Origin: a virus
Length of the DNA stretch: 48,189 nt
Direction: 5' to 3' (one strand)
IMG/VR virus record: IMGVR_UViG_3300046804_001530
Coordinates: 1-48,189 of that record
Below the pieces are notes generated by a model. That model did no database searches and had not been told where the DNA came from. It saw only the letters and a list, made by a program, of their open reading frames with translations. A program made the position numbers and the translations under genes. Shown here in pieces: positions 1 through 48,189 of the stretch (the stretch's first letter is position 1; every line of letters starts with the position of its first letter).

Positions 1-2
1 CA

Positions 3-803
3 AATAGTGTAAAAGTATTTGATGATACAAAAGTTTCTGGTATATCACCAAGCAAGTACTCGATTAGTCCACTTGTTCAAACTGGATTCTTGTCAAAACT
101 TTCAGTATCAAGTATTCCAGAAAATGAAATATTCTACGAAGAGTTTGGTGCAATTATGAGAGAGTGTGCATATTTTAATGTTAAATTTGATAAAGCATAT
201 CCAGCACTGACATCATTAATTTCTCCAGTTCCAGCATCATTAGGCGGATATCTAATTGCTGGATACACATCTACTCCCTATCGTGCAGAGTTTTTGATTT
301 TTAACACCACAGACTTTGTTTTAGACTTAGGAGCAAACAAAGATTATTTAGATAATGTTAGCATTACAGGAATTACTTTTACTCAAGAATCAGCAAGAGA
401 CCTAACGGTAGACGAGTTCTTAACAGATAAAAGCAATTACTCACAACAGGTAAGTTACAATCCAACTGAATACAAAAATAAATATACAGACATTAAAAAT
501 AACAGATTGCTTTATGGAGCAAAATCTTTTGTTATAGATTCTCCATATATTCAAAGCACGGATTTGGCAGAAAATTTGATGAACTTTGTAATTAATAGAG
601 TATCAAAACCTAGAAAAGCAGTTGGAGTTAAAACATTTGGTATGCCAATTATTCAATTGGGAGATATTGTTTCAATTTCATATGATACAACAAAGACACT
701 ACCAAATACAGTAAGTGGAAATAACTTTGTAGTTTATGCATCTGAGTATCAGAGGGATTCCAATGGACCATCCACAGTGTTATACTTAAGTGAGGTTATA
801 TAA
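3..803 (+). CDS. Tail or baseplate structural protein, 5' end outside window
   Basis: The reading frame is open from the first bases of the window and ends at TAA 801-803, so the gene starts upstream; an internal TTG at 90 is not needed as a start. About 266 residues are visible. The C-terminal part (PRKAVGVKTFG, then QLGDIVSISYD) resembles the domain found at the ends of minor tail or baseplate proteins of actinophages. No enzyme motif is seen. It is followed by four fibre-like genes, which supports a structural role. The exact protein cannot be named. Confidence 0.6.
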   Translation, partial: NSVKVFDDTKVSGISPSKYSISPLVQTGFLSKLSVSSIPENEIFYEEFGAIMRECAYFNVKFDKAYPALTSLISPVPASLGGYLIAGYTSTPYRAEFLIFNTTDFVLDLGANKDYLDNVSITGITFTQESARDLTVDEFLTDKSNYSQQVSYNPTEYKNKYTDIKNNRLLYGAKSFVIDSPYIQSTDLAENLMNFVINRVSKPRKAVGVKTFGMPIIQLGDIVSISYDTTKTLPNTVSGNNFVVYASEYQRDSNGPSTVLYLSEVI

Positions 804-1657
804 TGTCAGATATTTACGGTCCACCGCAACCATGGTACGCAAGGCACACTAGACCAACAACACATGGTTTGGCAAGACCTGCAATCCCATTTAAGAAAGA
901 AACAGGAAACTATGATTTATCTGGTCTTGGCAGCAAAGGCGGCACAATTGTAAAGCCAGCAAATGTAAACAATTTTGTTGAAAACGTATTAGAATCGAAG
1001 GCAGACCTGAGCATTGACGAAAGACTAGCATTCATGGCTTTAACTGGTAATGAAATTATAGAAGTCTCAAGAAATTTTGATATGTCTAATAATTCATTAA
1101 GTTTAAATAAAAACGTGGCTGATTCAAATGTTGTCGTAAACTCATCAAGCCCAACCCAACTTATTAAAATGCCAAATAGCAATAATGATTACACAAATAA
1201 TTTGACAAAAACAACGGAAAGCACACAGGTTACTATAAACCAAACTACTGGAACGTCAACCATTACTGCACCAGCAAGCACGGTATCTAGCAATACAGCG
1301 ACAACAAATACTACCGCTACAACAACTACCACTACGAATCAAATAAAGGTTGAGGTTAGTTCACCTGCAACAACAGTTACTCAAAATACCACGCCAACCT
1401 TTAAATTAGTGTCTTTTACCCCTACCAGTGCTAAAAAGGGGACAAAACTAACAGTAACACATGAAAAATGTAATGTTTCTTCTAGAAACGTAAAAGTTGG
1501 TCCAGTAAATACTCTTGCATCAAACATGAAAACCACTACTTTTAACATAACTGTTCCAAACTCTGCATCATTGGTAGTTGGTCAACAATACGACATATCA
1601 ATAACAATAGGTGGGGTGACCGTAAAAGCCCCAACAAAACTTACAATATTGGCATAA
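803..1657 (+). CDS. Structural protein with Thr/Ser-rich linker and Ig-like C-terminus
   Basis: 284 aa; the ATG overlaps the TAA of the gene before (TAATG). Three parts can be seen: an N-terminal region with SIDERLAFMALTGNEII (about residues 70-87), a long low-complexity Thr/Ser/Asn linker (about 120-190), and a C-terminal beta-rich part (VSFTPTSAKKGTKLTVTH and following) that looks like an IPT/TIG immunoglobulin-like fold. Such folds decorate phage tails and capsids and can bind surface sugars. The position between tail genes suggests a virion protein. Function is inferred from layout only. Confidence 0.6.
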   Translation: MSDIYGPPQPWYARHTRPTTHGLARPAIPFKKETGNYDLSGLGSKGGTIVKPANVNNFVENVLESKADLSIDERLAFMALTGNEIIEVSRNFDMSNNSLSLNKNVADSNVVVNSSSPTQLIKMPNSNNDYTNNLTKTTESTQVTINQTTGTSTITAPASTVSSNTATTNTTATTTTTTNQIKVEVSSPATTVTQNTTPTFKLVSFTPTSAKKGTKLTVTHEKCNVSSRNVKVGPVNTLASNMKTTTFNITVPNSASLVVGQQYDISITIGGVTVKAPTKLTILA

Positions 1658-1700
1658 TCAAACTCATAGCCATTATGATACAATTGTATAGGAGAACATT

Positions 1701-3059
1701 ATGATTACAAATACAGGAAAACAGATTATAGGTAGATACTTAGTTGGACTAACTGACACCTATGCTTCACACCTAGTCATTGGCTGTGGGGCAAAACCCC
1801 TATCTAGTACCGAAGCATTTGATGATTATGCCACCAAAACATCTCTAGATTTCGAGATGATTAGGGTTCCAATTATATCTAGAAATATTGTTACTGAGTC
1901 TGGAATTACAAAGGTAATTTTTACAGCCGAACTTCCAACAACGGAAAGATATGCAATTACGGAGATTGGACTATATCCATCTATTGCAAATCCAACAGCA
2001 GTTGGTTCTGACAGCAAACCATTGGCATTGTTTAATTTTGGAGAGACTTGGAAATATCACACATCTACTGGAACAATAACAGATGTTCCACAACAGATAG
2101 GTGTCATAACAGACACAAGCAACAATATAACAATAACAGATGATGCGTTTTTTACAACATCAGAGAATGCACTTTTTGAAAATGTAAACAATACAGCAAG
2201 AATTGCAAGACAAGAACAGCCAAGGTATTTGAGTAGCGTCCTAATGATGAGAGGAGACACATCATCTCTAACAGTTAGTGGAAATGATTTATCCGTTTCT
2301 TCTGGAAACCATATTCATTTAGAGGTTACAGACCTTGGATTGGGTCAGAATTCATCAGATGATGAAATTAGATTAGCATTTTCTGTTGTAAATAAAGATG
2401 GAACAGGGAGTACAGATGTGCCAAGCAACGTAAAAATTCTAACACAATTTGCAACTACCGATGGTGCAAGTCCAGAGTATGCAAGTTTTGTAGTTAATTT
2501 AAATAACGGTACTGCAATTAATACTCAAACTCCTACTGGCACAACCAATATTACAATTACCACTGCAAATGCACACAACATTTCCGTGGGACAGGAAGTT
2601 GTTATTTCTGGAATTACCCCATCCGATTATAACGGAACCTGGACAGCACAAACTGGAACTACTGGTTCTACACTTGTTGTAAATATCGGCAGCAATCCTG
2701 GTGCCATCACCGTTGGGGGAAGAGTTACAAGTAGCACACAGCATAATTTTTCAGATAATAGGTATGTCGTTGTAAGTAAAACAATTGGTTCCTTATACAA
2801 AACTTCATCTAGTTTTTCTTGGTCAGATGTGAAATACATAAAGGTATTTGTTGACGTAGAGGATACCATTGGAAGTGCTGCAGCATCAGACTTCTACATA
2901 GCATTAGATGCTATGAGACTAGAAAATGTATCATCTTTCAACAACAAATATGGACTTACAGCATACACAGTTGTAAAATCATCCGATTCATTACCGATTG
3001 TTAAATCAAATAATACAAAAAACTTTATAGAATTTAAGTATGTAGTGGATGTGTTGTAA
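1701..3059 (+). CDS. Tail fibre / minor tail protein
   Basis: 452 aa; AGGAG lies 7 nt before the ATG. The N-terminus (MITNTGKQIIGRYLVG) followed by TEIGLYP near residue 90 is typical of phage fibre proteins that begin with a baseplate-binding domain. Residues about 270-345 are Thr/Gly/Asn-rich with the look of a beta-sandwich repeat; the rest is beta-rich. Likely part of the host-recognition fibre. A possible -10 (TATGAT at 1674-1679) lies upstream. The next gene starts at its stop codon. Confidence 0.65.
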   Translation: MITNTGKQIIGRYLVGLTDTYASHLVIGCGAKPLSSTEAFDDYATKTSLDFEMIRVPIISRNIVTESGITKVIFTAELPTTERYAITEIGLYPSIANPTAVGSDSKPLALFNFGETWKYHTSTGTITDVPQQIGVITDTSNNITITDDAFFTTSENALFENVNNTARIARQEQPRYLSSVLMMRGDTSSLTVSGNDLSVSSGNHIHLEVTDLGLGQNSSDDEIRLAFSVVNKDGTGSTDVPSNVKILTQFATTDGASPEYASFVVNLNNGTAINTQTPTGTTNITITTANAHNISVGQEVVISGITPSDYNGTWTAQTGTTGSTLVVNIGSNPGAITVGGRVTSSTQHNFSDNRYVVVSKTIGSLYKTSSSFSWSDVKYIKVFVDVEDTIGSAAASDFYIALDAMRLENVSSFNNKYGLTAYTVVKSSDSLPIVKSNNTKNFIEFKYVVDVL

Positions 3060-3595
3060 TGTCAGAAGATATATTAAAAGCGACTTTTAATCCAGTAAAT
3101 GAATCTACAGCCACAATTCAAGATTCAACTTCCGATATTGTGTATTTGGTTAGATATACTGTTACGTCAGAAACTGGTGAGATTTTGGCTCCGTGGTCAC
3201 AAATAAATGAAATTAATCAGCAAAGTGCTTCGCTGTTATTAAACGGTTTTGTACCAGAGTACTCTGTAAGTTCCGTAGAATCTGGTGGAGAAGGAATTAA
3301 TATTAAATGGACAGTCCCAGACTCTTTTTCAGTATCAAAGTTTGACATATACTTTGCATGGTCTTGGGATTCTAATATATCTACAGCAACATTTACAGAT
3401 TTTGAATATGCAGATACGGTATCAGCAAATTCATACTACATGAAAATACCCCTACAATCTAGTATAAAAGCCAAATTTGTTAAATTTGCAGTTCAAATAC
3501 CAACACGAACAAAGATTATTAATACTAATGCACTTATTTTGCAGTCATCTGCAAAAAGCACCCTACCAATTCTTGACTCTGGGACAATAGTTTAG
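3059..3595 (+). CDS. Minor tail protein
   Basis: 178 aa, starting on the TAATG overlap with the fibre gene, so translationally coupled. The sequence reads like a fibronectin-type/beta-sandwich module: IVYLVRYTVTSETGEI, then SQINEINQ and FDIYFAWSWD. Proteins of this size with a similar N-terminus follow the fibre gene in many actinophages. No catalytic motif is seen. Confidence 0.55.
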   Translation: MSEDILKATFNPVNESTATIQDSTSDIVYLVRYTVTSETGEILAPWSQINEINQQSASLLLNGFVPEYSVSSVESGGEGINIKWTVPDSFSVSKFDIYFAWSWDSNISTATFTDFEYADTVSANSYYMKIPLQSSIKAKFVKFAVQIPTRTKIINTNALILQSSAKSTLPILDSGTIV

Positions 3596-3598
3596 TGG

Positions 3599-3604
3599 TA
3601 TAAT
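3599..3604 (+). promoter_or_regulatory. Extended -10 of a leaderless promoter
   Basis: TGGTATAAT, then six bases (ATAATT), then the ATG at 3611. With the usual 6-7 nt between the -10 and the start site, the transcript would begin on or next to the ATG. No Shine-Dalgarno sequence is present. A TTGACT at 3573-3578 is 20 bp away, longer than normal. Confidence 0.55.
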
Positions 3605-3610
3605 ATAATT

Positions 3611-4078
3611 ATGACTATTCCAAACATTTCAACAAACTCTCTGGTTGACCAGACACAATTAAATCAAATTATTGATACAGTAAATGGTATATCCAGTAAA
3701 TTTGCAAATACAATATCTCCAATATATAATTCCACTACAAAACAGATAGTTAATTCGTATATGGGAACTTTTGCAGTAGCAACAAACAGACTAGAGGTAA
3801 ACGACCATAACCTGACTGCTGGAGTAAGCACAAAATCTCTATCTATATCTTTTGGAAAAACCTTTCTTGCAGCACCATTAGTATTTGCATCAGTATCACA
3901 ACTACTCGTTGATGGTGGTGGTGGAACCCTAACTAGCACAGTACCATCAGTTATTGTTACAAATACAAACACAAGTGGTTGCACAATAACAGTTAGCATA
4001 TATAATCCAACAACCAATACCAGCAAAAACTTTCCATATGCTATTTCAATTATGGCTGTTGGGCTAACCCAACTATAA
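3611..4078 (+). CDS. Tail-associated protein, beta-rich C-terminal domain
   Basis: 155 aa. After a short helix (DQTQLNQIIDTVNGI, about residues 14-28) the protein is beta-rich, with FLAAPLVFASVSQLL and ending CTITVSIYNP...ISIMAVG. This resembles the H-type lectin-like knob at the end of phage fibres (a FxxxPxVxxS pattern is present). It probably completes the fibre operon and may contact the host surface. It appears to be translated from a leaderless message. Confidence 0.5.
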   Translation: MTIPNISTNSLVDQTQLNQIIDTVNGISSKFANTISPIYNSTTKQIVNSYMGTFAVATNRLEVNDHNLTAGVSTKSLSISFGKTFLAAPLVFASVSQLLVDGGGGTLTSTVPSVIVTNTNTSGCTITVSIYNPTTNTSKNFPYAISIMAVGLTQL

Positions 4079-4080
4079 CC

Positions 4081-4611
4081 ATGGCTGCTCTAACAATGGA
4101 ACAGTATAACGCTGCCCCTGTAATTCCAGGGAATAAAAAAGTATGGTTTCTAAATGGTAGTCTAGTCCGTGTCTACCACATGAATAATTCTAATGGCATA
4201 ATGTCTGTTTATAATATTACACTTGACAGAATTGAAAGTTGTTTAATTAGTGATTTTAAGAAAAATAGGGAAAGAGCCTACACGGTAGGACAGACCGCAG
4301 AACTCGTAAATAGGCATAAAAAATATATGCCACAATTAATGCTAAAAGGTATTATTCCCTTCCCTATGGGGTCACAGAAGGGCGGAGAGAGGGGCTGGCA
4401 GGTTCGTTCCTACTACTCCGAATCACAGGTCAGGGAAATTCGTGATATACTGGCTTCCTACCACCACGGTAGACCAAGAAAAGATAAACTAATAACCAAT
4501 GATGTAACGCCTACAAAGCAAGAGTTGACAAGGCGTATGGGAGATGGTATACTGGTTTATACAAAGACCGAAGATGGCAGATTTGTGCCTATTTGGAATG
4601 AATCTATTTAG
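4081..4611 (+). CDS. MerR-like helix-turn-helix DNA-binding protein
   Basis: 176 aa. Residues about 61-125 form a winged-helix module of the MerR/excisionase type: AYTVGQTAELVNRHKKYM, then GWQVRSYYSESQVREIRDILA, followed by a basic HHGRPRKDK tail. It opens the replication block, only 2 nt after the tail gene, so it is a candidate regulator of that block. No effector domain is visible. The target is unknown. Confidence 0.65.
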   Translation: MAALTMEQYNAAPVIPGNKKVWFLNGSLVRVYHMNNSNGIMSVYNITLDRIESCLISDFKKNRERAYTVGQTAELVNRHKKYMPQLMLKGIIPFPMGSQKGGERGWQVRSYYSESQVREIRDILASYHHGRPRKDKLITNDVTPTKQELTRRMGDGILVYTKTEDGRFVPIWNESI

Positions 4612-4632
4612 TTCTTGAAAGGAACACAGGGT

Positions 4633-4842
4633 ATGAATAATGATGAGACTAAAGTTACAGTAGGACTAGGCTATACGCTTAATCTAGGTAACTTCCAATC
4701 ATTGCGTATTGACCTATCTATCACAGATAACAAGCGTAATGGCGAAACAACTGGCGAAGCCTTTGAGCGTGTATATGCGTTTGTTGAGCAAAGATTGTCT
4801 GAAAAGGTACAAGAAGCGGTAGAAGAGAGTGACAATAAGTAA
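4633..4842 (+). CDS. Small conserved phage protein
   Basis: 69 aa from the ATG at 4633; an in-frame TTG at 4615 would add six residues but lacks a ribosome binding site, whereas GAAAGGAA lies upstream of the ATG. The sequence (TVGLGYTLNLGNFQSLRIDLSI, then AFERVYAFVEQRL) predicts a beta-hairpin followed by a helix. Its stop overlaps the next ATG (TAATG). Function unknown; the position points to replication or recombination. Confidence 0.6.
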   Translation: MNNDETKVTVGLGYTLNLGNFQSLRIDLSITDNKRNGETTGEAFERVYAFVEQRLSEKVQEAVEESDNK

Positions 4843-5150
4843 TGGCTGACCGCAAAGACCGTATGGCTTTGCTTAGTCGTTACAGTAAGTTGCACACTGC
4901 TAAATACGAAGAAAAGCCTTCTCTAAATTTAAACGTAGAACAATGGGCTGCAGATGCCCTAATTGAATCCTACGGCATGGCTGAATGCTATGACCTATTA
5001 CAATATTATTTTGATGTATCGGAAAACCCATCGTGGAAATATTTTGCAAACTATGCAGACCACATTGCCTATAAGCGTAAGCAAGTAGCAGAAGACCTAA
5101 AAGAACGTGCAGAACGTAGACAGAAAGCGAAAGAGTGGCTAAATGAGTAA
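4842..5150 (+). CDS. Hypothetical protein upstream of helicase
   Basis: 102 aa, mostly helical, with a charged C-terminal helix (KRKQVAEDLKERAERRQKAKEWL). It begins on the stop of the previous gene and its 3' end overlaps the helicase start by 8 nt. The place just before the replicative helicase would suit a helicase loader or partner, but no AAA+ motif is present, so this is only positional inference. Confidence 0.6.
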   Translation: MADRKDRMALLSRYSKLHTAKYEEKPSLNLNVEQWAADALIESYGMAECYDLLQYYFDVSENPSWKYFANYADHIAYKRKQVAEDLKERAERRQKAKEWLNE

Positions 5151-6369
5151 CACAGAATCAAAACTAATCTCTGCTGTATTGGCAGACAAACAAGTTCATG
5201 TTTTGCTACAAGCAAATGTTGACAATATACTTCGTACCCACAATGACATTTGGACATTTATTCGCAACTATTCGGAGAACAATGGAACTGTTCCGCCAAT
5301 GTCTTTGGTGCTGGATAAGTTCCGTGACTTTGCTCCAATCGAGGGTATTGGTGCCACCAAATATCACCTAGAAGAACTACAGGCAGAATATCTGAACGAT
5401 AGTCTAAAGGATATTCTTCGCAACACCGCCACCGAAGTTCAAGCAGGTCAGGGTGCTAAGGCACTAGAAGATATTATTCAAAAGACATCAGAACTAAAAA
5501 AGAATACAGCAATCATCCGTGACATCGATGCCACTGACATTGATTCTGCTGTTGCATACTTTGAGAACCTTGCTCGCCAGAATGAGTTGGGTGCCATCGG
5601 TATTAAGACTGGACTTCCTGGGTTTGACAACTATCTACCTGCTGGAATTACTCCAGGACAATTGGGTGTGTTCCTTGCTTATCCAGGAATTGGTAAGTCT
5701 TGGTTTGCTCTTTATATGGCTGTTCAGGCATGGAGACAGGGTAGGTCACCACTAATTATCTCACTTGAAATGTCAGAGACAGAAGTTCGTAACCGTGTCT
5801 TTGCTATCATGGGTGATGGTCTTTGGTCACATCGTAAGTTATCTAATGGTCAAGTAGAGATTGATGACCTAAAGCGTTGGCATTCCAAAGAACTTGTTGG
5901 CAAGCCAGAATTTCACATCATCTCTAACGATAATGGTGGGGAAGTTACACCATCAGTTATTCGTGGTAAGATTGACCAGTATAAACCAGACCTAGTAATC
6001 GTAGACTATCTACAGTTGATGTCACCTAATCAGAAGTCTGACAATGAAACTGTTCGTATGAAGAATCTTTCTCGTGAACTTAAGTTGATGGCTATTTCAG
6101 AAGAGATTCCAATTATCGCTATCTCGTCTGCTACACCAGATGACGTTACCAAACTAGATACTGTTCCAACACTTGGTCAAACAGCATGGTCACGTCAGAT
6201 TGCCTACGATGCTGACTGGGTGTTGGCTCTAGGACGTGCTACAAATTCAGACATCCTTGAATGCGTATTCCGTAAGAACCGTAATGGCTTTATGGGCGAA
6301 TTCTTGGTTCAGGTTGATTTTGATAAGGGCTACTATCGTTATAAGGATTTTGAAGATAACCAGTTATAA
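5143..6369 (+). CDS. dnaB: DnaB-like replicative DNA helicase
   Basis: 408 aa, close to the usual size of phage DnaB proteins. It has an N-terminal helical domain (about 1-110), a linker, and a RecA-fold motor: Walker A YPGIGKSW at 180-187, LIISLEMSETEVRNRV (H1a region) and Walker B LVIVDYLQLM near 285. It unwinds DNA at the fork as a hexamer. The primase, SSB and polymerase genes follow, so the window encodes most of a replisome. The start overlaps the upstream stop. Confidence 0.92.
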   Translation: MSNTESKLISAVLADKQVHVLLQANVDNILRTHNDIWTFIRNYSENNGTVPPMSLVLDKFRDFAPIEGIGATKYHLEELQAEYLNDSLKDILRNTATEVQAGQGAKALEDIIQKTSELKKNTAIIRDIDATDIDSAVAYFENLARQNELGAIGIKTGLPGFDNYLPAGITPGQLGVFLAYPGIGKSWFALYMAVQAWRQGRSPLIISLEMSETEVRNRVFAIMGDGLWSHRKLSNGQVEIDDLKRWHSKELVGKPEFHIISNDNGGEVTPSVIRGKIDQYKPDLVIVDYLQLMSPNQKSDNETVRMKNLSRELKLMAISEEIPIIAISSATPDDVTKLDTVPTLGQTAWSRQIAYDADWVLALGRATNSDILECVFRKNRNGFMGEFLVQVDFDKGYYRYKDFEDNQL

Positions 6370-6375
6370 TGGAGT

Positions 6376-6720
6376 GTGGAGAACTTATATCATAAGCCAA
6401 TTAAGCATTTTACATTTGATGGCATCATCAAAAATGATTCTGCTATTGGAAGACTCCGCCAGGAATTAGTTAGATTAAAATCAATTGAAATGTGTGAACT
6501 GGGCTATGTTCCAAGACTTGACATAGACCCCCAGTTTACGATAAAATATAATAGTGAAAAAGATTATTACGAATTTACATTAACAGTATACGGAACATTT
6601 GTAGGAAAGACAAAAGCATTATGGACATTAGGAATAGACGGAACAGCACTGGTTCCTACTCTAAAGAACAAATTAAGCGAGTTATCGCAGGGTCAGGCAT
6701 CACGATTGAATCAGAAGTAG
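6376..6720 (+). CDS. Hypothetical protein overlapping the primase start
   Basis: 114 aa starting at GTG 6376. The body reads as a compact alpha/beta protein (FTIKYNSEKDYYEFTLTVYGTFVGK). Its last 100 bases overlap the primase gene in another frame, far more than the usual few bases. Because both frames look protein-like, the pair is probably a true overlap, though a later primase start cannot be excluded. No known function. Confidence 0.55.
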   Translation: MENLYHKPIKHFTFDGIIKNDSAIGRLRQELVRLKSIEMCELGYVPRLDIDPQFTIKYNSEKDYYEFTLTVYGTFVGKTKALWTLGIDGTALVPTLKNKLSELSQGQASRLNQK

Positions 6721-7565
6721 ATTCTGACTACATTATCTTTTGCCCATTTCACAATAACTACCGTTCACCTGCTGGAGAAATTGACAAAACATCTGGACTA
6801 TTCTTTTGTTTCTCATGTCAGCATGTCTGTGACCTACCAAGTTTGATTATGCATACATCTGGTCGTACCTATTTTGAAGCGGTACGATACATCAAATCTA
6901 AAGAAACAGATATAGACCTATCATTCCAAATCAATCAGGCATTGGTTACTAAACCAGATTATGTTCCGTATGATGAATTGCAGATTAAAAGATTAAATCA
7001 GCAAGCATTAGAATCACCAAGAGCAATCAGATATTATGATGGCAGATTGATTACAGAAGAATCTATAAAGAAATTTTTGCTTGGCTATTCTGAAAAACAA
7101 GATATGGTAACTATCCCTGTGCATTCGCCAGATGGAATTCTTGTTGGCTTTGTTGGTCGTTCTGTTGAGGGCAAAGAGTTTAAGAATACTCCAGGACTTC
7201 CAAAAGCAAAAACTTTATTCAACCTACATCGTGTCAAGACTGCTGGAAAAGTCTATGTAGTTGAATCATCATTTGATGCTATCCGTTTAGACCAATGCGG
7301 TTTTCCTGCGGTAGCAACACTGGGTGCAAATGTATCCAATTTCCAAACAGACCTACTGCAAAAGTATTTCAATGACATAGTTGTTATTGCTGATAATGAT
7401 GCGGCTGGCGGTAACATGAAAGATAAGATAATTGAACGTCTTGGCAATCGTGTATCCGTTTTACAACTAAATAAAGAATATAAGGATATTGGCGATATGT
7501 CTGATGAATCAATTAAGAATATTGATGAATCATTTGACAAAACTATCGCAAGTATGCTAAACTAA
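6621..7565 (+). CDS. dnaG: DnaG-type primase
   Basis: 314 aa. An N-terminal zinc-binding domain is marked by C41-P-F-H44 and C63-F-S-C66, and a Toprim catalytic fold by VYVVESSFDAIRL (Glu) and IVVIADNDAAG (DxD). It makes RNA primers for lagging-strand synthesis. The C-terminal helicase-binding domain of bacterial DnaG is missing, which is usual in phages. ATG 6621 is the only good start in frame, since SYSKEQIKRVI must be included to complete the zinc domain. It overlaps the gene before by 100 nt. Confidence 0.88.
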   Translation: MDIRNRRNSTGSYSKEQIKRVIAGSGITIESEVDSDYIIFCPFHNNYRSPAGEIDKTSGLFFCFSCQHVCDLPSLIMHTSGRTYFEAVRYIKSKETDIDLSFQINQALVTKPDYVPYDELQIKRLNQQALESPRAIRYYDGRLITEESIKKFLLGYSEKQDMVTIPVHSPDGILVGFVGRSVEGKEFKNTPGLPKAKTLFNLHRVKTAGKVYVVESSFDAIRLDQCGFPAVATLGANVSNFQTDLLQKYFNDIVVIADNDAAGGNMKDKIIERLGNRVSVLQLNKEYKDIGDMSDESIKNIDESFDKTIASMLN

Positions 7566-7590
7566 TATACCGAGAATAAAAGGAGAAATA

Positions 7591-8244
7591 ATGAGTATAA
7601 TCAAGGGGCTAAAAAATATCGGAGACATTATCGATAAGCCAAAATACGAAAGTACAGGACAGAAAGTTCGTTGGGTAAAACTAGCGGATGGACAGTCTGC
7701 AAAAATCCGTTTTGTTGAAGAACTGGACACAGATTCAGCAAACTACAGTGAAGACCGTGGACTATCCGTGGTCATCGCAGAACACACTAATCCAAAGGAC
7801 TACAAGCGTAAGGCTGTATGTACTGTTGATTCGGAAGGTCGTTGCTACGGCTGCGAGATGGCTCGTAAAGAGCCAAAGTCTGGCTGGCGTTCACGTCTTC
7901 GTTTCTACTGCAATGTCATTATTGACGATGGCACCGAAGCACCTTATGTGGCTGTATGGTCGCAGGGTATTTCAAAGCAGTCCGCATTCAACACTATTCG
8001 TGAGTATGCACTAGAGACTGGTTCAATCTCTAATCTTGAGTGGAAGATTAAGCGTAATGGTCAGGGAACTGAAACCAGTTACACATTGCTTCCAACCAAG
8101 CCAGACACGGAGCCTTACAAGTGGGATGGCGTAGAGCCTTTCAATCTTGAAAAGGTTGTTCGTGAAGTTCCATATGCAGAGCAGGAGAATTTTTACTTCG
8201 GCTTTGATGCACCATCTGTTACATCAAGTAACATCGACTGGTAA
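7591..8244 (+). CDS. Single-stranded DNA-binding protein (putative)
   Basis: 217 aa with a strong AAGGAG 6 nt before the ATG. Residues about 65-95 hold a small Cys cluster (CTVDSEGRCYGCEMARK), followed by an OB-like beta region (RLRFYCNVIIDD, YVAVWSQG), an arrangement like that of gp32-type and actinophage ssDNA-binding proteins with a zinc knuckle. It lies between primase and polymerase, as expected for a replisome SSB. The assignment rests on this pattern and context. Confidence 0.6.
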   Translation: MSIIKGLKNIGDIIDKPKYESTGQKVRWVKLADGQSAKIRFVEELDTDSANYSEDRGLSVVIAEHTNPKDYKRKAVCTVDSEGRCYGCEMARKEPKSGWRSRLRFYCNVIIDDGTEAPYVAVWSQGISKQSAFNTIREYALETGSISNLEWKIKRNGQGTETSYTLLPTKPDTEPYKWDGVEPFNLEKVVREVPYAEQENFYFGFDAPSVTSSNIDW

Positions 8245-8253
8245 TTAATTGTG

Positions 8254-8285
8254 ATGGGGGTAGATGATTCGTTCTCTGCCCCCAT
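8254..8285 (+). terminator. Stem-loop between SSB and polymerase genes
   Basis: ATGGGGG at 8254-8260 pairs perfectly with CCCCCAT at 8279-8285, and AGA/TCT can extend it inward. No T-run follows, so it is a weak or Rho-type terminator, or an mRNA stabiliser that sets different levels of SSB and polymerase. Confidence 0.45.
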
Positions 8286-8311
8286 TGCCCTAATCTTTAA
8301 GGAAATAATAT

Positions 8312-11300
8312 ATGAGTTATGTTGGACTGCACGTTCACACTCACTATTCGCTATTTGATGGCATAGCGACACCACAAGAATATGTGGATAGAGCAATCGA
8401 AATTGGAATGCCAGCCATCGCAATAACTGACCACGGCTCACTATCTGGGCACCGTGAAATGTATCGTACCGCTATTGAAAAGGGTATCAAGCCAATTCTT
8501 GGCATTGAAGGATATATCGCACAAGACCGCTTTGACCAAAGAGATAAAGCAGAACGTGAAGATACCCCCCTAGACCCAGTTTACAATCACTTAATTATCT
8601 TAGCCAAAGATGAGCAAGGTTTGGAAAATCTAAACAAACTTAATGAGATTGCTTGGACCGAAGGATTCTATAAGAAGCCTCGTATGGATTGGGCTTCGCT
8701 AGAGAAATATAAAGAAGGACTTATTATTACTTCTGGATGTCTGTCTGGTTATCTTGCTAAAGCAATTGAAGCAGATGACCTTGCTAATGCCAAAGAGCAT
8801 TTGCAGTGGGCTAAAGAAACTTTTGGTGATGACTACTACATTGAAGTTATGCCACACAATCCACCAGAGATTAACAAAACCATTCTTGCTCTTGCTGATG
8901 AGTTTGGGATTAAACCTATCGTTACCCCTGACTGCCACCATGCAGGTCCAGAACAGCGTGAGATTCAGGAACTCAAACTAATTCTAAACACTTACTCTAA
9001 CAAGATTGAGAAAGATGCTACCTTTGCTGGTAGTCAAAAATATGACAATCTAATGGATAAGTTGGATTATCTATATGGTGCTGACCGCCAGATTACATTT
9101 AGAGATTATGAAATTCACTTGTTATCTGATGAAGAGATGCATAGGCATATGGAATGGCAGGGTATCGTAAGACAAGATATGTATGACAATACTATTGAGA
9201 TTATGAACAAGGTAGGCGATTACAATATCAAAGACCACCTTGACCTACTACCAGCACAATATACCAACCCAGACCAAGAACTTTATGACTTGGCAATGGA
9301 AGGACTTGATGCTCGTGGTGTAGGTGCTGACCCTACATATCATACAAGAGTTGAAGAAGAACTTCAAATTATCAAGGATAAAAACTTTGCTCCTTACTTC
9401 CTAGTTGTTCGTAACATGATTAACTGGGCTAAGAAAGAAGGCATTATGGTTGGTCCAGGTCGTGGTTCTGCTGCAGGTTCGCTAGTCTGTTATGCATTAG
9501 GTATCACTGACGTTGACCCTATTCAGCATGGTTTGCTATTCTTCCGTTTCATCAATCCAGAACGTAATGACTTTCCAGATATTGATACAGATATTCAGGA
9601 TTCAAGACGTGAAGAAGTGAAGGATTATTTGGTTCGCCAATATCGTCACGTTGCTTCTATTGCTACATTCCTTGAGTTCAAGGGTAAGGGTATGGTTCGT
9701 GACATTGCTCGTGTTCTAAATATTCCATTGCCAGATGTTAATAAAGTTCTTAAACTTGTTGATGACTGGGATGATTATCTAAACTCTAAATCAACTGCAG
9801 AGTTCCGTGAAAAGTATCCAGAGATTGAACTTTATGGAGAACAGTTGCGTGGTCGTATCCGTGGTACTGGTATTCACGCTGCTGGTGTGGTAACTGCTAA
9901 AGAACCTATCTTTAAGTATGCACCACTTGAAACTAGAACAACTCCAGGTAGCAAGGAACGTATTCCAGTAGTAGCAGTAGATATGGAAGAAGCAGAACGT
10001 ATTGGTCTAATTAAGATTGATGCTCTGGGTCTAAAGACCCTATCTGTTATCCAAGATACGCTGGCTATCATCAAGGAACGTTCTGGGGAAGATATTGACC
10101 TACACAAGATTTCTATGGACGATGCAAATGTTTATCGCATGCTTTCTGACGGATTTACTAAAGGTGTATTCCAATGTGAAGCCACACCATATACCAACCT
10201 ACTTGTGAAGATGGGTATTAAAAACTTTAATGAGTTGGCTGCTTCTAACGCTTTGGTTCGCCCAGGTGCTATGAATACCATTGGTAAAGATTATGTTGCT
10301 CGTAAGCATGGTAAGCAAAACATTGATTACAAACACCAAGTGCTAAAAGCATTCACAGAAGAAACTTATGGATGTATTCTATATCAGGAACAAGTTATGC
10401 TTGCCTGTGTAGAACTTGGCGGTATGACAATGGCAGAAGCGGATAAGGTTCGTAAGATTATTGGTAAGAAGAAAGATGCCAAAGAGTTCAAAGTCTTCCA
10501 AGACAAATTCGTTGCTGGTGCTTCTCGCTACCTATCTCCAAACATGGCAGAAGACCTCTGGCATGACTTTGAAGCACACGCTGGTTATTCGTTCAACAAG
10601 TCTCACGCTGTGGCTTACTCAACGGTATCGTATTGGACAGCATGGCTAAAGTATCATTATCCAATTGAGTTTATGTATTCATTGCTCAAGAATGAAAGCG
10701 ATAAAGATGCTCGCACCGAATACCTAATTGAGGCAAAGCGTATGGGTATTCCTGTTCGTTTGCCACACATCAATGAATCAGATGTTGATTTCAAAATCGA
10801 GGGTAAAGGTATTCGCTTCGGACTATCATCTATTAAGTTTATTAGTGATAACATTGCCAATAAGTATATTGCCGCTAGACCTTTTGCTTCCTACAAAGAA
10901 TTAGAAGAGTTTACATTTGGTAAGGGTAATGGTGTCAATAGTCGTGCATTACAGGCTCTACGCCTTGTAGGAGCCGCTACGTTTGATGATAATCCTAGGA
11001 ACGATGAAGAAGTTCGTCAGAACCTTTACGAGTATCTGAACTTGCCAGAGTTTAATACTTCTATTCCACAGCATTATCATGCGTTCATTAATGATGTAGA
11101 AGAATATGAGGAAACAGGTTCTTATATTCTTATGGGTATGGTCAAGAACATCAAGCGTGGTAAGGGTTGGTCAAGAGTAGAAATACTTGACAAGACTGGA
11201 AGTGTGGGCATCTTTGATGAAGAGAATTCAACAGTAGAAGCAGGTAGAACATATATCTTGTTGGCAAGTGATAACAGAATTGTTACAGCAGTGCCAGCAG

Positions 11301-11593
11301 ATGAAGTAAAGGGTAATCCATCTGCTCTGATTAAGATTCTAAACTTCCGTCAGTTGCCATACAAAGATGATGAATTATTTGTAGTAGCATTCAAGTCTAG
11401 GGTAACTAAGGCTGGAAAGAAGATGGGGTCGCTTGTATTGGCAGATGCTAACAGAGATTTCCATAGCGTAACTATCTTCCCAACTGCATTCCCTAAAGCG
11501 TATATGAAAATAGACGAGGGTAATGTATATAAATTTTCTTTGGGTAAGACCAAAGACGGAACAACTATAATGGAGGACGTGTTCAATGTTTGA
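8312..11593 (+). CDS. dnaE: DNA polymerase III alpha subunit (DnaE type)
   Basis: 1093 aa, slightly shorter than bacterial DnaE. The N-terminal PHP domain is intact (H7-x-H9-x-H11, AITDHGSLSGH, SGCLSG, TPDCHHA), so metal-dependent proofreading is possible. The palm has GPGRGSAAGSLV near residue 380 and the PDIDTD metal motif near 421. After the thumb and fingers comes an OB fold (SYILMGMVKNIKRGKGW). A C-family replicase in a phage is less common than A- or B-family enzymes, but known in several actinophage groups. The next gene begins 8 nt before its stop. Confidence 0.95.
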   Translation: MSYVGLHVHTHYSLFDGIATPQEYVDRAIEIGMPAIAITDHGSLSGHREMYRTAIEKGIKPILGIEGYIAQDRFDQRDKAEREDTPLDPVYNHLIILAKDEQGLENLNKLNEIAWTEGFYKKPRMDWASLEKYKEGLIITSGCLSGYLAKAIEADDLANAKEHLQWAKETFGDDYYIEVMPHNPPEINKTILALADEFGIKPIVTPDCHHAGPEQREIQELKLILNTYSNKIEKDATFAGSQKYDNLMDKLDYLYGADRQITFRDYEIHLLSDEEMHRHMEWQGIVRQDMYDNTIEIMNKVGDYNIKDHLDLLPAQYTNPDQELYDLAMEGLDARGVGADPTYHTRVEEELQIIKDKNFAPYFLVVRNMINWAKKEGIMVGPGRGSAAGSLVCYALGITDVDPIQHGLLFFRFINPERNDFPDIDTDIQDSRREEVKDYLVRQYRHVASIATFLEFKGKGMVRDIARVLNIPLPDVNKVLKLVDDWDDYLNSKSTAEFREKYPEIELYGEQLRGRIRGTGIHAAGVVTAKEPIFKYAPLETRTTPGSKERIPVVAVDMEEAERIGLIKIDALGLKTLSVIQDTLAIIKERSGEDIDLHKISMDDANVYRMLSDGFTKGVFQCEATPYTNLLVKMGIKNFNELAASNALVRPGAMNTIGKDYVARKHGKQNIDYKHQVLKAFTEETYGCILYQEQVMLACVELGGMTMAEADKVRKIIGKKKDAKEFKVFQDKFVAGASRYLSPNMAEDLWHDFEAHAGYSFNKSHAVAYSTVSYWTAWLKYHYPIEFMYSLLKNESDKDARTEYLIEAKRMGIPVRLPHINESDVDFKIEGKGIRFGLSSIKFISDNIANKYIAARPFASYKELEEFTFGKGNGVNSRALQALRLVGAATFDDNPRNDEEVRQNLYEYLNLPEFNTSIPQHYHAFINDVEEYEETGSYILMGMVKNIKRGKGWSRVEILDKTGSVGIFDEENSTVEAGRTYILLASDNRIVTAVPADEVKGNPSALIKILNFRQLPYKDDELFVVAFKSRVTKAGKKMGSLVLADANRDFHSVTIFPTAFPKAYMKIDEGNVYKFSLGKTKDGTTIMEDVFNV

Positions 11594-11924
11594 TGAAGTA
11601 GCAAAAGAACTGCACGAAACAGCAGTAGAAAAAGGTTTCTGGGGCATTGCCTATAACAATAAAGATAAAGAATCTTTGGATATCTTTATGACTAAACAAC
11701 TAATGATGATTGTATCGGAAGCGGTTGAGGTCATGGAAGCAATTCGTAAGTCCAAGGGTCCAGAAGAAGTTGCAGATGAGATGGCTGACATTGTTATCCG
11801 TACACTTGACTTATATGCTGGTCTTCGTGAATTTGAATATGTCAATGGAACACTGGATGCCGCATTTGAAAAGAAAACAGGATTCAATAAATCTAGACCA
11901 GAAAAGCATGGGGTGAGATTCTAA
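11586..11924 (+). CDS. MazG-like nucleotide pyrophosphohydrolase
   Basis: 112 aa, all helical. The segment EAVEVMEAIRKSKGPEEVADEMADIVIRTLDL (about residues 45-80 in total) has the E-x3-E and E-x2-D metal-binding pattern of the MazG/dUTPase-like all-alpha NTP pyrophosphatases. These enzymes cleave nucleoside triphosphates, or ppGpp-like alarmones in some cases, and in phages may tune the nucleotide pool during replication. It is coupled to polymerase upstream and RecA downstream by overlaps. Confidence 0.75.
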   Translation: MFDEVAKELHETAVEKGFWGIAYNNKDKESLDIFMTKQLMMIVSEAVEVMEAIRKSKGPEEVADEMADIVIRTLDLYAGLREFEYVNGTLDAAFEKKTGFNKSRPEKHGVRF

Positions 11925-12931
11925 TGACAACACTTGAAGAAGCGATGGCACAACTAGACCCACGCATTCGTAAGCGTTTGACTACTGGTGTTGGATTTAA
12001 AACAGAGTATCAGGGTACACCAAGTTTTGGTCTCAATCGTGCTTTGAACGGTGGCTTACCTATGGGTAGACAGGTATTAATTTGGGGAAGCAAGTCTTCT
12101 GCAAAGTCTTCGCTATGCTTGCAGATGATTGCACAGGCACAGCAAGAGGGAAAACTGTGTGCTTGGATTGATGCAGAGATGTCATACTCCGAAGATTGGG
12201 CTAAAAGACTTGGGGTAGACACAGACCAATTAATCGTCTCACAGGCTCGTACAATCAATGAGATGGTGGATGTTGGAACTAACCTAATGAATGCTGGAGT
12301 AGACATTATTGTAGTTGATTCAATTACATCTCTGCTACCTGCTATCTATTTTGAAAAGGATACTGATGAACTCAAACAACTTGAAAACACAAAACAAATT
12401 GGTGCGGAGTCTAGGGATTTTAGTAACGCTTGGAAGATGCTTAATTATGCTAATAACAAAGTTAAGCCAACCCTTTTGGTACTTATCTCGCAATCTCGTA
12501 ACAATATTTCTGCTATGTATACTAGCCAACAGCCTTCAGGCGGTCAGGCTACTAAATTTTATTCATCTACGGTTATCAAGTTATTCAGTTCCGAATCAGA
12601 CAATCAAGCAATTAAAGGCAAGATTGCAGTTGGCGATAAACTCATTGAGGAAAAGGTTGGTAGGAAAATTCGTTGGGAAGTCCAGTTCTCCAAGACATCG
12701 CCAGCCTTCCAATCTGGAGAATACGATTTTTATTTCCGAGGTGATGTTGGCATTGACAGCATTGGCGATTTGGTTGATACTGCCGAAATGATGGGTATTG
12801 TAGAACGCACAGGGGCTTGGTACATCCTTCCAGATGGTACTAAGTTGCAGGGTAGAGACAAGTTTGTGGCTCGTGTTCGTGAAGACCTAGACCTACAAGA
12901 TGATATCAAGGCTAAGGTTATGAATGGGTAA
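11924..12931 (+). CDS. recA: RecA-like recombinase with altered Walker A
   Basis: 335 aa. The RecA core is clear: GLNRALNGGLPMGRQVLIWG, then LCAWIDAEMSYSEDWAKRLG, Walker B DIIVVDSITSLLP, and the L1/L2 region ending in the C-terminal RREVQF-like segment (IRWEVQFSKTSPAF). It would drive strand exchange and fork repair. The Walker A motif reads GSKSSAKS (55-62) where RecA has GPESSGKT, so the Gly before the catalytic Lys is Ala. The ATG overlaps the MazG stop. Confidence 0.9.
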   Translation: MTTLEEAMAQLDPRIRKRLTTGVGFKTEYQGTPSFGLNRALNGGLPMGRQVLIWGSKSSAKSSLCLQMIAQAQQEGKLCAWIDAEMSYSEDWAKRLGVDTDQLIVSQARTINEMVDVGTNLMNAGVDIIVVDSITSLLPAIYFEKDTDELKQLENTKQIGAESRDFSNAWKMLNYANNKVKPTLLVLISQSRNNISAMYTSQQPSGGQATKFYSSTVIKLFSSESDNQAIKGKIAVGDKLIEEKVGRKIRWEVQFSKTSPAFQSGEYDFYFRGDVGIDSIGDLVDTAEMMGIVERTGAWYILPDGTKLQGRDKFVARVREDLDLQDDIKAKVMNG

Positions 12932-13103
12932 ATATACAGTCTATCCAGGAAAGTTTCCTTGCCATACCTGCAAGGTAGAAGTTAAATCAGTTAGACTATA
13001 TCCAGTAGAAAAACTGATAACCTGGATGTGTCCAGACAAACATCTTAATGAAGTTAGTCTGCAAACAAAAAAGAAGAAGAAGGACTATGACGGAGAGAAG
13101 TGA
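12924..13103 (+). CDS. Small CxxC zinc-ribbon-like protein
   Basis: 59 aa, ATG 12924 inside the end of recA. It holds C13-H-T-C16 and a later Cys36 (WMCPDKH), the layout of a small zinc-binding protein, and ends in a Lys-rich stretch (KKKKKDYDGEK). It overlaps both neighbours, so it is part of the same transcript. No function known. Confidence 0.55.
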   Translation: MGKYTVYPGKFPCHTCKVEVKSVRLYPVEKLITWMCPDKHLNEVSLQTKKKKKDYDGEK

Positions 13104-13374
13104 AAGCAAGCGTCTTGGGGCTAAACAGCACAAGAACTCTGGTAGGGGAACTCACAAGGGCGATGCATCTTGGGAGAACTTCACCGTTGATTTCAAAGAA
13201 GTGGGTAAGTCCTTTACTCTTAATAAAGAAGTCTGGGCTAAGGCAACCACAGATGCTATTCGCAACGGCAATGACCCTGCGATTGTGGTTGTCCTTGGCG
13301 AGGGCGGAATTAAAACAAGATTAGCAATCATTGAGTTGTCGCTACTTGACCAAATACTAGATGATAGTGTATAA
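13087..13374 (+). CDS. Putative PD-(D/E)XK-type endonuclease / resolvase
   Basis: 95 aa from ATG 13087, chosen over an upstream in-frame ATG at 13048 that lies inside the previous gene. The pattern ESKRLGAKQHKNSGRGTHKGD followed by FTVDFKEVGKSFTLN resembles the Glu-(Gly-rich)-Gly-Asp...Asp-x-Lys core of small phage Holliday junction resolvases and Mrr-like nucleases. A RuvC-like gene also occurs in the window, so the role may differ. Moderate to low certainty. Confidence 0.5.
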   Translation: MTERSESKRLGAKQHKNSGRGTHKGDASWENFTVDFKEVGKSFTLNKEVWAKATTDAIRNGNDPAIVVVLGEGGIKTRLAIIELSLLDQILDDSV

Positions 13375-13375
13375 T
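13346..13375 (+). promoter_or_regulatory. Sigma70-type promoter inside 3' end of a gene
   Basis: TTGACC (13346-13351), 18 bp, TATAAT (13370-13375). It overlaps the end of the upstream gene and would start a transcript for the block from 13400 on. Confidence 0.6.
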
Positions 13376-13399
13376 AGAACTATAACATTAAGGAATTAA

Positions 13400-13714
13400 A
13401 TGGAAACAATAGAACAACCGAAAACAACACTAGAGATGGTCAACGGTCTAACAGAGATTGCTGACTTTATGAATGATGAAGAACTAACTACAGCATTGAC
13501 CTTTATTGCTAAGGTTATTCTTAAACCAGATGTTCCACTAAATGTTGCCACCGTGGAGATAGTCCGTCTGCAAGCAATTGCTGCAAAGATGTCACTAAAA
13601 GCCACATGGATGGTCAACGTAGAAAAAGGAGACAGGGCGAGAAAGAATATTTATTTCACTGCAGCCCAAGCCATTAATGACTTGGTATCAGCACTTAAAT
13701 ATATTACTCGCTAA
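13400..13714 (+). CDS. Hypothetical helical protein
   Basis: 104 aa, predicted mainly helical (LEMVNGLTEIADFMNDEELTTALT near the N-terminus). AAGGAA lies 6-7 nt before the ATG and a promoter is seen just upstream. It leads into the Cas4-like gene 6 nt later. No motif recognised. Confidence 0.6.
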   Translation: METIEQPKTTLEMVNGLTEIADFMNDEELTTALTFIAKVILKPDVPLNVATVEIVRLQAIAAKMSLKATWMVNVEKGDRARKNIYFTAAQAINDLVSALKYITR

Positions 13715-13720
13715 ATTATC

Positions 13721-14530
13721 ATGGTAAAGAATTTATTAAGTCAGGTAATGGTTAAAAAGGTTGAGAGCAATCCCAATTCCAAACCATCATTTATTGACAG
13801 AGACGAACTAATTGCAAAGATTAATTCTGGCTACACCATCAATCGTGTAGATAAGTTTCAAACAAAGAAAACATTTGCCCCTAGCACAATTGCATTTTCT
13901 CATGGAGAATGTCCACGCTATTGGTATCTAGCATTTGAGGGTGCTGTATTTACAGATAACGCAGATGCTTATGGCGGTGCGAACATGACAGCAGGAACAA
14001 AATCGCATGAACGTATTCAGGAAGCAATGAAGAACGTTCCTGGACTTCTTGCTGATTCAGAATTTAAGATTACCTATAATGACCCACCGATTTTTGGATT
14101 TGGTGACGTTATGCTTAACTGGGAAGAGAAGCAACTATTAGGTGAGATTAAGACAATGCCACATGAGGCATTTGAGTATAGAAAAATTTCAGGTAAGCCA
14201 AAGGCTGGACACCTTGTTCAGTTATTGATTTACATGAAAATCCTAAACAAAAACAAATCAGTATTGATTTATGAAAACAAGAATAATCACGAATTGTTGA
14301 TTTTTCCTATTGAATTAAATCAGTATATGTATGAGTGGGTAGAGAACGCTTTTGAATGGATGAGAACAGTTCGTAAGGCTTGGGAAGATAAAACCCTGCC
14401 AGAGAAAAACTATCGTTCTAATTCAAAGATTTGCAAGACTTGTCCTATCAAGGATGCTTGCAACATCGCAGGTTCTGGAGAGATTAAAATTAAATCTTTG
14501 GAGCCTTTAGATGAAAACCAAGCACTGTGA
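13721..14530 (+). CDS. Cas4/RecB-family exonuclease with Fe-S cluster
   Basis: 269 aa. The PD-(D/E)XK core appears as GTKSHERIQEAM, FGFGDVMLNW (Asp) and LLGEIKT (Glu-x-Lys). One Cys (GECPRYWYL, about residue 65) plus a C-terminal C-x2-C-x5-C (ICKTCPIKDAC, about 238-247) would hold a 4Fe-4S cluster, as in Cas4 and AddB. In phages this family processes DNA ends for recombination. No CRISPR array or other cas gene is present, so it is not an adaptation module. Confidence 0.82.
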   Translation: MVKNLLSQVMVKKVESNPNSKPSFIDRDELIAKINSGYTINRVDKFQTKKTFAPSTIAFSHGECPRYWYLAFEGAVFTDNADAYGGANMTAGTKSHERIQEAMKNVPGLLADSEFKITYNDPPIFGFGDVMLNWEEKQLLGEIKTMPHEAFEYRKISGKPKAGHLVQLLIYMKILNKNKSVLIYENKNNHELLIFPIELNQYMYEWVENAFEWMRTVRKAWEDKTLPEKNYRSNSKICKTCPIKDACNIAGSGEIKIKSLEPLDENQAL

Positions 14531-14810
14531 GTGGTGTGACAACCCATTTCAAACTAAGTTATCTTATCAAATATACTGTTCGCCAGAATGCAGACAACTA
14601 GCAACAAAAGAAAAAATTGCTGAAAAATATTTAAGAGATAAGATACAAAAGCGTGGAAATAAAATAAGACTATGTAAGACTTGTGGTAAAAAGTTATCCA
14701 TGTACACAGACGAAACAATTTGTCAATCTTGCGAGGTAAATCCAGATGAGGTCAAAGACACTCTAAAAGAGATTAAGGATATCCTAAATGGTAAAATTAA
14801 ATTTGACTAA
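14511..14810 (+). CDS. Protein with two zinc-binding motifs
   Basis: 99 aa overlapping the nuclease gene by 20 nt. Two four-Cys sites are visible: CEWC...CSPEC near residues 6-27 and CKTC...CQSC near 55-73, with a basic helix between (EKYLRDKIQKRGNK). Such double zinc ribbons bind nucleic acid or partner proteins. Located between two recombination nucleases. Confidence 0.6.
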   Translation: MKTKHCEWCDNPFQTKLSYQIYCSPECRQLATKEKIAEKYLRDKIQKRGNKIRLCKTCGKKLSMYTDETICQSCEVNPDEVKDTLKEIKDILNGKIKFD

Positions 14811-15363
14811 GAAGCCTAAGCGTTTCTGTGCCATTGATGCAAGCACAAACAGTCTTGCCTTTGCCATCTATGAAGACAAGAAAATTATTGCTTGTGGCAA
14901 GATTAAATTTGAAGGCGTAACTACTTACGATAAGGTTATGGATGCTGCTAAGAAAACCAAAGCATTCTTTGATAAGTTTGATTTTGATACCATCATCATT
15001 GAACACACAGTATTTATGAACAGCCCTAAGACTGCTGCACAACTGGCTATGGTACAGGGAGCACTCCTTGGGGCTGCATCTATGTCTGGGGTAAAGAAGA
15101 TTGGCTCCGTATCACCTATGACATGGCAAAACTTTATTGGTAATAAGAAACTAACCAAAGAAGAAAAACATGAGATTCAAAAAAAGAATCCAGGCAAATC
15201 AACTTCTTGGTTCAAAACTCAGGAACGAAATATTCGCAAACAAAGAACAATAAACTTTGTTAATATTAATTATGATAAACAATTGGAAGATGACGATGTG
15301 GCAGATGCCTGTGCCATTGGACATTGGGCATTGCACAATTGGGATAAGGCATTTGGGTATTGA
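14788..15363 (+). CDS. RuvC-like Holliday junction resolvase
   Basis: 191 aa with the RNase H-fold acidic tetrad of RuvC: D17 in FCAIDAST, E72 in IIIEHT, and D169/D173 in the C-terminal EDDDVADA helix. It would cut branched DNA made by RecA or by replication before packaging. It overlaps the zinc-protein gene by 23 nt and precedes the terminase genes, which fits debranching before DNA packaging. Confidence 0.82.
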   Translation: MVKLNLTKKPKRFCAIDASTNSLAFAIYEDKKIIACGKIKFEGVTTYDKVMDAAKKTKAFFDKFDFDTIIIEHTVFMNSPKTAAQLAMVQGALLGAASMSGVKKIGSVSPMTWQNFIGNKKLTKEEKHEIQKKNPGKSTSWFKTQERNIRKQRTINFVNINYDKQLEDDDVADACAIGHWALHNWDKAFGY

Positions 15364-15367
15364 CAAA

Positions 15368-15523
15368 ATGGCAAATAAGTTCTATACTAATGAGGCATGG
15401 TTACGCAAACGTTTCTGGATTGACAAGAAAAGTCCAGAAGATATAGCCAAAGAATGCGGTACCAGCGTTGAAACAATTTATGTATATTTAGCCAAATTCG
15501 GATTAAGGAAATCAAAGAGATGA
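15368..15523 (+). CDS. Small helix-turn-helix protein
   Basis: 51 aa, ATG 15368, four bases after the RuvC stop. Residues about 22-48 (SPEDIAKECGTSVETIYVYL, then AKFGLRK) form a clear HTH with a basic end. Likely a DNA-binding regulator or a partner of the terminase region. The last 4 bases overlap the next gene. Confidence 0.6.
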   Translation: MANKFYTNEAWLRKRFWIDKKSPEDIAKECGTSVETIYVYLAKFGLRKSKR

Positions 15524-15801
15524 AAAAAGTAAAAGCAACAAAGCCACAAACCACTAAATTTGCTAGAGAGTATGAACTGCAAGTTGGCAAGTTTATTGTC
15601 GCTAAAGGTGATATCATTAAAATAGACGGAGAACATGGCGGAAAGTTTAGATTTGAAAGTCTGACAACTAATACCGAAAATGGTAAAGTTTGGGTAGACT
15701 GCTTTGAGATACACAAGAAGTCTGTTGGTGCATTCCGTTCATTTACACCTGACAGGGTAAAACGTGTGCCAACGAAACGAGGAAAGAAAAATGTCGATTG
15801 A
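15520..15801 (+). CDS. Small basic beta-rich protein
   Basis: 93 aa with a basic N-terminus (MKKVKATKPQTTKF) and C-terminus (RVKRVPTKRGKKN). The middle (VAKGDIIKIDGEHGGKFRFESL, less than 25 residues) looks like a KOW/SH3-type barrel of the sort that binds nucleic acid. The 3' end overlaps the small terminase gene by 11 nt. Function unknown. Confidence 0.55.
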   Translation: MKKVKATKPQTTKFAREYELQVGKFIVAKGDIIKIDGEHGGKFRFESLTTNTENGKVWVDCFEIHKKSVGAFRSFTPDRVKRVPTKRGKKNVD

Positions 15802-16327
15802 AGACCTAACGGTTGAACATCTCGATGAGATGAATAAAGTTGTAGAGAAGTATCTCCAAGGAGAAGACCCTACCAAGATTTCTAAAGAACTTGCACTACC
15901 AAGACAAAAGGTAGTTGCCCACATCAATCAGTGGCGTGTAATGGCTTCCGATAATGCTGCTATTCGTGCCAGGGCTAAGGAAGCCCTTGTAGGTGCAGAC
16001 ACACACTATAATAAACTAATCAGTAAAGCATATGAAGTTATTGATGATGCAACTACTGTTGCTAACTTGGGTGCTAAGACTGCTGCAATCAAACTTGTTA
16101 TGGATATTGAAAGCAAGCGTATTGATATGCTACAAAAGGCTGGCTTACTTGAGAACAAAGAACTGGCAGAAGAGATGCTGGAGATTGAACGCAGACAGGA
16201 TATCCTTGTTGGTATTCTTAGAGATATTGCAAGTGAGTATCCGCAAATTCGTGATGAGATTATGCGTAGACTTTCGCAGGTATCTAGAGAACAGGAAGTG
16301 ATTACCATTGTCCACGATGTTCAATGA
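15791..16327 (+). CDS. Terminase small subunit (putative)
   Basis: 178 aa from ATG 15791, with GAGGAAAG just upstream. An N-terminal HTH (KYLQGEDPTKISKELALP, about 20-38) is followed by a long helical region (EDDATTVANLG-type, KTAAIKLVMDIESKRIDML), matching small terminases that bind the packaging site and form a ring. It lies directly before the large subunit, overlapping it by 20 nt. Confidence 0.72.
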   Translation: MSIEDLTVEHLDEMNKVVEKYLQGEDPTKISKELALPRQKVVAHINQWRVMASDNAAIRARAKEALVGADTHYNKLISKAYEVIDDATTVANLGAKTAAIKLVMDIESKRIDMLQKAGLLENKELAEEMLEIERRQDILVGILRDIASEYPQIRDEIMRRLSQVSREQEVITIVHDVQ

Positions 16328-18107
16328 TTTCTTTGAAGTTCTAAAAAGTAATGTATTTGCAGAGAATCCAGTAGATGTAAAAACATTTGTTGAAGGTGAA
16401 GACTATCTCGGTCAGCCACAACTATCTCAAATACAATACGACATTGTTGAGGCTATGTCTCAAATCTATAGAATTGAAGAAGTTATTGAATTGCTTGGGG
16501 AAGAGGAAGGTCGCAGGTATTACAATAAATATACAAAGAATGAAGTAATCCTACAACTTGGTAAGGGTTCTGGCAAGGACTTTGTTTCTACTGTTGCTTG
16601 TTGCTATATCGTTTATAAATTACTTTGTCTTAAAGACCCTGCTCGCTATTTCGGTAAGCCATCTGGAGATGCTATCGATATTATAAATATCGCTATCAAC
16701 GCACAACAGGCTAAGAACGTTTTCTTTAAAGGCTTTAAAACCAAGATTGAAAAGTCACCCTGGTTTGCTGGTAAATATTATGCTAAGGTAGACAGCATTG
16801 AGTTTAATAATGCTATTACTGTTTATTCTGGTCACTCAGAACGTGAAAGCCATGAGGGTCTAAACCTTATCCTAGCAGTACTGGATGAGATTTCTGGTTT
16901 TGCACAGGAAGTTGGAACTGGTAATGACCAAGGAAAGACCGCAGACAACATCTATAAAGCCTTCCGTGCTTCAGTAGACAGTCGTTTTCCAGACTTGGGC
17001 AAGGTAGCACTACTATCCTTTCCACGTTTTCCTGGAGACTTTATTAGCCAAAGATACGAAGCAGTCATTGCTGAAAAAGAAGTAGTTACAAAGAAACATA
17101 AGTTTGTTATGAATCCTGACTTACCAGAAGATGCAGACGGAAATACTCTAGAAATTGAGTGGGATGAGGATACAATCCTGTCCTATAAATTCCCTGGAAT
17201 GTTTGCAATCAAGCGACCAACTTGGGTAGTAAATCCCACTCGTAAAATTGATGATTTTAAACTAGCCTTCTACACAGACCTTGGGGATGCTATGCAGCGT
17301 TTTGCCTGTGTGCCAACCTACATGTCTGATGCTTTCTTTAAACAAACAGAAAAGGTTAGAGCCTGTATGACAATCAGAAATCCCATTGATTCGTCTAAAA
17401 GGTTTGACCCATCATTTAAGCCAGACCCAGATAAAAAATACTTTGTACATGCTGACCTTGCCCAGAAACATGACAAGTGTGCCGTGGCTATTGCTCACGT
17501 TGAAAAGTGGGTAAATATTCAGGTAGTGAAAGATTATCAGCAGGTAGCACCTATTGTAGTAGTAGATGCGGTAGTCTATTGGGAACCAAGGGTAGAGGGA
17601 CCTGTAAACCTGTCGGAAGTAAAACAATGGATTCAGAATTTACGCAGACAGGGTTTTGATATAGGTATGGTTTCCTTTGACCGCTGGCAGTCATTTGATA
17701 TCCAGAACGAACTAAAACAAGTAGGTATTCGTACCGAAACTGTTTCTGTTGCCAAGAAGCATTATGAGGATATGGCTATGCTTGTATATGAGGAAAGACT
17801 TGCCATGCCAGCCATAGAATTACTCTATGATGAATTAACCGAACTTAAAATTATGAAGGGTAATCGTGTAGACCACCCTAGAAAGTCCTCTAAAGACTTG
17901 GCTGATGCTGTTTGTGGTGCTATTTTTGGTGCTATATCCCATACTCCAAAAGACCTAAATCAGATGATTGAGATTCACACCTTCCGTGATAGAAAGAAAA
18001 CTGAAGAAATGCACGACTTTGATAAACGAGATATTATTCAACGCAATAAGCCAGAACAAAAAGACCTTGATGCATACTTTAAACAGTTTAACATTAACAT
18101 AATCTAA
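16308..18107 (+). CDS. terL: Terminase large subunit
   Basis: 599 aa. The ATPase has Walker A LGKGSGKD (84-91) and Walker B LILAVLDEIS near 188. The nuclease domain begins about residue 380 with YFVHADLAQKHD (first Asp) and ends with DLADAVCGA (last Asp). It cuts concatemers and pumps DNA into the prohead. TTG 16308 is preferred over ATG 16317 because AGGAAG lies 9 nt upstream of the TTG and too far from the ATG. This gene is the best one for placing the phage in a tree. Confidence 0.9.
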   Translation: MSTMFNDFFEVLKSNVFAENPVDVKTFVEGEDYLGQPQLSQIQYDIVEAMSQIYRIEEVIELLGEEEGRRYYNKYTKNEVILQLGKGSGKDFVSTVACCYIVYKLLCLKDPARYFGKPSGDAIDIINIAINAQQAKNVFFKGFKTKIEKSPWFAGKYYAKVDSIEFNNAITVYSGHSERESHEGLNLILAVLDEISGFAQEVGTGNDQGKTADNIYKAFRASVDSRFPDLGKVALLSFPRFPGDFISQRYEAVIAEKEVVTKKHKFVMNPDLPEDADGNTLEIEWDEDTILSYKFPGMFAIKRPTWVVNPTRKIDDFKLAFYTDLGDAMQRFACVPTYMSDAFFKQTEKVRACMTIRNPIDSSKRFDPSFKPDPDKKYFVHADLAQKHDKCAVAIAHVEKWVNIQVVKDYQQVAPIVVVDAVVYWEPRVEGPVNLSEVKQWIQNLRRQGFDIGMVSFDRWQSFDIQNELKQVGIRTETVSVAKKHYEDMAMLVYEERLAMPAIELLYDELTELKIMKGNRVDHPRKSSKDLADAVCGAIFGAISHTPKDLNQMIEIHTFRDRKKTEEMHDFDKRDIIQRNKPEQKDLDAYFKQFNINII

Positions 18108-18116
18108 TGGTATAAT
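18088..18116 (+). promoter_or_regulatory. Promoter of the PA14-like gene
   Basis: TTAACA (18088-18093), 17 bp, TGG-TATAAT (18111-18116), i.e. an extended -10. It overlaps the terL stop. A 6-bp hairpin (GTTGGA-CATT-TCCAAC, 18123-18138) lies in the leader directly before the AGGAG ribosome binding site. Confidence 0.6.
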
Positions 18117-18151
18117 AGTCTTGTTGGACATTTCCAACGAGGAGATTTAAA

Positions 18152-19735
18152 ATTAAAAAACCCAATTTTATTTTAATAGTTATCTTACTAGCACTTTCCC
18201 CTATCTTTTTGGCTCAATCAGCATTTGCAGAAACAAGAGCAGATTACAACGCAAAGGTAGCAGAGGCACAGGCTAAAGTTGATGCTGCCCAAACTAGATT
18301 AACTGATGCTCAAAATACATTAACAGCAGCACAGCAACTACAATCAGAAACTAATTTGGCTTTGTCGGAAGCACAAGGATTGCTAGATAATAAAAACATT
18401 TCGTCAGGTCAAAAGGCACAGGCAATTACGGATGCAAAAAATGCGGTAGACCAAGCACAAGCCAACTATGATAATAATCTTTTAGCAGTAATTCCAGTAG
18501 ACACAGAGCCAACTATTCCTGGATTACGAGCAGACATTTATAATTTTAGCAGACAGTATTATTATCCAGAACGTTCTACAACAACCCACACATTCTGTAA
18601 AACAATCACAGTTGATAAAATAGATAAAGATTGGGGTGGTGGAGACATGGAAGGTTGTGGTGGAGATTTCGTTATGATTCACTATACAGGCTTTATCACT
18701 GTTGATAGAACAGACACATATGAGTTTTTGGCACAAGTAGACGATGGTTGGTATATGACTATCGGAGACACAGTTGTAAACGATAACTGGGTTCTAAAAG
18801 GCTGCGGTGGCTGGTGGAGCCAGGGAATTACATTAGAGAAAGGCAAATCCTATCCTATTGACGCTTGGATGTACGAATATGGTGGTGGAGCCTGTAATCA
18901 ATTAATTTATTTAAATACACAAACTTGGGATGTGGTTCCTTCGTCTTGGTTCTCTCAAAATGAACAAGCACCAATCACATACATTAAAGACCCTGCTTTG
19001 CTCGCATTACTTGAACAAGCACAGACAACTTACAACAATGCTATTTCAGATTACGAACAGGCACAGTTAGATTTGAAAAAGGCAAGTGATGAACTTAAAG
19101 TTTTACAAGATAAACAAATTGAAAACGAAGGTAAAATAGAGGTAGCAACAAATAGTGTTGCAACAGAACAGGAGGCATTGCGTGTCGCTAAACAGGAACT
19201 TGACTCCATTCCACCTTACAAAGAGCCAGCACCTGCACCTGAAGAGACCAAGGAACCTGTTAAAGAGCCAGAAACGCCTAAGCCCGAACCGATACCAGTG
19301 CCAGAGCCGCCAGTGTCCCCCAAACCCAGTCAACCAGAGTTACCTGTAGACGTAGCCACGGTAGACCCACAATCACTTTCAAATGAACAGGTAGCAGAAC
19401 TTATATCTGTTGCTAATACAATACTTGATAATTCAGAACAAGGCAGTCCCGAATACGAGGCAGCCCTTGACGCTTTGTTTGTTGCTGCACAAGCAGATGA
19501 CATTGTGATATCTGAAGAACTTGCAGCCATTCCAGGTGCAGAAGCATTGGTTGGTGCAATTAACTTTATTGGTAACGTTGGTGCAGATATGTCACCAAAA
19601 GTTAGAGAAGAATCTAAAAAAGTTGTAGTAACAGCAGTTGTTGCTGTTGGTGCAGCAGTAAATGCAGCCACAGGAGCCGCTTTGATGGCAGCCCCTGCTG
19701 GTGGAACATCAAATATTATAAGGAGGAAACTATGA
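18152..19735 (+). CDS. Secreted PA14-like protein with coiled coils, ATT start
   Basis: 527 aa if translation begins at ATT 18152. AGGAG lies 7 nt upstream and the ATT frame gives a perfect signal peptide: KKPN, hydrophobic FILIVILLALSPIFLA, and an AFA cleavage site before ETRAD. An in-frame TAG lies just upstream and no ATG or GTG is available; TTG 18209 would remove most of the signal and has no binding site. The mature part has a coiled coil, a PA14-like sugar-binding domain (about 120-260; DFVMIHYTGFITV, AQVDDGWYMTIGD), a second coiled coil, a Pro/Glu-rich linker and a hydrophobic C-terminal helix. Possibly anchored at the cell surface during infection. Confidence 0.7.
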   Translation: MKKPNFILIVILLALSPIFLAQSAFAETRADYNAKVAEAQAKVDAAQTRLTDAQNTLTAAQQLQSETNLALSEAQGLLDNKNISSGQKAQAITDAKNAVDQAQANYDNNLLAVIPVDTEPTIPGLRADIYNFSRQYYYPERSTTTHTFCKTITVDKIDKDWGGGDMEGCGGDFVMIHYTGFITVDRTDTYEFLAQVDDGWYMTIGDTVVNDNWVLKGCGGWWSQGITLEKGKSYPIDAWMYEYGGGACNQLIYLNTQTWDVVPSSWFSQNEQAPITYIKDPALLALLEQAQTTYNNAISDYEQAQLDLKKASDELKVLQDKQIENEGKIEVATNSVATEQEALRVAKQELDSIPPYKEPAPAPEETKEPVKEPETPKPEPIPVPEPPVSPKPSQPELPVDVATVDPQSLSNEQVAELISVANTILDNSEQGSPEYEAALDALFVAAQADDIVISEELAAIPGAEALVGAINFIGNVGADMSPKVREESKKVVVTAVVAVGAAVNAATGAALMAAPAGGTSNIIRRKL

Positions 19736-19911
19736 AAAAATTTCTAAATGACCTAATAGGACAAGCCTGGACACTCCTTGGTATGTTCGTAGCGTGGCTT
19801 GTCCTTGAAGGTTCGGCAAAAGAAGTAGTAGGATGGGCAATCATCGGAACAAGCGTTCTATGGATTATCACCTACCCACTAAGAAATCCCAAAGACAAGG
19901 AGGAAGACTAA
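19732..19911 (+). CDS. Small two-TM membrane protein, holin candidate
   Basis: 59 aa with AAGGAGG 5 nt before the ATG. Two membrane segments are visible (TLLGMFVAWLVLEG and VVGWAIIGTSVLWIITYPL) with a charged tail (RNPKDKEED). The size and topology fit a class II holin or antiholin. It overlaps the gene before by 4 nt and its stop overlaps the next ATG, so the two membrane genes are coupled. Confidence 0.6.
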   Translation: MKKFLNDLIGQAWTLLGMFVAWLVLEGSAKEVVGWAIIGTSVLWIITYPLRNPKDKEED

Positions 19912-20198
19912 TGAAAACATTTGGTAATGTCCTTATGCGTATCATGGCAACCTTCGTTGCATCAGCACTTGGTGTGGTTGGTGCTGGTTCTGTTGCCAGC
20001 GGTATTAGCGGAGTTAATATCCCAGTCTGGTTTAGTGCTGTAATGGGCGGTATTCTAGCAGTAGCAAAGGTAGTAGAACTACTATCCCTAGCATTCTTGG
20101 AAGATGGTAAACTATCTCGTGCAGAGATTGATGCTGCTTTCCGTCAAACTGTTGCTCTTAAAGATGTAGCACAAGATGAACAAACATCTAAGAAATAA
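19911..20198 (+). CDS. Holin
   Basis: 95 aa. Two hydrophobic segments (FVASALGVVGAGSVASGISG and WFSAVMGGILAVAKVVELLS) and a polar C-terminus (GKLSRAEIDAAFRQT) match a holin type frequent beside actinophage endolysins. It would open the membrane for the M23 endolysin encoded at 20726. Starts on the TAATG overlap with the previous membrane gene. Confidence 0.7.
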   Translation: MKTFGNVLMRIMATFVASALGVVGAGSVASGISGVNIPVWFSAVMGGILAVAKVVELLSLAFLEDGKLSRAEIDAAFRQTVALKDVAQDEQTSKK

Positions 20199-20199
20199 C

Positions 20200-20250
20200 T
20201 TGACAAACCCCTTTCGGTGCCCTATAATTGATATAGACCTGAAAGGGGTT
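20200..20250 (+). promoter_or_regulatory. Consensus promoter nested in a terminator-like inverted repeat
   Basis: TTGACA (20200-20205), 17 bp, TATAAT (20223-20228) is a perfect sigma70-type promoter. AACCCCTTTC (20206-20215) is exactly complementary to GAAAGGGGTT (20241-20250), which is followed by TTTCT. The right arm also contains the ribosome binding site of the gene at 20256. Read-through RNA can form the hairpin, but RNA from the local promoter lacks the left arm. Confidence 0.7.
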
Positions 20251-20255
20251 TTTCT

Positions 20256-20498
20256 ATGTCAATGACTTTTGACGAATGGCTACAATATGGCTTAACACAG
20301 GGCTGGAATGGTCCACCTGTATGCAGTGTACACGATGGCATACCAACAACCGCAGAAGAAGATGCTGGTTGGGAGCAGGGTGCAGATGATTGCATACATG
20401 TTCTAAGACTGTATCAAGATGAAGCAACTAAAAAGGCTGTGGAAGAAAATCATTCTCCGTCTGTGTGGAGAGCCACCAATGACGGTTATACCTTATAA
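20256..20498 (+). CDS. Conserved small acidic phage protein
   Basis: 80 aa. The pattern WLQYGLTQGWNGPPVCSVHDG, then EDDCIHVLRLY-like (GADDCIHVLRLY), is seen in a small protein family frequent in actinophages, often near lysis genes; function unknown. It has its own strong promoter and the GAAAGG ribosome binding site can be hidden by an upstream hairpin arm. Confidence 0.65.
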   Translation: MSMTFDEWLQYGLTQGWNGPPVCSVHDGIPTTAEEDAGWEQGADDCIHVLRLYQDEATKKAVEENHSPSVWRATNDGYTL

Positions 20499-20506
20499 CT
20501 AAATAT

Positions 20507-20579
20507 TGCTCTATAACTCAATTGGCAGAGTGCCTGACTGTTAATCAGGGAGTTCTTGGTTCGAGTCCAAGTGGAGCAG
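20507..20579 (+). tRNA. tRNA-Asn (GUU)
   Basis: A full cloverleaf can be drawn: acceptor TGCTCTA / TGGAGCA, anticodon stem CCTGA-TCAGG with loop CTGTTAA (anticodon GTT), and a T-arm with GGTTCGAGTCC. Discriminator G at 20579. The 3' CCA is not encoded here, so the host would have to add it. Confidence 0.9.
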
Positions 20580-20583
20580 CAAT

Positions 20584-20658
20584 GCCACCTTAACTCAGCG
20601 GTAGAGTGCCATACTTGTAATATGGAGGTCAACAGTTCAAATCTGTTAGGTGGCTCCA
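20584..20658 (+). tRNA. tRNA-Thr (UGU), CCA encoded
   Basis: Acceptor GCCACCT pairs with AGGTGGC; anticodon stem CCATA-TATGG holds the loop CTTGTAA (anticodon TGT, reads ACA); the T-loop is GTTCAAATC. The 3' CCA is encoded. It lies 4 nt after tRNA-Asn on the same transcript. ACA is a frequent Thr codon in this AT-rich genome. Confidence 0.9.
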
Positions 20659-20667
20659 AAAGTCAAT

Positions 20668-20675
20668 GGTATAAT
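20668..20675 (+). promoter_or_regulatory. Extended -10 before the endolysin gene
   Basis: TGGTATAAT just after the tRNA pair, about 50 nt before the endolysin ATG. No convincing -35 at 17 bp. It may start a separate endolysin message, or serve no function if tRNA and lysis genes are co-transcribed. Confidence 0.45.
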
Positions 20676-20725
20676 TATATTACTATGACTAAATCATAGA
20701 ATACATCTTGAAAGGAAGTATTATT

Positions 20726-21166
20726 ATGCCAGAAGCAATTTATAAAGAACCATTCCCTAAAGCAAAGCGTGGAGATGGATTCAAAAACATGGCTCCGTAT
20801 CGCTCACATCCACACCGTGGAGTTGACTGGTCAGTAGCAGCACACAGCCCAATCAAAGCAATCACAGGTGGAACTGTTATGGTTACTAAATGGACAGACG
20901 TTCTAGGTAACATCGTTATTCAGTCTACTTATGACAAGCACTTCATTCTATATGCACACCTAGCAAAGCCATCTCCACTAAAAGTTGGAGACAAGGTTGA
21001 GGCAGGAGTTACTGTAGTTGGTGAAGTTGGTGGTGGCAAGGACACGCCTAGCGGTACCGCAAGTACTGGGGCACATTTGCACGTCACATATGGAACAATG
21101 CAGGACCTGGTAAGTGCTCCAATGGAGAAACTCGCTGACCTGTTTGCAAAACTAGACGGAAAGTAA
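20726..21166 (+). CDS. M23-family peptidase, endolysin
   Basis: 146 aa from ATG 20726 with GAAAGGAAG upstream. The LytM/M23 zinc site is complete: H30-x3-D34 (HPHRGVDW), H78 (YAHLA) and H117-x-H119 (GAHLHVTYG). These enzymes cut peptide bridges in peptidoglycan. There is no separate wall-binding domain and no signal peptide, so release depends on the holin upstream. It could also be a virion-associated lysin, but the position next to holins favours lysis. Confidence 0.8.
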   Translation: MPEAIYKEPFPKAKRGDGFKNMAPYRSHPHRGVDWSVAAHSPIKAITGGTVMVTKWTDVLGNIVIQSTYDKHFILYAHLAKPSPLKVGDKVEAGVTVVGEVGGGKDTPSGTASTGAHLHVTYGTMQDLVSAPMEKLADLFAKLDGK

Positions 21167-21167
21167 A

Positions 21168-21341
21168 ATGCCAGAATACACCTTTAAATGTCCAAACTGT
21201 AATAAGATATCTAAGGTTACAAGAACCTTTGATGAAGCAGGAAAAGAGTTACGTTGTGAGGGCTGTAACGAATTGATGCATAAAATTTATTCTATTGGTA
21301 TTAAGTTTAATGGTGGAGGATTTTACTCAAATGACAAATAA
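21168..21341 (+). CDS. FmdB-like zinc-ribbon protein
   Basis: 57 aa. MPEYTFKCPNC at the start, CEGC at 30-33, and the ending SIGIKFNGGGFYSNDK match the FmdB family: a zinc ribbon followed by a Gly-rich tail. It starts 2 nt after the endolysin and overlaps the next gene by 11 nt. The role of FmdB proteins in phages is unknown. Confidence 0.7.
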   Translation: MPEYTFKCPNCNKISKVTRTFDEAGKELRCEGCNELMHKIYSIGIKFNGGGFYSNDK

Positions 21342-21558
21342 CCTAATTGAACAAATTAATAACAGATGGACACTGACAGCCGCAGATAGATGCGATGCTT
21401 GCGGTGCCCAGGCGTTGGTTCAAGCAATAGGAACAACAGGCGATTTGCTTTTCTGTGCTCATCACTACGAAGGTATTCTGAGTAATGAGAAGGCACAGGA
21501 AGCAATGAACCGATTTGCCTATCAGATTGTTGATGAACGTCAAAAATTGGAGGAATAA
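21331..21558 (+). CDS. DUF7455-like CxxC protein
   Basis: 75 aa from ATG 21331. LTAADRCDACGAQALVQA and LLFCAHHYEG are close to the small actinobacterial DUF7455 proteins, which carry CxxC and C-x-HH zinc ligands. This is one of the signs of an actinobacterial host. The stop overlaps the next ATG. Confidence 0.65.
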   Translation: MTNNLIEQINNRWTLTAADRCDACGAQALVQAIGTTGDLLFCAHHYEGILSNEKAQEAMNRFAYQIVDERQKLEE

Positions 21559-21977
21559 TGGAATACCTTATAGGATTCTTATTGGCACTACTATCGTTTT
21601 TTATTTTAAATAAACTTGTTAGTAATACCGTGTCAAAAAATCCTATTGAGGCACCACAATTTAGCCAATCATACATACATGCTTTATTGGGACAATATGT
21701 AATTGACATAGTTAAGCCCAAACACCAACCAGAAAGACAGTCAACAGAGAGATTAAAGAAGAACTCAATCAGGGCATTCTTTTGGCAAGATGATGTCTAT
21801 TGGATTGAAGATGGATTCTTGGTAACTGCCAAATTAAAAGAAAATCAAATAGATGAAAAAACCAAGAAAAGGGTTGACACACACAGTCTTGATAAGGTAG
21901 AATTAGATAAGATGATTTTTATCGTTGATAAACTAACAGAAGGAAATGAAAATGATAGTAGGAATTCAGGGAAGTAG
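21558..21977 (+). CDS. Single-pass membrane protein
   Basis: 139 aa. An N-terminal membrane helix (YLIGFLLALLSFFILNKLV) is followed by a soluble domain (FFWQDDVYWIEDGFLVTAKLK). GGAGG lies just before the start. The 3' end overlaps the SLOG-like gene by 26 nt. Function unknown. Confidence 0.6.
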   Translation: MEYLIGFLLALLSFFILNKLVSNTVSKNPIEAPQFSQSYIHALLGQYVIDIVKPKHQPERQSTERLKKNSIRAFFWQDDVYWIEDGFLVTAKLKENQIDEKTKKRVDTHSLDKVELDKMIFIVDKLTEGNENDSRNSGK

Positions 21978-22302
21978 AAACTTTACTGATTACAATGTGT
22001 TCCTAAGAGCCATGGGTGTGGCTTTATCTAGCCTACCCGAAGATGACACTGAAATACTTGTTGCTTCTGCTGGTCCACTAAACATTAATAATATGGGGAT
22101 GGAGTTTGTTAATATATCTGAACGTAGCCTAAAGGCTCGTGGCATTAAGATTAAGTTAATTAAGATTCCACCAAGTTGGATTAAAGATAATATTCACAGC
22201 ATTGACTACTTTGCTTATTTTAGTAAGCCAAAGGAATCAGTCTCCGAACTTGTAGATTTGGCAGAAGCCAAAGATGTTGAAGTCGGAGTATATCGTTACT
22301 AA
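21952..22302 (+). CDS. SLOG/YspA-like nucleotide-binding protein
   Basis: 116 aa. MIVGIQGSRNFTDYNVFLRA has the G-S-R start of the SLOG (DUF2493/YspA) fold, and LVASAGPLNINNMGMEF sits where the second binding loop is expected. SLOG proteins bind nucleotide ligands. ATG 21952 is chosen over 21946 because AGAAGGA has normal spacing only to 21952. Small SLOG genes are common in phages with unknown role. Confidence 0.6.
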   Translation: MIVGIQGSRNFTDYNVFLRAMGVALSSLPEDDTEILVASAGPLNINNMGMEFVNISERSLKARGIKIKLIKIPPSWIKDNIHSIDYFAYFSKPKESVSELVDLAEAKDVEVGVYRY

Positions 22303-22316
22303 GCGAAAGGGTGATT

Positions 22317-22538
22317 ATGTTAATTAAATCACTAGAGAAGATGGAAACAGTTGTAGAAAACAACAAGTTTCTATCGTGGGATGGCTGGACAGTTGTAGAA
22401 CTGAAAAAGGCTGATATGGCTTGGATGAAACCAAATGCCAAATTCATCAAGGGTGAGTGGTTTATTGCCAACCGCTTTGATGTAAATGAGGATGGCTGGA
22501 ATATACCTGCCAATTTGGTGAAGAAGAATGCCAAATGA
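22317..22538 (+). CDS. Hypothetical protein
   Basis: 73 aa from ATG 22317, six nt after GAAAGG. Trp-rich centre (LSWDGWTVVELKK, MAWMKPNAKF). Its end overlaps the WhiB gene by 11 nt. No known family recognised. Confidence 0.55.
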   Translation: MLIKSLEKMETVVENNKFLSWDGWTVVELKKADMAWMKPNAKFIKGEWFIANRFDVNEDGWNIPANLVKKNAK

Positions 22539-22818
22539 AGATTGGAAAGATGAAGCCATCTGTAAAGGTGATGACATAAATTTATTCTTTGATAAATATG
22601 AAGAAGATATTGAAGTCAGAAAAGATATAGATTCATTATGTTCCATTTGTCCAGTAGCCAGAATTTGTTTCTCTGTTGGAGTAACACAAAAGGCTTATGG
22701 AGTTTGGGGCGGTATTTATTTAGACAAGGGAAAAGTGTCTAGAGAATTTAATAAGCACAAAACAAAAGAAGACTGGGGTAACACCTGGCAATTCCTAACA
22801 AATGATAAGGAGTACTAA
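22528..22818 (+). CDS. whiB: WhiB-family iron-sulfur transcription factor
   Basis: 96 aa. The four cluster-binding Cys are present: C12, C38, C41, C47 (LCSICPVARIC), followed by the G-V-W-G-G turn at 58-62 and a charged tail. WhiB proteins bind a 4Fe-4S cluster and the sigma-A region 4 to redirect transcription, and occur only in actinobacteria and their phages. Phage copies can repress or compete with host WhiB proteins. A link to the unusual minus-strand promoters is possible but unproven. Confidence 0.9.
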   Translation: MPNEDWKDEAICKGDDINLFFDKYEEDIEVRKDIDSLCSICPVARICFSVGVTQKAYGVWGGIYLDKGKVSREFNKHKTKEDWGNTWQFLTNDKEY

Positions 22819-23051
22819 TGTACACACCAGAAATGGCAATGGCATTTAAAGCAATTGTACCACCAAAGAATTTTGGGGTAGTTCTGCTAGAGAATGATGA
22901 TTTTCTGACCATTCAGATTGAACCAGAAGAAATTCTAAAACTAACTCAAGATGAAATTCCACAAGCGGTACAGTACATCAATGATGTAAAGAACGTTTTG
23001 GAGAGTTTTGGTGTGCCTGTTTTGATAGTTAGAGAGCCTTTGGATAAATAA
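22818..23051 (+). CDS. Hypothetical acidic protein
   Basis: 77 aa beginning on the WhiB stop (TAATG). Alpha/beta pattern with VVLLENDDFLTIQI and a C-terminal VPVLIVREPL. No motif recognised; co-transcribed with WhiB. Confidence 0.55.
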   Translation: MYTPEMAMAFKAIVPPKNFGVVLLENDDFLTIQIEPEEILKLTQDEIPQAVQYINDVKNVLESFGVPVLIVREPLDK

Positions 23052-23485
23052 TGGAACTTGTAAATCTAATAGTATTTTTAATATATCTAGCATCACTATT
23101 GATATTGGCTTATTTTCTTGTAAAAAATAATATTAATAAAAGAAAATTGCTTGCTTTATATATTCAGGGTGAGATGGACAGGTATGCTCTTGGAAAGAAG
23201 ATTGAAGAACTTTCAAATAAACTGTCTACCCTAGAACTTTCTGAAAGCGATGGATTTATCAAATTCATTTCTCAATCTCGTGACTGGGCTTTTGAATATA
23301 TTGAAGAAGTACAATCTGCCCTTGCTGAATTTGACAATGATATTACGCCAGCACTAGATTGGTATAAGAGTTTTGGAATGGTTCTTGGCGAATCAGCCCA
23401 CACCGATATTCTAAAAAAGATTTCCGAGGCATACGATAAACTAAAGTCAGTATTGCCAGAGAATGGTGAAACGCCTAATAACTAG
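23051..23485 (+). CDS. Membrane-anchored coiled-coil protein
   Basis: 144 aa. One N-terminal membrane helix (LIVFLIYLASLLILAYFLV) is followed by a basic patch (NINKRK) and a helical region (KKIEELSNKLSTLELSE). The form resembles a spanin-like or scaffold-like membrane protein but the host type makes a true spanin unlikely. Starts on the stop of the previous gene. Confidence 0.6.
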   Translation: MELVNLIVFLIYLASLLILAYFLVKNNINKRKLLALYIQGEMDRYALGKKIEELSNKLSTLELSESDGFIKFISQSRDWAFEYIEEVQSALAEFDNDITPALDWYKSFGMVLGESAHTDILKKISEAYDKLKSVLPENGETPNN

Positions 23486-23508
23486 GCATTAAATAAGGAG
23501 AAACAAAA

Positions 23509-23805
23509 ATGAGTACAACTCAACTAAAGGCACTGCTTGCATCATATTTGCGTAGCATCCTATCTGCTGTAGCCGCACTATACTTGGCTGGCGTTACAGA
23601 CCCAAAGACCCTTGCTTGGTCATTGGTTGCTGCATTGCTGCCAGTTGCTACTAGAGCAATCAATCCAAAGGACAAGGCATTTGGCGTTGTTCCATCTGCT
23701 AACGTTGTTGCAGAGGCTCTTAATGACATCAAGGTTGTCAAGGGTACTACAAAGAAGGCACCTGCAAAAACAACAGCAGTAAAGAAGACTACTACAAAGA
23801 AGTAA
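23509..23805 (+). CDS. Holin-like membrane protein with histone H1-like tail
   Basis: 98 aa, AAGGAG 8 nt upstream. The first 60 residues (LRSILSAVAALYLAGVTDPKTL, WSLVAALLPVATRAINPKDKAF) match a holin-like family frequent in actinophages. The last 20 are Lys/Ala/Thr repeats ending TTKK, like histone H1 or actinobacterial HU tails, which may bind nucleic acid or wall polymers. It ends at a strong terminator. Confidence 0.65.
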   Translation: MSTTQLKALLASYLRSILSAVAALYLAGVTDPKTLAWSLVAALLPVATRAINPKDKAFGVVPSANVVAEALNDIKVVKGTTKKAPAKTTAVKKTTTKK

Positions 23806-23822
23806 TCTTAATAAGCATTGAG

Positions 23823-23850
23823 GGACAGGTTGCAAAGCCTGTCCTTTTTT
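23823..23850 (+). terminator. Rho-independent terminator
   Basis: GGACAGG (23823-23829) pairs with CCTGTCC (23838-23844), then six T. This closes the lysis/WhiB transcript. Confidence 0.85.
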
Positions 23851-23858
23851 GCTATAAT
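23830..23858 (+). promoter_or_regulatory. Promoter overlapping the terminator
   Basis: TTGCAA (23830-23835) lies in the terminator loop; 17 bp later comes TATAAT (23853-23858). It would start the hsp20 message. A hairpin (GTACC at 23865-23869 with GGTAC at 23882-23886, inner CCAA/TTGG) follows in the leader, ahead of the AAGGAG. Confidence 0.6.
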
Positions 23859-23918
23859 AAATATGTACCTGCCAAATTGGGGGTACAAAATAACTCGCTT
23901 AACAAGGAGATGATATAA

Positions 23919-24332
23919 ATGGTAATCTATACAGACCCATTCGCAACACTTAGTCAGGAATTTGATAAGTTGTTTGCAACACCAGGAATCAATAAGGTGG
24001 CTACTTATCCACCATATAACGTAATTCACTCACCAGAAAAGAACGAATGGTATCTTGAATTCGCTCTAGCAGGATTTGAAAAGGATGACGTTACAATCAC
24101 GACAGACAAGAACGTTTTGACTGTTGCTGGTGAAACAAAAGAAGATAAAGAACTACCAGAGGATATTCGTTATGTCTATAAGGGTATTGCTGGTCGTAAA
24201 TTCACTCGTTCTTTCACTCTGCCAGAATACGCTGAGGTCGCTAAGGCTGAACTGAAGCACGGTATTCTGACTATTGATTTAGTTATCAATGTTCCAGAGG
24301 AAAAGAAACCTAAGACTATTACTATTAAGTAA
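23919..24332 (+). CDS. Hsp20-family small heat-shock protein
   Basis: 137 aa. The alpha-crystallin domain spans about 30-125: YNVIHSPEKNEWYLEFALAGF, VLTVAGETKED and the A-x-x-x-n-GxL motif (ELKHGILTIDL), ending in a V-P-x-x-x-K-P tail with ITIK. It holds unfolding proteins without ATP. Phage Hsp20 copies, common in cyanophages, may protect virion assembly. It has its own promoter and a structured leader. Confidence 0.88.
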   Translation: MVIYTDPFATLSQEFDKLFATPGINKVATYPPYNVIHSPEKNEWYLEFALAGFEKDDVTITTDKNVLTVAGETKEDKELPEDIRYVYKGIAGRKFTRSFTLPEYAEVAKAELKHGILTIDLVINVPEEKKPKTITIK

Positions 24333-24374
24333 GTCGGAAGTCCTGGGCATGACTATAAACTGCCCTAACACTAT

Positions 24375-24382
24375 GGTATAAT
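24375..24382 (+). promoter_or_regulatory. Leaderless extended -10 for dps
   Basis: TGGTATAAT (-10 at 24377-24382), then AGGACA, then the ATG at 24389: exactly six bases. A hairpin (GGGCA/TGCCC, about 24345-24366) precedes it without a T-run. Confidence 0.55.
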
Positions 24383-24388
24383 AGGACA

Positions 24389-24832
24389 ATGGAACAATTA
24401 CTAGAACAAATAAGAAGCCTATTGGCTGACAATGTTACCCTTAAATTCAAGGCACATGGATATCACTGGAACGTTGAAGGCGATGACTTTAAACAATTTC
24501 ACGAATTCTTTGGAGAGATTTATGAAGACTATGATGGTGCTACAGATACCTATGCAGAATGGCTTCGTGCATTCCAAGTTTATTCTCCATATAGACTAAC
24601 AGACTTTTTTGATATGGCTTCTATTCCAGAGCCAGTAATTGTTGGAGACCCACAGCCAATGCTACAAGATTTGCTCCTATCTATTGAAAAGCATGTTGAA
24701 GACTTAGTTGTTGCCAGTGACAATGCTAATATGAATAAACAGTATGGCTTGGCAAACTTTTTTGCAGACCGTCAAACAATTTCACAAAAATTTCTTTGGC
24801 AGATTCGTGCCAGCATTGAGGTAGAAGACTAA
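24389..24832 (+). CDS. dps: Dps-like ferritin
   Basis: 147 aa. The ferritin-like four-helix pattern of Dps is clear: FKAHGYHWNVEGDDFKQFHE with H26 and H38, then D53 and E57 (TDTYAEWLRAF), the ferroxidase ligands. Dps shells store iron and shield DNA from peroxide. A phage copy may protect its DNA or the host during oxidative stress. It appears to be translated from a leaderless message. Confidence 0.85.
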   Translation: MEQLLEQIRSLLADNVTLKFKAHGYHWNVEGDDFKQFHEFFGEIYEDYDGATDTYAEWLRAFQVYSPYRLTDFFDMASIPEPVIVGDPQPMLQDLLLSIEKHVEDLVVASDNANMNKQYGLANFFADRQTISQKFLWQIRASIEVED

Positions 24833-25191
24833 TGCCATACTCAATCGGTGAACGTGGAACACATGGATGCTCTGGGTATCCTGTAGTTAAAACTGCAACT
24901 GGTGAAGTAATGGGATGCCACAAAACTGCTGGTGATGCTGGAAAACAATTGGCTGCTCTTCACATAAATGAACCAAATGCTAATAAGGGTGACAACAATG
25001 TAAACCCTTCATCAAGTATTGACCCAACCTATCCAGGAGTTGGAATCAAATATCCTACAAGCCTAACTGCTGCTCGTAGAAGTAAGGGTGTCATCCGTAA
25101 ACCAAAACGTAAAAAGGGTGGCGGAGATGGCAATGATGCATCTGGTGCATTCTCATCTGGTGGTCCTGGTGGAAGCATGGGGGTATCGTAA
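24832..25191 (+). CDS. Structural-type protein with CSGYPVVK domain
   Basis: 119 aa starting on the dps stop. Residues 1-46 (GTHGCSGYPVVKTATGEVMG, CHKTAGDAGKQLAAL) match a small domain often found at the start of actinophage head maturation proteins. The second half is disordered and Gly/Ser/Lys-rich. Probably a capsid-region protein, but the partner is not in view. Confidence 0.6.
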   Translation: MPYSIGERGTHGCSGYPVVKTATGEVMGCHKTAGDAGKQLAALHINEPNANKGDNNVNPSSSIDPTYPGVGIKYPTSLTAARRSKGVIRKPKRKKGGGDGNDASGAFSSGGPGGSMGVS

Positions 25192-25601
25192 TGGATAACG
25201 AATTAACTAAAGTTGCCACAGAAGATGAAATGTCTGAGTGGGAATCATTGTCAGAAAGACAAAAAGAAATGGCAGAAGATACTGCTGAAATCGCCATGGA
25301 GTTTGGAATGTTTAAACAAGATTCTGGTCCAGATGGTGCACATTATTTTGATGGAACTAAAAATCCATTTAAGGCAGAAGGCGTAAAGTGCTATAACTGC
25401 ATCTTCTTTAATGAAGAACAAAACCAATGCATAGTTGTAGAGGGCAAGATTGACCCTGAAGGACTTTGCAAATTATGGGTAATTCCAGAAGATGAACTAA
25501 CTGAAACTCCAGAACAGGAAACACAGGAAGATACTATGGAAACTGAAAAATCATTATGGGTTGGAATGTTTGACCCAAGAGGAGTGAAGAAAATTGGCTG
25601 A
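25191..25601 (+). CDS. Four-Cys metal-binding protein
   Basis: 136 aa. An acidic N-terminal helix is followed by CYNCIFFNEEQNQCIVVEG and GLCKLWVIP, a C-x2-C-x8-C-xn-C pattern like that of small high-potential Fe-S or zinc proteins that occur in phage head gene clusters. The end overlaps the next gene by 8 nt. Confidence 0.6.
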   Translation: MDNELTKVATEDEMSEWESLSERQKEMAEDTAEIAMEFGMFKQDSGPDGAHYFDGTKNPFKAEGVKCYNCIFFNEEQNQCIVVEGKIDPEGLCKLWVIPEDELTETPEQETQEDTMETEKSLWVGMFDPRGVKKIG

Positions 25602-26193
25602 TACATATAAACCAACAGCAGCAATGGCTGCAGCCGCTAGAAAAGCAATTAAATTTAAGGAAGATGGAAAGGCTACTGGTGCAGGAACTAACGTAGGCTG
25701 GACTCGTGCCCACCAACTTGCATCTGGAGAATCTCTTAGTCTTGATACGGTCAAACGTATGTACTCGTTTTTTTCCAGACACGAGGTAGATAAAAAGGGT
25801 AAGAACTGGGGAAGCCAATCAGACCCATCAAATGGCTATATCATGTGGTTGGCTTGGGGTGGTGACGCAGGTTTCTCTTGGAGTCGTGCAATCGTAAACA
25901 GAGAATCAGATAAAGCCCTGTTTGCTGATTTTGGTAAAGATTATTCCAGACATGAAACAATTATGTCTAAGGGTGCAGGTGTTGGAGATATGGTTACTTG
26001 GGGTTCTTCTGGTGGTAATGCCACAGGTAAGATTACCAGGATTATCACTAATGGCAAATATAATGTTCCCAATTCAGACTTTACAATAACAGGAACTCCA
26101 GAAGAGCCAGCAGCAGTTGTCAGGGTATATCAGGATGGCAAGCCAACAGATACACTTGTTGGACATAAATTATCTAGTTTAAGAAAGAAATAA
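25594..26193 (+). CDS. Two-domain protein with Tudor-like HVA1 C-terminus
   Basis: 199 aa starting at TTG 25594. The N-terminal part (AARKAIKFKEDGKATGAG, then GWTRAHQLASGESLSLDTV and WLAWGGDAGFSW) is a domain frequent in phage head-protease genes. The C-terminal part (GDMVTWGSSGGNATGKITRI, ending DTLVGHKLSSLRKK) matches the HVA1/DUF2945 Tudor-like domain. This mixture suggests a gene put together from capsid-region modules. Function unknown. Confidence 0.6.
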   Translation: MADTYKPTAAMAAAARKAIKFKEDGKATGAGTNVGWTRAHQLASGESLSLDTVKRMYSFFSRHEVDKKGKNWGSQSDPSNGYIMWLAWGGDAGFSWSRAIVNRESDKALFADFGKDYSRHETIMSKGAGVGDMVTWGSSGGNATGKITRIITNGKYNVPNSDFTITGTPEEPAAVVRVYQDGKPTDTLVGHKLSSLRKK

Positions 26194-26445
26194 ATGAGAG
26201 AGTTAATTCATTTTAGTGCAGTTTGGTGTCAACCATGCAAACAAATGCAGCCAGTGTTAGATAAGTTTCTTAGTGATAATCCTGACATTATTTATACTAA
26301 GTATGATGCTGACAAAGATGTAAGCGTTTTCCAGGAACATGCCATTACTGGCGTTCCAGCCTTTATAGCCATTGTAGATGGCAAGGAAGTTTTTCACAAG
26401 GGTATTCTCACAGAGGGCAAATTAGCCAATCTCCTTGACAAATAA
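26194..26445 (+). CDS. trx: Thioredoxin
   Basis: 83 aa, short for the family. It has the active site W11-C-Q-P-C15 (usual WCGPC), the Asp-rich KYDADKD strand and the cis-Pro loop GVPAF. It reduces disulfides and could serve a phage ribonucleotide reductase or Dps/oxidative stress network; no reductase gene is in this window. Starts right after the previous stop without a clear ribosome binding site. Confidence 0.88.
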   Translation: MRELIHFSAVWCQPCKQMQPVLDKFLSDNPDIIYTKYDADKDVSVFQEHAITGVPAFIAIVDGKEVFHKGILTEGKLANLLDK

Positions 26446-26463
26446 CCATTTTACCTGTAAAAT
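26435..26463 (+). promoter_or_regulatory. Leaderless promoter with consensus -35
   Basis: TTGACA (26435-26440), 17 bp, TAAAAT (26458-26463), then six bases (AGACAT) before the ATG at 26470. It overlaps the end of trx. Best example of the leaderless layout because the -35 is perfect. Confidence 0.7.
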
Positions 26464-26469
26464 AGACAT

Positions 26470-26682
26470 ATGAGAAAACTATTTAGAAGCAAATATGAGA
26501 ACGGCTACAATGCAGGTTGGGCAGAAGGATTTAAAGTGGGTAGCAAGAAAGCCATCAATGAACAGCGTAAGGTAATTATTGCTGTACTTCAAAAAGATAT
26601 AAGTAAAAATAAAGAGCATTATGCCCCAGGAGTTTTGGCTGGAATTAAACAGGCAATCGAGATAGTTAGGAAACACAGATGA
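26470..26682 (+). CDS. Small helical protein, paralogue of 34318-34560
   Basis: 70 aa. The region YENGYNAGWAEGFKVGSKKAI (21 or fewer residues) repeats a G-Y/W-x-x-G pattern also seen in the gene at 34318 (GYDKGWEHGYEAG). Both then have a helix with E-Q-x-x-x-I-I. Probably duplicated genes. Function unknown. Confidence 0.55.
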   Translation: MRKLFRSKYENGYNAGWAEGFKVGSKKAINEQRKVIIAVLQKDISKNKEHYAPGVLAGIKQAIEIVRKHR

Positions 26683-27029
26683 TTAAATCAGTTAAGGTTG
26701 GACCACAAAAGTTTGACGTTATTGAAAGAGAACAGGGTCAAGATGGTATGCTCAATGATGGAGCATATGGATATACTCTGGATGGAAAAAATCTAATCGT
26801 AATCGCATCTGGTCTTGGTAATGGCAAGCAACAGGTTACAATGCTACATGAAATTTTACATGCTATTCGTATGAACTATGATGGTATGCCAAGACCAAGT
26901 AAAGACGATGACTTTGAAGCATGGGAGCATTACTTTATTGCGATGTATGAAATCGGATTGCTGGCGGTACTTAAAGATAATCCTAAATTAGTAGAATGGC
27001 TAATCGGTGAGCAAACAACCAAGCGATAA
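26679..27029 (+). CDS. Zinc metallopeptidase-like protein (HExxH)
   Basis: 116 aa. TMLHEILHAIRM at about 56-67 is an HExxH zinc site followed by an acidic helix (DDFEAWEHYF) that could give the third ligand. This is a compact SprT/ImmA-like fold often found in phages. Substrate unknown. ATG overlaps the previous stop (ATGA). Confidence 0.62.
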   Translation: MIKSVKVGPQKFDVIEREQGQDGMLNDGAYGYTLDGKNLIVIASGLGNGKQQVTMLHEILHAIRMNYDGMPRPSKDDDFEAWEHYFIAMYEIGLLAVLKDNPKLVEWLIGEQTTKR

Positions 27030-27033
27030 AACT

Positions 27034-27183
27034 ATGGTAACACTATCACTAATAAGTTTTATTGTAACATTATTGGTAATTCTTTATATGGTTATTAGTG
27101 GTAATTTTAAATCAGAAAACTGTTGGGACAAATATCCTAACGATGAAGTTCAGGCAATATTAAACTGTGAAGGAAAAGAATAA
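27034..27183 (+). CDS. Small single-pass membrane protein
   Basis: 49 aa. MVTLSLISFIVTLLVILYMV is a membrane helix; the rest is polar and has two Cys (ENCWDKYP, ILNCEGKE) that might form a disulfide outside the membrane. Its stop overlaps the next ATG. Confidence 0.55.
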   Translation: MVTLSLISFIVTLLVILYMVISGNFKSENCWDKYPNDEVQAILNCEGKE

Positions 27184-27512
27184 TGCAAGAAGAAACAGAA
27201 GTAACTCTAGAAGTTATTGAAAAACTAATGGAGCAGTCACCATTTGAAAAGGCTGTGTCAAGTAAATACATTGAAGCAGAAAACCTACTGCTTCGTAAAC
27301 ACAAAGACTATGGACCAAAGAACATTTCTGGCAGTCCAGGAGGAGCAATTAATGGACTTAGGGTACGCATACATGACAAGTTGGCTCGCATTAACAATCT
27401 ATATGACTCTGGTGTCACCCCCCAGAATGAAAGTCTTAGGGATTCTTTTATCGATATGGCTAACTACGCAATTATTGCACTACTCGTTCTAGATGACGAG
27501 TGGGATAAATAG
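27183..27512 (+). CDS. Nmad1/DUF1599-like nucleotide-associated protein
   Basis: 109 aa, helical. LLLRKHKDYGPKNISG, GLRVRIHDKLARINNL and SLRDSFIDMANYAIIALLVL match the nucleotide-modification-associated domain 1 (DUF1599) that appears in phages beside base-modifying or nucleotide enzymes. It may act on nucleotides. Whether the phage DNA is modified cannot be judged from sequence alone. Confidence 0.68.
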   Translation: MQEETEVTLEVIEKLMEQSPFEKAVSSKYIEAENLLLRKHKDYGPKNISGSPGGAINGLRVRIHDKLARINNLYDSGVTPQNESLRDSFIDMANYAIIALLVLDDEWDK

Positions 27513-27514
27513 GG

Positions 27515-27520
27515 TATAAT
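27515..27520 (+). promoter_or_regulatory. Leaderless -10
   Basis: TATAAT, six bases (AGAAAT), ATG at 27527. No good -35. Overlaps the stop of the previous gene. Confidence 0.5.
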
Positions 27521-27526
27521 AGAAAT

Positions 27527-28063
27527 ATGAGCAATCCAACCGAATGGGACATTAAAGGCGGTAACTTCAATAAGCCTGTTAGTTTTCCAGAAACAATTGA
27601 TGGTCAACCAGACGAACCTGTCGTGACTAAGAAAAAGAAGTCTAAGCGTATTGACCCAGATGCACTACCAGTTCTTTATACTGCAGTAGCACTTGTATCT
27701 TTACTTATGGTGACATCATTTACCGTTTCTTTTAGCGGTATCTATGAAGTGTCTGCATGGACTGGATTGCCTATATTTTTACAATGGTTGCCAGCATTAT
27801 TTATTGATGCCGCCATTCTTGCATATACTATTTCACTTGTAGTCTTTAAGGCTCGTGGTGAATCTACATGGAGAACATTAGCAGGACTAACAGGCTTTGC
27901 TGCAATGTCAGTTATTGCTAACGTAGCACACACATTAAGTTTTTGGAATGGTTCCCTTGTAGATTATCGTGCATGGATTGGTGTAGCCATCACAGCACTT
28001 GCCCCTATCGCAGTGCTACTAGCATCCGAAGAAATTACACGACTAGCCTTTGAAAAGGAATAG
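27527..28063 (+). CDS. DUF2637-like membrane protein
   Basis: 178 aa with four predicted membrane helices after a basic segment (KKKKSKR, about 36-42). TSFTVSFSGIYEVSAWTGLP, PALFIDAAILAYTISLVVFK, NVAHTLSFW and APIAVLLASEEITRLAF follow the pattern of DUF2637, a family found on actinobacterial plasmids, conjugative elements and phages. Role unknown; possibly exclusion or DNA transfer. Confidence 0.7.
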   Translation: MSNPTEWDIKGGNFNKPVSFPETIDGQPDEPVVTKKKKSKRIDPDALPVLYTAVALVSLLMVTSFTVSFSGIYEVSAWTGLPIFLQWLPALFIDAAILAYTISLVVFKARGESTWRTLAGLTGFAAMSVIANVAHTLSFWNGSLVDYRAWIGVAITALAPIAVLLASEEITRLAFEKE

Positions 28064-28064
28064 A

Positions 28065-28376
28065 ATGATTAAAGCACCTGAAGATATTATAATTATCAAA
28101 TTAGATAAGAAGACATCGGAACCAGAACAAGCCAAGAGTGGTCTTCTAATTATCAAAAATGAAACAGACCAACCTAAAAATATTGGCACTGTATATGCTG
28201 TTGGCGAAGGAAGACTATTAAAAAATGGTGTTCGTGTGCCAATGGAAGTTAAGGTTGGAGATAAAATCATGTTCAATCCTAGCGGCACAATGAAGTTTAA
28301 GCATGAAGAAGAAGACTATCTATCTTTGTTTAGCATAAGTGTGTTGGCAATTCTTGAAGGAGAAGAAGATGAATAA
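28065..28376 (+). CDS. groES: GroES-like co-chaperonin
   Basis: 103 aa from ATG 28065. APEDIIIIKLDKK, SGLLIIKNE (with the mobile-loop position), GTVYAVGEG and VKVGDKIMFNP match GroES (cpn10). Phages such as T4 replace host GroES to fold a large capsid protein. No GroEL gene is seen, so it would work with the host chaperonin. Confidence 0.85.
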   Translation: MIKAPEDIIIIKLDKKTSEPEQAKSGLLIIKNETDQPKNIGTVYAVGEGRLLKNGVRVPMEVKVGDKIMFNPSGTMKFKHEEEDYLSLFSISVLAILEGEEDE

Positions 28377-29025
28377 AGTATTGCTAGTTGTTCCAACAAG
28401 GGGCAGACCAGAAAAATCAATTGAGTTCTACGAAGAATTTAAAAGAACATCAACTATCACAGATTTGGTATTCGGTCTGGATGATGATGATGTAGAGTAT
28501 CCTAGAATTGACGGGGTATTGTATGAAGTCAATCCTAGAGCCATGATGAATGGTACTCTTAATCTTATTGCTAATAAGTATGCAGATAAATACGAATATA
28601 TTGCTTTCATGGGTGATGACCACAGACCAAGAACTATTGGGTGGGACCAGAAGTTAGTTGATTCTATTGCTAATGTTAAAAATGGTATTGCTTATGGAAA
28701 TGATTTATTTCAGGGAGAGAATCTTCCAACTGCTGTATTGCTAAAATCAACCATTGTAAAAACATTAGGCTTTATGGCACCAACATCATTGAAACATCTT
28801 TATCTAGATAATTTCTGGAAGGATATGGGACAGGAATTAAATAGTCTAAGATACTTAGATGATGTAATTATTGAGCACATGCATTTTCTTATTGGTAAAT
28901 CCGAAGAAGATTCTGGATATGTAGAAGTAAATAGTTATGAAATTAGCAACCACGACAGGCTTGCCTATTTAGAGTATTGTCAATTTATGTTTGGCTTTCA
29001 TGCAGAAAGACTACGCCATAATTGA
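28369..29025 (+). CDS. Glycosyltransferase-like protein (GT-A fold)
   Basis: 218 aa from ATG 28369 with GGAG upstream. LLVVPTRGRPEKSIEFYEEF is the start of a GT-A Rossmann-type fold; GLDDDD (about 36) and FMGDDHRPR (about 79) supply the acidic metal-binding residues. First of five overlapping sugar genes. Acceptor and sugar unknown. Confidence 0.65.
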   Translation: MNKVLLVVPTRGRPEKSIEFYEEFKRTSTITDLVFGLDDDDVEYPRIDGVLYEVNPRAMMNGTLNLIANKYADKYEYIAFMGDDHRPRTIGWDQKLVDSIANVKNGIAYGNDLFQGENLPTAVLLKSTIVKTLGFMAPTSLKHLYLDNFWKDMGQELNSLRYLDDVIIEHMHFLIGKSEEDSGYVEVNSYEISNHDRLAYLEYCQFMFGFHAERLRHN

Positions 29026-29762
29026 AAAAGGTAATCTCTTATTGTTTATTTAATGACAACCCTGCCTATGGCATAGGGGCAATAAGAAATGCAATCTTGG
29101 CACAAATGTATATGCCAGATTGGGAATGTAGATTCTATTATCACAATGTAACTGATTTAACATTATCTGTTCTTAGAAGATTTGACAATGTTAATCTAAT
29201 TAATGTAAAACAAAAAACTGATATGTCTTTTACACTAACAAGGTTCTTGGCATTTGCAGACCCAGAAGTTGATGTAGCGATTGTTCGTGATGTGGATGCT
29301 AGAATTAGTGCCAGAGAAATTAAGGCTGTTGAGGAATGGTTGCAGTCAGACTTTGACTTTCACATTATGAAAGACCATCCTATTGGACATAGTTATGCCA
29401 TTAGTGCTGGTATGTTTGGAGTAAAAAACAAGGCACTAACTGTAATACAGGAACTGCTAGATGATTTCTTTAATTCCGTCAAGTATATGGCTATTATAGA
29501 CCCAGGTGTAGACCAAAAATTCTTAGCAGAAATGGTGTATCCTATTATTAGGGATAATGTTTTAATCCATAGTGAGCATTATGATGTAGAACTTTCTGGC
29601 AGAAGTGAGCAACGAAAATTTCCAACGGAAGACAGGTATCCTAAAAATCACATTGGTGCTGCACTAGATGAAAATGATAATTACAGATACGATTACGATA
29701 TAGAACAATCTGGTGGTAATAAATACCAATATGACTTTGATTTATTGGAGAAAAATGATTGA
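29022..29762 (+). CDS. Glycosyltransferase-like protein with DxD motif
   Basis: 246 aa, starting at TTG 29022 inside the previous stop. AYGIGAIRNAILAQMYMPDW, the DVDARIS motif near residue 90 and the HIMKDHPIGHSYAISAGM segment resemble GT families that work on cell-surface glycans. The C-terminus is Tyr/Asp-rich. Overlaps the methyltransferase gene. Confidence 0.6.
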   Translation: MKKVISYCLFNDNPAYGIGAIRNAILAQMYMPDWECRFYYHNVTDLTLSVLRRFDNVNLINVKQKTDMSFTLTRFLAFADPEVDVAIVRDVDARISAREIKAVEEWLQSDFDFHIMKDHPIGHSYAISAGMFGVKNKALTVIQELLDDFFNSVKYMAIIDPGVDQKFLAEMVYPIIRDNVLIHSEHYDVELSGRSEQRKFPTEDRYPKNHIGAALDENDNYRYDYDIEQSGGNKYQYDFDLLEKND

Positions 29763-30300
29763 ACGAGTTAGACCAGCATGGACAGACGAGGAACTTAAAA
29801 ACATCTATGACCATCAGTATGACCACACAACTTGGTGGGACCACATTGAAAGAATTGAGCACACCATTAGGATTGGCAATCTAGTTAAAAACTATGATAA
29901 CAAACTTAAAACTGTTGCTGATTTATCTGCTGGTGATGGAGCCATTGCCAATGGCATAGATATTCCAAATAAAATACTTGGAGATTTCTTTCCAGCATTT
30001 GAATATGTTGGCAAGATTGAAGATACTATCAAACAAATACCTAAAGTTGATTTATTTATATCCTCAGAAACACTGGAGCATGTTGACAATCCTTTAGAGA
30101 TGCTTAAGAGTATTAGGAAGAAGACCAGATGGCTACTGCTATCCACCCCAGAGAACAATTGGGGAGACCAGAACTTAGAACATTATTGGGCTTGGGATAA
30201 AGAAGGGGTACAAGAACTGCTAGAGAAAGCAGGATTTGAACCAGTATATTTTGAGAGTATCCCAATCTCTTATACACACCAGATATGGATTTGCAAATGA
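29755..30300 (+). CDS. SAM-dependent methyltransferase
   Basis: 181 aa from ATG 29755. Motif I is VADLSAGDGAIA (about 53-63), and SSETLEHVDNPLEML is the post-I/motif II region of class I methyltransferases of the UbiE/sugar type. It probably methylates a sugar or polysaccharide made by its neighbours rather than DNA, since no target-recognition domain is present. Ends on an ATGA overlap with the epimerase. Confidence 0.75.
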   Translation: MIERVRPAWTDEELKNIYDHQYDHTTWWDHIERIEHTIRIGNLVKNYDNKLKTVADLSAGDGAIANGIDIPNKILGDFFPAFEYVGKIEDTIKQIPKVDLFISSETLEHVDNPLEMLKSIRKKTRWLLLSTPENNWGDQNLEHYWAWDKEGVQELLEKAGFEPVYFESIPISYTHQIWICK

Positions 30301-31163
30301 AAATTTTAATTACAGGACACCGTGGCTTTGTTGGAAAATACTTTGTCAACAAATATAAAGACCATGACATCACAGGCGTAGATATCGCAGATGGAAATGA
30401 CGTTAGAGACTTCTTCAAAAACAATAGAGAGCATTATGATTTAGTTATTCATCTTGCTGCAATTGTTGGGGGTAGAGCAACAATCGAAGGCAATCCTCTA
30501 TCAGTAGCAACAGACTTAGCAATTGACTCAGATTTCTTTAACTGGGCATTAATAACAAGACCAGGAAGAATCGTATACTTTAGTTCTAGTGCTGCCTATC
30601 CAACTAAGTTCCAGGGAAATGAAGACTGGGTTCGCCTAGAAGAATCAATGATTGATTTGGATAATATTAGCAATCCTGATTTAACATATGGCTGGAGTAA
30701 ACTAACAGGAGAATACCTTGCCAAGTTTGTGCAAGAGGCTGGCATCCCTGTTCATATCTTTAGACCATTCTCTGGCTATGGAACAGACCAGTCGCTAGAC
30801 TATCCGTTCCCTAGTTACATTAAGAGGGCTAAGGACCGCATGGACCCATTTGAAATCTGGGGAGATGGAGAACAGACTAGGGACTTTATCCACATGTCCG
30901 ATGTCGTAGATGCTGTTGATGAAGCCATTAGACAGGATATCCAAGGACCAATAAATCTTGGATGGGGTCGTAGAACCACCTTCAATGAGTTAGCCAAAAT
31001 TGTTTGTGAAATTGAGGGGTATTCTCCAGAGTTCAAGCACCTTAAAGCAGCACCAGTAGGTGTGTTAAATCGTATCGCCAATCCAGCCAAGATGCTATCA
31101 TTCTATACTCCAAAAATTAGCCTTGAAGAAGGTATTGAAAGGGCTTTGAAGAACATTGTCTAA
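30297..31163 (+). CDS. NAD-dependent sugar epimerase/dehydratase (extended SDR)
   Basis: 288 aa from ATG 30297. The cofactor site G7-H-R-G10-F-V-G13, the LAAIVGG strand and the catalytic Y130-x3-K134 (TYGWSK) define an extended SDR close to GDP-fucose synthase or UDP-glucose epimerase. SRPFSGYG-like FRPFSGYGTD and DFIHMSDVVDA complete the family pattern. It would make an unusual nucleotide sugar for the flanking transferases. Confidence 0.85.
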   Translation: MKILITGHRGFVGKYFVNKYKDHDITGVDIADGNDVRDFFKNNREHYDLVIHLAAIVGGRATIEGNPLSVATDLAIDSDFFNWALITRPGRIVYFSSSAAYPTKFQGNEDWVRLEESMIDLDNISNPDLTYGWSKLTGEYLAKFVQEAGIPVHIFRPFSGYGTDQSLDYPFPSYIKRAKDRMDPFEIWGDGEQTRDFIHMSDVVDAVDEAIRQDIQGPINLGWGRRTTFNELAKIVCEIEGYSPEFKHLKAAPVGVLNRIANPAKMLSFYTPKISLEEGIERALKNIV

Positions 31164-31845
31164 GATAGGTCTAGTTATCCCATGGAGACCAACTCCAAGT
31201 AGATTAAAACCATTAGACATGGTGCTAAATTGGTATCAAACTAATTTACCAGACATTGAGGTGTTTTATAGCGACAGACCAGGACAATTCTGGCAAGCGG
31301 CAGCAAGTCGTAATGATGGGGTAAAAAGGGCACAGGAGGCTCACTGTGACGTTATTATTATCAATGACGCAGATACACTACCAGAAATTCAACCCTTGAT
31401 GGAAGCAATAGAAAATTGCCAAAAAGATGGCATGGTTCACAATCCATACAGGCTTTGCAGATATTATGACAAAGATGCAACAGAAAAAATACTAAATGGT
31501 ATTAGTGTTGATTTAGTTAGACATAGTAGAGAATTTAATGAAGCAAATGGCGGAATCTATGTCTGTACTCCAGAAGCATGGTGGTCTGTTGGCGGTATGG
31601 ATGAAAAGTTTATTCAATGGGGTGGAGAAGACTCAGCATTTGAATTGGCACATACAATTATTAAAGGTAATAAATTAATTAAACATGATGGCTGTATTCA
31701 TTGTTTAGAACATGACTATCAGATACATGATGATGGATTTGTATTTAATCATATTCGTAATATAGAACTATACTGGTTATATTATTCTGCATCTACGCCA
31801 GAACGAATGTTATCTTTGGTAAAACAGAAAACAATTAATGAATAA
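31156..31845 (+). CDS. Glycosyltransferase family 2-like protein
   Basis: 229 aa starting at TTG 31156. IGLVIPWRPTPSRLKPLDMV, the DxD-like INDADT near residue 68, and GGMDEKFIQWGGEDSAF near 145 match the galactosyltransferase-type GT-A enzymes (GT27/GT2). Last of the sugar operon. Confidence 0.75.
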   Translation: MSKIGLVIPWRPTPSRLKPLDMVLNWYQTNLPDIEVFYSDRPGQFWQAAASRNDGVKRAQEAHCDVIIINDADTLPEIQPLMEAIENCQKDGMVHNPYRLCRYYDKDATEKILNGISVDLVRHSREFNEANGGIYVCTPEAWWSVGGMDEKFIQWGGEDSAFELAHTIIKGNKLIKHDGCIHCLEHDYQIHDDGFVFNHIRNIELYWLYYSASTPERMLSLVKQKTINE

Positions 31846-31852
31846 TTAGAAT

Positions 31853-31860
31853 GGTATACT
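31853..31860 (+). promoter_or_regulatory. Leaderless extended -10
   Basis: TGGTATACT (-10 at 31855-31860), six bases (TATAAT), ATG at 31867. It lies directly after the sugar operon. Confidence 0.5.
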
Positions 31861-31866
31861 TATAAT

Positions 31867-32070
31867 ATGAAATGTCCAAAATGTAATTCCAACCTTATAC
31901 CGATTGTATATGGATTTCCTGGAAAAGAATTAATTGAGATGTCTAGAAGGGACGAAGTTGTACTGGGTGGATGTTCTCCATCAAGTGCTACTCACTTTTG
32001 TCTTGAGTGTCAGGAAGAACATCGTCAGGATGGGGACACTCACATACCCAAGTTTTCTCATAATAACTAA
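31867..32070 (+). CDS. Zinc-ribbon protein
   Basis: 67 aa. MKCPKCNSNLIPIVYGFPG, the GGC segment and CLECQEEH give a four-Cys zinc site plus a fifth Cys. Small proteins with this MKCPKC...YGFPG pattern occur widely in bacteria and phages, function unknown. Read as leaderless. Confidence 0.65.
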   Translation: MKCPKCNSNLIPIVYGFPGKELIEMSRRDEVVLGGCSPSSATHFCLECQEEHRQDGDTHIPKFSHNN

Positions 32071-32130
32071 TAATCTTTTTACAGTTCCAGTGATGCCCTG
32101 TCATACAGAAACCACAGATACGAACTGCCA

Positions 32131-32238
32131 CTAAGTCTTAACCAATCTACGTTTAATTGGGTCAAACTTTAGTGGATGCTTTTTAAAAGCCTTACCATTA
32201 TTTCTGTTTGCGTTTCTTGTGGATAATTTCTTCGCCAT
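32131..32238 (-). CDS. Tiny basic protein
   Basis: 35 aa, very basic (starts MAKKLSTRNANRNN, ends KRRLVKT), with GGGGAGGG 5-7 nt before the ATG. It overlaps the membrane-protein gene at 32198 by about 40 nt in another frame. Plausible because of the strong binding site, but too short to be sure. Confidence 0.4.
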   Translation of the reverse strand: MAKKLSTRNANRNNGKAFKKHPLKFDPIKRRLVKT

Positions 32239-32422
32239 CAATGCCCTCCCCTACAAGTACAATAGTGGTAAACATTACTGTTACAATTGCAGCGATGGCT
32301 TCCAAAATGCCCATGGTATAAGATTCATAGCCAACTGCACTACCAATCAATAGAACTGGAATCTGTGCAAATAACATAAACAATCCCCAACCAAATAAAA
32401 ATGCTAATCTTGCTCTAGCCAT
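32198..32422 (-). CDS. Two-TM membrane protein
   Basis: 74 aa from ATG 32422. Two membrane helices (LAFLFGWGLFMLFAQIPVLL and ILEAIAAIVTVMFTTIVLV) and a basic end (HKKRKQK). Its start overlaps the stop of the gene at 32422-32601 (TAATG). Function unknown. Confidence 0.6.
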   Translation of the reverse strand: MARARLAFLFGWGLFMLFAQIPVLLIGSAVGYESYTMGILEAIAAIVTVMFTTIVLVGEGIDGEEIIHKKRKQK

Positions 32423-32601
32423 TAGAACCAAGCCTTTCCTGTTTCGTCTAGTTCGTGTAGTCTAATTAATTTTTCATTCATTGTCATAGACTCTGCCATT
32501 TGAACAATGTCCAAGCCAGTGACCTCTACCTCGTCACCATTAGGTAGTTTGACTACATAGGTGCGGTCAGGGTCAATGACAAAGCGTGTTTTATTAGGCA
32601 T
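32422..32601 (-). CDS. Hypothetical acidic protein
   Basis: 59 aa (starts MPNKTRFVIDPDRTYVV; then LPNGDEVEVTGLDI). A near-leaderless -10 (TATAAT, 32607-32612) ends 5 nt before the ATG. It sits between pstS and a membrane gene. No motif recognised. Confidence 0.6.
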   Translation of the reverse strand: MPNKTRFVIDPDRTYVVKLPNGDEVEVTGLDIVQMAESMTMNEKLIRLHELDETGKAWF

Positions 32602-32606
32602 AACTT

Positions 32607-32615
32607 ATTATACCA
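32607..32615 (-). promoter_or_regulatory. Extended -10, minus strand
   Basis: Read on the minus strand: GTGGTATAAT, then 5 bases and ATG (32601). The AGTGG just before the -10 is shared with the promoter at 3599. Confidence 0.5.
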
Positions 32616-32627
32616 CTAACCAAGCAA

Positions 32628-33653
32628 TTACCCAATAGTTTTTATGATGTTCAGTGAGTTTGTTTTTACAGAACTGCCTAGCGGAGCATAGCCCAGAGTT
32701 GCAGCCTTGGCTGGCATACAAGTAGAAACAACATATTTAAACCAGTTTTGAATAGCCAAGCCTTTGCCAGTAGAGACCTTTTGAGATGCTGACCTTTTAG
32801 GAGCAAGACCATAGGTAACGATTGACAATTGGTAAGCACCAGAAACAACTTTATTGAAATCAATAGATATGGTTCCATCTGCATTTAGTATCTGGGCATT
32901 AATAAAACGACCAGCAGCAGAAGCGGTAGGAGCAATAAAAGCACCAGCAGCGTTCTTCAATTTGGCAATACCAACATCAGCGGTCATAGCGTCAGACAAG
33001 TCAAAATAACCAAAAGCATTTGAGTTATCTTCAATGTAGCCAGCAAGCAAAGCAGACGTAGCAAAAGATGTTGAATTAGATGTTAATGAATTACCAGAAG
33101 CGACTACCAGGTCATTACTTTTAGCAACCCATCCACCAACAGTTTGCGATAGATAATTAGTTAGATTAGCAGTGGTACCAGAGCCAGATGCACGATAGGC
33201 AACCTTAATAGTTTTCTTTGGCAACTTAACTCTAGGGTTGAGTGCTTTGAGTGCTGTGTCATCCCAACGAGTAATCTTACCCTTTAGGATGTCAGACACA
33301 ATCTGTGGAGTCAGTTGCAAGCCATCGCCCACACCAACTGCAGAATAAGCAAATACAACTGGACCACCAAAAAGCGGAACAGTAACGTAATCAAAACCAG
33401 GATAACCAGATGTATATGGGGTATCAGTAGCAGCCCAATCTACATTCTTATTGGCAAACTCAGTACGACCTGTGCCAGAACCAGTTGATGTATAGGTTAC
33501 ATTGTCAGTAGGATAAGAAGCAGTACAATTAGACAAAGCATTATAGGCAAATGATGAACCCTTGCCTGATAGGGACTCTGCAGCAAGTGCAGGGGTAGTA
33601 GAGGTCAATAGACCAATAGAAAGAACGACAGATAATATACGAGTAATCTTCAT
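32628..33653 (-). CDS. pstS: Phosphate-binding protein PstS
   Basis: 341 aa from ATG 33653. A signal peptide (ILSVVLSIGLLTSTTPALA) with an ALA-A cleavage site is followed by the PstS fold: GKGSSFAYNALSNC, STGSGTGRTEF and YRASGSGTTANLTNYL bind phosphate. It feeds the Pst ABC importer; pst genes in phages are auxiliary metabolic genes for phosphate-poor water. There is no lipobox Cys, unlike most actinobacterial PstS lipoproteins, so membrane attachment is unclear. It lies alone on the minus strand with a candidate PHO box. Confidence 0.88.
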   Translation of the reverse strand: MKITRILSVVLSIGLLTSTTPALAAESLSGKGSSFAYNALSNCTASYPTDNVTYTSTGSGTGRTEFANKNVDWAATDTPYTSGYPGFDYVTVPLFGGPVVFAYSAVGVGDGLQLTPQIVSDILKGKITRWDDTALKALNPRVKLPKKTIKVAYRASGSGTTANLTNYLSQTVGGWVAKSNDLVVASGNSLTSNSTSFATSALLAGYIEDNSNAFGYFDLSDAMTADVGIAKLKNAAGAFIAPTASAAGRFINAQILNADGTISIDFNKVVSGAYQLSIVTYGLAPKRSASQKVSTGKGLAIQNWFKYVVSTCMPAKAATLGYAPLGSSVKTNSLNIIKTIG

Positions 33654-33659
33654 ACTTCT

Positions 33660-33714
33660 ATTGTAGGGCATATGTTTGTTAACTTAGTTAATGACTGGTA
33701 AACGCAAGATGAAC
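33660..33714 (-). promoter_or_regulatory. pstS promoter with candidate PHO box
   Basis: On the minus strand, three direct repeats lie exactly 11 bp apart: GTTCATC (33708-33714), GTTTACC (33697-33703), ATTAACT (33686-33692). This is the spacing and half-site (GTTCACC) of actinobacterial PhoP boxes. The last repeat lies at the -35 position; the -10 is TACAAT (33660-33665), six bases before the ATG. Confidence 0.6.
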
Positions 33715-33758
33715 TTATTTTTCGGTAAAAATCGGTCGAAAATAAGAGGTCTAAACGC

Positions 33759-33787
33759 TTGACAAGCAAGCGAATATCCTGTACAAT
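33759..33787 (+). promoter_or_regulatory. Sigma70-type promoter of the glycosylase gene
   Basis: TTGACA (33759-33764), 17 bp, TACAAT (33782-33787). It is divergent from the pstS promoter and drives the gene at 33822. Confidence 0.7.
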
Positions 33788-33821
33788 TGATGTATAAGGT
33801 CCATTAAATGAGAGAGAGCAT

Positions 33822-34352
33822 ATGCAAACCTTTTTACCATACAAGCAGTTTGACAAGTCTGCCAAAGCCCTAGATTCTAAACGCCTAAACAAGCAGATTC
33901 TAGAGGGCTACCAAATTTTAAAAGTATTATCTAACGATGACCCACAGGCTGCTTGGCGTAATCATCCTGCTGTTAAGATGTGGCGTAACCACGAAGGACA
34001 ACTATGGCTATACATTATGGCTATGGTTGCCGAAGCAAATAAGCGTGGCATTAAGACTGACAAGAACGTAGAAAACCTTACCAATCTAAAGTCACTTGTT
34101 GGCGATTTGTGGGGGTATTCAATTCCTAAGTGGTATACTGACCCATTCGCATTAAAGCGACTAACCACTAGCCATAAGGCTAATCTATATACCAAAGACC
34201 CTATCTACTATGTAGATTTTTATTCGTCACTTAGCGACAGCAACCCTTGTTGCCCTGAACGCAAAGTGCCATGTAAGTATTACTGGGTTGCACATGACCC
34301 ACAATTTAAGGAGAACCATGAAATTACCAAAAATTTTCAGATGGCGAGTTAA
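33822..34352 (+). CDS. Pyrimidine-dimer glycosylase-like protein
   Basis: 176 aa. MQTFLPYKQFDKSAKALDSKRL, then WRNHPAVKMWRNHEGQLWLY, is the pattern of the Pyr_excise/endonuclease V-like family (T4 DenV relatives, called MSMEG_6728-like in actinobacteria). These remove UV-damaged bases, useful in sunlit water. Its divergent neighbour is pstS. A proven activity in this branch is not known to me. Confidence 0.65.
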   Translation: MQTFLPYKQFDKSAKALDSKRLNKQILEGYQILKVLSNDDPQAAWRNHPAVKMWRNHEGQLWLYIMAMVAEANKRGIKTDKNVENLTNLKSLVGDLWGYSIPKWYTDPFALKRLTTSHKANLYTKDPIYYVDFYSSLSDSNPCCPERKVPCKYYWVAHDPQFKENHEITKNFQMAS

Positions 34353-34560
34353 TCTAATTCAAAAAGGTTATGACAAAGGTTGGGAGCATGGCTATGAGGC
34401 AGGTATGGTTGAGCAAAAGAACCAGATTATAGACTTGCTGTCTAGTCATATTGAGAACATAGATTGGCTACAAGAAACACCGATAGAAGTAAAAGATATT
34501 TTGCCTATCGTAAAGAACCACCAAGAAGATAAGGAGTTAATTGGATGGGAATCAAAGTAG
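34318..34560 (+). CDS. Small helical protein, paralogue of 26470-26682
   Basis: 80 aa from ATG 34318, AAGGAG 5 nt before, overlapping the gene before by 35 nt. IQKGYDKGWEHGYEAGMVEQ shares the Gly/Trp pattern of the gene at 26470. Function unknown. Confidence 0.55.
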   Translation: MKLPKIFRWRVNLIQKGYDKGWEHGYEAGMVEQKNQIIDLLSSHIENIDWLQETPIEVKDILPIVKNHQEDKELIGWESK

Positions 34561-34787
34561 AGAACAATATGCTTGTTCTAGACAATACTTTCACTAAGGA
34601 AGATGTCCAGGCTATAGACGAGTATGTTAAGATAAATATAGATAAAAGAATTCAGAGCATTGTCCTAATGCTTCAAGAACGTGGTTTGGTAGCAGAAAAG
34701 CAAATCAGCGAAGGTGATGGATGGTCACTTGGCAGATACAATGAACTTATGCATATCATTGACCTTATCCAAAATTTCGGGGAATAA
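34545..34787 (+). CDS. Hypothetical protein
   Basis: 80 aa with AAGGAG 9 nt upstream; overlaps the previous gene by 16 nt. Mixed alpha/beta (MLVLDNTFTKEDVQAIDEYV, IQSIVLMLQERGLV). No motif recognised. Confidence 0.55.
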   Translation: MGIKVENNMLVLDNTFTKEDVQAIDEYVKINIDKRIQSIVLMLQERGLVAEKQISEGDGWSLGRYNELMHIIDLIQNFGE

Positions 34788-34823
34788 AAGAAGCCTTCGT
34801 AATACCAATAGAAAGAATAACCT

Positions 34824-35048
34824 ATGAACAAATACATACACACATTTAGTTATAGAAAAATCATAAACGGATTTAAGCCATATAAGCCTATTAGAATGAA
34901 GTTCTGGCTATGGGGATTTGGTGTGTCTCTTGAAACTAAGAAATATATAGGTGGTTTTGCTATAAATTCTAAAAAGTTTAAGCCAAAAGAGACTTTGCTG
35001 GACAGTTATACACAGAAATACCCTCGAAAAATACACAGAAAAAAGTAG
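34824..35048 (+). CDS. Basic hypothetical protein next to the origin region
   Basis: 74 aa, strongly basic (ends RKIHRKK), with Trp/Phe-rich centre (RMKFWLWGFGVSL). The ribosome binding site is poor. Its 3' end contains a TTATACACA box (35006-35014) and the stop touches the first DnaA box. Real or not is uncertain. Confidence 0.4.
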   Translation: MNKYIHTFSYRKIINGFKPYKPIRMKFWLWGFGVSLETKKYIGGFAINSKKFKPKETLLDSYTQKYPRKIHRKK

Positions 35049-35081
35049 TTATCCACATACTTATCCACAGGTTTATCCACA
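35006..35081 (+). other. DnaA-box cluster, candidate replication origin
   Basis: Three perfect TTATCCACA boxes at 35049-35057, 35061-35069 and 35073-35081, each 12 bp apart, plus a near match TTATACACA at 35006-35014, all in one orientation. They border a very AT-rich stretch (TTTTGATATC and following), and lie where rightward and leftward gene blocks meet. This is the layout of a DnaA-dependent origin with its unwinding region to the right. Confidence 0.65.
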
Positions 35082-35514
35082 GATAAATCTTACTGATATA
35101 TTTTGATATCATAGTGGAGGGAAGTGGAGATAAATGGTTTGGGTTATAGAACAAACACTAATAAAACTCGTAATCATTATTTTCAAATCCCTCCACTCAC
35201 ATATATAAATAGCCCCTATTTTAAACATATCACTCCACTTCATACCCCAAATACCCCCTATGCACAAATTTGTCATTTTGTCAAGGTTTTTTATCAAATT
35301 GTTATAAAAATATATCAAAAACTAAATAAACATATATAAATATGTATAAAAATAGGGAAAAAATATACATGTTCGTAATACCTATATAGTGTATATTCTA
35401 TTAGGGGAATTGTTTATCAGGAGTTGTTTATGTACCCTGGCTCTGCCAGCCACTTCGTGGGGGTATCGTAAAGAGTGTTCGTAATACCCCTATAGAGAAT
35501 ATATACAATACCTC

Positions 35515-35543
35515 TTGACAAATAGCCTGATATGTGATATAGG
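35515..35543 (+). promoter_or_regulatory. Possible promoter in the origin region
   Basis: TTGACA (35515-35520), 17 bp, TATAGG (35538-35543). The -10 is imperfect and no gene follows; if active it would make a short non-coding RNA. Confidence 0.35.
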
Positions 35544-35609
35544 GGATTTTTTTATGTGTTCGTAATGTCTGTTTATTCTAATTTGGATATAGGGATTTTG
35601 GGGAAAAAT

Positions 35610-35638
35610 ATTATACCATCGTAATGTTGTTTTGTCAA
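35610..35638 (-). promoter_or_regulatory. Perfect sigma70 promoter pointing into the origin
   Basis: On the minus strand: TTGACA (35638-35633), 17 bp containing ATTACGAT, TATAAT (35615-35610). The transcript would run through the AT-rich repeats toward the DnaA boxes and meets no clear gene for about 300 nt. Confidence 0.65.
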
Positions 35639-35667
35639 TAGTTGTTTTATAACAATTTGGTAACTTT

Positions 35668-35675
35668 GCTCGGGC
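35668..35675. repeat. GCTCGGGC octamer, copy 1
   Basis: First of ten copies of the GC-rich octamer found between transcription units of the right arm (GCTCGGGC on the plus strand here). Confidence 0.7.
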
Positions 35676-35716
35676 AGGAAGATGCATGCCAGTATTAGCA
35701 CACACCATACCTGATA

Positions 35717-35992
35717 CTATTGTGCCATAATCTCGTCAAGACTATTGAAGCCTGTATCTTTTTTTCTAAAACCTGCTACCAATATATTCCACGCTTCTTG
35801 AATAAAATCGTTGGGTTGTGTATTGCCAACTTCAACTGTGATAATTTCTTCGTGAATTGCGTAAGCAAGTGGTAATGCTAAATCGCAATACTCAATAAAT
35901 TCTGTGAAGTTCTCGTCATCACGATAATTCATCCAAAGGTCAGCAAGTATCTCACAACGCTTCTCAAATGGGGTATTAGTATTTTCTGTCAT
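35717..35992 (-). CDS. Hypothetical acidic protein
   Basis: 91 aa (MTENTNTPFEKRCEILADLW), helical, acidic. Last gene of the leftward block before the origin. GAGAAGCAG before the ATG is a moderate binding site. Its promoter box (36042-36065) lies inside the gene upstream. Confidence 0.6.
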   Translation of the reverse strand: MTENTNTPFEKRCEILADLWMNYRDDENFTEFIEYCDLALPLAYAIHEEIITVEVGNTQPNDFIQEAWNILVAGFRKKDTGFNSLDEIMAQ

Positions 35993-36173
35993 TCTGCTTC
36001 TCTTTCTCGTCTATTGTTGTTTCTGCTACTATTAGAAATCTATTATACAAGACACCACTGACATTCATAGCGATATAAAATGCTACCATCTCTAAATCTA
36101 GTGTCAAGTCTGTTAGTTTATCTAAGATTGTTTTTGCTACCTTTTGTTCCTTTGTCTCTTTTGCTCTTCTCAT
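35976..36173 (-). CDS. Small protein with a promoter inside its coding sequence
   Basis: 65 aa from ATG 36173 with AGGAG 7 nt upstream and its own TATAAT (36192-36197). Basic N-terminus (MRRAKETKEQKVAK), a hydrophobic stretch (LEMVAFYIAMNV). The residues NVSGVLYN are encoded by the box and -10 of the promoter for the next gene. The stop overlaps that gene by 17 nt. Confidence 0.6.
   Translation of the reverse strand: MRRAKETKEQKVAKTILDKLTDLTLDLEMVAFYIAMNVSGVLYNRFLIVAETTIDEKEKQNDRKY
36042..36065 (-). promoter_or_regulatory. Box promoter 1 (AATGTCAGTGGT ... TATAAT)
   Basis: Inside the gene at 35976-36173; drives 35717-35992. No -35 (CTATGA at that place). Box and -10 span the standard 24 bp. 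Confidence 0.7.
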
Positions 36174-36199
36174 CTTATACTCCTGTATTCTATTATACC

Positions 36200-36246
36200 A
36201 AAAATATAGGGGAAGCACAAGTAGCAAATGCGGCTCATGCTTCCCC
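36200..36246 (-). terminator. Terminator of the 36301 transcript
   Basis: On the minus strand GGGGAAGCA (36246-36238) pairs with TGCTTCCCC (36217-36209), then TATATTTTT. The TATAAT for the gene at 35976 follows at once. Confidence 0.75.
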
Positions 36247-36300
36247 AAATAGTCAGACACAGAAACCCCTAACTGTTCTGACCGTTAGCAGGGAGTGTTC

Positions 36301-36684
36301 TCAACCCACTAAGTCTTGTAGTTCTTGCATAGATGTTACATGATATAAATCATCATTGTCATCTATCTTGATATCTGACGCTTCAGGTAGTTCTTCGAGA
36401 AAATGCTGAATACCCCTGCTAATGTCCAATGCATGTAGTTCATCAGCAAAGTCGAACCAGTCATAACCGTATTCTTCGATACTGCGGAAAGCACGGATTT
36501 TGGCTGTCTCTTCTGGGGTACACTTATAAAGAATGCCAGTATAAACTTTCCTAACACCACCAAACACGTCATCAGTGTCATCTGCAACGTATACAGCAGG
36601 GTTGATGGTGATTACATCGTCCATAACCACTTCATCGTTTACTACGTTCTCCTTGAACCATAGGTTTAAGTCCCATGTAATCAT
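36301..36684 (-). CDS. Hypothetical acidic protein
   Basis: 127 aa from ATG 36684, on an ATGA overlap with the gene before; GGAG lies 11 nt upstream. MITWDLNLWFKENVV, a central VYVADDTDDVF and an acidic C-terminus. No family recognised. Confidence 0.6.
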   Translation of the reverse strand: MITWDLNLWFKENVVNDEVVMDDVITINPAVYVADDTDDVFGGVRKVYTGILYKCTPEETAKIRAFRSIEEYGYDWFDFADELHALDISRGIQHFLEELPEASDIKIDDNDDLYHVTSMQELQDLVG

Positions 36685-36872
36685 ACTATTCTTTGCTCCA
36701 ATTCGTCCAATGTTTTTGTATCCCAATATGCTCTATTATACTTCATATCTTTCGAAATGTCAATAACGTAGTTAATAGCATCTTCCCACCCTTGCTGATA
36801 CCATTCCGCCTGTGCTTGCTTGATAGTACCAAAGGTAGTTGTTAATTCATCTTCTGGTTGCCAATCACTCAT
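36681..36872 (-). CDS. Hypothetical small protein
   Basis: 63 aa from ATG 36872, inside the end of the gene before. Trp-rich (MSDWQPEDELTTTFG, AEWYQQGWEDAINYV). Function unknown. Confidence 0.55.
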   Translation of the reverse strand: MSDWQPEDELTTTFGTIKQAQAEWYQQGWEDAINYVIDISKDMKYNRAYWDTKTLDELEQRIV

Positions 36873-37026
36873 TGTCACTCTCTAACTTAGTTAGCATTAC
36901 CTTATATGCATTGTATGCACCTTCAGCATATGCCACATCTTCCTTAGCACCAAATGACTCTGACTGATTCATATCGTCCCTAGCCAGTTCCATCATATCT
37001 TTAATAAACTCAATTAACTCACTCAT
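36865..37026 (-). CDS. Hypothetical small acidic protein
   Basis: 53 aa from ATG 37026, two bases after the upstream stop. One long acidic helix (MSELIEFIKDMMELARDDMN). Function unknown. Confidence 0.55.
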   Translation of the reverse strand: MSELIEFIKDMMELARDDMNQSESFGAKEDVAYAEGAYNAYKVMLTKLESDNE

Positions 37027-37028
37027 TA

Positions 37029-37394
37029 TTACTTCCATTCTGTATAAGTTCCTTCGCCCCAACACTGTTCACAATCCGTGCTAGGTTCTGTTTCTTCATC
37101 ATTTACATCATAGCAGTCACATACGACATACTCGCATATGGTGATAGAGATGTCTTCGTCTTCCTGCCACGGTATTTCGGTAAGATAATAGTTAATCCTA
37201 TTAACCAAATGATATCCATTTACAAGATAAACGCCATTGTCACCATCCATCTCAGTCCACACATGTCTATCGTCCTGTAATAGGACATACTCCAGTTCTT
37301 CGCCATATGTTTCATAGGTGCAACATTCACCAGTTAGGTGATTAGACATGGGACGATACTTAGTTTCCCACTCTTCATAGGTCATCTCACTCAT
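37029..37394 (-). CDS. Hypothetical acidic protein with C-terminal Cys motif
   Basis: 121 aa. Acidic and Tyr-rich, ending with CEYVVCDCYDV and CEQCWGEG, a possible zinc site resembling a half DnaJ-type CxxCxGxG knuckle. Starts on the TAATG overlap with the gene before. Confidence 0.6.
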   Translation of the reverse strand: MSEMTYEEWETKYRPMSNHLTGECCTYETYGEELEYVLLQDDRHVWTEMDGDNGVYLVNGYHLVNRINYYLTEIPWQEDEDISITICEYVVCDCYDVNDEETEPSTDCEQCWGEGTYTEWK

Positions 37395-37576
37395 TAGAAC
37401 TCAATCTCGTAGTCATCAAAGTCTTCACGATAAGAGTTGTTGCCATTCCACACAGTAAATTCACCTGCGTAGTCTTCTGCTTTACTTTGTATTTCATCTT
37501 CATCGTTAGGGTCTTCTACTTCAATATCAACTTCGGTAGAATACCAGAAACGGATTTTTACTGCTACTTTTTCCAT
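37394..37576 (-). CDS. Hypothetical small acidic protein
   Basis: 60 aa, beta-rich start (VAVKIRFWYSTEVDIEVED) then acidic. It resembles the small family at 39116 (both begin with a -x-V-x-I-x-V strand). Function unknown. Confidence 0.6.
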   Translation of the reverse strand: MEKVAVKIRFWYSTEVDIEVEDPNDEDEIQSKAEDYAGEFTVWNGNNSYREDFDDYEIEF

Positions 37577-37593
37577 AGGGTTTGCTCTCTCTC

Positions 37594-38142
37594 TTAGAAA
37601 TGGAAATCTACTGGCACTAAACAGTATACACTACGATACTGTGTTTTGTCAATACCCAGTTTTTCTCTGAGTGCTGATGTCTTTGTGGTGTAGCCCTGTG
37701 TGTCAAAGAAACCACTGTCCCAGTTCCAGTAGCCACGCATAATTTTCAGGGCAGATGACAAACTAGATACATTGGCTACATACAATTCTTGATAGTCTAC
37801 TTCTTCACCCTTACTATACTTAGTCATAACGCTGTTGATAGTAGGGAAATCGAATTCAGCAAAATACTCGTTGAATTGGTCTAGTTGTCTTTTGTCAATG
37901 TTGTCCAATGCTTCTAAGAATGAACAAGCATTATCATCGTTGTAGATAAGGACAGGCACACCATCCCACCTACCACCTACTTGGTTCCAATCAGACCAGC
38001 CACCAACAAAGCCCTCGTCAGTTGCTTCCATGTTTAGCCAATCGCTTACTTGTGCTTGTGCTAATTCCTGTAATTCTTCGTCAGGTGTGTCATCTTCTAA
38101 ATCAAGTTCTAGTTCTGTTGCTAGGTATTGCATTGTATGCAT
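37594..38142 (-). CDS. Hypothetical protein
   Basis: 182 aa from ATG 38142 with GGAG 10 nt upstream; an in-frame ATG at 38184 lies within the promoter and is not used. Contains GGWSDWNQVGGRWDGVPVL and ends FDTQGYTTK...VPVDFHF. The GGRWDG pattern also occurs in actinophage proteins of unknown function. Confidence 0.65.
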   Translation of the reverse strand: MHTMQYLATELELDLEDDTPDEELQELAQAQVSDWLNMEATDEGFVGGWSDWNQVGGRWDGVPVLIYNDDNACSFLEALDNIDKRQLDQFNEYFAEFDFPTINSVMTKYSKGEEVDYQELYVANVSSLSSALKIMRGYWNWDSGFFDTQGYTTKTSALREKLGIDKTQYRSVYCLVPVDFHF

Positions 38143-38172
38143 AGGGTTTTCTCCTTTTGTTTGTGTAATACA

Positions 38173-38201
38173 AGTATAAGGCATACCACTGACAAATGCA
38201 A
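38173..38201 (-). promoter_or_regulatory. Box promoter 2
   Basis: TTGCAT, then TTTGTCAGTGGT box and TATACT -10. Drives the operon starting at 38142. Two TTCGTAAT repeats follow at 38226 and 38282. Confidence 0.65.
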
Positions 38202-38323
38202 TAGTTTCAGGAAAACTGTTACTCTTTCGTAATCAACCAGGATGAAATTTAGTTTACATAATCATGGGAAATTATGTATCCTTCGTAATAGGTTTATATG
38301 TTTATTAAATTTATATAACATTT

Positions 38324-38332
38324 GCTCGGGGC
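38324..38332. repeat. GC-rich octamer, copy 2 (GCTCGGGGC)
   Basis: Variant with one extra G. It lies right after the terminator of the 38378 transcript. Confidence 0.65.
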
Positions 38333-38370
38333 AAAACCAGGGCAGTCAGAAATGAATCCAACCACCCTGG
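38333..38370 (-). terminator. Terminator of the 38378-39334 operon
   Basis: On the minus strand CCAGGG (38370-38365) pairs with CCCTGG (38342-38337), then TTTTGC. Confidence 0.7.
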
Positions 38371-38377
38371 TCCCCTA

Positions 38378-38557
38378 TTATCCCTTAGTGTCAGCCAAAA
38401 CGTTTCTTGCATGTGTAAGGAAACTATTAAACTCATCACTCTCTTCTAATCTCATCTTCATTAGATTTAGAATGTGGCTCGTCCGCAAATCATCTATACC
38501 GTCAATGATTAGAAAGTTATTTATCATTGACAGGATTAGTTCTCTATCTTCACTCAT
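38378..38557 (-). CDS. Hypothetical helical protein
   Basis: 59 aa (MSEDRELILSMINNFLII...), predicted helical. Start overlaps the stop of the gene before by 4 nt. Last gene of its operon. Function unknown. Confidence 0.55.
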   Translation of the reverse strand: MSEDRELILSMINNFLIIDGIDDLRTSHILNLMKMRLEESDEFNSFLTHARNVLADTKG

Positions 38558-38835
38558 AGGTCAGTAATCTCCACACTAATCATGTCAGCAAGGTCATTAT
38601 ACTTGACAGCATTGTAAATCATTTCTGATAGTTCACTGATGGCGGTATTGCGAAGTTCTTCATCAGTTCGCTTCAACTCGTCATAGTCATCTACATCCTG
38701 CCAAGATGTATCAAAGTCTTCAACCTCACTAATGAGAATGTTATCCTTATTTGCATCTATGATATAGGTGATTGTTGCTACAACCAGTTTCTTAGTGTCG
38801 TAGAGTTCATCCGCTAGTTTGAATTCAGTTTCCAT
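38554..38835 (-). CDS. Hypothetical acidic protein
   Basis: 93 aa from ATG 38835 with AAGGAG 6 nt before; the in-frame ATG at 38856 lies before the binding site and is rejected. Acidic, with strand-helix pattern (KLVVATITYIIDANKDNILI). Function unknown. Confidence 0.6.
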   Translation of the reverse strand: METEFKLADELYDTKKLVVATITYIIDANKDNILISEVEDFDTSWQDVDDYDELKRTDEELRNTAISELSEMIYNAVKYNDLADMISVEITDL

Positions 38836-38837
38836 TT

Positions 38838-38966
38838 TTATCTCCTTGTTGGACACTTCTTATGTCCTATACGCTTGTAGTATGATTTCCATTGTTTACC
38901 GCAATCTTTACATTCATAGATGTTATAGATTTGGTCTGTTAGTCTAATCTTGTATAGTTCAGGCAT
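38838..38966 (-). CDS. Small zinc-finger-like protein
   Basis: 42 aa. YECKDCGKQWKSYYK and GHKKCP make a C-x2-C...H-x3-C site of the C2HC type, with a basic end. Overlaps the gene before by 8 nt. Possibly nucleic-acid binding. Confidence 0.55.
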   Translation of the reverse strand: MPELYKIRLTDQIYNIYECKDCGKQWKSYYKRIGHKKCPTRR

Positions 38967-39123
38967 TATAGTCTTTCAAATAAAGTATTGCTTGCTGGTT
39001 TTCCCAGACATCGTGGGTAGCACAGTATTCCTGATTACCTTCGCAAATGTCGCAGAATGAATGACAGTCAAAACTACCATCGTGTCTTGGACACTCTATC
39101 TTGTCGCATTCACACTCACTCAT
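38959..39123 (-). CDS. Cys/His-rich protein
   Basis: 54 aa from ATG 39123 (a second ATG is 3 nt earlier). Contains ten or more Cys/His (CECDKIECPRHDG, CHSFCDICEGNQEYC), enough for two zinc sites. Overlaps the gene before by 8 nt. Confidence 0.55.
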   Translation of the reverse strand: MSECECDKIECPRHDGSFDCHSFCDICEGNQEYCATHDVWENQQAILYLKDYNA

Positions 39124-39334
39124 CATCTTCTTCACACTCACAATCTTCTTCTGGGTTGTCGCAATCTTCGCAATGTGGCAATTCTTCTACTCTAATGTCT
39201 TCAACGCTATCGTATTCAAGAGTAGCGTTATCGCCATAATAGGAAGTCCAAGCCATTTCTTCTGCTTGCTCTGGACTTTCTGCTTCAATCTCACCACAAT
39301 AATTTACTTGGATTTCTACATAGTATTTTCTCAT
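39116..39334 (-). CDS. Small acidic protein with Cys-rich tail
   Basis: 72 aa. KYYVEIQVNYCGEIEAESPE is followed by HCEDCDNPEEDCECEEDDE, with four Cys. First gene of an operon behind box promoter 3. Function unknown. Confidence 0.6.
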   Translation of the reverse strand: MRKYYVEIQVNYCGEIEAESPEQAEEMAWTSYYGDNATLEYDSVEDIRVEELPHCEDCDNPEEDCECEEDDE

Positions 39335-39365
39335 TTATTTACTTTCTCTAAGGGTTGATAATACA

Positions 39366-39389
39366 ATTATAAGGGATACCACTGACATT
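39366..39389 (-). promoter_or_regulatory. Box promoter 3
   Basis: AATGTCAGTGGT, then TATAAT; drives 39334. No -35 (GTGGTA). The stop of the gene at 39388 overlaps the box. Confidence 0.7.
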
Positions 39390-39699
39390 ACCACATACGA
39401 GCCGCTTTTTCAAGCATCTCGTCATACAGGATTTCGTGGTTATGATTAGCAAGACTATCAGCCTTATCGTGATACAGGCTTCTAATCAGTTTTAGGAATG
39501 ACTGGAACTCAACACCAGTAGTGTCGTGCCAGCCTCGTTCAGCACTATCCCAGAGTTGTCTTTCTAGTGCTTCTAATCCCCAGACTATAAATTGTAATCT
39601 TTGCCAAGATTTCAACTCATCTAGGGCAGGGAAGACAAAGGGGGCTTCTTCATCTTCGTTATGGACAGGGGTAAGGGTAATAATTTCGTTTTCATTCAT
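39388..39699 (-). CDS. Hypothetical protein
   Basis: 103 aa, helical (LDELKSWQRLQFIVWGLEAL, FQSFLKLIRSLYHDKADSL). Weak ribosome binding site. Single-gene unit behind box promoter 4. Function unknown. Confidence 0.6.
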   Translation of the reverse strand: MNENEIITLTPVHNEDEEAPFVFPALDELKSWQRLQFIVWGLEALERQLWDSAERGWHDTTGVEFQSFLKLIRSLYHDKADSLANHNHEILYDEMLEKAARMW

Positions 39700-39705
39700 A
39701 GTTCA

Positions 39706-39734
39706 ATTATACAGAAGACCACTGACATTGTAAA
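39706..39734 (-). promoter_or_regulatory. Box promoter 4 with -35
   Basis: TTTACA (39734-39729), then ATGTCAGTGGT, and TATAAT (39711-39706), 17-bp spacer. Two ATTACGA/TTACGA repeats lie upstream (39748, 39759 on the plus strand). Confidence 0.75.
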
Positions 39735-39798
39735 GGGTTTCGGGGTAATCGTAACACTATCGTAATCGAATACAATCATTAACTATCTTATGTAAAAT

Positions 39799-39806
39799 GC
39801 CCGAGC
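39799..39806. repeat. GC-rich octamer, copy 3 (GCCCGAGC)
   Basis: Between the 39864 gene and box promoter 4; a short ACACT-GTAA-AGTGT stem lies beside it (about 39817-39830). Confidence 0.7.
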
Positions 39807-39830
39807 CGAAATTTTTACACTGTAAAGTGT

Positions 39831-39851
39831 GAGCAGTTTTTAGACTTGCTC
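39831..39851 (-). repeat. Covarying 3'UTR hairpin, copy 1
   Basis: Minus strand: GAGCA, an 11-nt loop AGTCTAAAAAC, TGCTC. 13 nt after the stop of the DUF932 gene. Confidence 0.6.
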
Positions 39852-39863
39852 AGGTCTATTGGA

Positions 39864-40877
39864 TTATACGCTTGCCAAAACCAAGTTCATCAAGCGGTTT
39901 TTCTCTGCGTTGATTACAGGGTCAAAACCAGAAGCACTTGCGTAAATGCTTTCCTTGTTTTCACCACGAGAGTTGCGATACCAATCAAGGCGTTCTGTCA
40001 TTGCGTTCAAAGCACCCCAAGCAGTTCCAGAGATGGTGTTGTTGAATTGTCCAGTGTAGATGTTTTGGATAAGGTCAATCTTATCCTGCCACTTCTTCAT
40101 TGAACCCTTGCTGTCTTTCTCTGGCATTGGATACGCTTTTAGGATAATGTCGTTGAACTGTTGCTGTGTGATTTCTTTTTCAATCATAGACTTAGCAAGC
40201 AGGTCAAACTCATCAAGATAAGCGTTTGCTAATCCTAATGCTTCTCTCGCAACTGCGATTTTGCCTTCTGCTGTTTGTGTGTGTCTAATCTTGAATGTCT
40301 GCTTCAAGCCCTTTTTACCTTTTAGCCCAGATAGAGCAAGGTTTAGAGTGTTAGCACATACAACACGAACAGGAGTGATTGAAGCCTGAATTGCGATACT
40401 TCCATCGTGAGATGTGTTTAGCAATAGGTAAGACTTGATTTCGTCAGATACACCATTAGGGTCAAGGATAGTTTCTCTCTCTAATGCGATTGAACCGAAG
40501 ACTTGTCTTCCACCCTTGATTGAACCAGCAGTTTCCCAACGCCCACCACCATCAAGCAAGTTATCGCCAAATGAGAATAGGTCTTCGTTCTGTAATGGAA
40601 CATAGCGTTCGCCTACAACACCAAGAATGTCAGTCTGTTCATTGTTGAATGGATTAGTTCTTGATACGAATGAGTAGTTGCGGTCAGAAACAAAATTAGC
40701 AGGAACAGGCACTTCTTCCAAGCGAACATTCCAGTTGTCTAGTTTTGCGAGTGATAACATTTCTGCGGTTGATACTTCTTCCTGAAACACAGTTCCAAGA
40801 TTGTGCCAAGCAGGTTGGCGTAGTGAAGCAAAAGACGCTTCGCCAGTTTCTTTATTTATTTCTAATTCGTGAGCCAT
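39864..40877 (-). CDS. DUF932 phage/plasmid-like protein
   Basis: 337 aa from ATG 40877, GAAAGG 8-9 nt upstream. The start MAHELEINKETGEASF, WHNLGTVF, GERYVPLQN and STRVVCANTLNLAL-like (ITPVRVVCANTLNLAL) are typical of DUF932 (TIGR03299 type). These proteins are common on phages and plasmids and are of unknown function. It is the largest gene of the right arm and the only one with a perfect promoter but no box. Confidence 0.8.
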   Translation of the reverse strand: MAHELEINKETGEASFASLRQPAWHNLGTVFQEEVSTAEMLSLAKLDNWNVRLEEVPVPANFVSDRNYSFVSRTNPFNNEQTDILGVVGERYVPLQNEDLFSFGDNLLDGGGRWETAGSIKGGRQVFGSIALERETILDPNGVSDEIKSYLLLNTSHDGSIAIQASITPVRVVCANTLNLALSGLKGKKGLKQTFKIRHTQTAEGKIAVAREALGLANAYLDEFDLLAKSMIEKEITQQQFNDIILKAYPMPEKDSKGSMKKWQDKIDLIQNIYTGQFNNTISGTAWGALNAMTERLDWYRNSRGENKESIYASASGFDPVINAEKNRLMNLVLASV

Positions 40878-40918
40878 AAGACACACCTTTCGTGATAATT
40901 GGATTTATTTGATACTTC

Positions 40919-40953
40919 AATTATAGGGGAAAATGGGGGAATTGTCAAGTGTT
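40919..40953 (-). promoter_or_regulatory. Perfect sigma70 promoter without box
   Basis: On the minus strand TTGACA, 17 bp of C-rich spacer (ATTCCCCCATTTTCCCC), TATAAT; TTACGAAA lies just upstream (about 40953). Drives the DUF932 gene. Confidence 0.8.
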
Positions 40954-40995
40954 TCGTAAAACAATTTTTGATTATTTACCATTTCGTTACAAACG

Positions 40996-41003
40996 GCTCG
41001 GGC
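40996..41003. repeat. GC-rich octamer, copy 4 (GCTCGGGC)
   Basis: Just after the T-run of the 41020-41077 terminator; orientation opposite to copy 3. Confidence 0.7.
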
Positions 41004-41019
41004 AAAAAAATCAGGGTAT

Positions 41020-41077
41020 AAAAAATCCCCCTGCTACTTTTACCTATCTAATTAGGATAGTCAATCTTTACAGGGGG
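41020..41077 (-). terminator. Branched terminator of the 41203 transcript
   Basis: Minus strand: CCCCCTG (41077-41071) pairs with CAGGGGG (41033-41027), followed by ATTTTTTAT. A second stem CTATC/GATAG sits in the loop. Confidence 0.75.
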
Positions 41078-41081
41078 AAAA

Positions 41082-41153
41082 CTTATTAGGGTGAAGCGTT
41101 CAGTTCGGTTATCTCTACTATGGGCTTCAATTATGGATAACTAACCTAATAAG
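41082..41153 (-). repeat. Long inverted repeat in 3'UTR
   Basis: CTTATTAGG (41082-41090) and CCTAATAAG (41145-41153) are perfect 9-bp arms; GTTATC/GATAAC and TGAAGC/GCTTCA can pair inside. Probably a structured RNA, with no coding frame. Confidence 0.5.
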
Positions 41154-41155
41154 GT

Positions 41156-41176
41156 AAGCAGTTTAGACACTTACTT
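41156..41176 (-). repeat. Covarying 3'UTR hairpin, copy 2
   Basis: Minus strand: AAGTA, loop AGTGTCTAAAC, TGCTT. 27 nt after the stop of the 41203 gene. Confidence 0.6.
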
Positions 41177-41202
41177 AGGTGTTTAGGCGTAAGCCTATGG
41201 CT

Positions 41203-41643
41203 TTACAGCAACTCCATTACAGAGTTGTATGTAGAAGCATTGACTTCTTCCTGCGTGGTCATTTTTAGAACAGCCAAAGTCTTCTCCAAAAGAGATAGAC
41301 GAGTTGTGTGTTCCTTACCAATCCACTCTTTCGCATTAGGGTCGCTTGGTTGCTGTGGAATTGGTGGCAACTCAAAGAGTTCCTTATCTAAGGTGATTTG
41401 TAGGTCTCCACGATAAGATGTATCAACACCAATGCTGTCCTTGTCAAACAACACTTCTGGATTAGATGTGATTTTGGCAATAGCAAGGTCAAGAACAGAA
41501 CGCTTGTATGCTTTTAGGTCAGCCTTGTATTGCTCTTTTGCTCTTGGGTAATCTGCGATAGCAGACTTGATTTCTGCGATTTTGTCTTCCAATAAAGCGA
41601 TTAGACTTGATGTTGGAACTTTTACTGATAATGCTCTTGTCAT
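41203..41643 (-). CDS. Hypothetical protein
   Basis: 146 aa. Helical N-terminal half (LIALLEDKIAEIKSAIADY, YKADLKAYKRSVLDLAIAKI) and helical end (RLSLLEKTLAVLKMTTQEEV). Probably a coiled-coil protein. It has its own promoter (TTTACA-17-TATAAT, about 41681-41709) without the box. Confidence 0.6.
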   Translation of the reverse strand: MTRALSVKVPTSSLIALLEDKIAEIKSAIADYPRAKEQYKADLKAYKRSVLDLAIAKITSNPEVLFDKDSIGVDTSYRGDLQITLDKELFELPPIPQQPSDPNAKEWIGKEHTTRLSLLEKTLAVLKMTTQEEVNASTYNSVMELL

Positions 41644-41680
41644 TATTTATTTCTTTCTACTAGGGTTATTTGTATAATAC

Positions 41681-41709
41681 AATTATACAGGATTTAGGGG
41701 GATTTGTAA
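41681..41709 (-). promoter_or_regulatory. Sigma70-type promoter without box
   Basis: TTTACA, 17 bp (AATCCCCCTAAATCCTG), TATAAT. Like the DUF932 promoter, the spacer is C-rich and the box is absent. Confidence 0.7.
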
Positions 41710-41711
41710 AT

Positions 41712-41732
41712 GGGCAGTTTAGACATTTACCC
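41712..41732 (-). repeat. Covarying 3'UTR hairpin, copy 4
   Basis: Minus strand: GGGTA, loop AATGTCTAAAC, TGCCC. Stem changed to GC pairs on both sides. 24 nt after the stop of the 41756 gene. Confidence 0.6.
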
Positions 41733-41755
41733 AGATGTTATAGTTCTGTTATGAA

Positions 41756-41914
41756 CTACTTGGCAGTTGTCCAGCGTGGCTGTCCAGCAACATCAAGTTT
41801 GATGCGGTATGAGCCGTTAGTGTTTGCTACGACTTCCTGAACTGTGCCTACAACGCCTGACTTCTGGGTTGCGAACTGCGAGCCAACAGTTGGAATGGTA
41901 AATGATTTAGCCAT
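41756..41914 (-). CDS. Small beta-barrel-like protein
   Basis: 52 aa (MAKSFTIPTVGSQFATQKSG then VVGTVQEVV, WTTAK end). The pattern looks like a KOW/SH3-type mini barrel seen in small phage proteins. Box promoter 5 precedes it. Function unknown. Confidence 0.6.
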   Translation of the reverse strand: MAKSFTIPTVGSQFATQKSGVVGTVQEVVANTNGSYRIKLDVAGQPRWTTAK

Positions 41915-41962
41915 TTTTGCTTCTTTCTACTTGTAGTTATTTACAACTTTTGTTGTATTTCA

Positions 41963-41991
41963 ATTATAGGGCAAACCACTGACAAAGTCAA
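41963..41991 (-). promoter_or_regulatory. Box promoter 5 with -35
   Basis: TTGACT, 17 bp including TTGTCAGTGGT, TATAAT. Followed upstream by TTACGAAAACC and TTACGAATACC repeats (41997, 42008). Confidence 0.75.
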
Positions 41992-42037
41992 GGGTATTCG
42001 TAAGGTTTTCGTAAAGCGTTATCATTCTGTAATAATT

Positions 42038-42045
42038 GCCCGAGC
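42038..42045. repeat. GC-rich octamer, copy 5 (GCCCGAGC)
   Basis: Between hairpin copy 3 and the TTACGA repeats before promoter 5. Confidence 0.7.
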
Positions 42046-42053
42046 CAAAAGGT

Positions 42054-42074
42054 AAGCAGTTTATACACTTGCTC
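42054..42074 (-). repeat. Covarying 3'UTR hairpin, copy 3
   Basis: Minus strand: GAGCA, loop AGTGTATAAAC, TGCTT (one G-T pair). The flanks also match copy 2 (ACACCT before it). A further stem TTAGGCGG/CCGCCTAA lies between it and the stop. Confidence 0.6.
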
Positions 42075-42107
42075 AGGTGTTAGGCGGAAAAGAAAGGTTA
42101 GAACCGC

Positions 42108-42509
42108 CTAATTCTCTTCACTAGAAATTATACCTGTGAAAGTATAATCTTGTAGATGTTCGTGTGTTAGGTCAAAGTCTAACTCATCAAAGTCAAAATC
42201 TTCGCCAATCTCAACAAGAACTTCTACCTGAAACTCTGCCTGAACTGTGTAGGTCTTGCTTTCAGTTAGGTCAATGTCTAACTCATAGGCTAGATGAACA
42301 ACAGTTTCTTTGTCATAGCCATTTTGGATAGCAGACACAAACGCTTCCTGCGTGTATGTTTCTCTATCTTGTCTTGCTCTAACTTCCCTTGCGTATCTGC
42401 TGTCAAGCAATTCGTAGTCTGCTTGTAGTTTTGCTAGTTGTGCTAGTAGTTCTTCTATCTTGCCATTTAGGGCAGTAAGAACAGGGTGCTTGCTTTCATT
42501 ATTTTCCAT
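42108..42509 (-). CDS. Coiled-coil acidic protein
   Basis: 133 aa. Heptad-like start (LNGKIEELLAQLAKLQADYELLDSR is one coiled coil of about 25 residues), then acidic C-terminus (FDFDELDFDLTHEHLQDY). Function unknown. Confidence 0.6.
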   Translation of the reverse strand: MENNESKHPVLTALNGKIEELLAQLAKLQADYELLDSRYAREVRARQDRETYTQEAFVSAIQNGYDKETVVHLAYELDIDLTESKTYTVQAEFQVEVLVEIGEDFDFDELDFDLTHEHLQDYTFTGIISSEEN

Positions 42510-42540
42510 TTATTTCTTCCTTATCTTTTGTTGTATTTCT

Positions 42541-42564
42541 ATTATAAACCTAACCACTGACATT
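42541..42564 (-). promoter_or_regulatory. Box promoter 6
   Basis: AATGTCAGTGGT then TATAAT; drives 42509. No -35 (AGCCCA). The upstream gene ends in its flank. Confidence 0.7.
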
Positions 42565-42567
42565 GGG

Positions 42568-42945
42568 CTAGTCTTCGTCTTCTTCGTCATCGTCTTGGCA
42601 GGTATCTCCACAATGAGAGAAGCATAAGTCGCATTCGTCTTCTTCTTGCTCTGCCCCTTGTGGAATAAGTGTGTCAAAACCATCATTCTCGTCTTGTCCG
42701 TCAGCAACGGAAGCGACAGATTGGATAAACTTCAACATACAACTTCCAGCATACCACTTTCTAAGTATCTCGTTTAGTTCGTCTTCTGTAAAGTCTTCCT
42801 TAGTCAAGACAAACTCATACTCATACTCACGCATAAGACCAATTTGCTTCTCATCTTGTAGCACATAAATCTTGTGGCAACCATCAAAAGCGATACCCTT
42901 ACCATAGTGTAGGGCAATCTCTACATCACTCCAATAATCTTCCAT
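42568..42945 (-). CDS. Acidic protein with Cys-rich end
   Basis: 125 aa from ATG 42945 (MEDYWSDVEIALHYGKG), with AAAGAAAGG upstream; an in-frame ATG at 42993 lies in the promoter. C-terminus ECDLCFSHCGDTCQDDDEEDED has four Cys in an acidic context. Function unknown. Confidence 0.6.
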   Translation of the reverse strand: MEDYWSDVEIALHYGKGIAFDGCHKIYVLQDEKQIGLMREYEYEFVLTKEDFTEDELNEILRKWYAGSCMLKFIQSVASVADGQDENDGFDTLIPQGAEQEEDECDLCFSHCGDTCQDDDEEDED

Positions 42946-42970
42946 TTTTACCTTTCTTTGTCGTAATTCA

Positions 42971-42999
42971 ATTATACAGACTACCACTGACATTTACAA
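42971..42999 (-). promoter_or_regulatory. Box promoter 7 with -35-like
   Basis: TTGTAA, 17 bp with ATGTCAGTGGT, TATAAT. A TTACGA repeat lies upstream (43018). Confidence 0.7.
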
Positions 43000-43046
43000 G
43001 GGGAAAAGGGGTGTGTATCGTAAATGTTTATAGACCTGTTACTTTT

Positions 43047-43054
43047 GCCCGAGC
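43047..43054. repeat. GC-rich octamer, copy 6 (GCCCGAGC)
   Basis: 13 nt after the terminator hairpin of the 43070 gene (minus strand reading). Confidence 0.7.
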
Positions 43055-43066
43055 CAGAAAAGGCAA

Positions 43067-43080
43067 GGGCTATACAGCCC
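43067..43080 (-). terminator. Terminator overlapping a stop codon
   Basis: GGGCT-GTAT-AGCCC on the minus strand; its loop and right arm contain the TAG of the 43070 gene; followed by TTGCCTTTTC. Confidence 0.6.
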
Positions 43081-43639
43081 CCACCTCACTGTCTTTTAGT
43101 CTTCGCCTGTCATCTTCTGCGATTTCAAAAGCGTCAAGGTATTCCTGATTAGTTGGCAAGTCATCAAGTGGAAATGAAACGACAAGTCCGTCATACTTAC
43201 TTGTGAACATTTTGCTCTGATAATTTACAGAATAAATACCCTCGCACATTAGTTCGTCTTCTGCGAAATCTGAACTATCAACTAACAAAACTTCACCAAC
43301 AGACCAAGCAACAACATTTAGAATGTCTGCCCCTGTATCTCTGGTTAGGTTTGGATAAAGTGTAGTAAACTTTTTGCTGTCATCAGTTCCAAAATAGTTC
43401 ATCTCTGGTAGGCTGTTATAGATAGCGTTTAGTTCGTCATCATTACCCCAACGAGTTCTGGCAAGTCCGTTAGCAACTTCACTAACTAACTTACCTGTGT
43501 AGTCAGTTCTAGTAGTCTGGCGTAGAATGTTTAGCATAGTGATACCTTGTCCGCTAGGGTATCCGTCCCATTGTCCGTATTGTGCTACTTTTAGTTCGCC
43601 CTGTTCGTCAAAGGCTGTAATAAGGTGTCTAGTTCCCAT
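43070..43639 (-). CDS. Conserved phage protein (MGTRHLI family)
   Basis: 189 aa. MGTRHLITAFDEQGELKVAQ then YGQWDGYPSGQG is a widely spread phage N-terminus; function unknown, structure probably alpha/beta with N-terminal hydrolase-like nucleophile not proven. GAGATAAAATG upstream region with a weak binding site. Single-gene unit. Confidence 0.75.
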   Translation of the reverse strand: MGTRHLITAFDEQGELKVAQYGQWDGYPSGQGITMLNILRQTTRTDYTGKLVSEVANGLARTRWGNDDELNAIYNSLPEMNYFGTDDSKKFTTLYPNLTRDTGADILNVVAWSVGEVLLVDSSDFAEDELMCEGIYSVNYQSKMFTSKYDGLVVSFPLDDLPTNQEYLDAFEIAEDDRRRLKDSEVGAV

Positions 43640-43665
43640 TTTATCTCTCTTTCTTTCTTAGTCTA

Positions 43666-43689
43666 ATTATACAAGCAACCACTGACATT
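43666..43689 (-). promoter_or_regulatory. Box promoter 8
   Basis: AATGTCAGTGGT then TATAAT; drives 43639. No -35 (GACTAA). Box touches the stop of the 43689 gene (TAAATGTCAG). Confidence 0.7.
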
Positions 43690-43823
43690 TAGTCTAGGTC
43701 GTAGTCCTGTGCAACACGAACAACAGCGTCATTTAGTTCTTCTATTAGTTCGTCTATAGTTTCTTGGTCAAGATGTTTTACTAATTCATCAGTGATTGTT
43801 GATTGCCATACTATGTTATCCAT
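43689..43823 (-). CDS. Tiny acidic helical protein
   Basis: 44 aa (MDNIVWQSTITDELVKHLDQ...), net negative. The ATG overlaps the stop of the gene at 43823-44059 and its own TAA abuts a promoter box. Function unknown. Confidence 0.55.
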   Translation of the reverse strand: MDNIVWQSTITDELVKHLDQETIDELIEELNDAVVRVAQDYDLD

Positions 43824-44059
43824 TAGTTATTTCTTTCTTCTTCTAGGTATTTTTCGCAAATAGAGCAAGCCCAAGGCAAGTCTTCTGATTGCTCAAAATC
43901 GTGGTCGTTCTGCTCAAACCAACTAGCATAAAGGGGTCTTAGCCAATCAGTAGAATTGTCAAGGTATCCGTAAAAGTGTTCGTCAAAACTCTCATTATTT
44001 ACAATAACAATGTCTTCGCTATCGCCATAGTTTCCGTCAGGTGCTACATAAAGTCCCAT
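43823..44059 (-). CDS. Hypothetical protein with CxxC
   Basis: 78 aa. MGLYVAPDGNYGDSEDIVIV start; LPWACSICEKYLEEERNN end with a C-x2-C. Function unknown. Confidence 0.55.
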   Translation of the reverse strand: MGLYVAPDGNYGDSEDIVIVNNESFDEHFYGYLDNSTDWLRPLYASWFEQNDHDFEQSEDLPWACSICEKYLEEERNN

Positions 44060-44086
44060 AATTTTCCTATCTTTTGTCGTAGTTCT

Positions 44087-44115
44087 ATTTTACAGGATAC
44101 CACTGACATTTTCAA
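44087..44115 (-). promoter_or_regulatory. Box promoter 9 with -35
   Basis: TTGAAA, 17 bp with ATGTCAGTGGT, TAAAAT. Two TTACGAAA repeats upstream (44125, 44136). Confidence 0.7.
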
Positions 44116-44161
44116 GGCTTTCGTAAGGTGTTTCGTAAGGTGTTATAGGGTTGTTATTTTG

Positions 44162-44169
44162 GCTCGGGC
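44162..44169. repeat. GC-rich octamer, copy 7 (GCTCGGGC)
   Basis: Directly beyond the CCCCT/AGGGG hairpin at 44177-44190. Confidence 0.7.
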
Positions 44170-44176
44170 GAACTGA

Positions 44177-44190
44177 ACCCCTTTCCAGGG
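44177..44190 (-). terminator. Short terminator-like hairpin
   Basis: Minus strand CCCCT-GGAA-AGGGG, then TTCAGTTC. Stable GNRA-type loop; ends the 44199-44850 unit. Confidence 0.55.
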
Positions 44191-44198
44191 GTATCAGT

Positions 44199-44258
44199 CT
44201 ATTCGTTTAGAAAAAATACTACGAGAGCAATTATTCCAATTATGATTACTATTTCCAT
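44199..44258 (-). CDS. 19-residue membrane peptide
   Basis: MEIVIIIGIIALVVFFLNE: one membrane helix and little else. It is the last gene before the terminator and begins MEIV, like the membrane protein at 46817. Could be real (phages encode such micropeptides) or a chance frame; no clear ribosome binding site. Confidence 0.4.
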   Translation of the reverse strand: MEIVIIIGIIALVVFFLNE

Positions 44259-44269
44259 AGTCTATTGTC

Positions 44270-44416
44270 TCACACTTTCGTTAGTAAGTCAATAGCCTTA
44301 TCGTGTTCATCTATGTCAGCACAATAGCGACACAAATTGGTATCGTTCCAGTTTTCGTCTAAACACTCTAAGGGGTCGTTATCATCAAATACTTCTTGAC
44401 AAGCAATCCAAGCCAT
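44270..44416 (-). CDS. Small Cys-containing protein
   Basis: 48 aa (MAWIACQEVFDDNDPLECLD ... CRYC). Two CxxC-like pairs in loose arrangement; acidic. ATG overlaps the stop of the gene before. Function unknown. Confidence 0.5.
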   Translation of the reverse strand: MAWIACQEVFDDNDPLECLDENWNDTNLCRYCADIDEHDKAIDLLTKV

Positions 44417-44850
44417 TAGTCCACCTTTACAGTATAGATGTCAGTGTCATCGCCTTTGACAACTTCCATCTCAAAATTAGCACCCATAGGCTCATCGTGA
44501 GATGAACGCCTTGCTGTTAGTTTCTTAGTTGGAATGTCAAGTGTCCAAGTAATTCTAAACTCTCCGTCAAGTGCTAGAGCAGAATGTAGTTCCAGAATGT
44601 CTGTATCCTTGTATCCACTTCTACCCTGCCAGCCAATGCCTGTTCCGTTGATACGGATAGTGTCATCTTCGTCAATGTCGTTTAGCAACTGCCATTCGCC
44701 AATCACCATCATTACATCTTCTTTCTGCCATTCATAGCAATCGCCATAGCATTCGCTAGTAGCAACATAACTATCTAATTCTTCATCAAAATAATTACAC
44801 TGACAATCTGTATCTACTGTCGCAACCATTACATCTAAGTTTTGTTCCAT
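44416..44850 (-). CDS. Hypothetical acidic protein
   Basis: 144 aa. DTDCQCNYFDEELDSYV and SECYGDCYEW hold Cys pairs at the N-terminus; beta-rich after about residue 60 (GIGWQGRSGYKDTDILEL, EFRITWTLDIPT). Function unknown. Confidence 0.6.
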   Translation of the reverse strand: MEQNLDVMVATVDTDCQCNYFDEELDSYVATSECYGDCYEWQKEDVMMVIGEWQLLNDIDEDDTIRINGTGIGWQGRSGYKDTDILELHSALALDGEFRITWTLDIPTKKLTARRSSHDEPMGANFEMEVVKGDDTDIYTVKVD

Positions 44851-44877
44851 TATTTTATCTTTCTTTTTGATAAGTCT

Positions 44878-44900
44878 ATTTTACTACTAACCACTGACAT
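44878..44900 (-). promoter_or_regulatory. Box promoter 10
   Basis: ATGTCAGTGGT then TAAAAT; drives 44850. No -35 (GGCAAG). Confidence 0.65.
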
Positions 44901-45078
44901 CTTGCCATTCACCGCAACCCTCGCAAATTGCGTCTCCAATAAGGGTATTCCAAATTAGAGGTTCGTGAGAACAAAATAAACACTTATGGTATGTATATCC
45001 AAATAACTCCATGTCTTTTTCGGATAATTCTCCCCAATAAATTTTATGAGTTTTATTTATACAATCTAAGCATTCCAT
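44887..45078 (-). CDS. Small zinc-ribbon protein
   Basis: 63 aa. MECLDCINKTHKIYWGEL, YHKCLFCSHEPL and ICEGCGEWQ give three CxxC pairs. Its end overlaps box promoter 10. Probably a metal-binding protein; function unknown. Confidence 0.6.
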   Translation of the reverse strand: MECLDCINKTHKIYWGELSEKDMELFGYTYHKCLFCSHEPLIWNTLIGDAICEGCGEWQDVSG

Positions 45079-45104
45079 AATTATCCTTTTCTTTTGATAA
45101 TACT

Positions 45105-45128
45105 ATTTTACTTGATACCACTGACATT
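45105..45128 (-). promoter_or_regulatory. Box promoter 11
   Basis: AATGTCAGTGGT then TAAAAT; the TAA of the -10 is also the stop codon of the 45108 gene. Drives 45078. Confidence 0.65.
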
Positions 45129-45284
45129 GACATAGTTAGCCTTTATGTATGCTACTATTTTGTTATGATACTCTGCTGTCATAGCCATAAGTTCATCGTC
45201 TAAAAATAGTTCATAGAACGCATCGCCATACCCTGCTGCATCAGCAAGATAAGCAAGGTGAGCATCTGAAGTTGGTGTATACAT
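45108..45284 (-). CDS. Small helical protein ending inside a promoter
   Basis: 58 aa (MYTPTSDAHLAYLADAAGYG...). The last residues NVSGIK and the TAA are encoded by the box and -10 of promoter 11. MYTPEMA also starts the gene at 22818. Function unknown. Confidence 0.55.
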   Translation of the reverse strand: MYTPTSDAHLAYLADAAGYGDAFYELFLDDELMAMTAEYHNKIVAYIKANYVNVSGIK

Positions 45285-45310
45285 AGTTTTCCTTTTCTTT
45301 TCTTTATCTA

Positions 45311-45334
45311 ATTATACCTGCAACCACTGACATT
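45311..45334 (-). promoter_or_regulatory. Box promoter 12
   Basis: Overlaps the stop of the 45333 gene (TAATGTCAGTGG). TATAAT present, no -35. Drives 45284. Confidence 0.7.
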
Positions 45335-45467
45335 ACTCAGCGGTAAGTTCAGCAAGGGATACATCTTTCGGTCCATCTTCGGTATAGATTACATACCAAT
45401 CGCCATCACCGAACATTGACTCACGCAATACTCTCATCTCAATTAGTTTTTCTACTGATACATTCAT
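45333..45467 (-). CDS. Small hypothetical protein
   Basis: 44 aa (MNVSVEKLIEMRVLRESMFG ... DVSLAELTAE). GGAG 5 nt upstream. The middle (DGDWYVIYTEDGPKDV) looks like a small beta hairpin. Function unknown. Confidence 0.55.
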   Translation of the reverse strand: MNVSVEKLIEMRVLRESMFGDGDWYVIYTEDGPKDVSLAELTAE

Positions 45468-45494
45468 GGGTTCTCCTTTTTCTTTCGTAAATCT

Positions 45495-45516
45495 ATTATA
45501 CACACTACCACTGACA
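45495..45516 (-). promoter_or_regulatory. Box promoter 13
   Basis: GTGTCAGTGGT then TATAAT. At the -35 place is CGGGGC, part of the GC-rich octamer copy 8. Drives 45467. Confidence 0.65.
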
Positions 45517-45517
45517 C

Positions 45518-45526
45518 GCCCCGAGC
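45518..45526. repeat. GC-rich octamer, copy 8 (GCCCCGAGC)
   Basis: Joins box promoter 13; preceded on the minus strand by a TTGAC/GTCAA hairpin (45531-45551) with TTTT, which overlaps the stop of the 45539 gene. Confidence 0.65.
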
Positions 45527-45538
45527 AAAATTGACCCC

Positions 45539-45670
45539 TTACAGGAAGTCAATTATGTCGCCATCAAATCTGGCAGTTTCCAATTCATCCATTAGTTCTA
45601 AGACATCAATTTCACCAGAGTGAAACTGCTCAAAGATTTCCTTGATGTATTGCTGGTCTTCGTTTTCCAT
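45539..45670 (-). CDS. Small acidic protein
   Basis: 43 aa (MENEDQQYIKEIFEQFHSGE...), one or two helices. Behind box promoter 14; its stop lies inside a terminator hairpin. Function unknown. Confidence 0.55.
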   Translation of the reverse strand: MENEDQQYIKEIFEQFHSGEIDVLELMDELETARFDGDIIDFL

Positions 45671-45698
45671 TTATTACCCTTCTTTGTTTGATAAAATA

Positions 45699-45722
45699 AT
45701 TATACTGCTAACCACTGACATT
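45699..45722 (-). promoter_or_regulatory. Box promoter 14
   Basis: TAAATGTCAGTGGT then TATAAT; no -35. Drives 45670. Confidence 0.7.
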
Positions 45723-46051
45723 TAGTCATCAGTCATTAGTCTTGTAAGTGATTCTTCTACTAAGGCAACTAATTCTGCACCATCTACCTGTGCGTGAATA
45801 CCTGGGGTATTGCGAGCATAAGCCCTGCCATACCATTGCCCATTATAGTTCTTCTCATTGAACGTTGGAGTTTCACCCATTGACATCAGGTGAACAATAA
45901 AGTTTTCTGCCTCATCATCTTCTTCAAGATAAATTAGGTTTCCGTTGATGTAGCCAAACCCTGTTGCGTAGTTCTTCGCCTCTGGGTATTCGGTTAGGTT
46001 TACTTCCATCCATCCGTGGGAGTCATCAGTAATAAAGTTGAATGTTGCCAT
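45722..46051 (-). CDS. Hypothetical protein
   Basis: 109 aa (MATFNFITDDSHGWMEVNLT...), alpha/beta, with YNGQWYGRAYARNTPG in the middle. GAAAGG 5 nt upstream. Single-gene unit. Function unknown. Confidence 0.6.
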   Translation of the reverse strand: MATFNFITDDSHGWMEVNLTEYPEAKNYATGFGYINGNLIYLEEDDEAENFIVHLMSMGETPTFNEKNYNGQWYGRAYARNTPGIHAQVDGAELVALVEESLTRLMTDD

Positions 46052-46076
46052 TTTTGCCTTTCTTGTTGTTTATCTA

Positions 46077-46100
46077 ATTATACAGTGAACCACTGACATT
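46077..46100 (-). promoter_or_regulatory. Box promoter 15
   Basis: TAATGTCAGTGGT (stop of the 46099 gene inside) then TATAAT; no -35. Drives 46051. Confidence 0.7.
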
Positions 46101-46227
46101 ACAGGTAAGTGTCGTTGCAGTAGGTGCAGATTTGACTCTGCTCATTAGGGTATAGGGGTGCTGTCCATGGTAGTAAGTCTTCGGCATCCATGTCATCACT
46201 ACCGCAAAAATTACAGGCGTTATCCAT
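46099..46227 (-). CDS. Tiny zinc-ribbon protein
   Basis: 42 aa. C5-N-F-C8-G-S and IC-T-Y-C34/37 form a four-Cys ribbon. Overlaps the gene before by 8 nt. Function unknown. Confidence 0.55.
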   Translation of the reverse strand: MDNACNFCGSDDMDAEDLLPWTAPLYPNEQSQICTYCNDTYL

Positions 46228-46519
46228 TTAGCACACTCTCCACAATGTAGTCTTCTAGTCCAAAATACTTTACTAAGTCAATGGCAGGTATTCCGTCTTC
46301 ACCTGTCAAGTCTGGCAGGGTATTTAGGGCGATAGGCTGTTCAGGGTCTTCACCATTTACATAGTCCAATGCGAAGATTAGTTCTTCTGCCAATTCTGGT
46401 ATGTCTAGTCTTAGTCCGTAGGTCTGGCGAATACCCTTGCCAATTAGTATTTGGGTAATCTGTTCTTCTAGCGGTAAGTCCGTTAGTTCTTGTAAATAAA
46501 TAGTTGGTTTCTTAGCCAT
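46220..46519 (-). CDS. Hypothetical protein
   Basis: 99 aa, acidic, helical (LPLEEQITQILIGKGIRQTY, IPELAEELIFALDYV). Starts on the stop of the small basic gene before. Function unknown. Confidence 0.6.
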   Translation of the reverse strand: MAKKPTIYLQELTDLPLEEQITQILIGKGIRQTYGLRLDIPELAEELIFALDYVNGEDPEQPIALNTLPDLTGEDGIPAIDLVKYFGLEDYIVESVLNG

Positions 46520-46689
46520 TAGTTATACTCCCTTATTGCTTTCTCAATGTTGGCTTTACGACTACCCTTGCGAGTGGCAGGGGTAGCGACAATGTGCTTG
46601 TTCAGCAACAGACTTCTAAATAGTTCTGCTGAGTGTGCGTTGCGAGTTGCCTGAGCAACCTTGCCTAGTGGTTTCTTTCTTTTCTTCAT
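46519..46689 (-). CDS. Small basic protein, leaderless
   Basis: 56 aa from ATG 46689, very basic (MKKRKKPLGKVAQATRNAHS, RKGSRKANIEKAIREYN). The -10 ends 6 nt before the ATG, so it is leaderless. It is one of few basic proteins in an acidic set and may bind nucleic acid. Confidence 0.6.
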   Translation of the reverse strand: MKKRKKPLGKVAQATRNAHSAELFRSLLLNKHIVATPATRKGSRKANIEKAIREYN

Positions 46690-46695
46690 ACTACG

Positions 46696-46719
46696 ATTAT
46701 ACACGATACCACTGACATT
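46696..46719 (-). promoter_or_regulatory. Box promoter 16, leaderless
   Basis: AATGTCAGTGGT, TATAAT, then CGTAGT and ATG (46689). No -35 (CCCACA). Confidence 0.7.
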
Positions 46720-46773
46720 GTGGGTATTTGGAAGGTGTTTCTTAATTATCTTAATCAACACGTTATCTAAAAT

Positions 46774-46781
46774 GCCCCGAG
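46774..46781. repeat. GC-rich octamer, copy 9 (GCCCCGAG)
   Basis: Just after the T-run of the 46787-46810 terminator. Confidence 0.65.
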
Positions 46782-46786
46782 AAAAA

Positions 46787-46810
46787 TTTGCCACCCCAAA
46801 GGGTAGCAAA
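46787..46810 (-). terminator. Rho-independent terminator
   Basis: Minus strand TTTGCTACCC...GGGTGGCAAA, then TTTTT. Ends the 46817-47376 operon. Confidence 0.75.
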
Positions 46811-46816
46811 CAAAAC

Positions 46817-46990
46817 CTAAAAAGGTTTTAGTTTTTTTATTTCTGCTCTAAGTTCATCATTGTATCTACTCAAAGCACTTAGTGCTTGCTGTTGGTTCTC
46901 AACAATGTTTCTATACTGACTTAGCAAATAACTCTGCCAAAACAAATAAGCAACAAATAAAATACCAATGCTTACAAATACAATTTCCAT
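46817..46990 (-). CDS. Membrane-anchored coiled-coil protein
   Basis: 57 aa. MEIVFVSIGILFVAYLFW is a membrane helix; then a helical tail (QYRNIVENQQQALSALSRYN ... EIKKLKPF). Last gene before the terminator, just as the micropeptide at 44199 is in its unit. Confidence 0.55.
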   Translation of the reverse strand: MEIVFVSIGILFVAYLFWQSYLLSQYRNIVENQQQALSALSRYNDELRAEIKKLKPF

Positions 46991-47179
46991 TTAGTTCTCC
47001 CAACAAGCGTCAGCAAACTTACTAACAATAAATTTCTCATTGTCATCTTGGAACATAGAGATAAAATCGCTAACCAAGTTCTCAAAAATTACTTCACCCT
47101 CTAAGCCAAGAGAGAGCAAACCCTCTCTAGCACTTGCGAGAATAAAAGAAGTTGATACATAGTCTTTTCGTGTCATCAT
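46991..47179 (-). CDS. Hypothetical protein
   Basis: 62 aa (MMTRKDYVSTSFILASAREG...), helical. Overlaps the stop of the gene before. Function unknown. Confidence 0.55.
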   Translation of the reverse strand: MMTRKDYVSTSFILASAREGLLSLGLEGEVIFENLVSDFISMFQDDNEKFIVSKFADACWEN

Positions 47180-47376
47180 TATTTCTTATCCTTATCTGCG
47201 ATAGTGATTAGTTTTGTGATTAGTTCAGTTCTTTCTTCTGCTGTTAGTTCCAAACCAATTTCGGTTAGGTAATTTGTTCCGTTGCCAGAATAATTTACGA
47301 CCTGAATGTTTAGGACAGCCCAACCATCTTCCCCAAAAGTGAAGCCAGAGAAGTTGTATCTTTTTTTGTTTTCCAT
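47179..47376 (-). CDS. Hypothetical beta-rich protein
   Basis: 65 aa (YNFSGFTFGEDGWAVLNIQV, VNYSGNG), then an acidic helix. First gene of an operon behind box promoter 17. Function unknown. Confidence 0.55.
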   Translation of the reverse strand: MENKKRYNFSGFTFGEDGWAVLNIQVVNYSGNGTNYLTEIGLELTAEERTELITKLITIADKDKK

Positions 47377-47406
47377 TTTTATTTTCCTTTTCGTTTCTTA
47401 TTATTT

Positions 47407-47430
47407 ATTATACAGGCAACCACTGACATT
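47407..47430 (-). promoter_or_regulatory. Box promoter 17
   Basis: TAATGTCAGTGGT (with the stop of the 47429 gene) then TATAAT. No -35. Drives 47376. Confidence 0.7.
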
Positions 47431-47575
47431 AGATGTCAGAAAAGTTTTCCTTTATAAAGTCGTATTCTTCTTTTGCCACTTCTAGGGGTAGCATACCCTT
47501 ATAGTCATTACATTCTGAACAAATTACAGCCTCTGAAGAATAGAGGTTCTCACAGAATACACATACATAAACCAT
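47429..47575 (-). CDS. Small CxxC protein
   Basis: 48 aa from ATG 47575. VYVCVFCENLYSSEAVIC and CSEC give a four-Cys ribbon. An earlier in-frame ATG lies within the promoter and is rejected. Confidence 0.55.
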   Translation of the reverse strand: MVYVCVFCENLYSSEAVICSECNDYKGMLPLEVAKEEYDFIKENFSDI

Positions 47576-47602
47576 AGTTTTTACCTTTCTTGTTATACCT
47601 AA

Positions 47603-47631
47603 ATTATACACCTAACCACTGACATTGGCAA
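47603..47631 (-). promoter_or_regulatory. Box promoter 18 with -35
   Basis: TTGCCA, 17 bp with ATGTCAGTGGT, TATAAT. A TTACGA repeat lies upstream (47659). Confidence 0.7.
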
Positions 47632-47686
47632 GGGGCAATTTAGGGGATTATTTATTTCTGTCGTAAATCATTTTCGGGCGTGTCGT

Positions 47687-47694
47687 GCCCGAGC
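47687..47694. repeat. GC-rich octamer, copy 10 (GCCCGAGC)
   Basis: Beside a hairpin GGGCTGC-GTTA-GCAGTCCC (47701-47719) that overlaps the stop of the 47709 gene. Confidence 0.7.
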
Positions 47695-47708
47695 CGTTTT
47701 GGGCTGCG

Positions 47709-47840
47709 TTAGCAGTCCCTAAACAGTTCGCTTTCTACTGTTGCCCAATCATACTCTTGCTCAGTATCGTCCTCTGGTTCAATGAGGTGTTGGTCATCGT
47801 CATAGCCATTAGGCTCATAGTCATCGCTGTATAGTAGCAT
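47709..47840 (-). CDS. Small acidic protein
   Basis: 43 aa, very acidic (MLLYSDDYEPNGYDDDQHLI...). Start overlaps the TAA of the gene before. Function unknown. Confidence 0.55.
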   Translation of the reverse strand: MLLYSDDYEPNGYDDDQHLIEPEDDTEQEYDWATVESELFRDC

Positions 47841-47962
47841 TAGTAACTCTCCTTTATGATTTGTGTGAATAGTTTATTGAATACCCTGCCAACTCTGCAA
47901 GGGTCGCAAACAATTAGTTCGCCCTCTAATAGTTCTGTAAGACAATCTGAACAATGTGTCAT
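47840..47962 (-). CDS. Small zinc-ribbon-like protein
   Basis: 40 aa. HCSDC and CDPC give a four-Cys site (MTHCSDCLTELLEGELIVCD). Behind box promoter 19. Function unknown. Confidence 0.55.
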   Translation of the reverse strand: MTHCSDCLTELLEGELIVCDPCRVGRVFNKLFTQIIKESY

Positions 47963-47985
47963 CAGTTCCCTTTCTTGATAAAATA

Positions 47986-48009
47986 ATTATACAAACTACC
48001 ACTGACATT
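47986..48009 (-). promoter_or_regulatory. Box promoter 19
   Basis: TAATGTCAGTGGT (stop of the 48008 gene inside) then TATAAT. No -35. Drives 47962. Confidence 0.7.
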
Positions 48010-48154
48010 AGCCCAGTGGAATAACTGTTTTGACAATACGCTTAGGGTATGTTGTGATACAAGCATCGCAAGATAAAAACACATTGTCGTTTTTTAGAAG
48101 CACAAGGTGAACAGGCACAGCAACTGAACACAAGAAGCACGGCTTAGTAGTCAT
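48008..48154 (-). CDS. Small CxxC protein
   Basis: 48 aa (MTTKPCFLCSVAVPVHLVLL, then CDAC). Four Cys in two pairs. A TATAAT (48180-48185) just upstream is the start of a further box promoter cut by the window end. Confidence 0.55.
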   Translation of the reverse strand: MTTKPCFLCSVAVPVHLVLLKNDNVFLSCDACITTYPKRIVKTVIPLG

Positions 48155-48189
48155 TAGTTTTCCTTTCGTTGATAAGACTATTATACAGG

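Follow-up and report, generated by a model that had tools for sequence, protein, structure and literature searches.

Host-type PHO boxes upstream of a phage pstS gene suggest control by the phosphate-starvation regulator of freshwater actinobacteria

A pstS gene of host-lineage ancestry was identified in a 48,189-bp record of a lake phage (the window), where it is preceded by three direct repeats of the PHO-box type. We consider it probable (roughly 0.8) that these boxes represent an operator for the host SenX3-RegX3 (PhoR-PhoP) regulator, driving a leaderless pstS whose product feeds the host PstCAB permease. The initial annotation had proposed an actinobacterial PhoP box before this phage gene, and the proposal is supported by a regulator encoded near phoU in the likely hosts, by the same repeats in these hosts, and by conservation of the boxes in three related phages. 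Since the phage boxes match the phosphate switch of the likely hosts, the virus can probably read the host's phosphate-starvation alarm; from the sequences at hand, the best reading is an actinobacterial counterpart of the cyanophage pstS under host PhoB.

The gene (minus strand, 32628–33653) encodes a 341-aa protein with an N-terminal export signal and no lipobox, identified as PstS by homology and by the family profile PF12849 (E = 2.5e-26, over the cut-off); its SSF, GSG, D-P, and RxSGSGT phosphate-site motifs align with those of solved PstS. Against the NCBIfam equivalog TIGR00975 (E = 2.3e-46), it reached 158 bits, below the curated cut-off of 205 bits; the PstS of the host pst operon likewise fell below this cut-off with only 141 bits, indicating that TIGR00975 is badly calibrated for this clade. 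An upstream ATG at 33671, present in the ORF listing, was disfavoured as the start by the sister phage L225; the start is likely the ATG at 33653, because no start codon precedes the equivalent ATG in L225 and the proteins align from there. No nucleotide match was found among sequenced phages.

Read on the minus strand, the region before pstS is GTTCATC-ttgc-GTTTACC-agtc-ATTAACT-aagttaacaaacatatgccc-TACAAT-agaagt-ATG. Boxes 1 (33708–33714), 2 (33697–33703), and 3 (33686–33692) form three units with a step of exactly 11 bp, each consisting of 7 GTTCACC-like bp and 4 free bases, and a putative −10 (TACAAT, 33660–33665) is located 20 nt past box 3 and 6 nt ahead of the ATG. Both the 11-bp spacing of repeats that end at the −35 place and the −10 six bases from the ATG had been described in the initial annotation, and both were confirmed here (boxes starting at 33714, 33703, and 33692; TACAAT at 33665–33660; ATG at 33653–33651). 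If the transcript begins at the ATG at 33653, box 3 would occupy positions −39 to −33, at the −35 region before pstS. No −35-like hexamer could be found by eye at 15–19 bp from TACAAT, which speaks against a classical sigma-70 promoter for pstS. With a putative −10 this close to the ATG and nothing resembling a −35 hexamer at the expected spacing, the layout suggests an activator-dependent, leaderless promoter; no Shine-Dalgarno sequence precedes pstS in the window, so the mRNA is probably leaderless.

The motif is short and AT-rich and the window has a GC content of about 39%, a setting in which such repeats might arise by chance. Scored with a matrix trained on 14 different host pstC pairs and including no phage sequence (with the caveat that these pairs had been located via GTTNACC at 11-bp spacing, which is the published Streptomyces PhoP form; PMC7866108, PMC4415409, PMC6754071), the phage pair ranked first of 96,344 positions. 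It scored 18.2 bits for the boxes only and 22.1 bits with the spacer, as compared to 13.2 and 9.5 bits, respectively, for the next unrelated site; equal-or-better pairs in the dinucleotide-shuffled window amounted to 0.02 (boxes only) and 0.0025 (with spacer), and an equal triple was found in none of 400 such shuffles. The loose triple RTTNAYY-N4 ×3 occurs once in the window, at the pstS site; the 1.35 Mb of DNA from related phages contained neither this triple nor any pair scoring at least 15 bits. A chance origin is therefore highly improbable, and it is largely refuted by the conservation of the boxes in the related phages L224–L226. The loose pair alone is unspecific, as a genome-wide search with the loose box pattern in eight hosts yielded 0–4 matches per genome versus 0–4 for the control, with the pst copy included in six of the eight.

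While a search with PstS alone returned no close PstS relatives in viral contigs, a search with a five-sequence alignment identified six viral contigs with the same PstS type (L224–L229); within the polymerase-related phage group, one of 50 records carried pstS, many of these records being fragments. L224, L225, and L226 are syntenic with the window and retain the three boxes, the 20 nt, the −10 (TACAAT or TACGAT), the 6 nt, and the ATG at identical distances; the arrays read GTTCATT-ttgc-GTTTACC-agtc-ATTAACT in L224, ATTAATT-ttta-ATTTACC-ttct-ATTAACT in L225, and ATTAATC-tcta-GTTTACT-attc-GTTAACT in L226. Across the four sequences, the TT.A core of each of the three boxes does not vary (9/9 columns), and 15 of the 21 box columns are invariant versus one of the eight spacer columns (Fisher p = 0.007), which is a modest but clear test at this sample size; the 4-bp spacers drift and much of the flanks diverges. 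Box 1 is off consensus, most so in L225 (ATTAATT), and the best pair of L225 ranks only second in its own locus when the boxes alone are scored.

No recognisable repeat set was found in the pstS leaders of L227, a more distant relative, or of L228 and L229, which match the window only in pstS; these leaders have a Shine-Dalgarno sequence instead. As these contigs carry pstS without the boxes, the Pho wiring is not universal and the gene can do without Pho control. The initial annotation would have been contradicted by repeats that are not conserved in related phages; in L224–L226 they are conserved, and two other phage lineages with the same pstS lack them. A TTAACTAAGTTAACAAAC-like block (33668–33691, minus strand) is retained in all phage pstS leaders, even where boxes 1 and 2 are missing (L227 and L228); it runs into the Shine-Dalgarno sequence in L227 and into the −10 in the window group. 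The conservation of box 3 may be partly due to this longer block, which survives in L227 and L228. Another PstS type, about 30% identical and with unrelated upstream sequence, is found in L230–L238, which are mostly much larger viral contigs (many of 88–303 kb).

The boxes could also be a relic inherited with the gene, with pstS transcribed from the −10 or by read-through whatever the phosphate level; the presence of a putative −10 fits this explanation, as do L227 and L228, where pstS has a Shine-Dalgarno sequence and no boxes. We regard it as quite unlikely, given that the boxes and their spacing have been retained while the spacers and much of the flanks diverged (dS of about 0.35–1.25 among the four phages), and that no usable −35 is available to the −10. 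In addition, pstS of the hosts is preceded by about 110 nt of leader and by a strong Shine-Dalgarno sequence, whereas the phage pstS is a stand-alone gene with boxes 33–61 nt from its ATG and no Shine-Dalgarno sequence; with a layout so different, the phage leader is not a plain copy. The dN/dS of pstS is 0.07–0.16 in the same four phages, and the phage PstS is, by this measure, under purifying selection.

In the tree, the six phage PstS group together (100/99) and are nested in one host-genus subclade; pstS lies within syntenic phage loci and, by its phylogeny, comes from the host lineage. The nearest cellular PstS were found first in an actinobacterial MAG and then in the genus of this MAG (up to 69% identical), and are the PstS of the pst operon. 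Genomes of this genus are 0.8–1.6 Mb in size, those of the family mostly 2–4.5 Mb, and we infer from genome size and the literature that the host genus belongs to the Luna-type freshwater Microbacteriaceae; metagenomes have yielded phages that are presumed to infect these bacteria (PMC6802176). The host assignment is likely and derives from one acquired gene, pstS; a search for a link via DNA polymerase in the host genomes returned only cellular DnaE paralogs (about 30–54% identity) and was uninformative.

In the host genomes, the gene order is rbfA-pstC-pstA-pstB-pstS, where rbfA was named from its position after truB and had no family match. Each of the 18 host genomes with this region has an 11-bp repeat pair ahead of pstC that reads GTTAACC-N4-GTTAACC or nearly so; the phage-like subclade has GTTAACC-N4-GTTAACC, and the other genomes mostly have ATTCACC-N4-GTTAACC. 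Further 11-bp boxes are present in the pstB-pstS gap (e.g., GGTAACC-aaat-GTTAACC) and in the phoU-senX3 gap (GTTTACC-aaca-CTTAGCC-aagt-GTTAACC in the host locus L266, weaker in others); because the boxes of these two gaps had been kept out of training, they represent an independent check of the matrix. Next after the host pst operon comes a gene for a second conserved lipoprotein that resembles a degenerate PstS (L184:3417–4496, with equivalents at this position in other host loci; L082:1989–3077); this protein has an N-terminal TAC lipobox, shows a GTVTNWNQL motif in L082, and had no NCBIfam match, while the true host PstS has a plain export signal and no lipobox.

All 10 host genomes searched contain phoU, and in the loci that were read it adjoins two genes, one for a senX3-type kinase and one for an OmpR-type regulator; gpm and carD are located nearby (gpm, the kinase, and carD were identified by sequence inspection). 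The best solved relative of this regulator is M. tuberculosis RegX3 (2oqr; E = 5.9e-95), followed by MtrA (E = 1.6e-56), and it is most aptly described as a SenX3-RegX3 (PhoR-PhoP) ortholog, SenX3-RegX3 being the mycobacterial phosphate two-component system (PMC4415409). The likely hosts thus have both the box motif before their Pho genes and a matching candidate regulator. Several OmpR-type regulators are encoded by these hosts, and the phage boxes might serve another actinobacterial regulator whose site is similar, such as GlnR, MtrA, or another OmpR-family member, the gene then responding to another signal. Overlapping PhoP and GlnR sites are known in Streptomyces. Control by such a regulator appears unlikely, as the same host repeats precede pstC and pstS and sit between phoU and senX3, and as the phage gene is itself a phosphate gene.

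The close relatives L271–L273 have neither pstS nor the boxes and show a different minus-strand sequence at this site, yet they retain the divergent promoter TTGACA-17-TACAAT (33759–33787, plus strand) of the gene at 33822. Accordingly, pstS and its boxes behave as one exchangeable unit, outside of which the divergent promoter lies. The latter is a strong sigma-70-type promoter (33759–33822) and precedes a gene encoding a pyrimidine-dimer glycosylase (PF03013). A series of genes for glycosyltransferase, methyltransferase, and sugar epimerase functions adjoins pstS (28339–31845, plus strand) and varies among relatives; two phage tRNA genes, Asn (gtt) and Thr (tgt), are located at 20507–20658 (plus strand).

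Under control by the host SenX3-RegX3 system, phosphate shortage in the infected cell would lead to phosphorylation of the regulator, which would bind the three repeats side by side at the −35 region. The bound regulator would replace the missing −35 contact and recruit host RNA polymerase to TACAAT, and transcription from there would yield a leaderless pstS mRNA. The phage PstS, once exported, would deliver phosphate to the host PstCAB permease, and the phosphate gained may supply phage DNA synthesis.

Streptomyces PhoP binds PHO boxes built from 11-nt direct repeat units of GTTCACC (PMC7866108, PMC4415409), in line with the actinobacterial PhoP boxes named in the initial annotation. The phage boxes share with these the tandem unit of 7 conserved and 4 free bp and the pst gene downstream, and differ in being AT-shifted (GTTTACC, ATTAACT), in forming three units, and in their putative regulator, a SenX3-RegX3 ortholog adjoining phoU. 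With the pst operon of the small actinobacteria, the phage locus shares the PstS sequence and the type of 11-bp boxes that the hosts have before pstC and pstS. The known case of a phage gene under host phosphate control, to which the initial annotation had also pointed, has experimental precedent in marine cyanophages, where pstS of P-SSM2 is controlled by PhoBR of its host Prochlorococcus (Zeng and Chisholm 2012 and later work, as cited in PMC10976474); predicted Pho boxes in a cyanophage have also been found to be unreliable guides to PhoB binding (PMC10976474). P-SSM2 and the window both have a host-derived phage pstS with the host's own Pho-type boxes before it, and both probably use the host phosphate two-component system. 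However, the window belongs to another phage lineage with a host of another phylum, its putative operator consists of 11-bp GTTNACC repeats for RegX3/PhoP, its transcript probably has a leaderless start, and its control by the host is predicted from sequence; the cyanophage PstS are only about 25–28% identical to the phage PstS described here. No earlier report of an actinobacterial version was found in the open literature; subscription papers and preprints were outside this search, and priority is not proven.

It seems reasonably probable that phages of streamlined freshwater actinobacteria have independently wired a captured pstS into the SenX3-RegX3 regulon through a compact, three-box, activator-dependent, leaderless promoter, as a cassette gained and lost with the gene, which would represent a second, convergent case outside the cyanophages. 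If so, phages of small lake actinobacteria would show that reading the host phosphate alarm is a general strategy of viruses with more than one evolutionary origin, here with a different operator in an unrelated phage. The finding would also tie a large group of uncultured phages to a concrete host and provide an immediately testable promoter.
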